DNA of 64,000 bases from Pseudoxanthobacter soli DSM 19599 (GTDB lineage: Bacteria; Pseudomonadota; Alphaproteobacteria; Rhizobiales; Segnochrobactraceae): positions 124,001-188,000 of the forward strand of contig NZ_FRXO01000001.1 in the NCBI RefSeq assembly GCF_900148505.1, read 5' to 3'. Position numbers and translations under genes: made by a program. This document shows, piece after piece, positions 1 through 64,000 of this stretch (positions are counted from its first letter, which is position 1; every line of letters begins with the position of its first letter). Under the pieces are notes generated by a model, which saw only the letters and a program-made list of their open reading frames with translations, was not told where the DNA came from and made no database searches.

Positions 1-2772
1 TCCACCATCAATGTCGCACTGGTCCTGAACCGGGCGAGCGACCCGAGTTCCCTCCTTTCGCTCGACTGGGGCGACCGTCAGAAGACGCTGGCGAGCCTCA
101 ATGCGAGCAATTCGCTCTGGACGACGTACGGCACCGATCCGACCGTCTACAACGATACCAAACAGAGCCTGACCAACGCCGGCTACACCGTGATCGGCGA
201 CAGCGCCGCGAGCGACGGCTACATCAGCTCGGCGGCTTCGCGCACCATCTGGCTGTCGCTTTCGGCCGCCCAGTTCGGGACCCTGTTCGGCACGCCTCTG
301 ATGGCCGCGTCGACGGACAGCCATGCGCAAACCGACCCCTCCAAGGTCCAGCTGCTCTACTGGAACGGCAATCTTTCCCTTTCCGACCAACTGAACAGCG
401 TCGTGAGCAGCCTGTGGGTCGATGAGGGCACGTCGCCGATCGCGGAGACCCTGCTCGGCGGCTCGACCGCGTTGAATCCCGGTTCGCAGAGCGTCGGCAA
501 TGGTGCGACGACAAGCGGTCAGGTGTCGCTGTTTCCCCAGGACGTGGCGGCACTTTACAACTTTCCGCTTGCCAACATCAGCACCCAGACGGGCACCGTC
601 GGCCTTGTCGAGCCCGGTATCGGCTCGGCGCTGCCGAGTTCGTCGACCCAGACGTTCCAGCAGCTTCTCGACGCCTATCGGAACTCAGCCGGCATCACGA
701 CGTCGGGGAGCTATTACACCGTCGCCAACGCCGGTCAGACTCATGCCCAGGAAGGCGAGCGATCGCTCGACGTGGGCGTCGTGACGGCGATCAATCCGTC
801 GAGCACGTTCGGGCTCTACGCCGGTGCTGGCCCGAACGGCACCGTGTTCACGGCCTATCAGGGGGCGATCTGGGATACGGGCCACGACCTCAGCACCATC
901 AGTTCGTCGTGGAACGACGATAATATGCCGTCGCCGGACTCGCCGTTCCTGAAAGCTTACCGGGAGCTGTTCGTCGACGCCGCCCTGCGCAACGTCACCG
1001 TCTTCACCGACGCCTTCGACGGCGGCTCAAGCAACGAGAACGGGACGGGGCTGGCCTCGCTCGCCGCAACGAACATGAGCCCGTTCAACGTCACCGTCGG
1101 CGGCACGTCGATCAGCACCAACTCGGCGGCGGCGACGGACGTATCGCTCAATGAGATCGTCGCGGCCGCCGCGGCGCACGACCTCGGCACCCTCAAGGTC
1201 CTGATCGCTGGCGGGCTTACGACGCTTCCAGGAAGCGACAGCCTGAGCGCGAAGCTGGTCGAGGCCGTCTGGAACCAATATTACTACACTCCCAACAGCG
1301 ACGGTAACGGCGGCACGCTCTGGCCCACCTATCTCGAGAACTTCGCGACCTCGGGCGGTGTCGATACCACGCAAGGCATTCCGCACTATCAGCTGGACTC
1401 GGGGATCTTTCCGACCTCGGTCAATCCGGGCGCGGAGCTCGGCCGCGGCGTGCCCGACGTTTCCGCCCTTGCCGGCGGAAACATGTATTACATCACCCCG
1501 TTCGGCGACATGGCCGGCCTTGATCAATATGGCGGCGGAACCAGCGCCGCCACGCCTCTGTGGGCGTCGCTGACGACGCAGATCGATGCCATATTCGCCG
1601 ATCAGGGCCTGCCCCAGCTCGGCTACATGAACGACCTGCTCTACACGGCGGCGATCGTTGCGCCCGGCTCGTTCAACGACGTCATGCTCGGAAACAACAT
1701 CTCGACCTTCACCTATGGCGGTAATGTCGAGGCCTCATACGACGGCACGCTCTACAACATCACGCCGACCGGGCACGGCTATTACGCCACCCCGGGCTAC
1801 GACCTGACGACCGGCCTCGGCTCGCCGAACGGTGTGCTGCTCGCCCGCGCCCTCTCCAGCATCGCCCATACCCAGATGTGGTTCGATACGCCGGAGGTCC
1901 TGTCCGGGCACAGCGGCGACAGCACCCTCACCAGCACGCTGTCCCAAAGCCTGCTGGTGCAGCCGATCATGTCGGCGGATTCGACGATTTCGCTCAACAC
2001 CTCGGGCGGCACGACTGCCTTCAACGCGTCCGGCAGTTCGGCCTACGCCTGGACAAGCCAGTTCGCCCAGCAGGCGCTGCAATCCGATTTCACGCCGAGC
2101 CTCGTCACGATGTTCGACGGTCAGTCGCAGTCAGCGCCGACGCAGATTTCGCTCGGCGCCAACTGGTCGCTTTCGGTCGGCATCGGCGGCGGCCAGAGCA
2201 CGGCGCCGCAGGCCTCGCTGTCGTCACCTTATGGGTTCGTCGACTATGTGGGGGCCAGCGGCCGGGACGCCGTCGAGGTCGCGCGTCCCGTCGCGGTCGC
2301 CGAAACTGCCGGCGGTGCCGACAACCAGGATGCCGTGGTGCGCATCCGCCAGAGCGGCGTGAACGATGTCGGCCTGACGCTCTACAAGGTCGACGACTAT
2401 TCCGGCACCATCAACGGCGTGGCGCCCGGTGCGCAGGGCTATGCCGCCGCGGCGGATTCCCGTGCCTACCACACGGTGACCGGCGCCACGATGATCGACG
2501 GACCCGGATTCGGCGATTATGCCCAGACGCAGATCACCGGCGTGAACGCTGGCGACCTCGTCGCGATGAAGCTGTCGGTAGGCGACAACACCTACTGGGC
2601 GTTCTCGCAGGCGAACGAGACGGTAAACGACCAGAACGTCACCCACCTCTGGAACTACGGCCTCAACACCTGGGGCTGGGAAGACCTCTATGGCGGCGGC
2701 GATCACGATTACAACGATCTCGTCGTGCAGCTCGATTTCACCAGTGCCTCAGGGCACGGCTGGCTCGTCTGA
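1..2772 (+). CDS. sedolisin (S53) protease with C-terminal DUF4114 domain, 5' end cut by window
   Basis: Secreted serine-carboxyl protease of the sedolisin/kumamolisin family. The frame is already open at base 1, so the N-terminus (signal peptide and part of the inhibitory pro-domain) lies outside; 923 residues are visible. The Glu-x3-Asp catalytic pair is in EGERSLDVG (Glu codon 757-759, Asp 769-771). An oxyanion Asp probably lies in SSWNDDN near 916. The nucleophile is in GGGTSAATP (Ser codon 1543-1545). FNDVMLGN and GYDLTTGLG resemble the calcium site that closes the family domain near 1840. The last 60 residues (WEDLYGGGDHDYNDL) resemble the DUF4114 beta domain found in large exported proteins. 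A beta-rich linker of about 250 residues separates the two. The 3' end overlaps the convergent DUF1194 gene by 24 bp. Family call firm; the export route is inferred. Confidence 0.88.
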   Translation, partial: STINVALVLNRASDPSSLLSLDWGDRQKTLASLNASNSLWTTYGTDPTVYNDTKQSLTNAGYTVIGDSAASDGYISSAASRTIWLSLSAAQFGTLFGTPLMAASTDSHAQTDPSKVQLLYWNGNLSLSDQLNSVVSSLWVDEGTSPIAETLLGGSTALNPGSQSVGNGATTSGQVSLFPQDVAALYNFPLANISTQTGTVGLVEPGIGSALPSSSTQTFQQLLDAYRNSAGITTSGSYYTVANAGQTHAQEGERSLDVGVVTAINPSSTFGLYAGAGPNGTVFTAYQGAIWDTGHDLSTISSSWNDDNMPSPDSPFLKAYRELFVDAALRNVTVFTDAFDGGSSNENGTGLASLAATNMSPFNVTVGGTSISTNSAAATDVSLNEIVAAAAAHDLGTLKVLIAGGLTTLPGSDSLSAKLVEAVWNQYYYTPNSDGNGGTLWPTYLENFATSGGVDTTQGIPHYQLDSGIFPTSVNPGAELGRGVPDVSALAGGNMYYITPFGDMAGLDQYGGGTSAATPLWASLTTQIDAIFADQGLPQLGYMNDLLYTAAIVAPGSFNDVMLGNNISTFTYGGNVEASYDGTLYNITPTGHGYYATPGYDLTTGLGSPNGVLLARALSSIAHTQMWFDTPEVLSGHSGDSTLTSTLSQSLLVQPIMSADSTISLNTSGGTTAFNASGSSAYAWTSQFAQQALQSDFTPSLVTMFDGQSQSAPTQISLGANWSLSVGIGGGQSTAPQASLSSPYGFVDYVGASGRDAVEVARPVAVAETAGGADNQDAVVRIRQSGVNDVGLTLYKVDDYSGTINGVAPGAQGYAAAADSRAYHTVTGATMIDGPGFGDYAQTQITGVNAGDLVAMKLSVGDNTYWAFSQANETVNDQNVTHLWNYGLNTWGWEDLYGGGDHDYNDLVVQLDFTSASGHGWLV

Positions 2773-3579
2773 GGGCGTCGCCGGGGTGGCCGCGGCGAAA
2801 ATGCGCCGTGCGGCATCGATCCCGGCGATTTCCTGAACGAGCTTTGAGCGGACGGCGTCGGTGAAGCGCCGCGTCTCGTCTGCGATCTCGACGAAGGCAC
2901 CGGGGCCGCCGATGACGTTGTCGCGGTAATAGTCCTCGAGTGGCTGGCCGGTCCACGCCATGCTTCCAGCCGTCTGGCTGCCCGCCCGGCGCACGGAGAG
3001 CGCATTGATCACGGTGCCGCCGGCCACGACCTGATCGCGCGCCTCCCGGATCGGCGCACCGCCGATGTTCGGGCCGTCGCCGGAGACGTCGATCACCCGC
3101 TTCAGGCCTTCGGCGGCGTTCTCGCGCATCAGCCTGTCGGCGAACAGGATGGCATTGGAAATCGAGTTGTAGCCGTAGCTGCGCCGCGGCGCGGCGCGGA
3201 GCCGATCAGCGAAGGCATCCGCGTCGGCGGGGGTGCGGATGGTCATCCAGTCCACGACGATGTCCTGGCTGCTCGGCGCCCCCCATTCGAGATAGAGCAC
3301 CGCGATCGCGCCGTGGAGATTGCTTGCGATCGCCGACATCACCTCCGGGCTGGTGAGAGCGGAGGCGTATCCCTCCCGCTGCAGCTTGAGTTCTTCCGGA
3401 TCGATGGAGCCCGAGCCGTCGGCGGCCAGGACCAGTTCGAGATCGACGGTCTCGGCCGCGGCATCGGCGGTATCGCCGAGCAGCAGGGCGAGCGCAAGGG
3501 GCACAAGCGCTCCGAGACCGGCGTGGCGCCGGACGGGTCTGCTTCTGGACTGGCCTGGATCGAGACGCGCGTGGGTCAT
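2749..3579 (-). CDS. DUF1194 (VWA-like) exported protein
   Basis: A 276-residue protein of the DUF1194 family, which has a von Willebrand factor A-like fold. An N-terminal signal sequence with a leucine-rich core ends near residue 43 (ADAAAETVD), so it is probably periplasmic. The motif LAADGSGSI just after it is MIDAS-like (DxSxS metal site), and the conserved DVSGDGPN occurs near residue 165. The start is preceded by a strong purine-rich site (GGGGGAGG), although the spacing is tight. The gene converges on the sedolisin gene and overlaps its last 24 bp. The biological role of DUF1194 proteins is unknown to me; metal-dependent protein binding is inferred from the fold only. Confidence 0.85.
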   Translation of the reverse strand: MTHARLDPGQSRSRPVRRHAGLGALVPLALALLLGDTADAAAETVDLELVLAADGSGSIDPEELKLQREGYASALTSPEVMSAIASNLHGAIAVLYLEWGAPSSQDIVVDWMTIRTPADADAFADRLRAAPRRSYGYNSISNAILFADRLMRENAAEGLKRVIDVSGDGPNIGGAPIREARDQVVAGGTVINALSVRRAGSQTAGSMAWTGQPLEDYYRDNVIGGPGAFVEIADETRRFTDAVRSKLVQEIAGIDAARRIFAAATPATPSDEPAVP

Positions 3580-3668
3580 GGGCCTCCCCCGTCGTTCGAA
3601 AGGATGAGCCTAATCCCTCGTGGCGACCGCTGCGAGCGTCCGAAGATCACGCTGTCTTGAGGAGGGCG

Positions 3669-4508
3669 TCAGAGCAGTGCGCCGCATTCCTCGCCGATCA
3701 GGCGCTGGAACAGCGCGAACGCGGCTTCCGCCATCGGTCCGGTTTCGAGCGGGCGTCCGTCCAGCGTCGTCACCGGCAGCACGAGGCGCACGCTGTTGGT
3801 GAGGAAAATCTCGTCGGCGGCGGCGATCATCTCCGGCGTGACGGGCTCCTCGTGGCAGTCGAGGCCGGCGGCCGGGCCGTGTGCGAGCAGGAGGCCGCGC
3901 ATGATGCCGTCGAGAACCCCTTCCGAGCGCGGCGGCGTCAGCACCGTGCCGTTCAGGACCACGAACAGGTTCGCCATGGTGGACGAGGCCGGCCGCCCGG
4001 CGGTGTTGAGCATCAGCGCGTCGTCGGCCCCGGCCGCCTGCGCCGCCGTGAAGGCCAGCACATTGTCGAGATAGGCGAGCGATTTCAGCTGCGACACCGG
4101 CGAAGTCTCGTTGCGGCGGATCGCGGCGATGGCGAGCCGCGCCGGAACGAACGCCATCGTTCGGCTCCACGGCGCGAGGCTCGCGAACACGCGCGGCGCC
4201 GGCTCGGCTGGCGGCTTCAGGCCACGCGGGCCGCTGCCCCGCGTGACCGTGAGCCGGATGACGCCGCGCCCGCCTTCTGCATGGCCCGCAAGCGCGTCGA
4301 TCGCCTGCCGGGCTTCCACGCCGGGCGCGGCGAAGCCGAGGACGGCTGCCGCCGCATCGAGGCGCGCCAGATGATCGGCCAACCGGAACGGCACGCCGCC
4401 GAACACGGCGATCGTCTCGAACAGGCCGTCCGCCAGTGTCAAGCCGCGGTCGGAGAGGTCGAAGGGTTGGGTGGGTGCGGCGTGGAGCGCGCCGTCGAAC
4501 CAGATCAT
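3669..4508 (-). CDS. pabC: aminodeoxychorismate lyase (class IV PLP enzyme)
   Basis: Converts 4-amino-4-deoxychorismate to p-aminobenzoate and pyruvate for folate synthesis in the cytoplasm. The 279-residue protein has the class IV aminotransferase fold: FDLSDRGLTLADGLFET near residue 16, the PLP-binding lysine Lys142 in QLKSLAYLDN, and the phosphate-binding EIFLTNS near residue 234. It lies 32 nt downstream of pabA on the same strand, completing a pabB-pabA-pabC operon, which favours the lyase over a D-amino-acid or branched-chain aminotransferase of the same class. A lyase named from sequence alone could be one of those, but the context is strong. Confidence 0.88.
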   Translation of the reverse strand: MIWFDGALHAAPTQPFDLSDRGLTLADGLFETIAVFGGVPFRLADHLARLDAAAAVLGFAAPGVEARQAIDALAGHAEGGRGVIRLTVTRGSGPRGLKPPAEPAPRVFASLAPWSRTMAFVPARLAIAAIRRNETSPVSQLKSLAYLDNVLAFTAAQAAGADDALMLNTAGRPASSTMANLFVVLNGTVLTPPRSEGVLDGIMRGLLLAHGPAAGLDCHEEPVTPEMIAAADEIFLTNSVRLVLPVTTLDGRPLETGPMAEAAFALFQRLIGEECGALL

Positions 4509-4540
4509 GACCGTGATCGCTTTATCCGTGGAAGCAGCGG

Positions 4541-5176
4541 CTATGCGCCGGGGGGCGCCGGGTTGAACGGAACATGGCGGAGAAAATTGGCGAGGAGGTC
4601 GTAGCCGTGCTCGGTCACGATCGATTCCGGATGGAACTGCACCCCGAACGTCGGATGGGAATGATGGGCCAGCGCCATGATCTCGTCTTCCGACGAGCGC
4701 GCGGTCACCGTGAGGGGAGAGCCCGCCGGCAGGTCCACGATCAGGGAATGATAGCGGCCGACGGCGAGCGGCGACGGCAGGCCGCTGAACAGCCCGCCGC
4801 CGTGGTGCCGGATCGGGGCGGACTGGCCGTGGAGCGGCCGCCGCGCACGCACGACACGGCCGCCGAACGCCTGGCCGATGGCCTGATGGCCGAGGCAGAT
4901 GCCGAGGATCGGCACACGCCCGCTCAGCCGCGCGACGACGTCGAGCGAAATCCCCGCCTCGTCGGGGGTGCAGGGCCCGGGCGAAAGCACGATGGCGTCG
5001 GGCAGATCGTTCGCGATCTCGTCGACCGTCACGGTATCGTTTCGCACCACGAGCGCGTGCGCGCCGAGCTCGGTGAAATAGCGCGCGATGTTGAAGACGA
5101 ACGAATCGTAGTTGTCGACGATGAGGATGCGAGGCCTGGAGGATCGGGCGCCGGCGCCGATGCGGTTTGCCGTCAT
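4541..5176 (-). CDS. pabA: aminodeoxychorismate synthase, glutamine amidotransferase subunit
   Basis: Supplies ammonia from glutamine to PabB. The 211-residue class I amidotransferase carries the nucleophile Cys94 in GICLGHQ and His182/Glu184 in FHPES. The N-terminal LIVDNYDSFVFN is typical of PabA/TrpG. The start was placed at 5176 because its ATG overlaps the TGA of pabB in an ATGA junction; a longer upstream frame exists but would run through pabB. Some organisms share this subunit with anthranilate synthase; whether that is so here cannot be told from this window. Direct neighbours pabB and pabC support the folate role. Confidence 0.92.
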   Translation of the reverse strand: MTANRIGAGARSSRPRILIVDNYDSFVFNIARYFTELGAHALVVRNDTVTVDEIANDLPDAIVLSPGPCTPDEAGISLDVVARLSGRVPILGICLGHQAIGQAFGGRVVRARRPLHGQSAPIRHHGGGLFSGLPSPLAVGRYHSLIVDLPAGSPLTVTARSSEDEIMALAHHSHPTFGVQFHPESIVTEHGYDLLANFLRHVPFNPAPPGA

Positions 5177-6564
5177 GGCGCGCCGATCCCGGCCAAATCC
5201 GCCTGCGCCAGCATCCGGCTCGCCTTCGTCAGCGTCTCCGCGAACTCCGCCGCCGGATCCGACAGGGCGGTGATGCCGCCGCCGGTCTGGAAGCTCGCCT
5301 CGCCGTCCGCGAACGTCACGGTGCGGATCGCGATGTTGAGGTCCATGGCGCCGTCGAAGCCGAGATAGCCGATGGAGCCGCAATAGACACCGCGGGCGCG
5401 GCCTTCGAGCGCGCCGATGATCTCCATGGCCCGAACCTTCGGCGCGCCGGTGATCGAGCCGCCGGGGAAGGCCGCGGCGACGAGGTTGAGGCCGTCGCGG
5501 TCCGGACTCAATGTCGCGCGGACCACCGAAACCAGATGGTGCAGGCCGGCATAGGATTCGACGCCGCACAGCACGGGCACGGCGACGCTGCCCGGCTCGG
5601 CGACGCGCGAGAGGTCGTTGCGCATCAGGTCGACGATCATGACGTTCTCCGCCCGGTCCTTGACCGAGGCGGCGAGGGCGGCTGCCGCCGCGGCGTCCTC
5701 ATCCGGATCGGAAGCGCGCGGTGCTGTGCCCTTGATAGGCCGGGTCTCGACCTGCCGTCCGGCAAGCTTCAGGAAGCGTTCCGGCGAGCTGGAGGCGACG
5801 AACACCGGGGCGAAATCGAGGTAGGCGGCGAAGGTCGCGGGATTGCGCGCCCTGAGGTCGAGATAGAACGCCAGCGGCGGAAAGCCCGTCGGCAGCGGCG
5901 CCGAGAACCGGCGGGCGATGTTGGCCTGGAAGATGTCGCCGGCAAGCACCAGTTCGATGGTGCGCGCGACCGCGGCCTCATGAGCATCGCGCCCGGTGTC
6001 GGCGCGCCATGGAAGCCGCGGGGCGGTCGGGCGCACCGGCAACGGCGCGCGAAGGCGCGAGAGCACCGCGTCGCGTCGCGTGGCGGCACGGTCGGCGCAC
6101 GCTGGCCCGGAATCGGGAAAGCCGGTCGAGATCAACCAGGCCCGGTCTGCCCGATGGTCGAACGCGATGGTCCAGTCGAACAGATGGAAGGCTGCCTGCG
6201 GCACCGAACCGGCGCCGACGGTGGGTTCCGGCAGCCGTTCGAGGCAATGGCCGAACTCATAGGAAAAGAATCCGAGCGCACCGCCCTGGAACGGCGGCAG
6301 GCCGGGAAGGGTATCGGTGCGGAAGGGCGCCAGCACGGCGCCCAGGGCGTCGAGCGGATGGCCCGGCCGCGCGATGCCGTCGAGAAAGAGGCGGCCGTCG
6401 CGCACGGCGATCTCGGCGAAGGGGTCCGCGGAGACGAAGGAGAAGCGGCCGAGCTCGGGATGCGCCATCGCGCTGTCGAGGAACGACAGCCCCGGCTGGT
6501 CCTGGAACCGGAGCAGCGTCTCGACGGGATCGAGGGGGCCAAGGTCGGTGACGAGGGAGTTCAA
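5173..6564 (-). CDS. pabB: aminodeoxychorismate synthase component I
   Basis: Aminates chorismate to 4-amino-4-deoxychorismate, using ammonia from PabA. The 463-residue chorismate-binding protein has the PIKGT motif near residue 278; the lysine separates PabB from the alanine usual in anthranilate synthase TrpE (PIAGT). Further family motifs are NVMIVDLMRNDLSRV and GSITGAPKVRAME. It is the first gene of a minus-strand pabB-pabA-pabC operon and overlaps pabA by 4 nt, suggesting coupled translation. About 260 bp without a gene lie upstream, before the end of the L,D-transpeptidase gene, and presumably hold the promoter. Confidence 0.92.
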   Translation of the reverse strand: MNSLVTDLGPLDPVETLLRFQDQPGLSFLDSAMAHPELGRFSFVSADPFAEIAVRDGRLFLDGIARPGHPLDALGAVLAPFRTDTLPGLPPFQGGALGFFSYEFGHCLERLPEPTVGAGSVPQAAFHLFDWTIAFDHRADRAWLISTGFPDSGPACADRAATRRDAVLSRLRAPLPVRPTAPRLPWRADTGRDAHEAAVARTIELVLAGDIFQANIARRFSAPLPTGFPPLAFYLDLRARNPATFAAYLDFAPVFVASSSPERFLKLAGRQVETRPIKGTAPRASDPDEDAAAAAALAASVKDRAENVMIVDLMRNDLSRVAEPGSVAVPVLCGVESYAGLHHLVSVVRATLSPDRDGLNLVAAAFPGGSITGAPKVRAMEIIGALEGRARGVYCGSIGYLGFDGAMDLNIAIRTVTFADGEASFQTGGGITALSDPAAEFAETLTKASRMLAQADLAGIGAP

Positions 6565-6791
6565 GGCCGGTCGCGCTCGCCCGTGTCGGGACCCGCCGGG
6601 CGGGTCGGAGTGGTCGAAGGCACCGGCGGCGGATGGACGACGGATTCGGCCGGGCCGGCACCCCTCGTTGATAGCGCGTTACGGGCGGCACGGCCATCGG
6701 CACCGAAGCGGCCTGACCTCGGCTGGTGCCGGCGGACGTGGCACCCGCCGGCCGGAGCGATCCGGCCGACGGGATGCATTGGTCGGGAAAC

Positions 6792-6817
6792 GACCGTCAG
6801 GAGCTGACCGTCAGGAG
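6792..6817. repeat. two direct copies of a 12-bp sequence downstream of the L,D-transpeptidase
   Basis: GACCGTCAGGAG occurs at 6792-6803 and again at 6806-6817, a 14-bp period, just past the stop codon of the L,D-transpeptidase gene. No function is apparent. Confidence 0.5.
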
Positions 6818-6824
6818 GCGGCGA

Positions 6825-7628
6825 TCAGGTCTTGGCCGGCGCAGCCGCGGCCGGCTTCGCCGCCGGGGTTTTGGTCTTGGGGGTGGCCTCGGCCTTCGCC
6901 TGCGATGTCGGAACCGCGTCGCCGAGAACGACGACGTGGGTGCCGACGGGCACGCGGGAATAGAGGTCGACCACGTCCTGATTGATCATGCGGATGCAGC
7001 CGGACGACACCGAATGGCCGATGGTCTCCGGCTTGTTGGTGCCGTGGATGCGGTAGAGCGTGTCCTGCCAGCCCTGGTAGAGATAGAGCGCGCGGGCGCC
7101 GAGCGGGTTGTCGAGGCCGCCGGGCATGCCCTTGCGGTACTTTTCGAGCCGCGGCTCGCGGTCGATCATTTCCGCCGGGGGCGTCCACTTCGGCCAGGCG
7201 TTCTTGAAGCGGATGATGGCATCGCCGTGCCAGGCGAAGCCCGCGCGGCCGACGCCGATGCCGTAGCGCACCGCCCAGCCGCCCGGCTGGACCTGGTAGA
7301 GGAAATGCGCGGCCGGATCGACGATGATCGTGCCGGGCTTCTCCTTGCCGGAATAGGCCACCACCTGCCGGTAGAACTGCGGGTCGATCTTCTTCAGGTT
7401 GACCGGCGGAATCGTGATGTCGCCGTCCTTGAGCGGACCGTACATCTGCTCGGGCGTCTGGCTCTGCCACGCGAAGGTCGGGGCGGGGGTCGGGATCGTC
7501 GTGCAGGCGGCGAGCGCGAACGGGGCGCCGATGATCAGCGTGCGCCGGGTCATCGAGAAGCCGGCGGGCTCGGCGTCCGTGCGGGCTTTGGTGCCGCCAA
7601 GGGCGGCTTTGATGAGCGAGGAACCCAT
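6825..7628 (-). CDS. L,D-transpeptidase (YkuD), probable lipoprotein or Tat substrate
   Basis: Peptidoglycan cross-linking or lipoprotein-anchoring enzyme acting in the periplasm. The YkuD domain spans roughly residues 95-235 of 267. Its active site is [10 protein letters not shown], with the Cys nucleophile, and RIHGTNKP supplies the upstream His. A twin-arginine-like [17 protein letters not shown] followed by a lipobox (LAAC) lies near residues 26-42. The start at 7628 has a good ribosome site (GGAG, 5 nt); the internal ATG at 7553, directly before the RR motif, has none, so the 25-residue leader is kept with some doubt. The C-terminus is a low-complexity Ala/Lys/Pro tail. It is transcribed divergently from exoD. 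Confidence 0.88.
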
Positions 7629-8171
7629 CTTTACTCCAGGATTCTGTCTGAGGCCCGCGTGTCGGGGCGGCACGCGGGAACGGCTGGGCATCAGGGGAGG
7701 AGGCGGTTCGAATTTGCCCGCCCGCCCAGCGTGGCCTCCGGACCCATCGTGGAGGGCCGAATCCTTGCGTGGCAGACAGGGGCTGGCAGCGCCGTCCGGC
7801 GCACGATGCGCGTCGTCGGCGACGGGGAAGATCGTCCTCAAACCTGCCCGTCACGCAAGATGCCGTTTGCGCCGTGGCGGCAATTCGCGGGCTCAACCGC
7901 GCGGTTTTGCGACCAAGTTGCGCGAGCGCCACAGGGGCGTGCGTCGCGCGCCGGCAGGCACCGCGCGGCAAGGACGGCACGGAAAGCGTGTTGTTTCTTC
8001 CCTCCACGCCGCTCGGTTCGTGACAAACCCCGAACTGATCCTCTAGACTGACGATCGTCGCAACGAATTCGGCTCGATCGTGCTCTCCTTCTCCGCCTCA
8101 ATGGCGGCACCCGCAATGCGGGCAGCCGTCTCGTTCGCCGGCGCGATCCGCCGACTGACGCAACGGAACCG
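7629..8171. other. intergenic region between divergent L,D-transpeptidase and exoD genes
   Basis: This 543-bp stretch separates two divergent genes and must hold both promoters. Open frames here show no family resemblance. The only element I can single out is a sigma-70-like pair for exoD, listed separately. Confidence 0.5.
8020..8049 (+). promoter_or_regulatory. possible sigma-70 promoter for exoD
   Basis: GTGACA at 8020-8025 (5 of 6 to TTGACA), an 18-bp spacer and TAGACT at 8044-8049 (4 of 6 to TATAAT) lie about 125 bp before the exoD start. Matches of this quality are common by chance. Confidence 0.3.
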
Positions 8172-8891
8172 ATGCGCCCGATGTTTCGAGAGCCCGTGAT
8201 CTTGCCCGAGCGACCTTTGCCCTCCGAACCGGTCGATCCCGAGGAACAGGCCGAATCTGTTCCGCCGCCCCGCACGGACGGGGCGCCGCGCCGCCTGTCG
8301 GATCTGCTCGACGCCGTCGCCAGCGCTCCGGTGGAGCGGCTGACGCTGCGCGAGATCGCCGTGATGATGGGCGACCGCGCGTTCGCCGCGATCATGTTCG
8401 TGTTCGGCTTCCTCAACGCCATCCCGACCGGACTGCCGGGCATTTCGAGCGTGCTGGGCGCGCCGCTGCTGTTCGTGACCTTCCAGCTGATGCTCGGCCG
8501 CTCGACGCTTTGGCTTCCTGGCGTGATCGCCGACCGGTCGATCTCCACGGCCGATTTCGCCGCCATCAACAAGCGCGTGCGGCCCTGGATCATGAGGGCC
8601 GAACGGCTGTTGCGGCCCCGCATTCTGTTCCTGACGGGGCGGGCGGCCGACCGGCTCATCGGCTTCATCTGCTTCCTGCTGTCGGTGCTGATCTTCCTGC
8701 CGATTCCGCTCGGCAACGCGCTTCCCGGCGCCGCGGTGGCTTTGTTCGCGCTCGCGCTGTTCGAGCGCGACGGCATCGCCATGCTGTCCGGCCTTGCCAC
8801 GGCGATCGGATCGATCGTGATCGTCTCCGGCGTGCTCTACGCGATCATCAAGGGCACGCTGCTGCTCATCGCCTATCTTTTCCAGTTGTGA
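8172..8891 (+). CDS. ExoD family exopolysaccharide synthesis protein
   Basis: A 239-residue integral membrane protein of the ExoD family, first described in rhizobial exopolysaccharide production and alkali tolerance; its biochemical activity is not established. A charged, proline-rich N-terminus of about 45 residues precedes the family motif FGFLNAIPTGLPGIS near residue 85. Further hydrophobic segments follow at about 168-186, 188-205 and 205-235. The ATG at 8172 has only a weak purine stretch (CGGAA) upstream; an ATG three codons later is also possible. A GC-rich hairpin without a T tract lies downstream at 8995-9013. Confidence 0.85.
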   Translation: MRPMFREPVILPERPLPSEPVDPEEQAESVPPPRTDGAPRRLSDLLDAVASAPVERLTLREIAVMMGDRAFAAIMFVFGFLNAIPTGLPGISSVLGAPLLFVTFQLMLGRSTLWLPGVIADRSISTADFAAINKRVRPWIMRAERLLRPRILFLTGRAADRLIGFICFLLSVLIFLPIPLGNALPGAAVALFALALFERDGIAMLSGLATAIGSIVIVSGVLYAIIKGTLLLIAYLFQL

Positions 8892-8994
8892 GGATCCATG
8901 CCCTCTCCTGACGTGCCCTCTCGCGAAGACGGTTCCGGCGACGATCCCGGCCGACCTTGCCTGCCCGGGCGACAACGGACCGCGGCTGCCGCAC

Positions 8995-9013
8995 GGCCCG
9001 CCTTTGGCGGGCC
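8995..9013. terminator. GC-rich hairpin between exoD and the CNNM gene
   Basis: Perfect 8-bp stem GGCCCGCC-TTT-GGCGGGCC. There is no T run, so it is at best a weak intrinsic terminator or a mRNA-stabilising stem. Confidence 0.35.
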
Positions 9014-9068
9014 CCGCCGGCCGGACATCGCCGGCGCGCATCTCTTCCACGCGGTCGGGTGAGCGGCG

Positions 9069-10361
9069 ATGCCCTGGGGTCAACTCATCGTCGTGCTCGG
9101 GCTGTTGCTGCTCAACGCCTTCTTCGCGATGTCTGAACTCGCCGTGGTCTCTTCCCGGCGCGCACGTCTTCAGCAGATGATGGGCGACGGGAGGCGCGGC
9201 GCGGCCGCGGCCCTCAAGCTCGCCGAGGATCCGACCGGCTTCTTGTCGGCCGTGCAGGTCGGCATCACGCTCGTCGCGATCCTGTCCGGCGCCTATGGCG
9301 AATCGGCGTTCGCCGACCCGCTGTCCCACGAACTCGCGACCATCCCGGCAATTGCACCGCACGCGAGCGCGATTGCGTCGACGATCGTGGTTTTCCTGCT
9401 GGCCTATGTCTCGCTCATCGTGGGCGAACTCGTCCCGAAGCGGGTCGCGCTGACCAATCCCGAGCGGTTCGCCTGCGTCGTCGCCGGCCCGATGACGATC
9501 GTCGCGATTATCGGCCGGCCGATCGTATGGCTGCTGCGCCGCTCGACAGAGGCCGTGCTGCGGCTGATCGGCGTGCGCGAGGACACCGAATCCCGCGTGA
9601 CGGAAGAAGAGGTCAAGACGCTGATCGCCGAGGGCACCGAGGCGGGCGTGTTCCAGCCGGCCGAACGCGAGATGATCGAGGGTGTGCTGCGCGTCGCCGA
9701 CCGCTCGGTGCGCTCGATCATGGTGGCGCGCCCGGACGTGATCTGGCTCGATGTCGACGATCCGACCGATGCCGTACTCGACGAGATCAGCACCAGCGGC
9801 CATTCGCGCTATCCGGTCGCCCACGGCGACATCGAGGCCGTGTTCGGCGTCGTGCACGCCAAGGACCTCCTGGAACAGCAGCGCAGCACCGGCGCGGTCG
9901 ATCTCGAGGCGGCGGCCCGGCCTCCCGTGTTCGTGTCCGACCGCACGCCGATCCTCAAGCTCCTCGATCAGTTCCGCTCCGGCAACGTTCATCTCGTCGT
10001 CGTCGTCGACGAGCACGGCAGTTTCGAGGGCATCGTCACGCCGTCCGACATCCTGGCCGCCATCGCCGGCATCCTGCCTGAGGAAGGCGAAGCCGATTCG
10101 GAGGCCGTGCGACGTCATGACGGTTCGTGGCTGCTCGACGGGCGCATGGCGATCGACGACGTGGAGCGCACGCTCGGCCTCAAGGACATGAACGAGGACG
10201 AGGACTTCACCACGCTTGCCGGATTCGTACTGAACGAGATGCGTCGCATTCCCTCCGCCGGCGAGAGTTTCGTCTGGAGAGGCTGGCGGTTCGAGGTGGT
10301 CGATCTCGACGGTCGGCGCATCGACAAGGTCCTGGCCAGCGCCACCAACGACGAGACGTGA
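9069..10361 (+). CDS. CNNM/HlyC-CorC family membrane protein (DUF21 + CBS pair + transporter-associated domain)
   Basis: A 430-residue protein of the hemolysin-C/CorC or CNNM class. Members are linked to Mg2+/Co2+ movement or resistance; the old hemolysin name is historical. The DUF21 transmembrane domain (residues 1-180) includes LLLLNAFFAMSELAVVSS and GELVPKRVAL. A CBS pair follows at about 205-330, and the CorC_HlyC C-terminal domain at about 345-425 (TLAGFVLNEMRRIP). The start ATG at 9069 follows a weak GTGAGCGG site. It lies 177 bp after exoD and 24 bp before the DUF1624 gene, so it may be cotranscribed with the latter. Confidence 0.88.
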   Translation: MPWGQLIVVLGLLLLNAFFAMSELAVVSSRRARLQQMMGDGRRGAAAALKLAEDPTGFLSAVQVGITLVAILSGAYGESAFADPLSHELATIPAIAPHASAIASTIVVFLLAYVSLIVGELVPKRVALTNPERFACVVAGPMTIVAIIGRPIVWLLRRSTEAVLRLIGVREDTESRVTEEEVKTLIAEGTEAGVFQPAEREMIEGVLRVADRSVRSIMVARPDVIWLDVDDPTDAVLDEISTSGHSRYPVAHGDIEAVFGVVHAKDLLEQQRSTGAVDLEAAARPPVFVSDRTPILKLLDQFRSGNVHLVVVVDEHGSFEGIVTPSDILAAIAGILPEEGEADSEAVRRHDGSWLLDGRMAIDDVERTLGLKDMNEDEDFTTLAGFVLNEMRRIPSAGESFVWRGWRFEVVDLDGRRIDKVLASATNDET

Positions 10362-10385
10362 CGGTGGGCAGCAGGTGACGGGCGC

Positions 10386-11435
10386 ATGAGCGAAGCAATG
10401 CGGATGCGGGACCGGGAAGCGCGGCGCGGAGCCGTGCACACCGCGCCGGATGCGCCCGGTGGGGGGCGGGGCGGCCGTGCCGGCTCCGGCCGCATTGCCG
10501 TGATCGACATCGCGCGGGGTATCGCGCTCGTCGCCATGGCATCCTACCACCTGTCGTTCGACCTCAGCTTCTACGGCTTCGTGTCGTGGCCGGTCACGAC
10601 GGGGGTTGAGTGGGTCGCCTACGCCCGCTCGATCGCGGCCACCTTCCTGATGCTCAGCGGCTTCTCCCTGGTGCTGATGACGCGGCGCGGCATCGCACCG
10701 TTGAAGATCGCAAGGCGCGTCGCCGTCGTCGGCGGCGCGGCCGTGCTCGTCAGCCTCGGCACCTGGGCGGTCGTTCCGGACGACGTGGTGCGCTTCGGCA
10801 TCCTGCACTGCATCGCTGTGACCACGGTGCTCGGCCTCGCCTTCGTGCGGCTGCCGCCACTGGCGACGCTCGCCGTCGCCGTCGTCGTGTTCGCGATCCC
10901 TCAGTTCGCTCGAACGCCGGCACTCGATTCGGTGTGGCTCGTCTGGCTCGGTCTCGCGGCGGACCCGCCATCTTCGATGGACTACGTTCCGCTGCTGCCC
11001 TGGTTCTCCGCGGTGCTCGTCGGCATCGCCGCCGGCCGCTTCGCGCTCGACCGCGATCTCCTGCGCGGCCTCGCCCGCATCGAGCCGCGCTCGCGTCTCC
11101 TGCGCGCTCTCGGCTTTGCGGGGCGTCACAGCCTGCCGGTCTATCTGATCCACCAGCCGGTGTTCTTCGCCCTGATCGAGCTGTCGCTGCTGTTCGGCGC
11201 GACGCCCGCGGTGCGGGTCAGCGACTATCGGTCGAGCTGCATGGAAAGCTGCCGTGCGACCGGCACCGGCGAGGCGAGCTGCACCACCTATTGCAGTTGC
11301 ACCGCGGAGGGATTCGGCCGCGCCGATCTCTGGAGCAACCTCGCTGCCGCGCGGCCGGGGTCGTCGGAGCAATCGCTGGTGGACGCCATCGTGCGCGAAT
11401 GCCGAATGCGCGCCCTAGTCCCCGGGGGGCAATAA
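10386..11435 (+). CDS. DUF1624 (heparan-alpha-glucosaminide acetyltransferase-like) membrane protein with Cys-rich tail
   Basis: A 349-residue multi-span membrane protein of the DUF1624 group of acyltransferase-like proteins. The signature IAVIDIARGIALVAMASYH occurs near residue 37, with RFGILHCIA near 137 and GRHSLPVYLIHQP near 241. About seven hydrophobic segments are visible. A C-terminal loop after the last segment contains five cysteines (codons at 11238, 11250, 11280, 11292 and 11298), which may form disulfides or bind metal outside the membrane. The natural substrate is unknown; envelope glycan acylation is inferred from the family. It starts 24 bp after the CNNM gene. Confidence 0.8.
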   Translation: MSEAMRMRDREARRGAVHTAPDAPGGGRGGRAGSGRIAVIDIARGIALVAMASYHLSFDLSFYGFVSWPVTTGVEWVAYARSIAATFLMLSGFSLVLMTRRGIAPLKIARRVAVVGGAAVLVSLGTWAVVPDDVVRFGILHCIAVTTVLGLAFVRLPPLATLAVAVVVFAIPQFARTPALDSVWLVWLGLAADPPSSMDYVPLLPWFSAVLVGIAAGRFALDRDLLRGLARIEPRSRLLRALGFAGRHSLPVYLIHQPVFFALIELSLLFGATPAVRVSDYRSSCMESCRATGTGEASCTTYCSCTAEGFGRADLWSNLAAARPGSSEQSLVDAIVRECRMRALVPGGQ

Positions 11436-11500
11436 AGCTCCCGCGGGCTGTCACGAACGGCTTCAGGCTCCGGGTTCAATCCCCGGCCTGATCGCAACGA

Positions 11501-11530
11501 TCGAACGGGAGATGCGTTCGAACGGGAGAT
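11501..11530. repeat. direct repeat of 13 bp at a 17-bp period
   Basis: TCGAACGGGAGAT occurs at 11501-11513 and 11518-11530 in the 107-bp gap between the convergent DUF1624 and methyltransferase genes. No role is evident. Confidence 0.5.
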
Positions 11531-11542
11531 CCGGCCGGCCTG

Positions 11543-12220
11543 TCAGTGCTTCTTGAACTGGAGCAGGGTGAACAGCCCGAGCGGGGGAACCAGCCGGTTC
11601 TCCACCAGCGTCACGTCGGCACGTCCGAGCAGGCGCTCGACCGGCATCTCGAGGTCCCAGCCGAGCTTGGGCGACAGCGGCGACAGGCAGCGCTCCACCG
11701 GCGCCCATGCGCCCTTCCGCGAGCGGAAGTGATTGACCACGATCACCGTGCCGCCCGGGCGGGTGACGCGCACGAGCTCGCTGAAGACGCGCTCCGGATC
11801 CGGCACGGCACTCATCAGGTACATGCCGACGGTGCAATCGAAGCTGCCGTCTTCGAACGCAAGCTCCATCGCGTCCATCTCGATCAGCGCCTCGATGTTC
11901 TGCAGGCCGCGACGGCGGACGCGCTCACCGGCACGGCGCAGCATCTCGGCCGAGAAGTCGATGCCGGTGACCTTCACGTCCGGCCGGTAGAGCGGAAGCG
12001 ACAGGCCGGTGCCGACGCCGGCTTCCAGCACTCGGCCGCCGAGCCGGTTCAGGCGGCGCACCGCCATGTTGCGGCCCCGCGACATCGGCAGGTCGAACAC
12101 CGTGTCGTAAACCGGGGCCCACGTCGCATAGGCGGACTGCAGACCGCCGGAGGTCAGCGGGGTCGACCCATGCTTGTGGCGGGCGGCCTGCCTTTTGGGT
12201 GCAACCGTGCTACGCGACAT
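11543..12220 (-). CDS. class I SAM methyltransferase, probably PmtA-like phospholipid N-methyltransferase
   Basis: A 225-residue cytoplasmic or membrane-associated SAM-dependent methyltransferase. Motif I is VLEAGVGTGLSLPLY near residue 64; the acidic VTGIDFSAEML follows near 83, and SFDCTVGMYLMSAVPDP lies near 124. The N-terminal YATWAPVYDTVFDLP and overall length resemble the Rhodobacter/rhizobial PmtA type, which methylates phosphatidylethanolamine toward phosphatidylcholine. Other small-molecule methyltransferases share this N-terminus, so the substrate is inferred. It sits 20 bp downstream of mnmA on the same strand and may be cotranscribed with it. Confidence 0.72.
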   Translation of the reverse strand: MSRSTVAPKRQAARHKHGSTPLTSGGLQSAYATWAPVYDTVFDLPMSRGRNMAVRRLNRLGGRVLEAGVGTGLSLPLYRPDVKVTGIDFSAEMLRRAGERVRRRGLQNIEALIEMDAMELAFEDGSFDCTVGMYLMSAVPDPERVFSELVRVTRPGGTVIVVNHFRSRKGAWAPVERCLSPLSPKLGWDLEMPVERLLGRADVTLVENRLVPPLGLFTLLQFKKH

Positions 12221-12240
12221 GATCCGTTGTCCGTGAGTGG

Positions 12241-13500
12241 TCAGCCAGCCAGACGCAGGCCGTGGAGCCCGGACGTTTGGAGGGTGGGCGAGCCCGGGGC
12301 CGCCTGGTCTTGGGGAGGAACGGGGCTGCGGGCGGCCTCGGGCGAGGCGTTCATGGTGTGGGGACCGCGGGCGATGAACCCGCCGCCGAGCACGCGGGCG
12401 CGAGGCTCCGGCCCCTCGTAGAGCACGCAGGCCTGCCCCGGCGCAACACCGCTCTCGCCTCCCACCAGATCGACGAACACGGCGCCGTCTTCGATGTGAA
12501 GAAGGGCGGGCGCCGGATCGCGGGTGGAGCGGACGCGGGCGTGGATTTCGAGACCGGCGGCTGCGGCCTCCTCGAGGGTGCCGTCGCCGATCCAGTTGAC
12601 GTCGCGCAGCGGAACCCGCCGCGTCACGAGGGCCTCGCGCGGCCCCACCACCACCCGGCGGCTTTCGGGGTCGAGCGAGACCACATAGAGCGGCTCGCCG
12701 ATGGAAAGGCCGAGGCCCCGACGCTGGCCGATGGTGAAGTGGATGATGCCGCGATGCCGGCCGAGCACCCGGCCGTCGGTATGCACGATCTCACCCGGCT
12801 CGGCGGCACCGGGGCGCAGCCGCTCGATCATCTCGGCATACCGGCCGGTGGGCACGAAGCAGATGTCCTGACTGTCCGGCTTGTCGGCGACGACGAGGCC
12901 GAGGTCGCGCGCGAGCCGCCGCGTTTCGCTCTTCGGAATCTCGCCGAGCGGGAACCGGACGAAATCGAGCTGCGCGCGGGTGGTGGCGAACAGGAAATAG
13001 CTTTGATCGCGCTCCGCATCCGCGGGCCTGAAAAGGCCACGCCCGGACGGCGTGCCGCGGGTCGAGACATAATGGCCCGTGGCGAGCGCGGTTGCCCCGA
13101 GATCGCGGGCGGTTTCGAGAAGATCGGAGAACTTGACGGTTTGGTTGCAGGCGACGCACGGCACCGGCGTCTCGCCCGCGAGATAGCTGTCGGCGAAGCC
13201 CTCGATCACGGCGTCGCGGAACCGCTCCTCCATGTCGAGCACGTAGTGGGGGATGCCGAGCGTCTCGGCGACGCGGCGCGCATCGCGGATGTCGCGCCCG
13301 GCGCAGCACGCGCCCGGCCGATGGCTCGCTTCGCCGTGATCGTAGAGCTGAAGCGTGACGCCGACGACATCGTAGCCGGCCTGCTTGACCAGAGCCGCGA
13401 CCAGCGACGAATCGACGCCGCCGGACATGGCGACGACGACACGGTGGTCCTGTGGGCGACCCGGAAGGTCAAGATCGATCCGCATGGCGTTCTCGGACAT
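12241..13500 (-). CDS. mnmA: tRNA-specific 2-thiouridylase
   Basis: Makes 2-thiouridine at wobble position 34 of Lys, Glu and Gln tRNAs in the cytoplasm. The 419-residue protein shows the PP-loop [10 protein letters not shown] (residues 23-32), the catalytic cysteine Cys115 in PVPCVACN and the partner Cys214 in [18 protein letters not shown] and the C-terminal beta-barrel are also typical. The start at 13500 is supported by a GGAAAAG site upstream; the frame runs open farther upstream without similarity. The C-terminal 40 residues (Pro/Ala-rich) exceed the usual family end. A 627-bp region separates it from the divergent sciP gene. Confidence 0.93.
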
Positions 13501-14127
13501 GACTTTTCCAAAAGCGGGCCCCGACGGGCGCCGCGCGGCGCGGCTCCGGCGGACGGTACGACGCGACCGTCGCACCACGACCGCAGAACTGATCGCACGC
13601 GAGGCCGGTCGCGACCCGGACCCGCACGGCAAACATAGGACGACGTCACCGGAAGGGATAGCCGGCTGTTCGAACGGACGGCGCTGACGTCCAGCGCCGA
13701 ACCGGTATGTGCGTATTATATCCGAACGCATCGATGCCGTCCAAGATCGGCGCGCGGCTTCCCGCGACGAGCCGGCTGCGCGGCGGCTGACGGGGTCCGT
13801 CGAGGCTTCGGAAAGGCAACCCGTTCGACCTGCGATCGTTCCGGCTGCCTCGGCCCGGGTCCGCACCCGGGCTCCCGTTAGATGGCGCGCGGGCGGGCGC
13901 TCTGCAAGGCGGTGGAGGTCGAGAGGGCATCTTTCCCGGGTCTCTTGTTTCCCGGGTCTCTTGTTTCCGGGGTCTCTTGGCGCCGTGAGCTCCGTCCGGT
14001 CTGTCGATCATGGGCGCGATGAACGCCACCTGAACGCAGGGTCACATCAGGCGGGAACATTTGCCGATTTTTAAATCTCGGGCTGTAGGGTCACCGTCAA
14101 AAGGTCGGGTGGCGTTGTGAGAGTTCG
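13501..14127. other. intergenic region between divergent mnmA and sciP
   Basis: This 627-bp region has no convincing gene. It holds a three-copy 16-bp tandem repeat (13935-13982) and, near 14060-14095, an AT-richer patch (TTTTTAAATC) that may belong to the sciP promoter. I could not define -35 and -10 boxes with confidence. Confidence 0.5.
13935..13982. repeat. three tandem copies of a 16-bp unit
   Basis: CCCGGGTCTCTTGTTT is repeated exactly at 13935-13950 and 13951-13966, with a diverged third copy at 13967-13982. The array is non-coding and lies between mnmA and sciP. Confidence 0.85.
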
Positions 14128-14403
14128 ATGACCGATCAGGTTCGACCCCGCGTGCGTTATGTCATTGGTCCGGACGGAAGTCCGTTGACGGTTGCCGATC
14201 TGCCTCCCGGGAACACCCAACGCTGGGTGATCCGGCGCAAGGCAGAAGTCGTTGCGGCCGTTCGCGGCGGACTCTTGTCCCTCGAAGAGGCATGCCGCCG
14301 CTATACTTTAACCGTCGATGAATTCCTGTCCTGGCAGGCCTTGATCGACCGTCACGGCCTCGCCGGACTGCGCGCCACGCGCATCCAGGAATATCGCGGC
14401 TAG
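14128..14403 (+). CDS. sciP: CtrA inhibitor SciP (DUF1153)
   Basis: Small DNA-binding regulator that, in Caulobacter, binds CtrA at its target promoters and blocks activation in G1. The 91-residue protein is almost all DUF1153: RVRYVIGPDGSPLT near residue 8, RWVIRRKAEVVAAVRGGL near 32 and the helix-turn-helix EEACRRYTLTVDEFLSWQ near 52. It ends in ATRIQEYRG, the usual family C-terminus. The TAG stop codon coincides with the first three bases of a palindromic repeat element (14401-14516). The call is firm because the family is highly conserved across alphaproteobacteria; the cell-cycle role here is by homology. Confidence 0.93.
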   Translation: MTDQVRPRVRYVIGPDGSPLTVADLPPGNTQRWVIRRKAEVVAAVRGGLLSLEEACRRYTLTVDEFLSWQALIDRHGLAGLRATRIQEYRG

Positions 14404-14516
14404 AGCGCTTGTCGATCTGATGGAATCATCAGATCGACAAGAAATCGCTCCAGATTCAAAAGCTTGCGCATAACCTTGTCGTTCAGATCGATACGATCTG
14501 AACGGGTTATGCTCTA
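14401..14516 (-). repeat. dispersed two-hairpin intergenic element, clean copy
   Basis: A 116-bp element bounded by TAGAGC (14401) and GCTCTA (to 14516). Hairpin one has a perfect 15-bp stem (arms 14408-14422 and 14427-14441, loop GAAT). Hairpin two has a perfect 10-bp stem (14481-14490 and 14494-14503), inside an outer CATAACC/GGTTATG pairing (14469-14475 with 14505-14511). Degenerate copies occur at 56099-56196 and 62109-62211, in the opposite orientation, and a partial copy lies at 55226-55257. It may also act as a terminator for sciP. Confidence 0.8.
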
Positions 14517-14835
14517 AGGCCTCCATATCGCGGCTGAGGCATCGCGGACGTCTGCTGCCGCGACCTGTTCCGGACGCCCGGGCACCGCCGTGCCCGAGCC
14601 GTCGACATTTTCTCCGGTGCCGGTTTCTTCCCAGCGTCCGCTCCCGGCGACGCGGCGGCTTTGCCCGCCGTCGCCGCTTGTCTTCGACAATTCAAGCCGC
14701 GGATGCGGGGCATCCTCATTGTCGCATGGCTGCTATGAGCCTGCCGACGTGGTGGGTACGCCCGAATTCGCCGATCCTGAACGGCCAGCTCAAATCCTCC
14801 GTGCTCCAGGCCGATTCTTTTCGGGATCCGCGACG
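14404..14835. other. gap between sciP and the MFS gene
   Basis: The first 113 bp are the palindromic element. The remaining roughly 320 bp show no gene; the MFS reading frame is open back to 14590, but that extension has no similarity to the family and lacks a ribosome site. Confidence 0.5.
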
Positions 14836-16014
14836 ATGTCGTTGCCGCTTTTCGCCTTGGCTCTCGCATCCTTTGGGATCGGGACGACCGAATTCGTCAT
14901 CATGGGGCTTCTGCCGGAGGTTGCAGCCGATCTCGGCGTGAGCATCCCCACGGCGGGCCTGCTGATCACCGGCTACGCCATGGGTGTGGTGGTCGGTGCG
15001 CCCATCGTCGCGGCGGCGACCAACGGTCTGCCGCGCAAGGCGACGCTGGTCGGCCTGACCGGCATGTTCATCCTCGGCAACTTCCTCTGCGCGATCGCCC
15101 CGAACTACTGGTTCCTGATGGGCGCACGGGTGGTGACCGCCTTCTGCCACGGCGCCTATTTCGGCATCGGCGGCGTGGTGGCGGCGGGCCTCGTGCCGCA
15201 GAACCAACGCGCGCGGGCGATGGCGCTGATGTTCGCCGGCCTGACGGTCGCCAACATCCTCGGCGTTCCGGCCGGCACCGCGCTCGGCCAGTGGCTCGGC
15301 TGGCGCTCGACATTCTGGGCCGTGGTCGCCATCGGCGCCATTGCCACGACGGCGGTCGTGCTCTGGGTGCCGAAAGAAATCCCGGTCTCCCGCGGCAATC
15401 TCAGGCAGGAGGTGAGGGTCCTCGCCAATACCCAGGTGCTGCTGGCGATGGCGACGAGCGTGGCGGGATCGTCAGCGCTGTTTGCGGTGTTCACCTACAT
15501 CGCGCCGCTGCTGCGCGAGGTCACCGGCGTCTCGCCTCATGGCGTCACGTGGATCCTCGTGCTGTTCGGGGTCGGCATCACGTTCGGCAACATCATCGGC
15601 GGCCGCCTCGCGGACTGGAAGGTGATGCCGACGCTGATCGGCTCGTTCGCGGTGCTGGCGCTGGTGTTCGTGGCGCTGGTGTTCACCAGCCACTCTCTGG
15701 TGCCCATGATCGTCACGATCGTGATCTGGGGCGTGCTGTCCTTCGCCATCGTGCCGCCGCTGCAGATTCGCGTGCTCGACGGTGCGCGCGGCGCCCCGAA
15801 TCTCGCGTCCAGCCTCAACCAGGGCGCCTTCAATCTCGGCAATGCGGCCGGGGCGTGGATCGGCGGTGCGGCCCTCTCCGCTGGCGTGCCGTACGATCAC
15901 CTTCCGTGGGTCGGCATGGCGATGGCGCTGGTCGCGCTCGCGATCTGCCTGGTGTCGCGCTCGATCGACCGCCGCAATGCGGCCCGTCCTCAGTTCGCGA
16001 TGTCGCTTAACTGA
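14836..16014 (+). CDS. MFS transporter, DHA1 (YdhP/AraJ-like) efflux type
   Basis: A 392-residue 12-span inner-membrane exporter of the major facilitator superfamily. It begins directly with transmembrane segment 1 and the subgroup signature FGIGTTEFVIMGLLPEVAAD. The MFS motif-A loop appears as AAATNGLPRKATLVG near residue 60, and LAVPAGT-like LGVPAGTALGQ near 139. This subgroup includes AraJ, YdhP and chloramphenicol-resistance-like proteins; the substrate cannot be read from sequence. The start at 14836 gives the standard family N-terminus, and a longer open frame upstream is rejected. The last 8 bp overlap the convergent metallophosphoesterase gene. Confidence 0.87.
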   Translation: MSLPLFALALASFGIGTTEFVIMGLLPEVAADLGVSIPTAGLLITGYAMGVVVGAPIVAAATNGLPRKATLVGLTGMFILGNFLCAIAPNYWFLMGARVVTAFCHGAYFGIGGVVAAGLVPQNQRARAMALMFAGLTVANILGVPAGTALGQWLGWRSTFWAVVAIGAIATTAVVLWVPKEIPVSRGNLRQEVRVLANTQVLLAMATSVAGSSALFAVFTYIAPLLREVTGVSPHGVTWILVLFGVGITFGNIIGGRLADWKVMPTLIGSFAVLALVFVALVFTSHSLVPMIVTIVIWGVLSFAIVPPLQIRVLDGARGAPNLASSLNQGAFNLGNAAGAWIGGAALSAGVPYDHLPWVGMAMALVALAICLVSRSIDRRNAARPQFAMSLN

Positions 16015-16969
16015 GCTGCGTCCTCGTCGCGCGACTGCGCGGGCGCATGAGCAGGCGGGACGAAATTTCCTCGACCGTTTCCGGCGCTTCCGGGGTCAGG
16101 CCGCGCTCGATCATGCGGCAGTGCCAGGCCCCCGGCCCGCCGTCGATCTCGAACAGGTTGTAGCGCGCGCCTTCATGGCGTTCGTCGGGGGTGGCCGAGG
16201 CCGAGGGCACGCCCACGACCGGCACCCGGCCGTCGCGCCCCTTGATGTGCAGCACGCCGGCGCGATGATTGTGGCCGTGCAGGACGAGTTCGGCGCCGGC
16301 CTCGCGGATCGCCGCGCGGAAGCGCGAGCCGCCGATCAGCCGCTTGTGCCACGGGGTGGAGCCGCGCACCGGCGGATGATGGATCAGCACGACGCGGAAC
16401 AGGCCCTCGTGGCGCAGCGCTTCCAGAATTTCGGTGAGAATCAGGCTCTGCGTCGTCCCGAAATGTCCGGTCGCCATGAACGGGGCGGAGGCGCGGGCGC
16501 TCGACGTGCCGACGATGGCGATGGGGCCGCGGCGGCGGACGAACGGAAAGCGCGCGCCGAGCACACCGCCGGGATCCGGCTCGTCCGACACCGCGCGGTC
16601 GGGATCGCCCTGCATGAAAGCCGCCCAATGCCGGCCGGCGCGGCCGACGGCGCCGGGGACGTAGGCGTCGTGGTTGCCCGGCACGACGGTGACGCCCGTC
16701 GGAGAGCCGAGGGTGTCGAGCCAGGCGGCCGCCAGCTTGATCTCCTCCGGCAGTGCCAGATTCACGAGATCGCCGGTGACGGCGAGATGGTCGGGCGCCG
16801 TCATTTCCAGATCGGCCAGGAGAATGTCGAGCGAATCGCTGCCGAGCTTCACGGCGCGGTTGCGGCGCCAGTTGACGTAGCCGATCGCCCGCTTGGAGGC
16901 GAGTTGGCGGTAGCGCACGTCCGGAAGCGGGCCGAGATGAGGATCGGAAAGGTGGGCGAGCCGGAACAT
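16007..16969 (-). CDS. calcineurin-type metallophosphoesterase
   Basis: A 320-residue cytoplasmic metal-dependent phosphoesterase. All five family blocks are present: HLSDPHLG (residues 6-13), VTGDLVN near 65, VPGNHDA near 95, LIHHPP near 200 and HGHNHRAG near 240. These residues bind a two-metal centre. The substrate is not predictable; close types include cAMP phosphodiesterase-like CpdA and UDP-diacylglucosamine hydrolase-like proteins. The start at 16969 begins with the family-typical MFRLAHLSDPH; the open frame continues upstream without similarity. Confidence 0.87.
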   Translation of the reverse strand: MFRLAHLSDPHLGPLPDVRYRQLASKRAIGYVNWRRNRAVKLGSDSLDILLADLEMTAPDHLAVTGDLVNLALPEEIKLAAAWLDTLGSPTGVTVVPGNHDAYVPGAVGRAGRHWAAFMQGDPDRAVSDEPDPGGVLGARFPFVRRRGPIAIVGTSSARASAPFMATGHFGTTQSLILTEILEALRHEGLFRVVLIHHPPVRGSTPWHKRLIGGSRFRAAIREAGAELVLHGHNHRAGVLHIKGRDGRVPVVGVPSASATPDERHEGARYNLFEIDGGPGAWHCRMIERGLTPEAPETVEEISSRLLMRPRSRATRTQLS

Positions 16970-17187
16970 GAAACCCCATCTTGCGCTGTCGCCCGGAGTG
17001 CAGCGGCGACACTCTCGCCCGCATTCCCGATGGCATCGGACCACGGCCGGCGAACGTCGTCCGGCCGGCAAAGCGGTTCGGCGATAAACCGGAGCTCTGT
17101 CCTCCCGTTCCCGACAGGCTATATCCGAGGCAACGGCCGGCGGCCAGAGCGCGGCGGGGCTGAACCGACGTGGAGGAGGGCGCATCT

Positions 17188-17667
17188 ATGACGGACAGCC
17201 GCTGGGTTCGCCTCGTCGGCCCCATGGCCTGGCGGGCGATCAACCTCGCTGGCCGGCTGACGCGGGGCATGACGCTTGGCGTCCGTGCCGTGGCGTTCGA
17301 CCAGGATGGACGGGTATTCCTTGTCCGCCACGGCTACGTTCCGGGCTATCATCTGCCGGGTGGGGCGGTCGATCGGGGCGAGAGCGCTGAAGCTGCGATC
17401 GTCCGGGAGCTCGGAGAGGAAGGCAACCTCGTGCTCGCCGGGCGGCCGGTTCTTGCCGGGTTCTATTTCCAGCGGCGGCTGAAGGTCGACCATGTCGCGC
17501 TCTATGTCGTGCGGGGCGCACGGCAGACCGCTCCCATCACGCCGAATCGGGAGATTCGCGAGGCCGGGTTCTTCGTTCCCGATGCACTGCCGGAGGGCAC
17601 CACCGCGGCGACGCGCCGCCGCATTGCCGAGATCGTCCAGGGCCTGCCCCCGGATGCGGAATGGTGA
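17188..17667 (+). CDS. NUDIX hydrolase with altered Nudix box
   Basis: A 159-residue protein of the NUDIX pyrophosphohydrolase fold. The box GGAVDRGESAEAAIVRELGE followed by EGN keeps the REx2EE core that binds Mg2+, but Asn replaces the final conserved glycine of REUxEExGU. LPGGAVDRGE and the beta-strand AVAFDQDGRVFLVRHGY are typical. The start at 17188 is set by GGAGGAGGG, 7 nt upstream. The substrate is unknown. It is followed after 75 bp by a DoxX-type gene and then hemH, all on the plus strand, so these may be cotranscribed. Confidence 0.83.
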   Translation: MTDSRWVRLVGPMAWRAINLAGRLTRGMTLGVRAVAFDQDGRVFLVRHGYVPGYHLPGGAVDRGESAEAAIVRELGEEGNLVLAGRPVLAGFYFQRRLKVDHVALYVVRGARQTAPITPNREIREAGFFVPDALPEGTTAATRRRIAEIVQGLPPDAEW

Positions 17668-17742
17668 GACGCCGCTCTCGACCGCCGCAGGATCGCCGTG
17701 TAAGCCTTTGAAGCAACGGGATCGCAGGGCAGGAGCGCACGG

Positions 17743-18165
17743 ATGACACCGAAGGTCGTCGCGAAATTTCTGGATAATGGCTGGGTTTCGATGGGCGCCC
17801 GCGTGGTGCTGTGCCTGCCGTTCTGGCTGGGCGGTCTCGTCAAGCTGATCGACTTCAACGGCGGCAGCGCCGAGATGGCCGGCTTCGGTCTCGCGCCCGG
17901 CGGCGTGTTCAACGCCATCTCCATCATCATTCAACTCGGCGGCGCCGCGCTGGTGATGTTCGTGCCGCCGCTCGCGTGGCTCGGCGCGGCGGTGCTGGCG
18001 CTTTATACGCTGGTCATGATTCCGATCGCGCATGCCTTCTGGACGCTGACGGGCGGCGCCTCCGGCGGCCTGCTGCTCGCGGCCGGCGATCGTCTTGCGA
18101 TCGTCGGCGGGCTGGCGCTTGCCGCGATCCTCGCGCGGCGGCCGAACCTGAACCGCTATTACTGA
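17743..18165 (+). CDS. DoxX family membrane protein
   Basis: A 140-residue inner-membrane protein with four predicted hydrophobic segments (about 17-37, 52-75, 78-98 and 108-128). The DoxX-like pattern RVVLCLPFWLGGLVKLIDF is at the first segment, followed by GFGLAPGGVFN and ALYTLVMIPIAHAFW. DoxX proteins have been linked to thiosulfate:quinone oxidation and to oxidative-stress complexes in other organisms. The precise role here is unknown. Confidence 0.8.
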   Translation: MTPKVVAKFLDNGWVSMGARVVLCLPFWLGGLVKLIDFNGGSAEMAGFGLAPGGVFNAISIIIQLGGAALVMFVPPLAWLGAAVLALYTLVMIPIAHAFWTLTGGASGGLLLAAGDRLAIVGGLALAAILARRPNLNRYY

Positions 18166-18260
18166 CCGGACCAATTGTCGCCGGTCCTTGCCGTCGCGCC
18201 GCGAGCGAATAGATCCCGTGCGTTCGCGGCGATTTGCGGCCGACAAGCAGGGAGCATGAC

Positions 18261-19310
18261 ATGGCGGCGGGAGATCTGGCCGGTAGCGACACCTTGACGC
18301 CCGGCAGCGAAGGCGCCGCCGCACGGGCGCGGCGGATCGGTGTGCTGATCGTCAATCTCGGTTCGCCGGATGGCACCAGCTATTGGCCGATGCGCCGCTA
18401 TCTCGGCGAGTTTCTCTCTGACAGGCGCGTGATCGAGGTGCCGCGCGCGCTCTGGCTGCCGCTGCTCAATCTCGTCATTCTGTCGGTGCGGCCGCAGAAA
18501 TCGGGCAAGGCCTATGCCTCGATCTGGAACACCGCGCTCGACGAGGCCCCGCTGAAGACCATCACCCGGGCCCAGTCCGAGAAACTCGCGACAGCGCTTC
18601 AGGATCTGCCCGTAACGGTCGACTGGGCGATGCGATACGGCAAGCCGCCTGTCGCCGAGCGGCTGAAGGCGATGGTGGATGCCGGCTGCGACCGCGTGCT
18701 GGTGGTGCCGCTTTATCCGCAATATGCGGCGGCGACGACCGCGACCGTCAACGACGTGGCCTTCGACGCGCTGAAGACGATGCGGCGCCAGCCGGCGCTG
18801 CGGACGGCGCCGAACTGGCACGACGACCCGGTCTATATCGACGCGCTCGCCACCTCGATTATCGACCATCTCGCCACGCTCGACTTCGAGCCGGAGGTGG
18901 TGCTCGCGTCGTTCCACGGGGTTCCCGTCGAGTACGTCCAGAAGGGCGATCCCTACGCCGACCAGTGCCGCGAGACGGTGCGGCTGCTGCGCGCGCGGCT
19001 CGGCTGGAGCGAGGAACGGCTGCGGCTGACGTTCCAGTCCCGTTTCGGCAAGGCGGAATGGCTCCAGCCCTATACCGACAAGACGGTGGAGGCGCTGGCG
19101 AAGTCCGGTGTGAAGCGTATGGCCGTGGTGATGCCCGGCTTCGCGGCCGACTGCCTCGAGACGCTCGAGGAGATCGGCGAGGAGAACGCCGAGATCTTCC
19201 ACGAAAACGGCGGCGAGGATTTCTCGGCGATTCCCTGCCTCAACGACAGTGCCGGCGGCATCGCGGTGCTGGAGCGCGTCGTGCGGCGGGAACTCGAAGG
19301 CTGGGTCTGA
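18261..19310 (+). CDS. hemH: ferrochelatase
   Basis: Inserts Fe2+ into protoporphyrin IX, the last step of protoheme synthesis, at the inner membrane. The 349-residue protein has the N-terminal VLIVNLGSPDGTSYWPMRRY, VVPLYPQYAAATTATV near residue 151 and the active-site histidine in SFHGVPVEYVQKGDPY near 216. The start at 18261 was chosen for its AGGGAG site 6 nt upstream; two in-frame ATG/GTG codons lie earlier. The heme product links this gene functionally to ctaB and the oxidase genes downstream in the window. It converges on kdsD with 27 bp between stops. Confidence 0.93.
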   Translation: MAAGDLAGSDTLTPGSEGAAARARRIGVLIVNLGSPDGTSYWPMRRYLGEFLSDRRVIEVPRALWLPLLNLVILSVRPQKSGKAYASIWNTALDEAPLKTITRAQSEKLATALQDLPVTVDWAMRYGKPPVAERLKAMVDAGCDRVLVVPLYPQYAAATTATVNDVAFDALKTMRRQPALRTAPNWHDDPVYIDALATSIIDHLATLDFEPEVVLASFHGVPVEYVQKGDPYADQCRETVRLLRARLGWSEERLRLTFQSRFGKAEWLQPYTDKTVEALAKSGVKRMAVVMPGFAADCLETLEEIGEENAEIFHENGGEDFSAIPCLNDSAGGIAVLERVVRRELEGWV

Positions 19311-19337
19311 TGTCGGTCGGCGCGGGGCAGGCGGCCT

Positions 19338-20354
19338 TCAGGCCGCGCCGACGCGCAGGAGATCGTGCAGGTGAAGGATGCCGACCGGACGGCCGGTCTC
19401 CTCCACCACGAACAGCGCGGTGATGGAGGACGCATTCAGCGTCTCCAGCGCGCTCGCGGCCAGAGTTTCCGGCGCAATGGTGCGCGGCTTGCGGCTCATC
19501 ACCTCCTCGACATGCCGGCCCAGCAGGTCGCTCGACAGATTGCGGCGCAGGTCGCCGTCGGTGATCACGCCGATCAGCCGGCCTTCGCTGTCGGTGACGC
19601 CGAGGCAACCGAACCCCTTCGAGCTGATGGTGAGAATCGCCTCGCTCATCGTCGTGCCGAGCGGGGCGAGCGGCAGCCGGTCGCCGGAATGCATCAGGTC
19701 GCGGGCATGACGCAGGTTCGCGCCGAGCTTGCCGCCCGGGTGGAACACGCGGAAATCGAGCTCGGTGAAGCCGCGCATTTCGAGAAGCGCGATGGCGATG
19801 GCATCCCCGAGGGCGAGCTGCAGCATCGTCGAGGTCGTCGGCGCGAGCCCGTGAGGACACGCCTCCGCCGCCTGCGGCAGTTCAAGGACGAAGTCCGCCG
19901 CGCGGCCGAGGCTGGAACCGCGCTTCGAGGTGATGGCGACCAGGGGAACCCGGAAGCGCTTCGCGTAGGAGATGATGCTCGCGAGTTCCACGGTTTCGCC
20001 GGACCACGACAGGGCGAGCACGGCGTCCTGGTCCGTGATCATGCCGAGATCGCCGTGGCTCGCCTCGGCGGGATGCACGAAGAAAGCGGGCGTGCCGGTC
20101 GAGGCCATGGTCGCGGCGATCTTGGTGCCGATATGGCCGCTCTTGCCCATGCCGGTGACGACCACGCGGCCCCGGATCGAGGACAGCAGAAGGGCGACAT
20201 CGTCGAACGTGGTCGCCATTCCGTTGGCGAGCGCCGCCCTCAGGGCCTCCAGCCCCGCGATCTCGGTCTCGACCGTGCGCAGCGCGCACGCGGCGGGAGC
20301 ATCGGGCTTGGAAACCGGTTCCAGGCGGGCCGCGGTGGTTCGACCGTCGTTCAT
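19338..20354 (-). CDS. kdsD: D-arabinose-5-phosphate isomerase (KdsD/KpsF family)
   Basis: Interconverts ribulose-5-phosphate and arabinose-5-phosphate, the first step toward Kdo for lipopolysaccharide. The 338-residue protein has a SIS domain (about residues 55-195; VTGMGKSGHIGTKIAATMAS, HPAEASHGDLGM, SWSGET) followed by two CBS domains (about 220-335; GVITDGDLRR, FGCLGVTD). The start at 20354 is supported by AGGGA upstream. The Kdo transferase gene waaA lies in the same window. The paralog GutQ has the same architecture, so the exact paralog name is by family. Confidence 0.88.
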   Translation of the reverse strand: MNDGRTTAARLEPVSKPDAPAACALRTVETEIAGLEALRAALANGMATTFDDVALLLSSIRGRVVVTGMGKSGHIGTKIAATMASTGTPAFFVHPAEASHGDLGMITDQDAVLALSWSGETVELASIISYAKRFRVPLVAITSKRGSSLGRAADFVLELPQAAEACPHGLAPTTSTMLQLALGDAIAIALLEMRGFTELDFRVFHPGGKLGANLRHARDLMHSGDRLPLAPLGTTMSEAILTISSKGFGCLGVTDSEGRLIGVITDGDLRRNLSSDLLGRHVEEVMSRKPRTIAPETLAASALETLNASSITALFVVEETGRPVGILHLHDLLRVGAA

Positions 20355-20585
20355 CGTGTTCGTTCCCTGCGACGGAGCGACGGGCCTGGAAAGGCCGTCG
20401 CCGCGATCCGTGGGTCGCGGTTTACTCCCGCAGGACGGTGAGGGACAAGAAAAATGCGCCCCCGGTCGCCCCGGTTGGCCCGCCGCCGGCATGCCCCCCG
20501 CGTTCCCCGGGCGGGCGATTGCCCGGATATCGCGCGGGCATCGCCGTGGCTCGCGCCGTTGTGAAGCCGGCCGGGCAAGGCTCCG

Positions 20586-20593
20586 TTAACCAT
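20586..20593 (+). promoter_or_regulatory. possible CtrA half-site upstream of the transglycosylase gene
   Basis: TTAACCAT, the CtrA half-site described in Caulobacter, lies 60 bp before the start of the lytic transglycosylase gene in a 299-bp divergent region with kdsD. An 8-mer alone is weak evidence. Confidence 0.25.
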
Positions 20594-20653
20594 GACCGCC
20601 TAAAGCATGGTTGCCGTGCCAGGCCGGATGAAGACGAATTGAGGAGAGCCGCC

Positions 20654-21946
20654 ATGACCGCCGCCGCGATCACCGTTCGCGATCCTGACCATGCCGCGTT
20701 GCGCTCCCGCGAGGCGGCTCGGCGCGGCTTCGCCGGTCTTCTTGTCGCGGCGCTCGCGGTCCTGGTTCTGGCCGTTGCCGCGCCACAGCCAGCGTCAGCG
20801 GCCGCCGACCCCGGCTTCGTGAACTGGATCAAGCAGTTCTGGCCGACAGCTAAGGCGAACGGCATTTCTGCCGCAACCTACAACGCCGCCTTCGCCGGCG
20901 TGGACCGTCCGGACCCGGACGTGCTGCGGCTCAACGCCAAGCAGCCCGAGTTCACCAAGTCGGTCGGCGAATATCTTGCGAGCGCGGTCAGCGACGCCCG
21001 CGTCAACGAAGGTCGCCGCAAGTTCGCGCAGTGGAAGCCCTGGCTCGATCGGATCTCGACGCGATTCGGCGTCGAACCGCAGATCCTGGTGGCGATCTGG
21101 GGCGTGGAAACCTCGTATGGCGCCGTTCTGGAGAACCCGAAGATCGTTCGCAGCGTGGTCCGTTCGCTCGCGACGCTTGCCTATGCCGGAGGACCGCGCA
21201 CCGACTTCGGCCGGACCCAGCTGATCGCCGCTCTGACCATTCTGCAGGATCACGACGTCGCCCCGCGCGGTCTCACCGGGTCGTGGGCAGGCGCCATGGG
21301 CCACACGCAGTTCATTCCGACGAGCTTCCTCCAATACGCCGTCGACATGGACGGTGACGGCAAGCGCAACATCTGGACGTCCGTTCCCGATGCGCTCGCA
21401 ACGGCGGCGAACCTGCTGGCCAAGAATGGCTGGCGGCCCGGAGAAACATGGGGTTACGAGGTGGAGTTGCCGCGTGGCTTCAACCTTGCGCTTGCCGACG
21501 AGAAGACGTGGCGGCCGATCTCAGACTGGGCGAAGCTCGGCGTGCGCCGCACCGGCGCGCGGCCGTTCCCGCGCGGTACCGACAAGGCCAAGCTGATCCT
21601 GCCCGCCGGCGCGCGCGGCCCCGCGTTCCTGACGCTGATCAATTTCGACGTCATCAAGCGCTACAACAACTCGACGTCCTACGCGATCGCCGTCGGCTAC
21701 CTCGCCGACCGAATCGTGGGCGTGCCGCCGTTCCGCACGCCCTGGCCGGTCGATGCCCACCCGCTGTCCCGTGACCAGATCGTGAAGCTCCAGCAGGTGC
21801 TGACGGCACGCGGCTTCCCGGTGGGCGCGATCGACGGCAAGATCGGCCCCGGCACCCGCGACGCGGTGCGCGCCTACCAGCTTTCCGCAGGCCTGCCGCC
21901 GGATGGCTATCCCACCGTGGAACTGCTCGCGCGCCTCGGCGGCTGA
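20654..21946 (+). CDS. lytic murein transglycosylase, MltB/GH103 type, with peptidoglycan-binding domain
   Basis: Cleaves the MurNAc-GlcNAc bond in the periplasm, forming 1,6-anhydro ends. A long N-terminal signal region (residues 1-50, hydrophobic core GLLVAALAVLVLAVAA, cleavage near ASAAA) precedes the SLT_2 domain (about 55-350). The catalytic Glu152 is in WGVETSYGA, and GAMGHTQFIPTSF follows near 212. A C-terminal PG_binding_1 domain (about 365-428) has LQQVLTARGFPVGAIDGKIG. The start ATG at 20654 has GAGGAGA at 8 nt. A perfect hairpin terminator follows. Confidence 0.92.
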   Translation: MTAAAITVRDPDHAALRSREAARRGFAGLLVAALAVLVLAVAAPQPASAAADPGFVNWIKQFWPTAKANGISAATYNAAFAGVDRPDPDVLRLNAKQPEFTKSVGEYLASAVSDARVNEGRRKFAQWKPWLDRISTRFGVEPQILVAIWGVETSYGAVLENPKIVRSVVRSLATLAYAGGPRTDFGRTQLIAALTILQDHDVAPRGLTGSWAGAMGHTQFIPTSFLQYAVDMDGDGKRNIWTSVPDALATAANLLAKNGWRPGETWGYEVELPRGFNLALADEKTWRPISDWAKLGVRRTGARPFPRGTDKAKLILPAGARGPAFLTLINFDVIKRYNNSTSYAIAVGYLADRIVGVPPFRTPWPVDAHPLSRDQIVKLQQVLTARGFPVGAIDGKIGPGTRDAVRAYQLSAGLPPDGYPTVELLARLGG

Positions 21947-21984
21947 TGGGCCCGGCGCGCTCTTAAGCTGACAAACGTATCGAA

Positions 21985-22014
21985 GCCGCCGCGGACGAAC
22001 CTGTCCGCGGCGGC
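21985..22014 (+). terminator. intrinsic terminator after the transglycosylase gene
   Basis: Perfect 12-bp stem GCCGCCGCGGAC-GAACCT-GTCCGCGGCGGC, followed by a weakly T-rich GCCGTTTCGT. It lies 38 bp past the stop codon. Confidence 0.7.
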
Positions 22015-22125
22015 GCCGTTTCGTCCTCCTGCCCGCGCGGCAATCACCGGCTGGCGTCGCAATTTGCACGCATGGTGGCGCTAGGCCCGTTATCATCCAT
22101 GCGGGGTCCAAGCAGGGGACGGGAA

Positions 22126-23877
22126 ATGACGCAGAACGGCTCTTCCGGCACGCAGCGCACGAGCGGAGTTCCCGCCGTCGACATATCGACCCCGGACGCG
22201 CTGGCGGAGCGCCGCGGCGCCGACGTTCTGCTCGAGGTGCTCGATAGCGAAGGCGTGGAGTACGTGTTCGGCAATCCCGGCACGACCGAACTGCCGCTGA
22301 TGGATGCACTGCTTTCGAAGCCGCAGATCCAGTACATCTGGGGCCTGCAGGAGGCGAGCGTCGTCGCCATGGCCGACGGTTATGCCCAGGCCGCGCGCCG
22401 GCCGGGCTTCGTCAATCTCCATACCGCCGGCGGTCTCGGTCATGCGCTCGGCTGCATCATAAATGCCGGCGTCGCCAACACCCCGCTGGTGATCACGGCC
22501 GGCCAGCAGGACTCCCGCCACACCGTCACCGATCCGCTGCTGTTCGGCGACCTCGTCGCCATCGCCCGCCCCAATGTCAAATGGGCGCAGGAGGTGGCGA
22601 GCGCGGCGCAGATTCCGGTGCTGGTGCGCCGTGCGTTCCACGACTGCAATGCCGCGCCGGCGGGCGGGGTGTTCCTGTCGCTGCCGATGGACGTGATGGA
22701 GGAGAAGACGACCGTCAGCACGCTCCGCCAGTCGCGCATCGACCGTCGTGCGGTGGCGGGCTCGCTGGAGGAGCTGGCCGATATCCTCGCCGCCGTGCCG
22801 GTGGGCCGGCTCGTCATGATCGCCGGCGACGAGATCGACACCAGCGATGCCGCCGCGGAGGCGGTGGAGATCGCGGAGATCCTGGGCGTGCCGGTCTATG
22901 GCTCGTCCTGGCCAGCGCGGATTCCCTTCCCGACCTCCCATCCGCTGTGGGCCGGCAACATGCCGACCAAGGCGACGGACATCAACAAGCGGCTGTCGGA
23001 CTATGACTGCGTGTTCGCCCTCGGCGGCAAGTCGCTGATCACCATTCTCTATACCGAAGGCCCGGCGGTGCCGGAGACCTGCGAGGTTCTGCAGCTCTCC
23101 TCCGACGTGCGCGACCTCGGCCGGACCTACGAGACGCGGCTGTCGGTCTGGGGCGACATCAAGGCCTCGTTGCAGGTGCTGAACCCGCTCTTACGCCGGA
23201 AGGTCGCCCCGACAGCCGCGGAACGCCGCAAGCGTCTCGACGCCGCGCGGGAGGATCGGGAGGGACGCCGGCGGGGGATCGAGGCGCAGGCGCGCAGCGA
23301 AATGGACGCGCCGGTGACGACGCCACTCGTCGCCGCCCACGAGGTGGTGCGGGCGATCGGCTCCCGGGTCGCCATCGTCGACGAGGCGGTCGCGACCTCG
23401 TCCCACGTCCGCAGCCTGCTGCATTCGGATTCGGCGCGGCAATATTCCTTCCTGCGCGGTGGCGTGCTCGGCTGGGGCATGCCGGCGTCCGTCGGGTTTT
23501 CGCTCGGCTACGGCCGCGCGCCGGTGGTGTGCCTCGTCGGCGACGGCGCCGCGCTCTATTCGCCTCAGGCGCTCTGGACTGCGGCCCACGAGAAGCTTCC
23601 GGTGACGTTCGTCGTGATGAACAATCGCGAATACAACGTGCTGAAGAACTTCCAGCGCGGCCAGTCGCATTACAACTCGACGCGCTCAAACCGTTTCATC
23701 GCGATGGATATCGTCGATCCACCGGTCGACTACATGGCGCTGGCGCACGCCTTCGGCCTGCCGGCGCGCCGGGCGGAGCGCGTCTCCGACATCGCCGCGC
23801 TGGTGGAGGCCGGCATCGCGTCGGAACTGCCGAACGTGATCGAGATCCCGATTTCCGCGGAGGTCTATGTCCGCTGA
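22126..23877 (+). CDS. thiamine diphosphate enzyme, benzoylformate decarboxylase-like
   Basis: A 583-residue cytoplasmic ThDP enzyme of the acetolactate synthase/decarboxylase superfamily. The N-terminal Pyr domain starts EVLDSEGVEYVFGNPGTTEL and has the cofactor-activating glutamate in GLQEASVVAMADGYAQ. VNLHTAGGLGHALG carries the active-site His typical of benzoylformate decarboxylase. The PP domain has GDGAALYSPQALWTAAHE with MNNREYN as the Mg-ThDP motif. Thr replaces Ser26 of the Pseudomonas enzyme (GNPGT versus GNPGS). The true substrate (2-keto acid) is therefore uncertain. The start at 22126 is preceded by a GGGA purine stretch. It is a single-gene unit between two terminators. Confidence 0.8.
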   Translation: MTQNGSSGTQRTSGVPAVDISTPDALAERRGADVLLEVLDSEGVEYVFGNPGTTELPLMDALLSKPQIQYIWGLQEASVVAMADGYAQAARRPGFVNLHTAGGLGHALGCIINAGVANTPLVITAGQQDSRHTVTDPLLFGDLVAIARPNVKWAQEVASAAQIPVLVRRAFHDCNAAPAGGVFLSLPMDVMEEKTTVSTLRQSRIDRRAVAGSLEELADILAAVPVGRLVMIAGDEIDTSDAAAEAVEIAEILGVPVYGSSWPARIPFPTSHPLWAGNMPTKATDINKRLSDYDCVFALGGKSLITILYTEGPAVPETCEVLQLSSDVRDLGRTYETRLSVWGDIKASLQVLNPLLRRKVAPTAAERRKRLDAAREDREGRRRGIEAQARSEMDAPVTTPLVAAHEVVRAIGSRVAIVDEAVATSSHVRSLLHSDSARQYSFLRGGVLGWGMPASVGFSLGYGRAPVVCLVGDGAALYSPQALWTAAHEKLPVTFVVMNNREYNVLKNFQRGQSHYNSTRSNRFIAMDIVDPPVDYMALAHAFGLPARRAERVSDIAALVEAGIASELPNVIEIPISAEVYVR

Positions 23878-23964
23878 GGCCAGACACGGTGGAGCGGCGA
23901 GGACGGTCGTCGCGAACCGCCAGCCATGAATTGCCCGCCATGAATCGCCCGCAGTGAATCGAAA

Positions 23965-23993
23965 GGGCGCCGGATCCCGAGGATCCGGCGCCC
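23965..23993. terminator. bidirectional terminator between the ThDP-enzyme gene and gltD
   Basis: Perfect 13-bp stem GGGCGCCGGATCC-CGA-GGATCCGGCGCCC. A T-rich TGTTCGTTTGTTG follows on the plus strand and CTTTCGATTC on the minus strand, so it can end both convergent transcripts. Confidence 0.85.
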
Positions 23994-24021
23994 TGTTCGT
24001 TTGTTGCTGCGGCGATGGCCG

Positions 24022-25455
<1,434 letters not shown>

Positions 25456-25634
25456 GAAAACCCGCTCTTTCTGAGGTCTTGTCTCGTGCGCTCGGACGCG
25501 AGGCGGCAGGACGAGCCCTCGTTCCTGCCGATCGTGCCCCAGCCGAAGCGATAGGCGCGGCGCTCAGGCGCCGGCAGGCCCATCGGACGATATCGGGGAT
25601 TGGACGCCGCCCCGCAAAGGGGCGGCGCGCCGGA

Positions 25635-30386
<4,752 letters not shown>

Positions 30387-31164
30387 CGTCGCGAGCTCCC
30401 TACACTAGCGGCCCCGGGGATCCAGGGCCTTGCCCATCTTTCCAGCGCCGGCGGCAGGCGCCGGGCCAGTTTCGAAGTCAGCGGTTCGTCCGTGTCCGCT
30501 CATCCCGCGATCGGGTCGACCATCGAGGCCGGTGCCGGGCGGGGGGAGGCGGGCACGCGGGCGGACGCCGGATTGTGGGCGGCATCCAGCCCTTTGAACA
30601 GATCAAAAACTCATCGCCGGCGCGTCCGCGACCATTCGGCCCGGCGTTGCCGCCGTGGTCGATGCAAGCGGCGTGCCGGGCATTCGGGACCGCGCGGCCG
30701 GCCATCCGCCGGGTGCATCGCCTTGCCGGTCGCGGTCGGAGAGCCTTCCCAGCCTGTCGCCGGCTGGGCGCCTTCCCGGACGTTCGCACCGTTGGGGTGC
30801 GGAGAAAAATGGGACAGTAATCCTGTCCTTTTTAGTGGCGCATAATTGCCAGATTTGGCGCCGCCAAGCAAGTCCATGTCCTAAATCAAGCTCCTTCCGT
30901 AATGTCGCACCAGACGGGCGTTTTTTGCAGGGCGACGTCCGGCGCGCGCCCGGTGCCAAAGGTGGCGACGGCGGCCGTCCGGGCGCAACCGTGCGGTGGC
31001 GCTTTCGCGCACGCGTCGCCGCCTTCGACTTCCGGCGCCGCCGCGAAAGGGGTAGGGTCGCCCGCGTCGCCGATCTCTCCCGCGGCGCAGTCTCAGTTGC
31101 GAAGGCGGGCGGTTCTGCCGGGCCGACCATGGCCGGCGCGGTGCCGCACCGGAAGGATATCGAT
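30387..31164. other. long intergenic region between gltB and the threonine aldolase gene
   Basis: This 778-bp divergent region has no convincing coding sequence; frames open here are Arg/Pro-rich and lack ribosome sites. It contains a short hairpin with a T tract at 30812-30833 and, nearby, a TTGGC-GCC-GCCAA inverted repeat (30855-30867). Promoters for both flanking genes must lie here, but I cannot assign them. Confidence 0.5.
30812..30833 (+). terminator. orphan hairpin with T tract
   Basis: GGACAG-TAATC-CTGTCC followed directly by TTTTT forms a small terminator-like structure on the plus strand, with no annotated gene ending nearby. It could end an unrecognised small transcript. Confidence 0.4.
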
Positions 31165-32214
31165 ATGCACTTTGCATCCGACAATTGGGCCGGTGTGCCA
31201 GACGCCGTTTCCCGTGCGCTGGCGGAGGCGGCCTCGGGTGCCGCTCCGGCCTATGGCGACGACGGCGGCACGGCGGCGGTGACCGCGAAGATCGCCGAGG
31301 TGTTCGAGCACGAGGTCGCCGTGTTCTACGTGGCGACGGGCTCGGCAGCGAATTCGCTGTCGCTTGCTGCGTTCTCGCCGCCGGGTGGCGTGGTGTTCGC
31401 CCACGAGACAGCCCATGTCATGACCGACGAATGCAACGCCCCGGCGTTCCTGTCGCCCGGCACGCGCTTTATCGGCGTTCCCGGGCACCATGGCCGCCTT
31501 GATGCCGGCGAACTGACGCATGCGCTCGACCGGTTCGGCCCGCCGAACGTGCATCACGGCCGTGCCGCTGCCGTCACCATCACCAACGCGACCGAGCTCG
31601 GCACCGTCTATTCGCCGGCGGACGTCGCAGCCATCGGAGAGGTCGTCCACAGCCGCGGCCTGAAGCTGCACATGGATGGCGCGCGGCTCGGCAATGCGCT
31701 GGCGACGCTGGGCGTCTCGCCCGCGGATCTGACATGGCGGGCCGGCGTCGACGCGCTGTCGTTCGGCCTCACCAAGACGGGCGCCTGGTCGGCGGAAGCC
31801 GTCGTACTGTTCACGCCGGACGGCGTCGACGACCTTCCCTATCTGCGCAAGCGCGCCGGCCATCTCTTCTCCAAGAGCCGGTTCGTGTCGGCGCAGTTCG
31901 CCGCGCTGCTGGAGGGCGGCCGGTGGCTCTCCCTTGCCGGCCACGCCAACGCGATGGCGCGGCGCCTCCACGCGGGTCTTGCAGCTGTGCCGGGCGTCAC
32001 GTTTCCGTTCGTGCCCGAGGCGAACGAGCTGTTTCCGGCTCTGCCGCGGGACATGGTGGCGCGCCTGTTCGCGGCCGGTGCCGCGTTCTACGAATGGCCC
32101 GACGCCAGCTTCGGCGACACCGCCGGGCCGGAGCGTACCCGTGTTCGTCTGGTGACGAGCTTTGCCACCACAGAGGCGGACGTCGACGCGTTCCTGGCGG
32201 CGGCGAGTGGCTGA
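31165..32214 (+). CDS. ltaE: low-specificity L-threonine aldolase
   Basis: PLP enzyme splitting L-threonine or L-allo-threonine to glycine and acetaldehyde. The 349-residue protein begins with MHFASDNWAG, the family N-terminus, and has FYVATGSAANSLSL near residue 54 and HETAHVMTDECNAP near 80. LHMDGARLGNA carries the PLP-nitrogen aspartate Asp171, and the Schiff-base lysine is Lys204 in SFGLTKTGAW. The start at 31165 follows GGAAGGA at 7 nt. In related bacteria this enzyme may supply glycine; the stereospecificity cannot be judged here. Confidence 0.88.
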   Translation: MHFASDNWAGVPDAVSRALAEAASGAAPAYGDDGGTAAVTAKIAEVFEHEVAVFYVATGSAANSLSLAAFSPPGGVVFAHETAHVMTDECNAPAFLSPGTRFIGVPGHHGRLDAGELTHALDRFGPPNVHHGRAAAVTITNATELGTVYSPADVAAIGEVVHSRGLKLHMDGARLGNALATLGVSPADLTWRAGVDALSFGLTKTGAWSAEAVVLFTPDGVDDLPYLRKRAGHLFSKSRFVSAQFAALLEGGRWLSLAGHANAMARRLHAGLAAVPGVTFPFVPEANELFPALPRDMVARLFAAGAAFYEWPDASFGDTAGPERTRVRLVTSFATTEADVDAFLAAASG

Positions 32215-32230
32215 AGCGGCGGTGCGGCAA

Positions 32231-32258
32231 ACAAAAAGCCCCGGTCGAGGCCGGGGCT
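32231..32258 (-). terminator. terminator of the hsp20 gene
   Basis: Read on the minus strand, AGCCCCGG-6 nt-CCGGGGCT is followed by TTTTTGTTTG, a good intrinsic terminator 74 bp past the hsp20 stop. The hairpin is also in position to affect the converging threonine aldolase transcript. Confidence 0.8.
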
Positions 32259-32293
32259 TGCAGTCGCCCGCGGGAGCGCCGCTGGCGACGAAA

Positions 32294-32313
32294 GCGGGGC
32301 CCGAGAGCCCCGC
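32294..32313 (+). terminator. second hairpin between threonine aldolase and hsp20
   Basis: Perfect 7-bp stem GCGGGGC-CCGAGA-GCCCCGC, followed by a CT-rich CCGTCTTCCGTCTTCC on the plus strand and TTTCGTC on the minus strand. Confidence 0.5.
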
Positions 32314-32331
32314 CCGTCTTCCGTCTTCCGC

Positions 32332-32805
32332 TCAGGCGGCCTGTTCGACCGCGGTCTCGATCTGCCGGGCGTTCGCCGCCGGCGTGGAGATCGCGATGGT
32401 CCGCGGCTTCAGCGCCTCGGGAATCTCCCGCGCGAGGTCGATATGCAGGAGGCCGTTCTCAAGGCTGGCGCCCTTCACGACCACGTAGTCGGCGAGCTGG
32501 AACCGGCGCTCGAAAGCGCGCGAGGCGATACCGCGATAGAGAACCGCGCGGCCTTCCTCGGCCGCCTCCGCCTTCTCGCCCTTCACGTTGAGCGTGTTCT
32601 CGCGAACCTCGATGGTGAGGTCCTTGTCGGAGAAGCCGGCGATCGCCATGGTGATGCGATAGGCGTTGTCGCCGGTGCGCTCGATATTGTAGGGCGGGTA
32701 GGCAGGCGCGGCATTATCGGCACCGGCGAACTGGTCGATCGCCTGGAACAGGCGGTCGAATCCGACGGTGGAACGGTAGAGCGGGCTGAGATCGAAGTGA
32801 CGCAT
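32332..32805 (-). CDS. Hsp20 family small heat-shock protein
   Basis: ATP-independent cytoplasmic holdase chaperone of the IbpA/HspA class. The 157-residue protein has an N-terminal segment (RHFDLSPLYRSTVGFDRLF) typical of bacterial class A proteins. The alpha-crystallin domain runs about 36-130 (YNIERTGDNAYRITMAIAGF, ENTLNVKGEK, RAFERRFQLADYVVVKGASL), followed by an IxI-type tail (RTIAIST). The ATG at 32805 has a strong AAAGGAGG site. Upstream lie a sigma-32-type promoter and a leader with ROSE thermometer features, listed separately, so heat induction at both transcription and translation is likely. Confidence 0.93.
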   Translation of the reverse strand: MRHFDLSPLYRSTVGFDRLFQAIDQFAGADNAAPAYPPYNIERTGDNAYRITMAIAGFSDKDLTIEVRENTLNVKGEKAEAAEEGRAVLYRGIASRAFERRFQLADYVVVKGASLENGLLHIDLAREIPEALKPRTIAISTPAANARQIETAVEQAA

Positions 32806-32904
32806 GATGTCCTCCTTTGGAGCAACGAGTGCGATTTGATTGCCGGATTTCCCGCCATCATGGCCGGGAGGTCGGCATCGGTGCGGACCCGTCTGGCGTC
32901 CGCA
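32806..32904 (-). ncRNA. ROSE-like RNA thermometer in the hsp20 leader
   Basis: The predicted 5' leader of about 99 nt can fold into consecutive stems. A 5' stem pairs GCGGAC with GTCCGC (32883-32888 with 32898-32903). A middle stem lies at 32851-32868, of the form CCC-bulge-GCCAT/ATGGC-GGG. The last hairpin (32812-32822) masks the ribosome site. On the minus strand this last part reads TTGCTCCAAAGGAGGA: the UUGCU motif next to a Shine-Dalgarno sequence paired to CUCC, as in rhizobial ROSE elements of hsp20 genes. The fold is inferred by eye. Confidence 0.62.
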
Positions 32905-32910
32905 AACGGG

Positions 32911-32939
32911 AGATAGGAATGCCCTCCGAAGGCTTCAAG
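32911..32939 (-). promoter_or_regulatory. sigma-32 (RpoH) type promoter of hsp20
   Basis: On the minus strand CTTGAA (32939-32934), a 17-bp spacer and CTATCT (32916-32911) match the alphaproteobacterial RpoH pattern CTTGAA-N17-C(C/T)ATNT. The implied start near 32904 gives a 5' leader of about 99 nt, the usual ROSE length. Confidence 0.68.
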
Positions 32940-33019
32940 ACCCTCGTCGACGGCGTGCATGCGATCGCCGGAGCGAAGCCATCCGCGGCTGGCTGCCGCG
33001 CCGGAGAGGGGGCTTGACC

Positions 33020-34069
33020 GTGGCCGCGCCGGATGCGGAAGGCCGGGAAGAAGAGGGGGCGGCGCCCGTCGCCTCGACGGCGGCCGATCTCGCCAAGGCC
33101 GGCATTGCGGGCAAGGCGAGCCTGCTTGCGCTCGAGGGTGCGCCAGTGCCTTCCGGCGGCGTCGTCGAGATGGTGCAGGGTCGTCGCGGCGTGCCGCTCC
33201 GGCTGGCGCGCTGGCGGGCAGACCCCGGAACCACCCCGCGCGGCACCGTGTTCGTGCTGCTCGGCCGCGCCGACTTCATCGAGAAATATCTCGAAGTCGT
33301 GGCCGATCTGCGCGCCCGCGGCTATGCCGTCGTGGTGCACGAGCCGCGCGGTCAGGGACACTCGGGCCGGCTGATCCGCGGCCAGAACTGGGGTCATGTC
33401 GCGAGCTTCCACGACTATGTCGCCGATCTCGACACGGTCATCCGCGTCGCCAAACGCCCGACGGACGGCCTGCCGCTCCCGAAGCCCTATGTGCTGCTCG
33501 GCCACTCGGCGGGCGGCACGGTTGCGCTGATGGCCTCCTACCGCCTCCAGCGCGACATCGACCGCATCGTCGCCGTCGCGCCGCTGATCGGCTTCTCGGG
33601 AATCGGCATGCCCGGCTGGATGCTCGGTCTCGTGATCGGCGCGGCGCGTCTCGCCGGGTTCGGCCGCCGGCCCTCACGGGCCCGCCCGCAGCCGCCGCAA
33701 CTCGCCTTCGACGGCAATCCGCTGACGTCCGATCCGGTGCGGTTCGCCCGCATCGGCGCTTATCTCTCGGCCGATCCCGGGCTCGTCGTCGGCCCGCCGA
33801 CCTTCGGATGGGTCAAGGCGGCGCGGGACGCGATGCTGATCCTGCACAAGCCGGACCTGATCGCTCGGCTGACGACCCCGACGCTGCTGTTCGCCTGCGG
33901 CGCGGACCGGGTGGTGGCGCCCGATGCGATCGAGCGGTTCGGCAGGCTCTTGCCGGCGGGCGGCACCGTGCTGGTGCCTTGGGCGCGCCATGAGCTGATG
34001 ATGGAGCGCGACGCTCTGCGCGCCGAATTCTGGGCCGCGTTCGACGCGTTCGTTGCCGGCGGCGACTGA
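33020..34069 (+). CDS. alpha/beta hydrolase, PldB/lysophospholipase-like
   Basis: A 349-residue alpha/beta hydrolase of the Hydrolase_4 (monoacylglycerol lipase/lysophospholipase L2) type. The nucleophile elbow is LLGHSAGGTVALMAS near residue 165. The acidic residue is likely in FACGADRVVAPD near 295 and the histidine in WARHELMME near 322. HEPRGQGHSGR near 112 is typical of this subgroup. No signal peptide is evident. The start is a GTG at 33020, placed 8 nt after a GGAGAGGGGG site; a TTG two codons earlier is an alternative. The substrate is unknown; a lipid ester is inferred. It converges on purD. Confidence 0.82.
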   Translation: MAAPDAEGREEEGAAPVASTAADLAKAGIAGKASLLALEGAPVPSGGVVEMVQGRRGVPLRLARWRADPGTTPRGTVFVLLGRADFIEKYLEVVADLRARGYAVVVHEPRGQGHSGRLIRGQNWGHVASFHDYVADLDTVIRVAKRPTDGLPLPKPYVLLGHSAGGTVALMASYRLQRDIDRIVAVAPLIGFSGIGMPGWMLGLVIGAARLAGFGRRPSRARPQPPQLAFDGNPLTSDPVRFARIGAYLSADPGLVVGPPTFGWVKAARDAMLILHKPDLIARLTTPTLLFACGADRVVAPDAIERFGRLLPAGGTVLVPWARHELMMERDALRAEFWAAFDAFVAGGD

Positions 34070-34123
34070 CCGCCGCCGCGGCTTATCCGAACTGCGTGCG
34101 CCGTGCGGACGGCGAAAGCGGCC

Positions 34124-35398
34124 CTATGCCTTCGCCGCGGCGGCGCCGATGTCGCGGCGGCAGAAGCCGCCCGGCCACACCACGCTGTCGACGGCGGCAT
34201 AGGCGCGGGTCCGGGCCTCGGCGATGTCGTGGCCGAGGGCGGTGACGTTGAGCACGCGGCCTCCGGCGGCCACCAGCTTGCCATCCACCTTGCGGGTGCC
34301 GGCGTGGAACACCGCGCCGCCGGGAAGCAGTGCTTCCGCCTCCTCGATGCCGGCGATCACGGTGCCGGCTTCAACCTTTCCGGGATAGCCGTTGGCGGCC
34401 ATTACCACCGTCAGCGCGGCATCGTCGCTCCATTCGAGCGGGCCGATCTCGCCGAGGCGCCCCTCGGCGACCGCGAGCAGCACGTCGAGAAGGTCCGACT
34501 GCAGCCGCGCCATCATCACCTGGCACTCGGGATCGCCGAAGCGGACATTGTATTCGATGAGCTGCGGACCCGTGTCGGTCAGCATCAGCCCGGCATAGAG
34601 CACGCCGCTGAAGGGCGTTCCGGCGGCGGCCATCGCCGCGACAGTCGGGCGCACGATCTCGGCCATGGTGCGCTCGGCGAGATCGGCCGTCAGGATCGGT
34701 GCCGGCGAATAGGCGCCCATGCCGCCGGTATTGGGCCCGAGGTCACCGTCATAGGCGCGTTTGTGGTCCTGCGCGGTGGCGAACGGCACGACCGTCTCGC
34801 CATCCGAGAGCGCGAAGAAGCTGACTTCGGGGCCGGTCAGCTTTTCCTCGATGACCACCTCCGCACCCGCGGCGCCGAACCCGCCCTCGAAGCACGCCTC
34901 GAGCGCAGCAACGGCCTCGTCCAGCGTCTCGGCGACGACCACGCCCTTGCCTGCCGCAAGCCCGTCCGCCTTCACCACCACGGGGGCGCCCACCTTTTCG
35001 AGATGGGCGCGGGCGGCGGCGAGGTCCGAGAACCGGCCATAGGCGGCGGTCGGGATGCCGGCCCGGGCGCAAAGGTCCTTGGTAAAGCCCTTGGAGCCTT
35101 CGAGCCGTGCGGCGGCGCGGCTTGGGCCGAACACGTTGATGCCGGCGGCCGCGAGGTCGTCCGCCAGTCCCGCCACCAGGGGCACTTCCGGCCCGATCAC
35201 GACGAGGCCGACGGCGGCCTCCTCGCAGAAGGTGATGACGGCCCGGTGATCGGCCGGATCGAGCGAGACGAGCGTCGCGTGCTCTGCGATGCCGGGATTA
35301 CCGGGCGCGGCATAGAGCCGGTCGAGGCGGGCCGACTGGGCGAGCTTCCAGGCGAGTGCATGCTCGCGGCCACCGCTGCCGATCAGGAGAACGTTCAT
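34124..35398 (-). CDS. purD: phosphoribosylamine-glycine ligase
   Basis: Second step of purine synthesis: joins glycine to phosphoribosylamine with ATP. The 424-residue ATP-grasp enzyme starts [19 protein letters not shown]. It has [14 protein letters not shown] near residue 69, the ATP-grasp [16 protein letters not shown] near 145, [20 protein letters not shown] near 209 and [10 protein letters not shown] near 280. All are diagnostic. It converges on the hydrolase gene with 54 bp between stops and stands alone on its strand; no other pur gene is in the window. Confidence 0.95.
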
Positions 35399-35564
35399 CG
35401 GGCTTCAGATCCGTGGGCTTCAGGTCGGTTTGCCGCCATCGGGCGGTCGCGAGCCTTTATCACGCGGATCGTGCAATTGCGACGCCGCCGTGCACGGCGG
35501 AGGCAGCGAAAACGCGGGCCGGCGCGCCGTCACCGGTGCACATGGCGGCGGCCCGCGGCCGGGG

Positions 35565-35807
35565 TCACTTCGCTCCGTGCGCCGCGCCGATTTCCTCGAC
35601 GCGGACACAGACATATTGCCGGTAGCCGTCGTGATACGCCGCCTTCAGTTCCGGATCGTTGTCGAGCCCGGTGCGCAGCCCTTCAGACATGGCGGTTTCG
35701 CACTTCGCCTTGTCGGGAAAGGTGCCGGCATCGGTGACGACGAATGTCTGCGGCCCGGTCAGAAGACCGAGGGTGACGACGACGATGGCCCACATGGCGT
35801 ACCCCAT
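35565..35807 (-). CDS. small exported protein of unknown function
   Basis: An 80-residue protein that I do not assign to a named family. A hydrophobic start (MWAIVVVTLGLLTG) looks like a signal peptide or anchor. A short polar domain follows with two cysteines (KAKCETAM and YVCVRVEE) that could form a disulfide. ATG codons at 35807 and 35795 are both possible; GGGGT precedes the second. Codon use and GC content match neighbours, and similar small proteins with a CVRVE ending occur in related bacteria as far as I recall. It lies between purD and the hydrolase-like gene, all on the minus strand. Confidence 0.6.
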   Translation of the reverse strand: MGYAMWAIVVVTLGLLTGPQTFVVTDAGTFPDKAKCETAMSEGLRTGLDNDPELKAAYHDGYRQYVCVRVEEIGAAHGAK

Positions 35808-35952
35808 TGTTGGCGTTGCGGTTTCCGGCAGTCTAACTGGAAGAGGCCCGGCCTCTCAACCGCGCGGTCAAACGGCCGTGTCGCTAGGGGCTTCCCCGGG
35901 GTTCGTCGCTACGGGCGGTCGCGAATCGCCTGCACTCGATGACCGCGCAGGA

Positions 35953-37074
35953 TCAGTGGAGCGCATAGGCCGGGCGACGTTCCAGCCCCTTCTCGGCCAT
36001 GTCCGCGATCTCGCGGAGAGCGTCGTGCAGGCGCCGCGCGCGGGCGCGAAGCAGCCCAAGCGCCTCGACGGTTTCCTTTGCGCCGCGCTCTCCCACGAAG
36101 AACAGGTGATTGCCGGAAACCGTCGCGGTCAGTTCGCCCGGCGCGACCGCGATCAAGGCCGTCAGCCGGTTCCATGTCTCCGCCGGCAACTTGCCGAGCA
36201 AACCGGCCTTGGCGAGCGGAAAGCGCTCGCAGAGCGTCTGCGAGATGTAGAAGCCCCACGCGCCCCGGTCGGCCAGCGCATGGCGTGCATCCGTGACTGA
36301 GCGGTGCGTCATCGCTGCGAGCGGCGGGAAACCCGCATAGTTCAGGGCCCCGGTGTCGGCGAGGTCGGCAGCCCCGTCGGCGACAAAGCCGTTCTCGCCA
36401 TAACGCAGCGTCGTGGCGCACAGATTGACCGGGACGTTGCCGGTGAACTCCGCCCGGAACTGGTCCTCCGCCACGACGGGCATTCCGTCTGCGCCACGCT
36501 GGCCGTCCAGGTTCGCGACGAGCCACTCGTTGAATCCGCCGGAGAGGTCGCCGAGGCCGTTCGCCGTCGGCCGGAGGCGGTCGAGGCCCGGCAGCAGGCC
36601 CGGCATCGGGGCGGCTGCGGCCATCGCGACGAACAGTTCCACCCCGATGCCGTGCCGCCCGAGTGCCCTGCCGAGCGGCTCGGCGATCCGTCCCGCCATG
36701 CTCCAGGCGAGCACGACGACATCCGCCGGCAACCTGTTCGCCTTCACCGTCTTCGCAATGATTTCGGCCGATTGCGCGCCCCAGTCGCGGACCGAGAACG
36801 CCGGATGGACTGAATCGAACACCGGGTTGTCGAGCGGATAGGAGAGGGCGAGGAACGGGTGGCCCGCCTCGGCAAGCCAATGGGCGAGGAAATCACGCGG
36901 GCAGCCTTCCGGGCTTCCATAGGCGATACGCGCCAGCACGCCGCCGCCGGTGATGAACACCACGAGCGGGCGGCTGCCGTCGCCGTCCACGAACTTCGTC
37001 AGCGCGGGATAGCCGGCGGCGGCGACGAGCTTCTCTCCCGGATAAAGGCGTCTCTTTCCCGGTTCTTTTCTCAT
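35953..37074 (-). CDS. putative alpha/beta-hydrolase-fold protein of unknown function
   Basis: A 373-residue protein that I cannot place in a characterised family. LVVFITGGGVLARIAYG near residue 37 could be the oxyanion strand-loop, and VVLAWSMAGRIAEPLGRAL near 119 looks like a nucleophile elbow (xWSMAG instead of the usual GxSxG). A histidine in SGNHLFFVGERG near 323 could complete a triad. No signal peptide or membrane span is evident. The ATG at 37074 has a strong GGAGGAG site at 5 nt. Two unusual upstream structures (37080-37141 and 37154-37188) suggest controlled expression. Hydrolase activity is inference. Confidence 0.6.
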   Translation of the reverse strand: MRKEPGKRRLYPGEKLVAAAGYPALTKFVDGDGSRPLVVFITGGGVLARIAYGSPEGCPRDFLAHWLAEAGHPFLALSYPLDNPVFDSVHPAFSVRDWGAQSAEIIAKTVKANRLPADVVVLAWSMAGRIAEPLGRALGRHGIGVELFVAMAAAAPMPGLLPGLDRLRPTANGLGDLSGGFNEWLVANLDGQRGADGMPVVAEDQFRAEFTGNVPVNLCATTLRYGENGFVADGAADLADTGALNYAGFPPLAAMTHRSVTDARHALADRGAWGFYISQTLCERFPLAKAGLLGKLPAETWNRLTALIAVAPGELTATVSGNHLFFVGERGAKETVEALGLLRARARRLHDALREIADMAEKGLERRPAYALH

Positions 37075-37079
37075 CGTCT

Positions 37080-37141
37080 CCTCCGCACAGCCTCATGGTA
37101 TCGCTGCCATATGACATTCGCACGCAAACTATGCGCGGAGG
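37080..37141 (-). promoter_or_regulatory. inverted repeat that can mask a ribosome site
   Basis: On the minus strand CCTCCGCGCA (37141-37132) can pair with TGTGCGGAGG (37089-37080), ten pairs with one G-U, loop 42 nt. The second arm includes the GGAGG ribosome site of the 35953-37074 gene. Confidence 0.4.
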
Positions 37142-37153
37142 AACAGCCCGTCG

Positions 37154-37188
37154 TTGGTAAATGCGACCGGCTCCTTGGCAAATGCGAC
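37154..37188. promoter_or_regulatory. 14-bp direct repeat at 21-bp period, operator-like
   Basis: TTGGTAAATGCGAC (37154-37167) and TTGGCAAATGCGAC (37175-37188) differ at one base. The 21-bp period equals two helical turns, which suits side-by-side binding of a regulator about 80-115 bp before the minus-strand hydrolase-like gene. Confidence 0.45.
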
Positions 37189-37475
37189 TTAAGATCGAGT
37201 CGTGTCAGTCTTTCCAGGCCACGGCGGAGCTTTCGCAGAGGGGCTTCTGCAATCGGATTTTGACCTCGCGTGCGCACGCCGACGGCATGACTGCGGATTG
37301 CGGGGATCGCTGCGTCCGTCCATCGGAACATGAAGGCCTTTCCTCGACGTTGCTTCGTTCGCGACGGAACCCGGCCGCCGCGCGACCGTCCGGAAAAGGC
37401 TGATGGACAAGGGCGGGACGGACGGGTTTAAGCACGGTTCGGTTGATGGATCCGGGAGCCGGAGAGGGCGTCGCG

Positions 37476-38417
37476 ATGGTGCGCACGAACGACGATGCGG
37501 TGGCGGACGCACCGCGGGGCAATTGGGTCGACCGTTTCGCGCCAGCGGCGGTGAAGCCCTATGCGCGGCTCGCGCGGTGGGACAGGCCGATCGGCTGGTG
37601 GCTGCTGCTCTGGCCGTGCTGGTGGTCCGCCGCTCTCGCCGCGGGGGCATCGGGCGCGCGGTTCCCGGACCCGTGGCATCTGGTGCTGTTCCTTGTCGGT
37701 GCCATCGCGATGCGCGGCGCCGGCTGCACCTACAACGACATCGTCGACCGCAAGATCGATGCCCAGGTGGCGCGCACGCGTTCGCGCCCGATCCCGAGCG
37801 GGCAGGTCAGCGCACGGCAGGCGGGACTGTTCCTCGTGCTCCAGGCCCTGGTCGGCTCGCTGGTGCTCCAGCAGTTCAACCGTTTCACGTTCGGGCTCGG
37901 TCTTGCCTCGCTTCTCGTGGTCGCGGCCTATCCGTTCGCCAAGCGCGTGACGCACTGGCCGCAGGCGGTGCTGGGGCTCGCGTTCTCATGGGGCGGGCTG
38001 ATGGGATGGGCGGCGGTGTTCGGCCGCCTCGACCTGCCGGCGGTGCTGCTCTATCTCGGCGCCGTGGTCTGGACCATCGGATACGACACCATCTATGCCC
38101 ATCAGGACCGGGAGGACGATGCCCTTGTCGGCATCGGTTCGACCGCGCTTCTGTTCGGGCGCAGGACCCGTCCGGCGCTTGCGATGCTGTTCGTAGTGAC
38201 GGCGGTGCTGATGGGGGCGGGGCTGTGGACCGCGGGGGCCGGCGTCGCGGCCTTCGTGGGATTCGCCGCGTTCTGCGTCCAGCTCGGCTGGCAGGTGGTC
38301 AGGCTCGATATCGACGATCCGGACCTGTGCCTTGCGATCTTCAAGTCGAATTCGTTTGCGGGCTGGCTCTTGTTTCTCGGGCTCGTTGCCGATTGCCTCG
38401 CCCGCCAGTGGCCTTGA
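37476..38417 (+). CDS. ubiA: 4-hydroxybenzoate polyprenyltransferase
   Basis: Attaches the polyprenyl tail to 4-hydroxybenzoate in ubiquinone synthesis, in the inner membrane. The 313-residue protein has the two prenyl-diphosphate-binding regions CTYNDIVDRKIDAQVARTRS (near residue 88) and YDTIYAHQDREDDALVGI (near 202). RPIGWWLLLWPCWW lies near 37, and about eight hydrophobic segments are present. The start at 37476 follows GGAGAGGG at 7 nt; earlier in-frame ATGs lack such a site. The second UbiA-superfamily gene in the window, ctaB, is clearly distinct. A 9-bp-stem hairpin follows the stop. Confidence 0.9.
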   Translation: MVRTNDDAVADAPRGNWVDRFAPAAVKPYARLARWDRPIGWWLLLWPCWWSAALAAGASGARFPDPWHLVLFLVGAIAMRGAGCTYNDIVDRKIDAQVARTRSRPIPSGQVSARQAGLFLVLQALVGSLVLQQFNRFTFGLGLASLLVVAAYPFAKRVTHWPQAVLGLAFSWGGLMGWAAVFGRLDLPAVLLYLGAVVWTIGYDTIYAHQDREDDALVGIGSTALLFGRRTRPALAMLFVVTAVLMGAGLWTAGAGVAAFVGFAAFCVQLGWQVVRLDIDDPDLCLAIFKSNSFAGWLLFLGLVADCLARQWP

Positions 38418-38440
38418 GGGTAGTGGCTTGACGGCCTCAG

Positions 38441-38461
38441 CGGAAGGCCCGCGGCCTTCCG
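38441..38461. terminator. hairpin between convergent ubiA and DUF6101 genes
   Basis: Perfect 9-bp stem CGGAAGGCC-CGC-GGCCTTCCG, followed on the plus strand by GTTCGTCGTTTC. It is positioned to end both transcripts. Confidence 0.6.
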
Positions 38462-38471
38462 GTTCGTCGTT

Positions 38472-39023
38472 TCAGTCCCGGGCGATGATCTCGCGTTCCT
38501 CGGCGTGAACGGCGGACGAGGCCGGGGTGAAGCGGCCGCGGGTCCACACGCTGCGGGGGCGGCGGCGGGTCGTCTGGCGGCCGAAGCGGCGCGGGGCCGG
38601 CGGGCGCACGTCGTCGGGCCGGTCTTCCAGCGGCGCGCGGATGAGGCTGCCGTCGGATTCGAACATCATCATCGGCAGCGCCAGCGTCTGGGACCACCGG
38701 CGCCACAGCCGGGCGGCCTGGTCGAGATCGTAGACGGTGTCGAGCGGCACGTTCATCGCCGGCGCCGGATGGATCAACTCGATGTGGACGACGCCGCCCT
38801 CCGGCTCGAAGCGCACGGCGACGCCGGTGAAGCTCTCGAACGGCACCACGACGGTTGTGGTGAGGCCGTAGAGCCGGCGCTTGAACACCGCGCCGGTGTC
38901 GCCGAGATAGACCGGGCCGGCATCTGCGGCGCGCACGCCCTCGCGCGGCAGCAGCCGTTCGGCTTCCGTGCTGCGGACCTGCAGGTCGCTCTGCGGCACG
39001 CTCGCGTGGCTGTGTCCGCTCAT
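38472..39023 (-). CDS. DUF6101 family protein
   Basis: A 183-residue soluble protein of a family (DUF6101) that I associate with Hyphomicrobiales; its function is unknown. The middle of the protein is beta-strand-like (VYLGDTGAVFKRRLYGLTTT, VVVPFESFTGVAVRF, VVHIELIHP). The C-terminal third is basic and proline-rich (RPPAPRRFGRQTTRRRPRS), possibly disordered. The start at 39023 was chosen for its GAGGAG site at 7 nt over an ATG seven codons upstream. It is divergent from pmbA across a 462-bp region. Confidence 0.7.
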   Translation of the reverse strand: MSGHSHASVPQSDLQVRSTEAERLLPREGVRAADAGPVYLGDTGAVFKRRLYGLTTTVVVPFESFTGVAVRFEPEGGVVHIELIHPAPAMNVPLDTVYDLDQAARLWRRWSQTLALPMMMFESDGSLIRAPLEDRPDDVRPPAPRRFGRQTTRRRPRSVWTRGRFTPASSAVHAEEREIIARD

Positions 39024-39485
39024 GGCCGTTCTCCTCGACTTCATCGCCCCGGCAGGTCGACCGGCAGACCCGGTCGGCGCGCCGATTTTCCCCTGGCGTG
39101 ACCGGCTGTCCCGCCATGCCCCTGTGGGCGCTTTCGATGAGCCGACGCTAGGCTCCGGAGAGTTTTGCAGGTCTTAACGCGCGGCCCCCGTCGGCCCGCC
39201 GCGCGAAGGTTCCAAACCGGAGGGTTAGGAAAAGGTTCCCTGTCCGCTTCCAATTGCGGGCGTTGCCGGCAAAAGCCTCTTAACCAGCGGGATTATCGCG
39301 GCGGCGGGCCTTGTTCCGCCGCGCTTGGAACCGTAAATCCCGGGTCATGCGAAACGGGCCGGCAGGTCGCCTCGCGACTTGGGCCGGTGACTTGGCCTTG
39401 CCGCTCGCCCGTCCCGCGCTTTCCTCGCGTGGTGCCACCCGGCCGCATGGCCGCGGCGCCGCGCCGAACCGGAGTTGCTTCCGCG
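39024..39485. other. divergent region between DUF6101 and pmbA
   Basis: This 462-bp region has no supported gene. It contains TTAACCAG at 39280-39287, one mismatch from a CtrA half-site, and a 9-bp CCGCCGCGC direct repeat (39197 and 39317). The pmbA frame stays open through part of it, without family similarity. Confidence 0.45.
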
Positions 39486-40877
39486 ATGGCCGCCGCAACC
39501 GAACTCGACCGCACCGGCACCGACTATCTCGATCCGAGGCGCCTTGAAGATGCCGCCGCCGCGCTCGTGGAGGCCGCCCGCAAGGCCGGCGCCGACGCCG
39601 CCGACACGGTTGTCGTGCGTGGCGTGTCCGTCTCCGTCTCGGTGCGCGACGGCGCGGTGGAGGACAGCGAGCGGTCGGAGGGCGACGATTTCGCGCTTCG
39701 CGTGTTCGTCGGCCGCCGCAGCGCCAGCGTTTCCACCAACGCTCTCGGTGATCCCAAGGCGATCGCCGAGCGGGCTGTCGCCATGGCGCGCGTCGCCCCC
39801 GAGGATCGTTTCGCCGGGCTTGCAGACCGGGCGCTGATCGCGTCTCGCGAAGCCGTCTCGGCCGCCGCGGCGGCGCTCGACCTGTTCGATCCCGCTGTTC
39901 CGGCCGTGGAGGCGCTGACGGAGAGCGCGCTCGAGGCCGAGGCCGCCGCGCTCGGCGTCGCCGGCGTAACGCGGTCCGGCGGTGCCGGCGCGGCCTGGAG
40001 CCTCGGTGGCCTCGTGCTCGTCACCTCCGACGGCTTTTCCGGTTCTTATGTCGCGACGCGCCACGGCCGCTCGGCCACGGCGGTCGCGGGCGAGGGCACC
40101 GGCATGGAGCGCGACTACTGGTCGGCCTCGGCGATCCACGGGGCCGATCTCCAGAATGCGGATGTCATCGGCCGCATCGCCGGCGAGCGCGCGGTGCGCC
40201 GGCTCGCGCCGCGCAAGGTGCCGACGGCACGCACCACCGTCGTCTACGAGCCGCGTGCCGCGGGCAGCCTGATCGGCCACCTCGCCGGCGCGATCAACGC
40301 GGCTTCGATCGCCCGTGGCACGAGCTTCCTGAAGGAACGGATGGGCGAGCGGGTGTTCGCCGCCGGCATCCGCATCACCGACGATCCGACGAGGCCGCGC
40401 GGCCTCGGTTCGCGGCCGTTCGACGGCGAGGGCATCGTCGGTGGCCCGCTGTCGCTCATCGAGGACGGCGTGCTGCAGTGCTGGCTGCTCGATTCCGCCA
40501 CCGGCCGCGAACTCGGCCTTGCCACCAACGGCCGCGCCGCGCGTGGAGCCGGTGCGCCCTCGCCGGGCACCACCAATCTCACGCTGTCGCCCGGAAGCGT
40601 GTCGCCCGAGGACCTCATCAAGGAAATCGGCACCGGCTTCTACGTCACCGACCTCATCGGCCATGGTGCCAACATCGTCACCGGCGACTATAGCCGCGGT
40701 GCTGCCGGATTCTGGATCGAGAACGGCGAGATCGCGTATCCGGTGAGCGAGGTCACCATCGCGGGCCGGCTCGGCGACATGTTCGTGGCCGCGCGGCCGG
40801 CGAACGACCTCGAACTGCGCTTCGCGACGAACGCACCCACCGTCGCCATCGAGGGAATGACCGTTGCCGGACGTTGA
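39486..40877 (+). CDS. pmbA: metalloprotease subunit TldE/PmbA
   Basis: Non-catalytic partner of the TldD/TldE heterodimeric metalloprotease, known from maturation of microcin B17 and degradation of CcdA in E. coli. The 463-residue protein shows the family pattern VSVSVRDGAVEDSERSEGDD, RIAGERAVRRLAPRKVPTA near residue 233 and GFYVTDLIGHGANIVTGDYS near 382. It lacks the HExxxH metal site that TldD has, as expected. The start at 39486 has GGAG at 11 nt; an ATG at 39447 is an alternative. It overlaps the next gene by 14 nt. Its partner tldD lies 4.7 kb away on the other strand. Confidence 0.9.
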   Translation: MAAATELDRTGTDYLDPRRLEDAAAALVEAARKAGADAADTVVVRGVSVSVSVRDGAVEDSERSEGDDFALRVFVGRRSASVSTNALGDPKAIAERAVAMARVAPEDRFAGLADRALIASREAVSAAAAALDLFDPAVPAVEALTESALEAEAAALGVAGVTRSGGAGAAWSLGGLVLVTSDGFSGSYVATRHGRSATAVAGEGTGMERDYWSASAIHGADLQNADVIGRIAGERAVRRLAPRKVPTARTTVVYEPRAAGSLIGHLAGAINAASIARGTSFLKERMGERVFAAGIRITDDPTRPRGLGSRPFDGEGIVGGPLSLIEDGVLQCWLLDSATGRELGLATNGRAARGAGAPSPGTTNLTLSPGSVSPEDLIKEIGTGFYVTDLIGHGANIVTGDYSRGAAGFWIENGEIAYPVSEVTIAGRLGDMFVAARPANDLELRFATNAPTVAIEGMTVAGR

Positions 40878-41688
40878 GGACGAGAACGCTCGCGCCGCCG
40901 ACCTGGACCTGCTCGACACCTATGCCCGCGAGGCGGGCCGGATCGCGCTCGGCTATTTTCAGGCCGACCCCCAGATCTGGACCAAGGGCGATTCCTCGCC
41001 CGTGACCGAGGCCGATCTCGCCGTCGACGCCTTCCTGCGCAACGGCCTGCTCGGCGAGCGGCCTGATCTCGGCTGGCTTTCCGAAGAGACCGCCGACGAC
41101 GGCTCCCGGCTTTCCCACGACCGGCTGTTCGTGGTCGACCCGATCGACGGCACCCGGGCGTTCATCGCCGGCCTGCCGGACTGGACCGTGAGCCTCGCCA
41201 TGGTCGAGAACGGCCGACCGGTCGCTGCCGCGCTGTTCTGCCCGCCGCGGGACGAGATGTTTCTCGCCGGCCGCGGCCTCGGCGCGCGCCTCAACGGCGT
41301 GCCGCTTTCGACCGGCCGTGCGGCCACGCTCGAGGGCGCGCGCATCGCCGCGCCGAAGAGCTTCGTGCGCCGCGAACTGCTTGCGCGCGCCGGCATGGAG
41401 GCGGTGCCGTTCGTGCACTCGCTGGCCTACAGGCTGGCGCTGGTCGCGTGCGGCCGCATCGATGGCGCTGCGGCGAGCGGGCGGGCGTGCGATTGGGACC
41501 TGGCGGCCGCGGACCTCCTGGTGTCCGAAGCCGGTGGCCGTCTCGTCGAACTCTCGGGGGGGCCGGTGCGCTACAATGCGGCCGATGTCCGCCACGCGCC
41601 GCTGATCGCCAGCGGCGAGGCTCTTTCAGGCCCGCTGCTGTCGTTCTTCTCGACACACATGGCGGCGGACGGCCAGCCCCGTTCGTAA
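40864..41688 (+). CDS. inositol monophosphatase family protein (CysQ-like)
   Basis: Mg2+-dependent sugar or nucleotide phosphatase. The 274-residue protein has the metal-binding blocks LSEET (residues 72-76), DPIDGTRAFIAGLP near 98 and SGRACDWDLAAADLLVSEAGG near 207. Family members include CysQ (3'-phosphoadenosine-5'-phosphate), inositol-1-phosphatase and histidinol phosphatase; the arrangement here resembles CysQ but is not decisive. The start is TTG at 40864, with GAGGGA 7 nt upstream inside pmbA, so the two genes overlap by 14 nt and are probably translationally coupled. It opens the envelope operon that continues to lpxK. Confidence 0.82.
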   Translation: MPDVEDENARAADLDLLDTYAREAGRIALGYFQADPQIWTKGDSSPVTEADLAVDAFLRNGLLGERPDLGWLSEETADDGSRLSHDRLFVVDPIDGTRAFIAGLPDWTVSLAMVENGRPVAAALFCPPRDEMFLAGRGLGARLNGVPLSTGRAATLEGARIAAPKSFVRRELLARAGMEAVPFVHSLAYRLALVACGRIDGAAASGRACDWDLAAADLLVSEAGGRLVELSGGPVRYNAADVRHAPLIASGEALSGPLLSFFSTHMAADGQPRS

Positions 41689-41834
41689 TCGGCGCGGTCG
41701 CCGCAGCGCTTCGGAAGCGGGTGCGGCGACGGGAGCGGCTTCCGGCACGCGGACGTTGCTGCTAGAGCGTTGCGTGCGGCGCCTGCGAAGGCGATTCCGC
41801 ACTGCAACCAGTTACGATCAACGGCGAGGCGACG

Positions 41835-42071
41835 ATGCCAGAAGGCAAGCAGCTCCTTCACCTCGTGCTCGGCGGCGAACTCAAGTCGCTCGGCGGCACG
41901 GAATTCCGCGATCTGTCCAAGCTCGACATCGTCGGCGTGTTCCCGGACTATGCGAGCGCCAAGACGGCCTGGAAGGCCAAGGCGCAGGCGACCGTCGACA
42001 ATGCCCACATGCGCTATTTCGTGGTGCACCTGCACCGCCTGCTCGATCCCGACACGGAGCCTCATGGCTGA
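41835..42071 (+). CDS. DUF4170 family small protein
   Basis: A 78-residue soluble protein matching the DUF4170 family of alphaproteobacteria: LLHLVLGGELKSL, FRDLSKLDIVGVFPDYASA, AWKAKAQATVDNAHMRYFVV and HLHRLLDPDT. No catalytic motif is visible and the function is unknown. It lies between the phosphatase gene and a lipid acyltransferase gene, all in the same direction as waaA and lpxK. That suggests, without proof, a link to envelope assembly. GAGGCGACG precedes the ATG. Confidence 0.82.
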   Translation: MPEGKQLLHLVLGGELKSLGGTEFRDLSKLDIVGVFPDYASAKTAWKAKAQATVDNAHMRYFVVHLHRLLDPDTEPHG

Positions 42072-42133
42072 TCGCCTTCCCATCGTCGACGCCCCGCGCG
42101 ACAGCGGCATCCCCGATCGGACCGGCGGGGTGA

Positions 42134-42158
42134 CCTTCGCCCGCCCTGCGGGTGAAGG
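42134..42158 (+). other. hairpin just before the DUF374 acyltransferase gene
   Basis: CCTTCGCCCGC-CCT-GCGGGTGAAGG forms an 11-bp stem with one G-U pair. The second arm contains GAAGG, the likely ribosome site for the ATG at 42171, so folding could lower translation. Confidence 0.45.
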
Positions 42159-42170
42159 GACCGTCGAATC

Positions 42171-42863
42171 ATGCTGAAACGCCTGATGCGCGCCCAATGG
42201 GTGCGCCGTTTCCTCGGCGAGATGGCGGCCGCGTATCTCAAGCTCGTCTGGCACACCAACAAGGTGGTGTTCGAGCCGGCAGACTATGTGCCGCGCGTCT
42301 CGGCGGAACTGCCGGTGATCGTGACGATGTGGCACGGCCAGCACTTCATGATTCCGTTCGGTCGCCAGCCGGACTGGGACATGCGGGTGATGATCTCGAT
42401 GTCGGGCGACGGCGAGATCAATGCCGTGGCGGCGAAGCGGCTCGGCATGGGCCTCGTCCGCGGCTCCGGGGGGCGCACGCCGCGCGAGATCCGCAAGCGC
42501 GGCGGCATCCGGGGTACGGTGGAAATGCTACACCTTCTGCGCGATGGTGTGACGGTTGCGCTGACGGCCGATGTCCCCAAGGGGCCGGCTCGCGTGGCGG
42601 GCGAGGGCATCGTGATGATCGCCGAGCGATCGGGCCGGCCGATCTTGCCGGTGGCTTTCGCCTCGAGCCGCCGGATTGATCTCGACACGTGGGACAAGAT
42701 GACCCTAAACCTGCCGTTCGGGCGCGGAGCCTTCATCGTCGGGGACCCCATCGCGCCGCCGAAGGATGAGAGCGAACGCGAGGCGGTGAGGCTTGCCGTG
42801 GAAGCGGGCCTCAATGCAGTAACGGCGCGGGCTTATGCGATCGTGGATGGAAAAGATGGCTGA
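42171..42863 (+). CDS. DUF374 lysophospholipid acyltransferase family protein
   Basis: A 230-residue membrane-associated acyltransferase of the DUF374 group, related to the lysophospholipid and lipid A acyltransferases. The catalytic-type motif TMWHGQHFMIPF near residue 53 stands in for HX4D, and VALTADVPKGPARVAGEG near 126 and GRPILPVAFAS near 161 are typical. The N-terminal hydrophobic part may anchor it at the inner membrane. Its place directly before waaA and lpxK makes a lipid A acyl substrate plausible, but the family's role is not established to my knowledge. The end overlaps the waaA start. Confidence 0.83.
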   Translation: MLKRLMRAQWVRRFLGEMAAAYLKLVWHTNKVVFEPADYVPRVSAELPVIVTMWHGQHFMIPFGRQPDWDMRVMISMSGDGEINAVAAKRLGMGLVRGSGGRTPREIRKRGGIRGTVEMLHLLRDGVTVALTADVPKGPARVAGEGIVMIAERSGRPILPVAFASSRRIDLDTWDKMTLNLPFGRGAFIVGDPIAPPKDESEREAVRLAVEAGLNAVTARAYAIVDGKDG

Positions 42864-44154
42864 TGCCGCCGGCGGCCTGCTGCCGCTCTGGCGCTATGCC
42901 GGCTTCGTGGCCCGTCCCGCGCTGAAGCTGGTCCTTGCCGTGCGCACCGCGAACGGCAAGGAAGACCCGGCGCGCCGCGGCGAGCGCTTCGGACGTGCCT
43001 CCGCGCCCCGGCCCGCCGGCAATCTGGTCTGGGTCCACGCCGCGAGCGTGGGCGAGATCACGGCCGCACTGCCGCTCGTCGAGGCGCTGACTGCCCGCGG
43101 CCACAACGTGCTGGCAACCACGGGCACCGTCACCTCGGCCCGCGTGGCGGCGGAACGGCTTCCGGCCGGTGCCGTCCACCAGTTCGTGCCGCTCGATATC
43201 GTGCCCTATCTCAGCCGTTTCCTGGACTATTGGCGCCCGTCGGCAGCGCTTTTCGTGGAATCGGAGATCTGGCCGACCACCATCGGCGAACTCGAGCGCC
43301 GCGGCATTCCGCGCATCGTGGTCAATGGACGCATGTCCGAACGCTCCCACGGCGGCTGGCGGCGCTGGCCGGGTGCCGCCAGGGCGCTGTTCGGGGAACT
43401 CACCGCCTGCCTCGCGCAGACCTCGGCCGACGCCGAGCGCTTTTCCGATCTCGGGGTGAAGAACGTCCACATCTCCGGGAACCTCAAGTTCGACGTCGCG
43501 CCGCTGCCGATCGACGAGGCGGAACTCGCCGCGCTCAAGGCGGCGCTCAACGGTCGGCCCTGCTGGGTCGCCGCCAGCACCCATGCCGGTGAGGAGGACA
43601 TGGTCGCCTTCGCCCATGCCCGGCTCTCGGCGCGCTGGCCCGATCTCCTCACCTTCGTCGTTCCCCGCCATCCGGAGCGGGGGCCGGCCATCGCCCAGCG
43701 GCTCAATCCGGCCGGGCAGGGCGACAGCGTGGCGCTGCGCTCCCGCCGCGATCCGATCACGCCGAACACCCGTTTCTACGTCGCCGATTCCATCGGCGAG
43801 ATCGGGTTGTTCTTCCGGCTGTCGCCGGTGGCGTTCGTCGGCGGCTCGCTGGTCGATATCGGCGGTCACAACCCCATCGAGCCGATCCGCCTCGATGCCG
43901 CCGTCGTCTCCGGTCCCCACGTCGCCAATTTCCGCTCGATCTATGCCGACCTCGGCAATGCCGGCGGCATCGTCTCGGTCGAGGATGGCGACATGCTCGC
44001 CCATGCCGTCGGCGGGCTTCTCAGCGATCCGAAGTCCGCGCAGGCCTCCGTCGCGCTCGCCAAGGCCGTGCTCGACCAGCACTCCGGCAGCGTCGGCCGC
44101 ACGCTCGATGTGCTGACGCCTTTCCTGGGCCCCGCCACGGAGCGGGCCGCGTGA
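42856..44154 (+). CDS. waaA: Kdo transferase (lipid IVA 3-deoxy-D-manno-octulosonic acid transferase)
   Basis: Adds Kdo residues to lipid IVA on the cytoplasmic face of the inner membrane. The 432-residue GT30-type enzyme shows NLVWVHAASVGEITAALPLV near residue 55, FVESEIWPTTIGELERRGI near 136 and a GT-B C-terminal half with FVGGSLVDIGGHNPIEPI near 336. The catalytic glutamate expected in GE(I) of the first motif is present. Starts at 42835, 42847 and 42856 are all in frame and all overlap the upstream gene; 42856 was chosen for the GGAAAAG before it. Its GTGA overlap with lpxK indicates coupling. Confidence 0.9.
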   Translation: MADAAGGLLPLWRYAGFVARPALKLVLAVRTANGKEDPARRGERFGRASAPRPAGNLVWVHAASVGEITAALPLVEALTARGHNVLATTGTVTSARVAAERLPAGAVHQFVPLDIVPYLSRFLDYWRPSAALFVESEIWPTTIGELERRGIPRIVVNGRMSERSHGGWRRWPGAARALFGELTACLAQTSADAERFSDLGVKNVHISGNLKFDVAPLPIDEAELAALKAALNGRPCWVAASTHAGEEDMVAFAHARLSARWPDLLTFVVPRHPERGPAIAQRLNPAGQGDSVALRSRRDPITPNTRFYVADSIGEIGLFFRLSPVAFVGGSLVDIGGHNPIEPIRLDAAVVSGPHVANFRSIYADLGNAGGIVSVEDGDMLAHAVGGLLSDPKSAQASVALAKAVLDQHSGSVGRTLDVLTPFLGPATERAA

Positions 44155-45269
44155 GAACGGCTCCGGCCTTCTGGTGGAGGCCGGCCGGTCTTCAGGCCCG
44201 CCTGCTGTCTCCCTTCGGCGCGCTCGTGGGCGCGTCGGCGGCCCGCCGAATGGCCCGTCCGCCATCGTTTCGCGCCGCCGTGCCGGTGATCTGCGTCGGC
44301 AACTTCGTCGCCGGCGGCGCGGGCAAGACCCCGACGGTCATCGCCATCGCCCGTCGCGCGGCCTCGCGCGGGTTGTCGCCGTTCGTGCTGACGCGCGGAT
44401 ATGGCGGGCGGCTGGCCGGTCCGGAACTGGTCGATCCTGCCATGCACGATGCGCGGGCGGTCGGCGACGAGGCGCTGCTTCTGGCCCGCGCGGCGCCGAC
44501 GGTGGTCTCGCGGGACCGCGCCGCGGGTGCGGCATTTGCGGCGGACCGCGGCGCCGGACTGATCCTGATGGACGACGGCTTCCAGAACCCGACGCTGGCC
44601 AAGGACGCCTCGGTCGTCGTGGTCGACGGTGGCGTCGGCGTCGGCAACGGCCTTTGCCTGCCAGCCGGACCGCTGCGCGCGCCCCTCGGCGCGCAACTCG
44701 AAAAGACGGATCTCGTTCTCGTCATCGGGGGGACAGAGGACGTCGCCGCAGGACCGGCGGGCGTTCTGGTGGCGAGCGCGGCCGCCCGCGGGATTCCGGC
44801 GGCCTCCGGGCGGCTCGTGCCCTCGAACGCGCACGGTCTTGCCGGCCGCCGCGTGATCGGCTTTGCGGGGATCGGCCGGCCCGCCAAATTCTTCGAGACG
44901 TTGGAGCAGGCTGGCGCGGATCTCGTCGGCCGCCATGCCTTTCCCGACCATCATCCGTTCACGGAAGCCGACGCCGCCGGGCTGCTGGCGGCGGCGGATG
45001 CAGCCGGCGCCGTCCTCGCCACGACGGCGAAGGATCATGTTCGCCTGCTGCAGCGTGACGGGCCGGGTATGTCGGCGCTGGGGAGGCTTGCGACGAGCGC
45101 GGTCGTCGTCGCCGTCGATCTCATCCTCGACCGTCACGACAGCACGCCGGGCGCCCGGTCGGATGCGCTCGACGTGCTAATCGATCAGGCGCTCGATGCG
45201 CGGTCGCGTATCCGTGCCGTCAATCCGGCGGCGCTGTCCGGCCGTCAGCGGGCCGCGGAAAGTTCCTGA
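44151..45269 (+). CDS. lpxK: tetraacyldisaccharide 4'-kinase
   Basis: Phosphorylates the 4' position of the lipid A disaccharide, giving lipid IVA, the acceptor used by WaaA. The 372-residue protein has an N-terminal membrane-associated stretch, the P-loop VICVGNFVAGGAGKTP (residues 46-61), VLTRGYGGRLAGPELVD near 79 and LILMDDGFQNPTLAKD near 137. FPDHHPFTEADA near 266 completes the pattern. The start is GTG at 44151, in a 4-nt overlap with the waaA stop. Its last 25 bp overlap the opposite DUF2093 gene. With waaA and the upstream acyltransferase it forms the lipid A part of the operon. Confidence 0.92.
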   Translation: MRTAPAFWWRPAGLQARLLSPFGALVGASAARRMARPPSFRAAVPVICVGNFVAGGAGKTPTVIAIARRAASRGLSPFVLTRGYGGRLAGPELVDPAMHDARAVGDEALLLARAAPTVVSRDRAAGAAFAADRGAGLILMDDGFQNPTLAKDASVVVVDGGVGVGNGLCLPAGPLRAPLGAQLEKTDLVLVIGGTEDVAAGPAGVLVASAAARGIPAASGRLVPSNAHGLAGRRVIGFAGIGRPAKFFETLEQAGADLVGRHAFPDHHPFTEADAAGLLAAADAAGAVLATTAKDHVRLLQRDGPGMSALGRLATSAVVVAVDLILDRHDSTPGARSDALDVLIDQALDARSRIRAVNPAALSGRQRAAESS

Positions 45270-45466
45270 AAGCGCCTCAGCGCGATCGCAGCGTCTGCAT
45301 AGGCTTCCTGGCGGTCCACGTTCCAGTAGCGCAGTTCATCGAGCGGGATCGGTACGCCCGTCACTGCGCAGCGCACGAAGCCGCCCGGCGACAGCACTTG
45401 GAAGTCGCCGTCTAGATAGCGCACCCGCGCTTCTCCGGCGGAACGGGGAGATTCGTATCGGTTCAT
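45245..45466 (-). CDS. DUF2093 family small protein
   Basis: A 73-residue protein matching DUF2093: RVRYLDGDFQVLSPGGFVRC, AVTGVPIPLDELRYW and NVDRQEAYADAAIALRRF. The function is unknown. The start at 45466 matches the usual family N-terminus and length; the frame stays open 25 codons farther upstream but lacks similarity there. It overlaps the last 25 bp of lpxK on the opposite strand. The family is largely alphaproteobacterial, and in relatives it is often found near lpxK. Confidence 0.82.
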   Translation of the reverse strand: MNRYESPRSAGEARVRYLDGDFQVLSPGGFVRCAVTGVPIPLDELRYWNVDRQEAYADAAIALRRFQELSAAR

Positions 45467-45524
45467 CGCGGTTCTCAAGAAATCTGATGGTCGATCATAG
45501 CGGCGATCGCGCGTTACGGAAACC

Positions 45525-45544
45525 GGCTTGCCTTTCGGCAAGCC
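45525..45544 (-). terminator. terminator after tldD
   Basis: Read on the minus strand, GGCTTGCC-GAAA-GGCAAGCC is followed by GGTTTCC, 37 bp past the tldD stop. The T tract is short. Confidence 0.5.
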
Positions 45545-45580
45545 AGATACCGACGCGGGGCGGCGTTCGCAGGGAGCCTC

Positions 45581-47008
45581 TCAGGCCTGCGTGCCGCCGA
45601 CGGTGAGGGCATCGATCCGCAGCGTCGGCTGGCCGACGCCGACCGGCACGCCCTGGCCGGCCTTGCCGCAGGTGCCGATGCCGGGATCGAGTTCGAGGTC
45701 GTTGCCGATCATCTTCACCCGGGTCAGCGCATCCGGTCCGTTGCCGATCAGCATGGCGCCCTTGATCGGCTCGGCCACCTTGCCGTCGCGGATGCGGTAG
45801 GCCTCGGTGCAGCCGAACACGAACTTGCCGGAGGTGATGTCCACCTGTCCGCCGCCGAACGACACCGCGTAGATGCCGTCCTTCACGCTTTCGAGGATCT
45901 CCGCCGGGTCCTTGTCACCGGCGCGCATGTAGGTGTTCGTCATGCGCGGCATCGGCTGGTGGGCATAGGACTCGCGCCTTCCGTTGCCGGTCGGCTTAAC
46001 GCCCATCAGCCGGGCGTTCTGGCGATCCTGCATGTAGCCGACGAGGATGCCGTCCTCGATCAGGGTCGTGCAGGACGTCGGCGTGCCTTCGTCATCGACC
46101 GTCAGCGATCCGCGCCGGGCGGCAATCGTGCCATCGTCGACGATGGTGACGCCGGGCGAGGCGACGCGCTGGCCAAGCAGGCCGGCGAAGGCCGAGGTCT
46201 TCTTGCGGTTGAAGTCGCCTTCGAGGCCGTGGCCGATCGCCTCGTGCAGGAGGATGCCCGGCCAGCCGGGACCAAGCACGACGTCGAACGTGCCAGCGGG
46301 TGCCGGGACCGCGTCCAGATTGACCAGCGCCTGCCGCAGCGCCTCGTCGACGCCCGACTGCCAATGCGCCGCGTCGATGAAGCGGGCGAAGCCTTCCCGG
46401 CCGCCGGCACCGAACGAACCCTGTTCCTGGCGGTCGCCGTCGCCCACCACCACGGAGACGCCGAAGCGAACCAGCGGGCGAAAATCGGTGATGCGGTGAC
46501 CATCGGCGCGCAGGATTTCCACGCGCTGCCAGGTTCCCGCGAGCGACGCCGTCACCTGACGAACGCGCGGATCGCGGGCGCGGGCATAGGCGTCGATCTC
46601 GGCGAGGAGGCGCACCTTGTCCTCGAACGCCTCGCTGGTGAGCGGGTTCTCGGGCCCGTAGAGCTGCGCGTTGGTGCCCTGCGGCGGTTCGGAATAGGTG
46701 GCGCTGCGGCCGCGCTTCACGGCGGAGGTCGCCTCCGCCGCGCGCTTCAGCGCCGCGACCGACAACTCGCCGGAATTGGCGAACCCGGACACCTCGCCCA
46801 CGACCGTCCGCAGCCCGAAGCCCCGGCTTTCGTCGAACGAGGCCGATTTCAGCCGGCCGTTGTCGAACACCAGCGCCTCGGTCTGGCGGGCTTCGACGAA
46901 CAGCTCGCCGTCCTCGGCGCCGTCGAGCGCGTCGGCGACGATGGTCCGCACCTCGCCGGCGTCGAGGCCGGCCTCGCTCAAGAGATCCGTGGTCAGAACA
47001 TCCGTCAT
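45581..47008 (-). CDS. tldD: metalloprotease TldD
   Basis: Catalytic half of the TldD/TldE heterodimer, a zinc metalloprotease that degrades unfolded peptides and processes leader peptides. The 475-residue protein has HEAIGHGLEGD near residue 253 (HExxxH variant), with the third ligand probably the Cys in SGKFVFGCTEAYRI near 408. GRLKSASFDESRGFGLRTVV lies near 50. The start at 47008 has GGAGA at 6 nt; another ATG lies two codons upstream. The partner pmbA is on the opposite strand beyond the lipid A genes. It lies 129 bp downstream of the PPOX-type gene. Confidence 0.93.
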   Translation of the reverse strand: MTDVLTTDLLSEAGLDAGEVRTIVADALDGAEDGELFVEARQTEALVFDNGRLKSASFDESRGFGLRTVVGEVSGFANSGELSVAALKRAAEATSAVKRGRSATYSEPPQGTNAQLYGPENPLTSEAFEDKVRLLAEIDAYARARDPRVRQVTASLAGTWQRVEILRADGHRITDFRPLVRFGVSVVVGDGDRQEQGSFGAGGREGFARFIDAAHWQSGVDEALRQALVNLDAVPAPAGTFDVVLGPGWPGILLHEAIGHGLEGDFNRKKTSAFAGLLGQRVASPGVTIVDDGTIAARRGSLTVDDEGTPTSCTTLIEDGILVGYMQDRQNARLMGVKPTGNGRRESYAHQPMPRMTNTYMRAGDKDPAEILESVKDGIYAVSFGGGQVDITSGKFVFGCTEAYRIRDGKVAEPIKGAMLIGNGPDALTRVKMIGNDLELDPGIGTCGKAGQGVPVGVGQPTLRIDALTVGGTQA

Positions 47009-47137
47009 GATCATTCTCCGGGCGGGCGCCGCAACGGGCACGGGAAGGCGACCGGTCGGTCCCGCCGTTTGCCCACACTTAGGATTTTCTGCGCCGAACG
47101 GTAGGGGTGCGGTAGCTCGGCCTCAACGTTCGACGGC

Positions 47138-47749
47138 TCAATAGAGCGTGTCGCGGTAGGCGCCTTCGAGGTCTTCGGCGGTCAGCACGTCTTCCTTGAG
47201 CCGGGCGTGATCGCGCAGAACGTCCGTGATCGGCGGAATCGCGGAGCGGTCCGGCCACGTCGACGGATCCCACAATCCGGCGCGGATGCTGGCCTTGCCG
47301 CACTGGATGTAGGCCTGGCGCACATGAACGACGATGACGGTCGCCGGTCGCTTGCCGTTGGTCTCGAACACCGCGCGGAGGTCTTCGTCGTCGCGGACTT
47401 CCGCCGAGCCGTTGATGCGCAGCGTCTCGCGCAGGCCGGGAATGACGAACAGAAGCCCGATGGCGGGATCGGCGAGCAGGTTGGTCAGTGTGTCGAGGCG
47501 GCGGTTGCCCGGCCAGTCCGGCAGCACGAGAGTGCGGTCGTCGGCGATGTGAAGCGCACCCGCCGCATCGCCCCGGGGTGTGGCGTCGCAATAGCCGTCG
47601 GCGCCGCGGCTTGCGATCACATAGTAGCTGGCGAGCGACAGCAGCGTCCGGCAATGGCGGTCGAGCCGGTCGATCTCCTTGTCGAGCACCATCTGGCTCG
47701 GCTCGCCGTAGAGCCGGCGCAACTCGGCGGTGGTTGTGATGCGTGCCAT
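47138..47749 (-). CDS. pyridoxamine 5'-phosphate oxidase-related FMN-binding protein
   Basis: A 203-residue protein of the PNPOx-like split-barrel superfamily, subgroup resembling MSMEG_1061/DR_2398. The N-terminal helix (RRLYGEPSQMVLDKEIDRLD) precedes the barrel with FMN-contact segments YYVIASRGADGYCDATPRGD, LVLPDWPGNRRLDTLTNLL and GLLFVIPGLRETLRINGSAE. QAYIQCGKASIRAGLW near residue 145 is typical. It is likely a flavin-binding oxidoreductase or chaperone-like protein and not a vitamin B6 enzyme; the substrate is unknown. It lies between ialB and tldD, all on the minus strand. Confidence 0.82.
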   Translation of the reverse strand: MARITTTAELRRLYGEPSQMVLDKEIDRLDRHCRTLLSLASYYVIASRGADGYCDATPRGDAAGALHIADDRTLVLPDWPGNRRLDTLTNLLADPAIGLLFVIPGLRETLRINGSAEVRDDEDLRAVFETNGKRPATVIVVHVRQAYIQCGKASIRAGLWDPSTWPDRSAIPPITDVLRDHARLKEDVLTAEDLEGAYRDTLY

Positions 47750-47805
47750 TTGCCTGTGCCCGTCTGGCCGTGCCGGTCGCGTCCGATGCCGATTCGCACG
47801 GCCGC

Positions 47806-48390
47806 TCAGGGCAGCGAGTCGAAGCCCTTGCCGAAGCCCTTCAGCGAAACCGGGATGCCGATGCCTTCCTCGGGCGTCTCGAAGATGGAGAACAGCGCTT
47901 CCTTGCCGCCGCGCATCTTGGACAGCAGGTTCTCGTCGAGCGTGACTTCCGCCATGCAGCCGTTGGGCAGGCAGCGAACGAAAGCGGCGCGGCCGAGATC
48001 CTCGTTATCGATGTGCAGGCCGAGCCCGTAGGGCAGCAGCACGCCGAGCGGGGCGAGCACGCGCAGGATGTTGGCGCGCTTGTCGGCGGTTTTCAGCACG
48101 AACACCGACAGGCCCACATATTCCTTGTCGGCGGCGGCGACCGCCTGGGTCATCGCGCACTGTTCGGTCTGCGCACCGGGCATGGTGTCGCACCTCAGCT
48201 GCCAGTCTCCGGAGACCGACTTCACCACGCCCTGCGCGAAGGCGGCGTCCGTGGCGGCGAAGGCCGAGAGGCCCGCGAGGAGCGCCACGGCGAGGGCTGG
48301 GGCGCGACGCGGCCGAGATGCCTTCATCGGCAGGACCTTTCGGAGCAGGGCGGCCGGCGCACGGCGCGCGGCGGACTTCAGACGAAACAA
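47806..48390 (-). CDS. invasion-associated locus B (IalB) family protein
   Basis: A 194-residue exported protein of the IalB family, named after a Bartonella protein linked to erythrocyte invasion; in free-living relatives the function is unknown. A signal peptide with core ALAVALLAGLSAFAA ends near AFAQG. The mature part has the family pattern SGDWQLRCDTMPGA, CAMTQAV, GLHIDNED and the paired cysteines of RCLPNGCMAEV. The start is TTG at 48390 with a strong GGAGGTGAG site; the ATG at 48327 with a weaker AAAGGT site gives a more standard signal peptide and is a real alternative. Confidence 0.82.
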   Translation of the reverse strand: MFRLKSAARRAPAALLRKVLPMKASRPRRAPALAVALLAGLSAFAATDAAFAQGVVKSVSGDWQLRCDTMPGAQTEQCAMTQAVAAADKEYVGLSVFVLKTADKRANILRVLAPLGVLLPYGLGLHIDNEDLGRAAFVRCLPNGCMAEVTLDENLLSKMRGGKEALFSIFETPEEGIGIPVSLKGFGKGFDSLP

Positions 48391-48847
48391 AGCTCACCTC
48401 CGGGGAGACCGGCGCGGTCCCGGCGCCCGACGAATACGAATCAGGTGCGGACCGAACCCGGCGATTGCGCCGACATTGGCCGATGACGGCGCGCAAAGGA
48501 AGCTGCCGAACGGGGCGAGGCGATGGCAAAGCACATCGGAAAGGCAGCCAGATGCCGGTTTTTCCGCCCATTCCGCCGCACGGGTCAAGCTTTCGCGGGC
48601 CGTGAGCGGGCATGCGGCGCGGTGACGCTTTCCCCAACCCGCGCAAAGCGGCATCTTTTGTGCAACGATACGCTGTTTCCGGGTCCGCCGTCGTGCGGCG
48701 GACCATGCGCCTGCGGTGCCGCGTAGAGGCCGCACGTTCCCCGGGGCGAGGCTTGCCAGTCGCAAGTCCTGCCTGGAGGAGAACGGCGGACAAGACAATG
48801 AGCCGGATCAAAATCCCGGCCACGAGGGAATGCGAGGGAGTGCAGCG
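48391..48847. other. divergent region between ialB and coxB
   Basis: This 457-bp region must carry promoters for ialB and the oxidase genes. No gene or clear regulator site stands out; the coxB frame is open back to 48716, without similarity. Confidence 0.45.
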
Positions 48848-49813
48848 GTGACGAACGCCCTGTCGATGCCGAGTTGGAAGATGCCGCGACGCCTGCGCGG
48901 TTTCGGTCTGGGAGCGCGGGCCGCGGTGGCGGCGCTGCTCGCCGCGCCCATGGTGCTGTTGTTTGCCGCCGCCGATACCGCCCGTGCCGCCCAACCCCAG
49001 CCATGGGAAATGACGCTGCAGCCGGCCGGCACGGAGGTCATGTCCGACATCCGCTGGTTCCAGGACTTCACGGTCACGATCATGGCCCTGATCGTGCTGT
49101 TCGTGGCGGCGCTGCTCGTCATCGTGATGGTGAAGTTCAACGCGCGGTCGCACCCGACGCCGTCCCGCACCTCCCACAACACCATGATCGAGGTGGTCTG
49201 GACGGTGGCCCCGATCCTGATCCTCGTGGTGATCGCGATCCCGTCCTTCCGGTTGCTGTTCAAGGAACTGGACCTGCCGCAGGCGGACCTGACGGTGAAG
49301 GTGACGGGCTACCAGTGGTACTGGGGCTACGAGTACCCGGACGAGAAATATGCCGGGATCTCGTTCGACTCCAACATGCTGAGCGACAAGGATCGCGAGG
49401 CGCGGATGGCGCAGCTGAACGTCGGTCCGGCTCAGGTTCCGCGGCTTCTCGCCGTCGACAACGACGTCGTCGTTCCCGTCGGCAAGACCGTCCGCGTGCA
49501 GGTCACCGCCGCCGATGTGATCCACTCGTTCGCGGTGCCCTCGTTCGGCATCAAGATCGACGCCATCCCGGGCCGCCTCAACGAGACGTGGTTCCGCGCC
49601 GATGCGCCGGGCGTCTATTACGGCCAGTGCTCGGAACTCTGCGGCACCAACCATGCGTTCATGCCCATCGCCGTCCGGGTCGTGCCGGAAGAGGTGTTCG
49701 AGCGCTGGGCCGCTGCCGCCAAGACCGATATCGGCCAGGCGAACCAGGTTCTGGCTCAGTGGGAAGGGCAGGCACGCGCGGAGCGCACCGCCAGCATCGC
49801 TTCCGCCGAGTGA
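48848..49813 (+). CDS. coxB: cytochrome c oxidase subunit II
   Basis: Accepts electrons from cytochrome c through its CuA centre and passes them to subunit I. The 321-residue protein has an N-terminal signal region (core AAVAALLAAPMVLLFAAA) and two membrane spans (about 80-100 and 118-138). The aromatic KVTGYQWYWGYEYPDEKY comes before the periplasmic cupredoxin domain. CuA ligands are visible in QCSELCGTNHAFM: Cys261, Cys265, His269 and Met272, with the other His in DVIHSFAVP. The start is GTG at 48848 with GAGGGA upstream; an ATG at 48830 is possible. It begins the oxidase gene set. Confidence 0.94.
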   Translation: MTNALSMPSWKMPRRLRGFGLGARAAVAALLAAPMVLLFAAADTARAAQPQPWEMTLQPAGTEVMSDIRWFQDFTVTIMALIVLFVAALLVIVMVKFNARSHPTPSRTSHNTMIEVVWTVAPILILVVIAIPSFRLLFKELDLPQADLTVKVTGYQWYWGYEYPDEKYAGISFDSNMLSDKDREARMAQLNVGPAQVPRLLAVDNDVVVPVGKTVRVQVTAADVIHSFAVPSFGIKIDAIPGRLNETWFRADAPGVYYGQCSELCGTNHAFMPIAVRVVPEEVFERWAAAAKTDIGQANQVLAQWEGQARAERTASIASAE

Positions 49814-49817
49814 GCGC

Positions 49818-49837
49818 GCCGGCCTTTTCGGGCCGGC
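49818..49837 (+). terminator. hairpin between coxB and coxA
   Basis: Perfect 7-bp stem GCCGGCC-TTTTCG-GGCCGGC, 4 bp past the coxB stop, followed by GTCGCCCTTTCG. It may attenuate readthrough into coxA or stabilise the coxB message. Confidence 0.45.
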
Positions 49838-50008
49838 CGTCGCCCTTTCGTGGTTTGGAAGGGCAAGCACTTCCGCCGCGATCCTCCGTCCCCGTGTGAA
49901 TTCGGGACCGAATCGCGGATCGAGGCAACGCACCCATCGCGGCGCGCTGCCTGGAAATATGCTAAAGTGTGCAACACGATGGATCAAAACGACGGCGGGC
50001 TGGTTTGA

Positions 50009-51655
<1,647 letters not shown>

Positions 51656-51772
51656 TGTTCGGGGGTTCGGCGGTTGTGATCGGCGGGACGGAGCGGCTAT
51701 GACGGTACCGGCGGCGCGCCTCTGGCGCGGTGCCGGACCACCTGACCGAAACGATTTGGATTTGTCTTTGCC

Positions 51773-52720
51773 ATGGCGTTGACCGACCACACGCGAGCGG
51801 AAACCGACGAAGGCGTCGGCTTCGAGAGTGCGACCGCGGGGGACTTCATCCAGCTCCTCAAGCCACGGGTGATGTCGCTCGTCGTCTTCACTGCGCTCGT
51901 CGGCATGGTGATCGCGCCGGGAACGATCCATCCGGTGCTCGGCGCGGTGGCACTGATGCTGATCGCGGTGGGGGCCGGTGCCTCCGGCTGCCTCAACATG
52001 TGGTACGACGCCGACATCGACGCGGTGATGAGCCGGACTCGGACCCGGCCGATCCCGGCCGGCCGCGTGGGCGCGGAAACCGCGCTGGCGTTCGGGCTGA
52101 CTCTCGCCGTCGCCTCGGTGATCCTGCTTGGCCTGATGGTCAACGAGCTGTCGGCAGGCCTGCTGGCGTTCACGATCGCGTTCTACGTGCTCGTCTACAC
52201 GATGTGGCTGAAGCGCTCGACGCCGCAGAACATCGTCATCGGCGGTGCGGCCGGCGCGCTTCCGCCCGTGATCGGCTGGGCGGCCGTCACCGGCCATGTG
52301 GCCGTCGAGCCGCTGGTGCTGTTCCTGATCATCTTCCTCTGGACGCCCCCGCATTTCTGGGCGCTGGCGCTCATCAAGTCCGGCGACTATGCGCGTGCCG
52401 GAGTGCCGATGCTGCCCGTCGTGGCGGGTGAGAAGGCGACACGCGCGCAGATCCTGCTCTATGCCGTCGTGCTGGCGCCGGTCGGCGTGGCGCCGTGGTT
52501 CATGGGGTTCGGCGGTCTTGCCTACGGCATCGTCTCGGTGGTGCTCGGGGCGGCGTTCGTGGCGCTTTCCGCGCGGGTATTCTTCGCTCCGGCCTCGCGG
52601 CTCAACCGCGCGGCGGGGCAGCTGTTCGCGTTCTCCATCCTCTATCTTTTCCTGCTGTTTGCGGTGCTGCTCGGCGAGCGGGTGGTGCAGCTCATGCTCG
52701 CCGCGCCCGTGGCCGGGTAG
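51773..52720 (+). CDS. ctaB: protoheme IX farnesyltransferase (heme O synthase)
   Basis: Farnesylates protoheme to heme O, the precursor of heme A in the oxidase encoded here; heme A synthase itself (ctaA) is not in the window. The 315-residue UbiA-superfamily membrane protein has [18 protein letters not shown] near residue 29, [20 protein letters not shown] near 79 and [20 protein letters not shown] near 145. [19 protein letters not shown] near 184 is diagnostic for heme O synthase as opposed to UbiA. It lies between coxA and a very small coxF-like gene. Confidence 0.94.
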
Positions 52721-52750
52721 GCGAGGGCGTGACGGGCGCAGGCGAGGTCG

Positions 52751-52915
52751 ATGATGGATGACGACAAGAACGGCGTCCGGCTGACGGAGGCACAGCAGCG
52801 GCGGCGGCGAGGGCGGTCCCTCGCCATCGCGCTGGTTCTGGGTGGGCTCGTGCTGCTGTTTTATGTGGTCACGATCGTGAAGATGGGCGGCGGCTTCGTG
52901 GGCCGGCCGGTGTGA
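52751..52915 (+). CDS. CoxF-like small membrane protein
   Basis: A 54-residue reading frame in the fixed slot between ctaB and ctaG, where many alphaproteobacteria have a tiny membrane protein often called CoxF. A charged N-terminus (MMDDDKNGVRLTEAQQRRRR) is followed by one hydrophobic segment (SLAIALVLGGLVLLFYVVTI) and a short Gly-rich tail. Two ATG codons stand in tandem at 52751 and 52754, with GAGG just upstream. Its role in oxidase assembly is inferred from position and from related genes only. It is shorter than usual gene-calling cutoffs but well supported by context. Confidence 0.75.
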   Translation: MMDDDKNGVRLTEAQQRRRRGRSLAIALVLGGLVLLFYVVTIVKMGGGFVGRPV

Positions 52916-52929
52916 GGTGAACCGCCTCC

Positions 52930-52978
52930 GGGGGATGAGGGTGTCGGGGGGATGAAGGCGTCGGGAGGATGAAGGCGA
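52930..52978. repeat. short tandem repeat before ctaG
   Basis: GGGATGARGGYGTCGGG-like units of 16-18 bp occur two to three times in a row at the ctaG start, creating several ATG codons close together. It probably arose by slippage. Confidence 0.5.
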
Positions 52979-53604
52979 TGGCATCCGAAGTTTCGCCCCC
53001 GCAGGGCCGCGCGGCGAGGCCAGTCGGCAACGGCTTCGTGGCGTTGCTGTGCGTCGTGTTCGTGGCTGCCATGGTCGGCGCGGCGTTCGCTGCGGTGCCG
53101 TTCTATCGCTGGTTCTGCCAGACCACGGGGTTCGGCGGCACGCCGGTTCGGGCCGAAAGCGCCGCCGCGATCCAGCCGATCGGCCGTAGCGTCACCGTGC
53201 GGTTCGACGCCAACGTCTCGGGCAACCTCGCTTGGCAGTTCAGGCCGACGGTCGAGTCCGTCACCGTCAGGCTTGGCGAAGTCCACACCGTCGATTTCGA
53301 AGCGCAGAACCTCACCGCCCGGCCGATTACGGGAACCTCGACCTTCAACGTCACGCCCACGGGCGTCGGCGCCTACTTCAACAAGATCCAGTGCTTCTGC
53401 TTCACCGAGCAGACGCTGAAGCCGGGCGAGAAACTGACGCTTCCGGTGGTTTTCTATGTCGATCCGGCGATGGACAAGGACGCCGAACTCGACAGCGTGC
53501 GCGATATCACCCTGTCCTACACGTTCTTCCCGGCGGCGAAGCAGCCGGTGGCCGGCAACGAAGCGGCCGGAGCCGGAGCGACGCAGCCAGTGCGCAAGAG
53601 CTGA
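52978..53604 (+). CDS. ctaG: cytochrome c oxidase assembly protein CtaG (Cox11)
   Basis: Copper chaperone that builds the CuB centre of subunit I. The 208-residue protein has one N-terminal membrane span (GFVALLCVVFVAAMVGAAFA) followed at once by VPFYRWFCQTTGFGGTP, then an immunoglobulin-like periplasmic domain. The Cu(I)-binding motif KIQCFCFTEQ is near residue 137, with STFNVTPTGVGAYFNKI just before. The start at 52978 keeps a GGAGG site at 9 nt; the ATG at 52969 is directly against that site. Short repeats of this region make the exact start uncertain. Confidence 0.92.
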   Translation: MASEVSPPQGRAARPVGNGFVALLCVVFVAAMVGAAFAAVPFYRWFCQTTGFGGTPVRAESAAAIQPIGRSVTVRFDANVSGNLAWQFRPTVESVTVRLGEVHTVDFEAQNLTARPITGTSTFNVTPTGVGAYFNKIQCFCFTEQTLKPGEKLTLPVVFYVDPAMDKDAELDSVRDITLSYTFFPAAKQPVAGNEAAGAGATQPVRKS

Positions 53605-53653
53605 CGGCGGGAACCACAACACACAAGAAAACGGACAAGCCGGGGGAGACACC

Positions 53654-54523
53654 ATGGCGGAGGCCCATACCAAGAACCACGACTACCATCTGGTCGATCC
53701 GAGCCCCTGGCCTATCGTCGCCTCCGTAGGCGCGTTCGTCATGGCCTTCGGCGGCATCGCCATGATGCGCTGGCTGAAGGGCGAGGACCTCGTGATTTTC
53801 GGGGTCGATACCGGCGGTTGGGGCATCTTCGCGATCGGCACGCTGATCGTGCTCTACGCCATGTACGGCTGGTGGGGCGACACCATCACCGAGGGCATGA
53901 AAGGCTTTCACACCCGCGTCGTCGACCTGCACCTGCGCTACGGCATGATCCTGTTCATCGCCTCCGAGGTGATGTTCTTCGTCGCGTGGTTCTGGGCCTA
54001 TTTCAACGTCGCGCTGTTCCCGGCATCCGAAAAAGAGGTGGTTCGTGATGCCTTCACCGGCGGCGTTTGGCCGCCGAAGGGCATCGAAACGTTCGACCCG
54101 TGGCATCTGCCGCTGCTCAACACGCTGATCCTGCTGACCTCCGGCACCACGGTGACGTGGGCGCACCATGCCGTGCTCAACGATGATCGCGAGGGCCTCA
54201 AGTGGGGCCTCGCGCTGACCGTGATGCTCGGCCTGATGTTCTCGATGGTGCAGGGGCTCGAATATTCCGAGGCGACCTTCGCCTATTCCGGCAACATCTA
54301 CGGCGCCACGTTCTTCATGGCGACGGGCTTCCATGGCTTCCACGTCATCGTAGGCACGATCTTCCTGGCGATCTGCCTGATCCGCGCCCTGAAAGGGCAG
54401 TTCTCCAGCAAGGCGCATTTCGGTCTCGAGGCGGCGGCGTGGTACTGGCACTTCGTCGACGTGGTCTGGCTGTTCCTGTTCGCCTGCATCTATGTCTGGG
54501 GTGCGAGCCCGGCATTCGAATGA
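53654..54523 (+). CDS. coxC: cytochrome c oxidase subunit III
   Basis: Structural subunit of the aa3-type oxidase, thought to stabilise the proton-uptake path and bind lipids. The 289-residue protein has seven predicted spans: two near the N-terminus (IVASVGAFVMAFGGIAMM; FAIGTLIVLYAMYGWW) and a five-span bundle with ASEVMFFVAWFWAYF, TSGTTVTWAHHAV, FMATGFHGFHVIVGTIFL and WYWHFVDVVWLFLFACIYVW. The glutamate of LRYGMILFIASEVMFF is the conserved carboxylate. The start at 53654 has GGGGGAGA at 6 nt. It closes the structural part of the oxidase set. Confidence 0.96.
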   Translation: MAEAHTKNHDYHLVDPSPWPIVASVGAFVMAFGGIAMMRWLKGEDLVIFGVDTGGWGIFAIGTLIVLYAMYGWWGDTITEGMKGFHTRVVDLHLRYGMILFIASEVMFFVAWFWAYFNVALFPASEKEVVRDAFTGGVWPPKGIETFDPWHLPLLNTLILLTSGTTVTWAHHAVLNDDREGLKWGLALTVMLGLMFSMVQGLEYSEATFAYSGNIYGATFFMATGFHGFHVIVGTIFLAICLIRALKGQFSSKAHFGLEAAAWYWHFVDVVWLFLFACIYVWGASPAFE

Positions 54524-54733
54524 AGGCTCGCCGGGTGGGCGCCGCCCTGCGCCCGCCCGGCACTGCCGACCGAAGCTTGGACTTCGCCGCTCCCGGGGGC
54601 ATTGCCGGATGGGCCGATCATTACACGGGCTCGTTCCGTGCCTTTTGTGACATTTGAGTCTGTCTTGTATTCGGGCTGACCGGTCAGAATGACCTTGCTC
54701 TCTGGAAGACCGTGCTCTTGAGGAGGGTCGCCC

Positions 54734-55180
54734 GTGCGCCCGCCGATCTCACTGCGATCCGTGCCCTCACCCGAAGACGCGGACTATTTTCCGCGCCTGT
54801 CGCCTGTCGCGACCGGATTCGCCGGCCGTTGCCCCCGCTGCGGGCAGGGACGCCTGTTCAAGGGCTTCCTCACGGTGGCCCCGGCCTGCTCGTCCTGCGG
54901 CCTCGACTATTCCTTCATCGATTCCGGTGACGGGCCGGCGGTGTTCGTCATCATGATCGTCGGCTTTGTCGTGGTCGGGCTGGCGCTCTGGGTGGAACTC
55001 GCGTTCTCGCCTCCGATATGGGTGCATCTGGCCTTGTGGCTGCCGCTGACCGTGATCCTTGCGCTCGGGCTGCTCCGGCCGTTCAAGGGCATCCTGGTGG
55101 CGATGCAGTATCGGCATCGCGCCGCTGAGGGCGTGCTGGTCGACGACGACGATGACGAAGACGGACCGCGCGGCACCTGA
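54734..55180 (+). CDS. DUF983 family protein
   Basis: A 148-residue membrane protein of the DUF983 family, commonly placed between coxC and surf1 in alphaproteobacteria; its role in oxidase biogenesis is assumed from this position. A zinc-ribbon-like N-terminus has paired cysteines (GRCPRCGQGRLFKGFL; APACSSCGLDY). Two membrane spans follow (VFVIMIVGFVVVGLALWV; WVHLALWLPLTVILALGLL), then an acidic tail (VDDDDDEDG). The start is GTG at 54734, 6 nt after GAGGAGGG. Confidence 0.85.
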   Translation: MRPPISLRSVPSPEDADYFPRLSPVATGFAGRCPRCGQGRLFKGFLTVAPACSSCGLDYSFIDSGDGPAVFVIMIVGFVVVGLALWVELAFSPPIWVHLALWLPLTVILALGLLRPFKGILVAMQYRHRAAEGVLVDDDDDEDGPRGT

Positions 55181-55225
55181 TCGCGGAACAGGACCGGCGC
55201 TTGGTCGTTCGGCCCTGCGGTGGCG

Positions 55226-55257
55226 ATCCCGCTTCGATCTGAACGGGATATGCTCCA
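55226..55257 (-). repeat. partial copy of the two-hairpin element
   Basis: CGATCTGAACGGGATATGCTCC (55235-55256) matches one end of the 14401-14516 element with a single change in the shared 20 bp, and forms a local stem ATCCCG/CGGGAT. It lies in the gap between DUF983 and surf1. Confidence 0.6.
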
Positions 55258-55288
55258 GGTGAAGCGGGTGCATGAAGGCGCGTCGGGA

Positions 55289-56083
55289 ATGGCATCCACA
55301 TCGGAAGAACGACCCGTCACCGGCGGTTCGGTTCGGCGGCTGATCTGGCCGACGCTGCTCGCTGCGCTGGTGTTCGCCGCGCTCGTGTCCCTCGGTGTCT
55401 GGCAGCTTGAACGCCTCGCGTGGAAGGAGGCGTTGATCGCCGCGGTCGCCGCGCGGTCGGAAGCGCCGCCGGTCGCGCCCCCGGGGCCGGCGCAGTGGGC
55501 CGGGCTCGATTTCGGGAATGTCGACTATCTTCACGTCCGCGTTCCCGGCCGGTTTCGGGCCGGCGAGGCCCACGTCTTCACCGACCTGCCGTCACCCCGG
55601 GGGCCGCTCGGCGGGCTCGGCTACTGGGTGGTCGCACCGTTCGAGACCGCCGATGGATGGATTGTGCTGGTTAATCGCGGCTTCGTTCCCGAGGCGCGCA
55701 AGGATCCAGCGTCACGGTCGGCCGTTCCGGCGGGCGAGGTGGTACTCGACGGCGTCGTTCGGGGGCCGGAACACCCGAACATGTTCACGCCAGCGGCGGA
55801 GCCCGGCAAGAACATGTGGTTTGTACGCGATCCCGCCACCCTCGGCCCGGCCCTCCGTGTCCCCGCTGACCGTCTCGCGCCCTACACCATCGATGCCACG
55901 GCCTCGATGACGCCCGCCGACGGCTTGCCGCAGGCGGGCGAAACCCGGCGGATCTTTCCGAACAACCACCTGTCTTATGCGATGACATGGTTCGGGCTCG
56001 CGATCGCCCTTGTCTGCGTTTATGTCGCGTTCGCGTGGTCGGTGGTGCGAGGCGGAAACGCGCGGCCGCCACGGCCGCGCTGA
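55289..56083 (+). CDS. SURF1 family oxidase assembly protein
   Basis: Membrane protein helping heme a insertion into subunit I. The 264-residue protein has the classic two-span layout: an N-terminal span (LIWPTLLAALVFAALVSLGV) with WQLERLAWKEALI right after, a periplasmic domain (GRFRAGEAHVFTDLPSPRG; GYWVVAPFETADGWIVLVNR; GFVP) and a C-terminal span ending NNHLSYAMTWFGLAIALV. These are the SURF1 signatures. The reading frame is open back to 55220, but that part overlaps a repeat element; the ATG at 55289 gives the usual family start. No ispH or thrB gene follows, unlike in some relatives. Confidence 0.88.
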   Translation: MASTSEERPVTGGSVRRLIWPTLLAALVFAALVSLGVWQLERLAWKEALIAAVAARSEAPPVAPPGPAQWAGLDFGNVDYLHVRVPGRFRAGEAHVFTDLPSPRGPLGGLGYWVVAPFETADGWIVLVNRGFVPEARKDPASRSAVPAGEVVLDGVVRGPEHPNMFTPAAEPGKNMWFVRDPATLGPALRVPADRLAPYTIDATASMTPADGLPQAGETRRIFPNNHLSYAMTWFGLAIALVCVYVAFAWSVVRGGNARPPRPR

Positions 56084-56098
56084 GCACCGTCCGCGGGC

Positions 56099-56196
56099 AA
56101 TCCCGTTCAGAGCGAACCGATCTGAGCGAAAGGGACATGCCCAAGGTCTTGAATCCGGGGCGATTTCTCGCCCATCAGATGGTCCGTCCGATCGCA
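56099..56196 (+). repeat. degenerate copy of the two-hairpin element
   Basis: ATCCCGTTCAGAGCG... CTTGAATCCGGGGCGATTTCT... CATCAGATGG aligns along its length with the reverse complement of 14401-14516. Many stem positions have drifted. It fills the gap between surf1 and the peroxiredoxin gene. Confidence 0.7.
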
Positions 56197-56204
56197 ATGC
56201 GCAT

Positions 56205-56690
56205 TCAGAGGCTGCACACCATGGCGTCGGCGCCGGAAAGCGCGATCGAGCCCGGCGCTTCCTCGATATGCAGCTGCTCGACGACGCCGTCGCGGATCAC
56301 CGCGGAATAGCGCTTGGAGCGGATGCCCATCCCGAATCCGGAGCCGTCGAGTTCGAGCCCGATGGCCTTGGTGAAATTGGCGCTGCCATCGGCGAGGAAC
56401 AGCACATTCTCTCCGGCGCCGGAGGCCTTCGACCAGGCATCCATCACGAACACGTCGTTCACCGAGACGACCGCGATGGTGTCGACGCCCTTCGACTTGA
56501 TGTCTTCAGCCCGTGCGATGTAGCCCGGCAGGTGGCTGCGGTGGCACGTCGGGGTGAAGGCGCCGGGCACGGCGAACAGCACAACGGTCTTGCCGTCGAA
56601 CAGCTCGCTCGTGTTCACGTCCTTGGGCCCTTCGGCGCCCATGGTCTTGAAGGTGACCTGCGGCAGGGTGTCGCCAACTTGGATCGGCAT
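56205..56690 (-). CDS. peroxiredoxin, Prx5 type
   Basis: Thiol peroxidase reducing H2O2 and alkyl hydroperoxides, 161 residues. The catalytic PxxxTxxC motif is in VPGAFTPTCHRSHLPGYI, with the peroxidatic Cys near residue 49. SVNDVFVMDAWSKASGA and FLADGSANFTKAIG are typical of atypical 2-Cys Prx5 proteins. A Cys near the C-terminus (AMVCSL) may act in resolution, but its position differs from the classical one. The start at 56690 matches the usual family N-terminus (MPIQVGDTLP); a GTG five codons upstream is an alternative. The 3' end abuts a repeat element. Confidence 0.9.
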   Translation of the reverse strand: MPIQVGDTLPQVTFKTMGAEGPKDVNTSELFDGKTVVLFAVPGAFTPTCHRSHLPGYIARAEDIKSKGVDTIAVVSVNDVFVMDAWSKASGAGENVLFLADGSANFTKAIGLELDGSGFGMGIRSKRYSAVIRDGVVEQLHIEEAPGSIALSGADAMVCSL

Positions 56691-56809
56691 CTCGATGGTC
56701 TCCACAAAGGTGCGGCCTATGCGCCGCCGACAACAGATAGGGCAGGAGGAGCGGGTTCGGGAGGCGGTTTCGCGAAAGAACCGGCTCGATCCCGAGTCGC
56801 GGCCGGGCG

Positions 56810-57733
56810 TCAGGGCACCGGCGGCCCCTCGGGTGTGGCGCGGGCCTCGATGGCCCTTCCGCCGTTGACCAGCGTGAGCGTCAGCGGGCCGGCGGCCGGC
56901 TTGTCGTCGTCGTCGCTAACGCTCACCTGCCAGGCCGCGCGGTCGGGCGCGGTCGGCTGGGCCGGCAGGCGCACGGGCGCGTCGGCATAGGTCCCGGGTG
57001 GGCCCTCGACGAAAAGCTCCGCGGCTGCCGCCGGATCGGCAAGCCGGGCCGTGACGATCGCCGTGTCGGGCGCACCTGCCTTGGGCTGCACCGAGAGGAT
57101 CGCGAGCGGCGAATCTGCGGACGCCGTTTCCGGCACCGCCGCCTCCGCGCGTGCGATGAGGTCTGCGGCGTCGCCGTCCTCCGCCATGTCGGGCGAAAGC
57201 GTCAGCGCCACCGTGCCGCTGGCGGGCACGCAGATGTCGCGGCAGAACCCGACGGTGATGGCGGCGATGAGATCGGTCGGCTTGTGGCCGTCAGCGGGGA
57301 TGATCTGGATCGGCAGCACCACCGACCGGTCGTAGCCGGCGACCGCCATGCCGGCTTCGTCGAAACGGATCGGCGCGGGAAAGAACACCTTGGCGGATGC
57401 GAGGTTGTGCGAGCCGGCGAAGTCGAGTTCCGGCGGAATGCCCGCGTCGCCCGGCGTGCGCCAATAGGTTTTCCAGCCCGGATCGAGCGCGATTTCCAGA
57501 CCGGCCCGCAGAGGCGTGCCCGGAGACTCCGCGCCGCCGGCCGCGATCAGGCGGAAGCGGCCGCCCTCGGCGGTGACCCATGCGCTGTCGGCCGCGGACG
57601 CGGACGTTCCTGTGAACGCCGTCGCGCACACGGCGAGAAAGCCGGTCATGGCGCGGACGAAGCCGCGCCGCCTTTCGCCTGCAGTCGCCGGGGAGGCGGC
57701 GAAGCTGCGCCCACGGGCACAGGGTGGAGACAC
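56810..57733 (-). CDS. DsbD-alpha-like periplasmic thiol-disulfide protein
   Basis: Protein with a DsbD N-terminal (DsbC-interacting) type domain, without the membrane or thioredoxin domains of full DsbD. After a signal region ([20 protein letters not shown], cleavage near SASAAD), [20 protein letters not shown] and [20 protein letters not shown] begin the domain. [19 protein letters not shown] holds the redox Cys pair (CxxxC), typical of this group. It may pass electrons in cytochrome or copper-site maturation, which would fit nearby oxidase genes; this is inference. The start is uncertain: GTG at 57733 gives 307 residues, ATG at 57649 gives 279. Confidence 0.78.
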
Positions 57734-57958
57734 GTCGGGCAATTCCTCTTTCGCTGTCGGCGGCGGCACTATGGTCCGGACGCCCCCGGGAGAAAAGCCT
57801 CGGCCGCTCGTCACGGTCTCGCCGGTCGCCGCCCCCGGACCGCTTCCGCGGGTCCGGCGCCTCCGCCGGAACACGCGGGCTCGACGCTGTGCAGCGTTGC
57901 ACGTAAGTTATGGCGTAGAGGGTGGGGACGGTTCTTTGCGCTGCCGTGGGAGATGGCG

Positions 57959-58570
57959 ATGCCGCTACTGCATGCAGGAGGTGCCCGGTCCGGCGGATAT
58001 CTGGAAGGGCAGTTGCTGATTGCAATGCCGACCATGGGCGACGACCGGTTCGAACGGACGATAGTCTATCTCTGCGCCCATTCGGCGGAAGGGGCGATGG
58101 GGATCGTGCTGAACCAGCTCGCCGCCAACGTCTCGTTCGGCGATCTTCTCGCCAAGCTCAACATCGTCACGCCGCGGGACGCGATCCGCCTGCCGCGACA
58201 CGCCCGCGACATGCGGGTTCATCGCGGCGGGCCCGTCGAAACGGGGCGCGGCTTTGTGCTGCATTCGGACGATTTCCGCATCGAGAACTCGACGATGAGC
58301 ATCGACGGCGGCGTCTGTCTGACGGCGACACTCGACATCCTCAAGGCCATTGCCGAGGATCGCGGGCCTGACAGGGCGATCCTGGCACTCGGCTATGCCG
58401 GCTGGGCCCCGGGGCAGCTCGAGGGAGAGATCCTCGCCAACGGCTGGCTGACCTGCGCGCCCGATCCGGAACTCTTGTTCGATGCGGCTGTAGAGACCAA
58501 ATATAGCCGTGCTCTTTCGAAGCTCGGCGTTCATCCGGCGATGCTCTCGAACGAGATCGGTCACGCCTGA
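57959..58570 (+). CDS. YqgE/AlgH family protein (UPF0301)
   Basis: A 203-residue protein of the YqgE/AlgH family. The pattern [59 protein letters not shown] and [15 protein letters not shown] is diagnostic. The molecular function is unsettled; some members were proposed as transcription regulators. The start at 57959 has GGGAG at 6 nt; ATG at 57953 is directly against that site. The open frame upstream is part of the opposite-strand gene. It is divergent from the DsbD-like gene and 144 bp before thrC. Confidence 0.9.
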
Positions 58571-58714
58571 GGGCCCTTCATCACAGGTTGTCCCGGCCGC
58601 GAGGGCGTGGACCGGGAGGTGGCGGCGCTTGCGGCAGCGGGGCCGGGCCGGTAGGATCATTCGGATATCTCGTCGCCTAAACTTCATCCCGACGATGCAA
58701 AAGGACGCAGGCGC

Positions 58715-60121
58715 TTGCGCTATGTGAGCACTCGGGGGCAGTCGCCCGCACTCGGTTTTCTGGACGTTCTCGTCGCCGGCCTCGCCCGTGACGGCGGTCT
58801 CTACGTGCCTGAAACCTGGCCACACTTTACCGATGTCGAGATCGCCGACCTTGCCGGTCGCCCGTATGCCGACGTCGCCCATGCCGTCATCCGCCGCTTC
58901 GTCGACGGCGAGATTCCGGATGCCGATCTCTACGGCATGATCGAGGCGGCCTATGCCACCTTCGGCCATGCGGCGGTGGCGCCGCTGGTGCAGCTTGCAC
59001 CGGGGCACTTCCTGCTCGAGCTGTTCCACGGGCCGACGCTCGCCTTCAAGGACGTGGCGATGCAGCTGCTCGCCCGGCTGATGGAATATGCGCTCGCACG
59101 CCGCGGCGAGGCCGCGACCATCGTCGGAGCCACTTCGGGCGACACCGGCGCGTCCGCCATCGAGGCGTTCCGCGGCCGCGAGGGGGTGGATATCTTCATC
59201 CTGTACCCGCACGGGCGCGTGTCGCCTGTGCAGCGGCGGCAGATGACCACGGTGCTGGACGACAATGTCCACACGCTCGCGGTGGACGGCACGTTCGACG
59301 ACTGCCAGTCGATCGTGAAGGAGATGTTCAACGACCACGCCTTCCGCGACCGCACGCAGCTCGCCGGCGTGAACTCGATCAACTGGGCGCGCATCGTCGC
59401 GCAGGTGGTCTATTATTTCACCGCCGCCGTGGCGCTCGGCGCCCCCGCGCGGCCCGTCAGCTTCACCGTGCCGACCGGCAATTTCGGCGACATCTTCGCC
59501 GGCTATGTCGCCCGGCGCATGGGGCTGCCGATCGAGCGGCTCGTGGTGGCGACCAACGTCAACGACATCCTGTGGCGCTCGTTCGAGAGCGGCCGCTACG
59601 AGGTGAGGCAGGTGGTGCCGTCCACCTCGCCGTCGATGGACATCCAGATCTCGTCGAATTTCGAGCGGCTGCTGTTCGAGGCCGGCGATCGCGACGGCGG
59701 CCGCATCCGCACGCTGATGGCTGACCTCGCCCGCACCGGTGCGTTCACCATCGATCCCGCCGCGCTCGATGCGATCCGAACGCTGTTCACGGCGGGCCGG
59801 GCCGATATCGACGAGACGCGAGACACAATCGGTCGCGTCGCCGCCACCTGCGGCTACGTGCTCGATCCCCATTCGGCTGTGGGCGTGACGGTTGCCGAGC
59901 GGGCGCTCGACCGCGCCGTGCCCATGGTGACGCTCGCCACCGCCCATCCGGCCAAGTTCCCGGATGCGGTTCGCGAGGCGACCGGCGTCGAGCCCGCGCT
60001 GCCGGCGCGCCTTGCCGATCTCATGGAGCGGCCGGAGCGGTTCAGCCGTATCGCCGCGGCAAAAACGGATGTGGCGCGCTTCATCGAAAAGCGCTCCCAC
60101 GCCGTCAAATCGGAGGTCTGA
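58715..60121 (+). CDS. thrC: threonine synthase
   Basis: PLP enzyme converting O-phosphohomoserine to L-threonine. The 468-residue protein starts MRYVSTRGQSPALGFLDVLV, the family N-terminus, with TTG as start codon at 58715 and an AAGGA site upstream. The cofactor lysine is Lys112 in FHGPTLAFKDVAMQ. VGATSGDTGASAIEAF near residue 138 and VNSINWARIVAQVVYYF near 226 follow, with VPTGNFGDIFAGYVARRMG near 252. It is followed after 6 bp by an M16 peptidase gene, a pairing seen in many alphaproteobacteria. The threonine aldolase gene elsewhere in the window uses its product. Confidence 0.95.
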   Translation: MRYVSTRGQSPALGFLDVLVAGLARDGGLYVPETWPHFTDVEIADLAGRPYADVAHAVIRRFVDGEIPDADLYGMIEAAYATFGHAAVAPLVQLAPGHFLLELFHGPTLAFKDVAMQLLARLMEYALARRGEAATIVGATSGDTGASAIEAFRGREGVDIFILYPHGRVSPVQRRQMTTVLDDNVHTLAVDGTFDDCQSIVKEMFNDHAFRDRTQLAGVNSINWARIVAQVVYYFTAAVALGAPARPVSFTVPTGNFGDIFAGYVARRMGLPIERLVVATNVNDILWRSFESGRYEVRQVVPSTSPSMDIQISSNFERLLFEAGDRDGGRIRTLMADLARTGAFTIDPAALDAIRTLFTAGRADIDETRDTIGRVAATCGYVLDPHSAVGVTVAERALDRAVPMVTLATAHPAKFPDAVREATGVEPALPARLADLMERPERFSRIAAAKTDVARFIEKRSHAVKSEV

Positions 60122-60127
60122 GGACAG

Positions 60128-61417
60128 ATGGCCGTTACGGTTTCCCACCTCGCGAACGGCCTGACCGTCGTGACCGAAGAGATGCCGCACATCGAGAGCG
60201 CGGCCCTCGGGGTGTGGGTCGGAGCAGGCTCCCGGTCGGAAGACGAGCGTGAGCACGGCATCTCCCACCTGCTCGAGCACATGGCGTTCAAGGGCACGCG
60301 GCGCCGCTCCGCCCAGGCGATCGCCGAGGAGATCGAGGCGGTCGGCGGCGAACTGAATGCCGCGACCAGCGTCGAGAACACCTGCTATTATGCGCGGCTT
60401 CTCGGCGATGACGTGCCGCTCGCGATCGATATCCTCTCCGACATCCTGAACGAATCGCTGTTCGACCGCTCCGAGCTGAAGCGCGAGCAGAACGTCATCC
60501 TTCAGGAGATCGGCGCCGCCTACGACACGCCGGAAGACCATGTCTTCGACCTGTTCCAGGAAGCCGCCTGGCCGTCGCAGCCGCTCGGTCGGCCGATCAT
60601 GGGCACGCCTGAATCGGTCAAGAGCTTCACCTCGCGCGACATCGCCGACTATCTCGGCACGCACTATCGTGGGCCGGCGTCGGTGCTCGCGGCGGCTGGT
60701 GGCGTGCGCCACGACGAGATCGTCCGCCTTGCCGAGGAGCGGTTCTCCGGCTTCTCGAAGGAAAGTGCTCCGGTTGCCACCGGTGCGCGCTATCGCGGCG
60801 GCGACCGTCGCGAAGTCCGTGACACCATGGAAGCGCAGTTCGCCCTCGGCTTCGAGGGGCGCGCTTATGGGTCGCCGGACTATTTCGCCGCCCAGATGCT
60901 GGCGGCGGTGCTCGGCGGCGGCATGGCCTCGCGACTGTTCCAGGAAATCCGCGAGCGCCGCGGGCTGTGCTACTCCATCTACGGTTTTCATTGGGGGTTT
61001 TCGGACACGGGCCTGATCGGCTTCCATGCCGCGACCGGCGGTAGCGAACTCGGCGAACTCGCCGGCGTTCTCGTCGAGGAGCTCGCCCGGTCGATCGATG
61101 ATATCGGTGAAGCCGAGCTTGCCCGCGCCAAGGCGCAGATGCGGGCGTCGCTGCTGATGGCGCAGGAAAGCGCTGCCTCCCGTGCCAGCCAGCTCGCGCG
61201 GCAGATTCTCATCCATCGCCGGCCGCTGCCGGTGCGCGAGATCGTCGCCAAGATCGACGCCGTCGATGTGCGCGATCTGCGCCGCCTCGCCGGGGAGATC
61301 TTCACCGGCTCCGCGCCGACCTTGAGCGCCATCGGCCCGGTGGAGGGCCTTGATCCGGTGGAGGCGCTGGTGGAGCGTCTCGGTGCGCGTCAGCACGCGC
61401 ACCACGTCCCGGCGTGA
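60128..61417 (+). CDS. M16 family zinc peptidase (pitrilysin/processing-peptidase type)
   Basis: A 429-residue zinc endopeptidase related to the mitochondrial processing peptidase beta subunit. The inverted zinc motif HxxEH is in HGISHLLEHMAFKGT (His47, Glu50, His51), with the distal glutamate region KREQNVILQEIGAAYDTPED near residue 118. The second half repeats the fold without metal ligands and includes GGGMASRLFQEIRERRGLCY near 257. No signal peptide is seen. It lies 6 bp after thrC and overlaps the acetyltransferase gene by 4 nt, so it is probably in one operon with both. Confidence 0.92.
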   Translation: MAVTVSHLANGLTVVTEEMPHIESAALGVWVGAGSRSEDEREHGISHLLEHMAFKGTRRRSAQAIAEEIEAVGGELNAATSVENTCYYARLLGDDVPLAIDILSDILNESLFDRSELKREQNVILQEIGAAYDTPEDHVFDLFQEAAWPSQPLGRPIMGTPESVKSFTSRDIADYLGTHYRGPASVLAAAGGVRHDEIVRLAEERFSGFSKESAPVATGARYRGGDRREVRDTMEAQFALGFEGRAYGSPDYFAAQMLAAVLGGGMASRLFQEIRERRGLCYSIYGFHWGFSDTGLIGFHAATGGSELGELAGVLVEELARSIDDIGEAELARAKAQMRASLLMAQESAASRASQLARQILIHRRPLPVREIVAKIDAVDVRDLRRLAGEIFTGSAPTLSAIGPVEGLDPVEALVERLGARQHAHHVPA

Positions 61418-62028
61418 ACGGGCCGGGGGCAGCCTTGTTCCTGCGGGCGGCCTCGGCCCTGGAAGTCGACCAGACGGTTCGCGGCCGCGCCGTCTATCTG
61501 CGACCGCCAATGGCAACGGATTTTGCCGAATGGGCCGCACTGCGCCAGGAAAGCCGCGCCTTCCTGGTGCCGTGGGAGCCGATCTGGCCGGTCGACGACC
61601 TCTCTCGCTCCGCTTTCCGCCGCCGCATCCGCCGCTATCACCGCGACATGCGCGAGGATGCGGGCTACCCGTTCTTCGTGTTCCGACAGGCGGACCACGT
61701 TCTCGTGGGCGGGCTTTCCTTCTCCTATGTCCGTCGCGGGGTCACGCAGGCGTGCTCGCTGGGTTACTGGATCGGCGAGTGCCATGCCCGCCGCGGCTAC
61801 ATGAGCGACGCGGTCAGTGCGGTGCTGACGTTCGCTTTCGGCTCGCTCCGGCTCCATCGCGTCGAAGCCGCATGCCTGCCGCACAACGCTGCCTCCATCG
61901 GCCTTCTCGAAAAAGTCGGATTCCAGCGTGAGGGATATGCGCGGCGCTATCTCTGCATCAACGGCAGCTGGCAGGATCACCTGCTCTATGCCGTCGTTGC
62001 CGACGATCCGCTGCCGCTTCAGCGATGA
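61414..62028 (+). CDS. GNAT acetyltransferase, RimJ/RimL type
   Basis: A 204-residue N-acetyltransferase of the GNAT superfamily. VRGRAVYLRPPMATDFAEWA opens the domain and LGYWIGECHARRGYMSDAVS near residue 117 is the acetyl-CoA-binding loop. LHRVEAACLPHNAASIGLLE near 149 then KVGFQREG close it. RimJ/RimL-like members acetylate ribosomal protein N-termini, but the substrate here is not predictable. The start is a GTG at 61414 inside a 4-nt overlap with the peptidase gene, so coupling is likely. A degenerate copy of the two-hairpin element follows downstream. Confidence 0.87.
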   Translation: MNGPGAALFLRAASALEVDQTVRGRAVYLRPPMATDFAEWAALRQESRAFLVPWEPIWPVDDLSRSAFRRRIRRYHRDMREDAGYPFFVFRQADHVLVGGLSFSYVRRGVTQACSLGYWIGECHARRGYMSDAVSAVLTFAFGSLRLHRVEAACLPHNAASIGLLEKVGFQREGYARRYLCINGSWQDHLLYAVVADDPLPLQR

Positions 62029-62108
62029 ATGTCCGGGGCCGTGACGCAGTGCCGGACGGTCGTCGCATTTTCGGCTTCGGAGGCGTTGCGGCCGCCTGCC
62101 ATGGCGGC

Positions 62109-62211
62109 TAGAGCATATCCGGTTCGGCCCTCTGCCATCTGATAGACCAGGATATGCTCGAGGGAGTGAATCCGGAGCGTCTATTTTCGATTAGATCGTC
62201 GCGTCTGATCG
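62109..62211 (+). repeat. degenerate copy of the two-hairpin element
   Basis: TAGAGCATATCCGGTTC... GATATGCTC... GAATCCGGAGCG... follows the order of blocks in the reverse complement of 14401-14516, including the terminal TAGAGC. The second hairpin is eroded. Confidence 0.65.
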
Positions 62212-62340
62212 GGAGTTGCCCAGGTTCTTGAATTTACGGCACTATTTTCCTCGGGTTCGATGCCGTTGCCTGAAGGAAGGATGCCCGGATGGGTGAAGCC
62301 GGGAGGGTTTCGGTGTCGAGCGGGCGTGCCCGGTCCTCGA

Positions 62341-62356
62341 CCCGAAGCGCTTCGGG
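62341..62356. promoter_or_regulatory. 16-bp perfect palindrome upstream of the EAL/GGDEF gene
   Basis: CCCGAAGCGCTTCGGG is its own reverse complement and ends 35 bp before the chosen GTG. It could be an operator or a small hairpin in the leader. Confidence 0.35.
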
Positions 62357-62391
62357 CCGCAGCACCCGGGTTTGAAGAAAGGTCCTCGCGC

Positions 62392-64000
62392 GTGCTTCAT
62401 CGCATCCTGTTTTTCCTCGTGGCACTCACCGGCATGGTGGTCGGGTTCGAGGCGCACGCGGTCGATGCGGTGACGATCCCGATCGATGCCGAGGCGGTGA
62501 ACCTCGGCGCGAGCGTTACCTATCTGCCGGGACCGGCCGACCGCGTCGCGGTGCCGACGGCACCGGGGCCGGACGGGATCGTGCGTCGCATCGAGGTGCG
62601 CTCGGTCGACGGCAAGCCGGCCCACTGGGCCGTGATCGCCCTCTCCAACACCTCCGACCAGCAGATCGACCGCCTGCTGACAGTGCCGTTCTACAATCCC
62701 GCGATGACGGGCCTGCTGTGGCCCGATCTCGGCGAGCGCCACATCACCGCGATCACGCCCAGCCAGGGCTTCGCGCCGGAGCGCATCCCGAGCAACGACG
62801 CGGACGTCTTCCAGATCACCCTCGATCCGGGCACGGTGGTGACACTGGTGTTCGAGATCACCACACCGCAACTGCCACGGCTCACCTTGTGGCAGCCGGA
62901 TGCCTATACGGCCAGCGTCAACGCCTATTCGCTGTTCAAAGGCATCGTCCTTGGCATTTCCGGCCTGCTCGCTCTCGTTCTTACCATCGTGTTCGTGGTC
63001 AAGGGAACGGCGATGTTCCCGGCGACGGCGGCGCTGGCGTGGGCGGTTCTCTATTACATCTCGGTCGACTTCTATTTCATCGACGAGATTCTGAACGTGA
63101 ATCTGTCGGAGAGCCATCTCTACCGGGCCTCCGGCGAGGTTTTCCTGTCGTTCTCGCTGTTCGTGTTCCTGTACGCCTACCTGAACCTCGGTCGGTGGCA
63201 TATCCGCTACAGCCACGCGGCCATCGGGCTCGTCGTGCTGCTGCTCGGGCTGTTCGGCGTTGCGGTGGTCGATGCGCAACTCGCCGCGGGCATCGCCCGG
63301 CTGGCGCTCGCCGCCATCGGTGCGTTCGGCTTCATCCTCATCCTGTACCTGTCGTTCAGGGGCTACGACCGCGCCGTCATGCTGATTCCGACCTGGGCGC
63401 TGCTGCTCGCCTGGATGGCGGGGGCGGGCATGACGCTGACCGGCATGATCGACAACACCATCGCCCAGCCGGCCTTGTCCGGCGGCCTGGTGCTCATCGT
63501 GCTGCTGATCGGCTTCACCGTGATGCAGCATGCCTTTGCCGGCGGCAGCGTGGTGCAGCAGGAAGTCGGCGACGTGGAGCGCGCGGCCCTCGCGCTCACC
63601 GGCTGCGGCGATCCGGTGTGGGACTGGGACGTCGCCCGCGACGTGATCTACACCGGCGCCGCGGCAGAGGACATGCTCGGTCTCGACCCCGGCGCGCTGC
63701 AGGGCGCCGCTCTCGAATGGCTCTCGGTGCTCCATCCGCAGGATGCCGACCGCTTCCGCCTCGTCCTTGACGCGGTCGTCGAGCAACGCCGCGGCCGCAT
63801 CTTCGAGGTGTTCCGCCTGCGCGGCGCAGACGGCCGCTTTTCATGGTTCCAGCTGCGAGCGCGACCGGTTGTCGGCGCCGATGGCGAGGTCATCCGCTGC
63901 ATCGGCACGCTACGGGACGTGACCGACGCCAAGATCAGCGAGGAGCGGCTGCTGCACGACGCCGTTCGCGACAACCTGACCGGTCTTCCGAACCGCGAGA
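62392..64000 (+). CDS. membrane-bound c-di-GMP signalling protein (7TM sensor-PAS-GGDEF...), 3' end cut by window
   Basis: First 536 codons of a sensor protein. A signal peptide (MLHRILFFLVALTGMVVGFEAHA) precedes a periplasmic beta-rich domain (to about residue 175). About seven membrane spans follow (about 183-390), resembling the 7TMR-DISM layout. Then a PAS domain (near 405-520; DPVWDWDVARDVIYTG, WFQLRARPV with IRCIGTLRDVTD). The visible chain stops at DNLTGLPNRE, the start of a GGDEF domain; an EAL domain is likely to follow, as in relatives, but is outside. The GTG at 62392 gives a proper signal peptide; ATG at 62281 is an alternative. Output (cyclase or phosphodiesterase) cannot be judged. 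Confidence 0.82.
   Translation, partial: MLHRILFFLVALTGMVVGFEAHAVDAVTIPIDAEAVNLGASVTYLPGPADRVAVPTAPGPDGIVRRIEVRSVDGKPAHWAVIALSNTSDQQIDRLLTVPFYNPAMTGLLWPDLGERHITAITPSQGFAPERIPSNDADVFQITLDPGTVVTLVFEITTPQLPRLTLWQPDAYTASVNAYSLFKGIVLGISGLLALVLTIVFVVKGTAMFPATAALAWAVLYYISVDFYFIDEILNVNLSESHLYRASGEVFLSFSLFVFLYAYLNLGRWHIRYSHAAIGLVVLLLGLFGVAVVDAQLAAGIARLALAAIGAFGFILILYLSFRGYDRAVMLIPTWALLLAWMAGAGMTLTGMIDNTIAQPALSGGLVLIVLLIGFTVMQHAFAGGSVVQQEVGDVERAALALTGCGDPVWDWDVARDVIYTGAAAEDMLGLDPGALQGAALEWLSVLHPQDADRFRLVLDAVVEQRRGRIFEVFRLRGADGRFSWFQLRARPVVGADGEVIRCIGTLRDVTDAKISEERLLHDAVRDNLTGLPNRE

Follow-up and report, generated by a model that had tools for sequence, protein, structure and literature searches.

The hsp20 gene of Pseudoxanthobacter soli very probably carries a ROSE-family RNA thermometer behind an RpoH (sigma-32) promoter, and its upstream sequence suggests that heat most likely activates the gene at two levels, transcription and translation. 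The leader that follows the promoter keeps its fold among relatives, is homologous to ROSE elements recognized by Rfam and is linked to hsp20. All positions refer to the window, the 64,000-nucleotide stretch of DNA that was analyzed.

hsp20 and its RpoH-type promoter

The hsp20 gene is located on the minus strand at 32332-32805 and encodes a small heat-shock protein of 157 aa (Pfam PF00011 (HSP20), 68.5 bits, above the cut-off). On the same strand, 3' of the gene, an intrinsic-terminator-like hairpin is found at 32259-32236; the mRNA is therefore probably a single-gene transcript comprising hsp20 alone. In the region 32840-33030, hsp20 faces away from a divergent alpha/beta hydrolase-like gene on the plus strand. 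The open reading frame of this gene was called from a TTG at 32840, inside the hsp20 leader, which is probably too early.

The promoter reads CTTGAA-N17-CTATCT at 32939-32911 on the minus strand, or in equivalent notation CTTGAA-N16-CCTATCT, with the -35 element CTTGAA at 32934-32939, which is conserved in the orthologues, and the -10 element CCTATCT at 32911-32917 (CTATCT at 32916-32911). The pattern CTTGAA-N17-CYAHNT has this single match in the 64-kb window, compared with 0.01 expected. The stricter pattern CTTGAA-N17-CYATNT has five matches in the 5.16-Mb genome against two for the reversed control pattern, and two of the five are located upstream of the two hsp20 genes of the genome. For Sinorhizobium meliloti, the consensus sequences CTTGAA-N15-16-CCTATAT for RpoH1 and CTTGCC-N15-16-CCTATCT for RpoH2 have been reported (PMC4843759). 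The hsp20 promoter falls within this alphaproteobacterial pattern: its -35 element corresponds exactly to that of RpoH1, while the -10 element is exactly that of RpoH2 and one base away from that of RpoH1, giving 12 of 13 positions in agreement with RpoH1. A cognate RpoH sigma factor is encoded in the genome (TIGR02392, 372.9 bits compared with a curated cut-off of 323.1).

To this we add the orthologous loci, a set of 83 made up of 80 Hsp20-protein relatives, nearly all from Hyphomicrobiales, two genomes of the window's family and the window itself. A CTTG...-10 promoter of the same kind, with a spacing of 16-17 bp, is present in 79 of them, and 77 of these 79 also carry U(U/C)GCU in the vicinity of the start codon. 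Promoter, sigma factor and conservation point to RpoH-dependent transcription of hsp20 in P. soli, with a predicted transcription start near 32904 as judged from the promoter spacing.

Architecture of the leader

From the predicted start at 32904 the leader extends over 99 nt to 32806, where it ends with TTGCTCCAAAGGAGGACATC directly before the ATG at 32805. The elements named in the preliminary description are all present on the minus strand, namely the CTTGAA-N17-CTATCT promoter, a leader of about 99 nt and two stems in addition to that at the Shine-Dalgarno (SD) sequence. Together with the start codon the thermometer-type leader covers 32803-32904.

Three hairpins are predicted by folding. 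Hairpin I (32882-32904), TGCGGAC-G-CC-AGAC-GG-GTCCGCA, consists of 7 bp, a bulged G and 2 further bp; compensatory changes are seen in seven of its eight modelled pairs, and it is the part of the leader best aligned by Rfam RF00435. Hairpin II, with the core TCCCG-G-CC-ATGAT-GG-CGGGA (32850-32869), repeats the design of hairpin I, a bulged G and a CC-GG cap, on a different helix; it is defined by folding and by alignment columns added by hand. The third, the SD hairpin GTT-G-CTCC-AAA-GGAG-GAC (32809-32826), pairs the SD sequence GGAGGA (32810-32815) with a stretch containing TTGCT (32825-32821), around a bulged G at 32823 and a U.G wobble, and 99.4% of its cells are paired across 71 sequences. 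It follows the same general plan as hairpins I and II: a helix, a bulged G on the 5' side, further pairs and a loop. Finally, an outer stem between CGCA (32833-32830) and TGCG (32804-32801) overlaps the start codon in part. In 58% of the leaders a helix of at least 4 bp involves the AUG, compared with 21% when the partners are shuffled.

As a single sequence, the window leader folds with a z of -2.4, a modest gain over chance. As for the bulged-G/CC-GG design, 45 of 74 leaders have two such hairpins and 66 of 74 at least one, while among 1480 shuffled sequences two were found in none and one in 46. Across relatives the helices of hairpins I and II vary in sequence and keep their pairs; the loops of the leader hairpins are not conserved.

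Conservation and covariation of the fold

For the analysis of covariation 71 leaders were aligned, with the window and its taxonomic family left out; the mean column identity is 35%. From this alignment RNAalifold, unprompted, recovered two of the hairpins, I and the SD hairpin including its bulged G, and did not recover hairpin II. Over the 71 leaders 96.8% of the cells of the consensus structure are paired, and nine of the 13 pairs show two-sided changes. Shuffles and slid controls, the latter preserving the relatedness of the sequences, served for comparison. Two-sided changes occur in 138 cells, against 43.5 for the shuffles and 10-26 for the slid controls; the covariation scores are 0.463 for the leaders, 0.199 for the shuffles and no more than 0.093 for the slid controls. 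The SD hairpin is the least variable part of the leader: three of its five pairs (columns 150-169, 153-167 and 154-166) almost never vary, and the bulged G is kept.

Two covariance models were used. R1 is a held-out test, containing neither the window nor its family; it finds the leader in the window at 56.4 bits with an E-value of 1.3e-10, and beyond the leader it has no other match at E<=1 in the 5.16-Mb genome. R2, likewise held-out, for which the hairpin II columns were added by hand to the alignment of R1, scores the leader at 57.7 bits. Weaker R1 matches in the window, e.g. at 39782-39869 (E 0.055), are at chance level. The covariation in the 71 relatives and the held-out match are strong evidence that the predicted fold is not a chance occurrence.

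The gene is common to all relatives, and some similarity of the leaders is expected from kinship; hsp20 might then be controlled by its promoter only, behind a leader whose similarity is incidental and was inherited with the locus. We regard this as extremely unlikely, since at the given column identity the two-sided changes nevertheless keep the pairs well above the slid controls, and since the leader occurs in many families of the order.

Two side observations were made among the relatives. In the leaders of two pond Hyphomicrobiales metagenome-assembled genomes (loci L042 and L059) the RpoH promoter is kept, but some 25 nt upstream of the start codon ATGCAGCTTCAAAGGAGTGCAT takes the place of U(U/C)GCU and gives an SD hairpin of another kind, whose 5-bp base is perfect. 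In another relative, a suhB/mmgR sRNA (RF00519, 70.6 bits; L017, 178-251, minus strand) was identified close to hsp20.

Membership in the ROSE family

Thermometers of the ROSE type are defined by a stem containing a bulged G, in which U(U/C)GCU pairs imperfectly with the SD sequence (PMC11342760), and contain two to four stem-loops (PMC4166951). This signature is found at 32826-32809, where U(U/C)GCU, the bulged G and the U.G wobble are followed by the SD sequence, and it is conserved in the 71 leaders. The 5' UTR of this small heat-shock gene has three hairpins, a number that also lies in the reported range.

The Rfam model of the family gave a different answer. At the gathering cut-off no Rfam family matched in the window and RF00435 (ROSE) had no match across the window's genome, while an element in a Bradyrhizobium genome was found as a positive control; other Rfam families seen in the window at relaxed E-values are at chance level. 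On the leader RF00435 reaches 17 bits, compared with a threshold of 45, with the alignment mainly at hairpin I. The preliminary description had named the lack of a ROSE covariance hit as an outcome that would refute a thermometer, and at the Rfam cut-off this outcome formally occurred. The held-out model R1 does find the leader, and the reciprocal search was positive: R2, whose alignment of hsp20 leaders took no sequence from Rfam, matches each of the 10 RF00435-positive loci that were tested, at identical coordinates and with E-values of 1e-6 to 4e-4. Among 150 Hyphomicrobiales genomes RF00435 matches 10 and R2 matches 94, spread over many families of the order. All 29 top-scoring R2 loci examined, the window's own left out, are located directly upstream of hsp20 and have an RpoH-like promoter, as judged with a loose promoter pattern. 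Because R2 recovers all ten RF00435 loci in register and matches so many more genomes, the sub-threshold Rfam score reflects a narrow RF00435 model and not an absence of ROSE. By structure, and most likely also by descent, the leader is a member of the ROSE family, though one outside the Rfam model.

The two repeated bulged-G hairpins could also be taken for a binding platform, and the leader for a non-thermosensing element that responds to a protein, a small RNA or, as a riboswitch, to a ligand. Since no Rfam family was matched at the cut-off, the loops are not conserved and the leader is homologous to Rfam-recognized ROSE elements that precede genes of this same family, we consider such an element very unlikely.

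Calculated temperature response and proposed mechanism

Folding of the window leader between 25 and 45 °C, as proposed in the preliminary description, predicts the SD hairpin and little opening of it: the unpaired probability of the SD sequence increases from 0.08 at 25 °C to 0.17 at 45 °C (ViennaRNA, nearest-neighbour). The leaders recognized by RF00435 show equally little predicted melting, and hence the calculation does not discriminate. For the window alone, SD occlusion does not differ from that obtained with a shuffled upstream leader (153/300), whereas over the set of 71 leaders the median openness of the SD sequence at 37 °C is 0.105, compared with 0.305 after shuffling. At 37 °C the calculated energy of the SD hairpin is -5.1 kcal/mol with the bulged G and -8.9 kcal/mol after its removal. 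This stabilization agrees with published mutants of the ROSE-like oppF thermometer, in which the equivalent deletion weakens heat induction (PMC11342760).

Given the small calculated melting of the SD hairpin, the conserved leader might mainly serve mRNA stability, with protective 5' hairpins or a binding site for an RNase or another protein, and heat control might be exerted by RpoH transcription only. Hairpins I and II are indeed the strongest stems and covary, and a stabilizing role has been suggested for the first ROSE hairpin of Pseudomonas ibpA (PMC3669281). A pure stability element would, however, not be expected to conserve an SD-occluding fold with a destabilizing bulge, and it is the SD hairpin, with its bulged G, that is most invariant. 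We therefore consider a role in stability alone improbable.

A thermometer behind an RpoH promoter, as favored here, would act as follows. Heat would raise RpoH activity and thereby the amount of hsp20 mRNA with its 99-nt leader. At low temperature the last hairpin would pair UUGCUCC with the SD sequence GGAGGA around the bulged G and the U.G wobble, and the short outer stem would extend into the AUG, such that ribosome loading is blocked. Upon warming the weak SD hairpin would open and translation begin; hairpins I and II, which are strong, would remain folded as a scaffold. Both layers of the preliminary description, a sigma-32 promoter and a ROSE-like thermometer at hsp20, are supported by sequence and conservation; that they operate in the cell, including melting of the SD hairpin and translational control in P. 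soli, we infer.

Comparison with known thermometers

The founding member of ROSE RF00435 is hspA of Bradyrhizobium japonicum. Like the RF00435 elements, the window leader is located upstream of an alphaproteobacterial hsp20, has a first hairpin of 6-7 bp with a bulged G and a CC/GG cap, and ends with a UUGCU-SD hairpin with a bulged G; R2 matches the RF00435 loci in register. It differs in hairpin II, which has the bulged-G/CC-GG cap, while the RF00435-type leaders examined have this motif at most once and lack it in hairpin II. The SD stem is also shorter, with only the 4-bp outer stem, whereas in the RF00435 consensus numerous further pairs extend it across the start codon.

In alpha- and gammaproteobacteria, more than 40 thermometers of the ROSE type have been reported (PMC4166951). 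As the preliminary description noted for rhizobial small heat-shock genes, the combination with RpoH has also been reported, one case being S. meliloti ibpA, which is RpoH1-dependent, as shown after an acid shift (PMC2976971), and for which a ROSE-like leader has been predicted and observed in RNA reads (PMC2873474). A study on Mesorhizobium loti remarks on ROSE and RpoH as multiple regulation (PMC3989490). What S. meliloti ibpA shares with the window is the arrangement, a small heat-shock gene with both layers of control (PMC2976971, PMC2873474, PMC3989490). Pseudomonas ibpA likewise combines sigma-32-type transcription with a ROSE-type SD hairpin, in P. putida with a short ROSE, and here the first hairpin is stable and the second melts (PMC3669281); these gammaproteobacterial thermometers have only two hairpins, the window leader three. 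Providencia stuartii oppF shares U(U/C)GCU, the bulged G and the neighbouring U.G wobble, a motif whose importance was shown by crystal structure and mutants (PMC11342760), while the gene and the upstream architecture are different. Two-layer control by RpoH and ROSE is hence already established, and the window adds a well-supported member. It supports an RpoH promoter with a ROSE leader as a standard hsp20 arrangement across Hyphomicrobiales, beyond the model rhizobia. As the Rfam model misses most such leaders in the order, Rfam-based annotations understate the frequency of predicted translational heat control.

A more far-reaching reading is offered only tentatively, as we find it rather doubtful. 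The window may represent a large Hyphomicrobiales ROSE sub-family, most of which escapes Rfam. In this sub-family hairpins I and II, sharing the bulged-G/CC-GG topology and resembling the SD hairpin, would be functional parts of the switch, through tuning, tertiary contacts or protein binding, and not a passive scaffold. No description of the doubled bulged-G hairpin or of the extent of the sub-family was found in the open-access literature, which is weak evidence of novelty as the 2005 ROSE survey was not covered.

Other heat-shock genes of the genome

The second hsp20 of the genome (G000:C2:660038-660600; L086, 1313-1875) has an RpoH-type promoter, CTTGAA-N17-CCATAT, but lacks a ROSE-type leader, the covariance models giving no second match in the genome. 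Both groESL operons (L099, about 1358-1384, and L100, about 1917-1942) carry CIRCE-like inverted repeats, TGGCACTC...GAGTGCCA. The chaperonins therefore appear to be controlled by HrcA, in contrast to the RpoH promoter and ROSE leader that appear to control hsp20.
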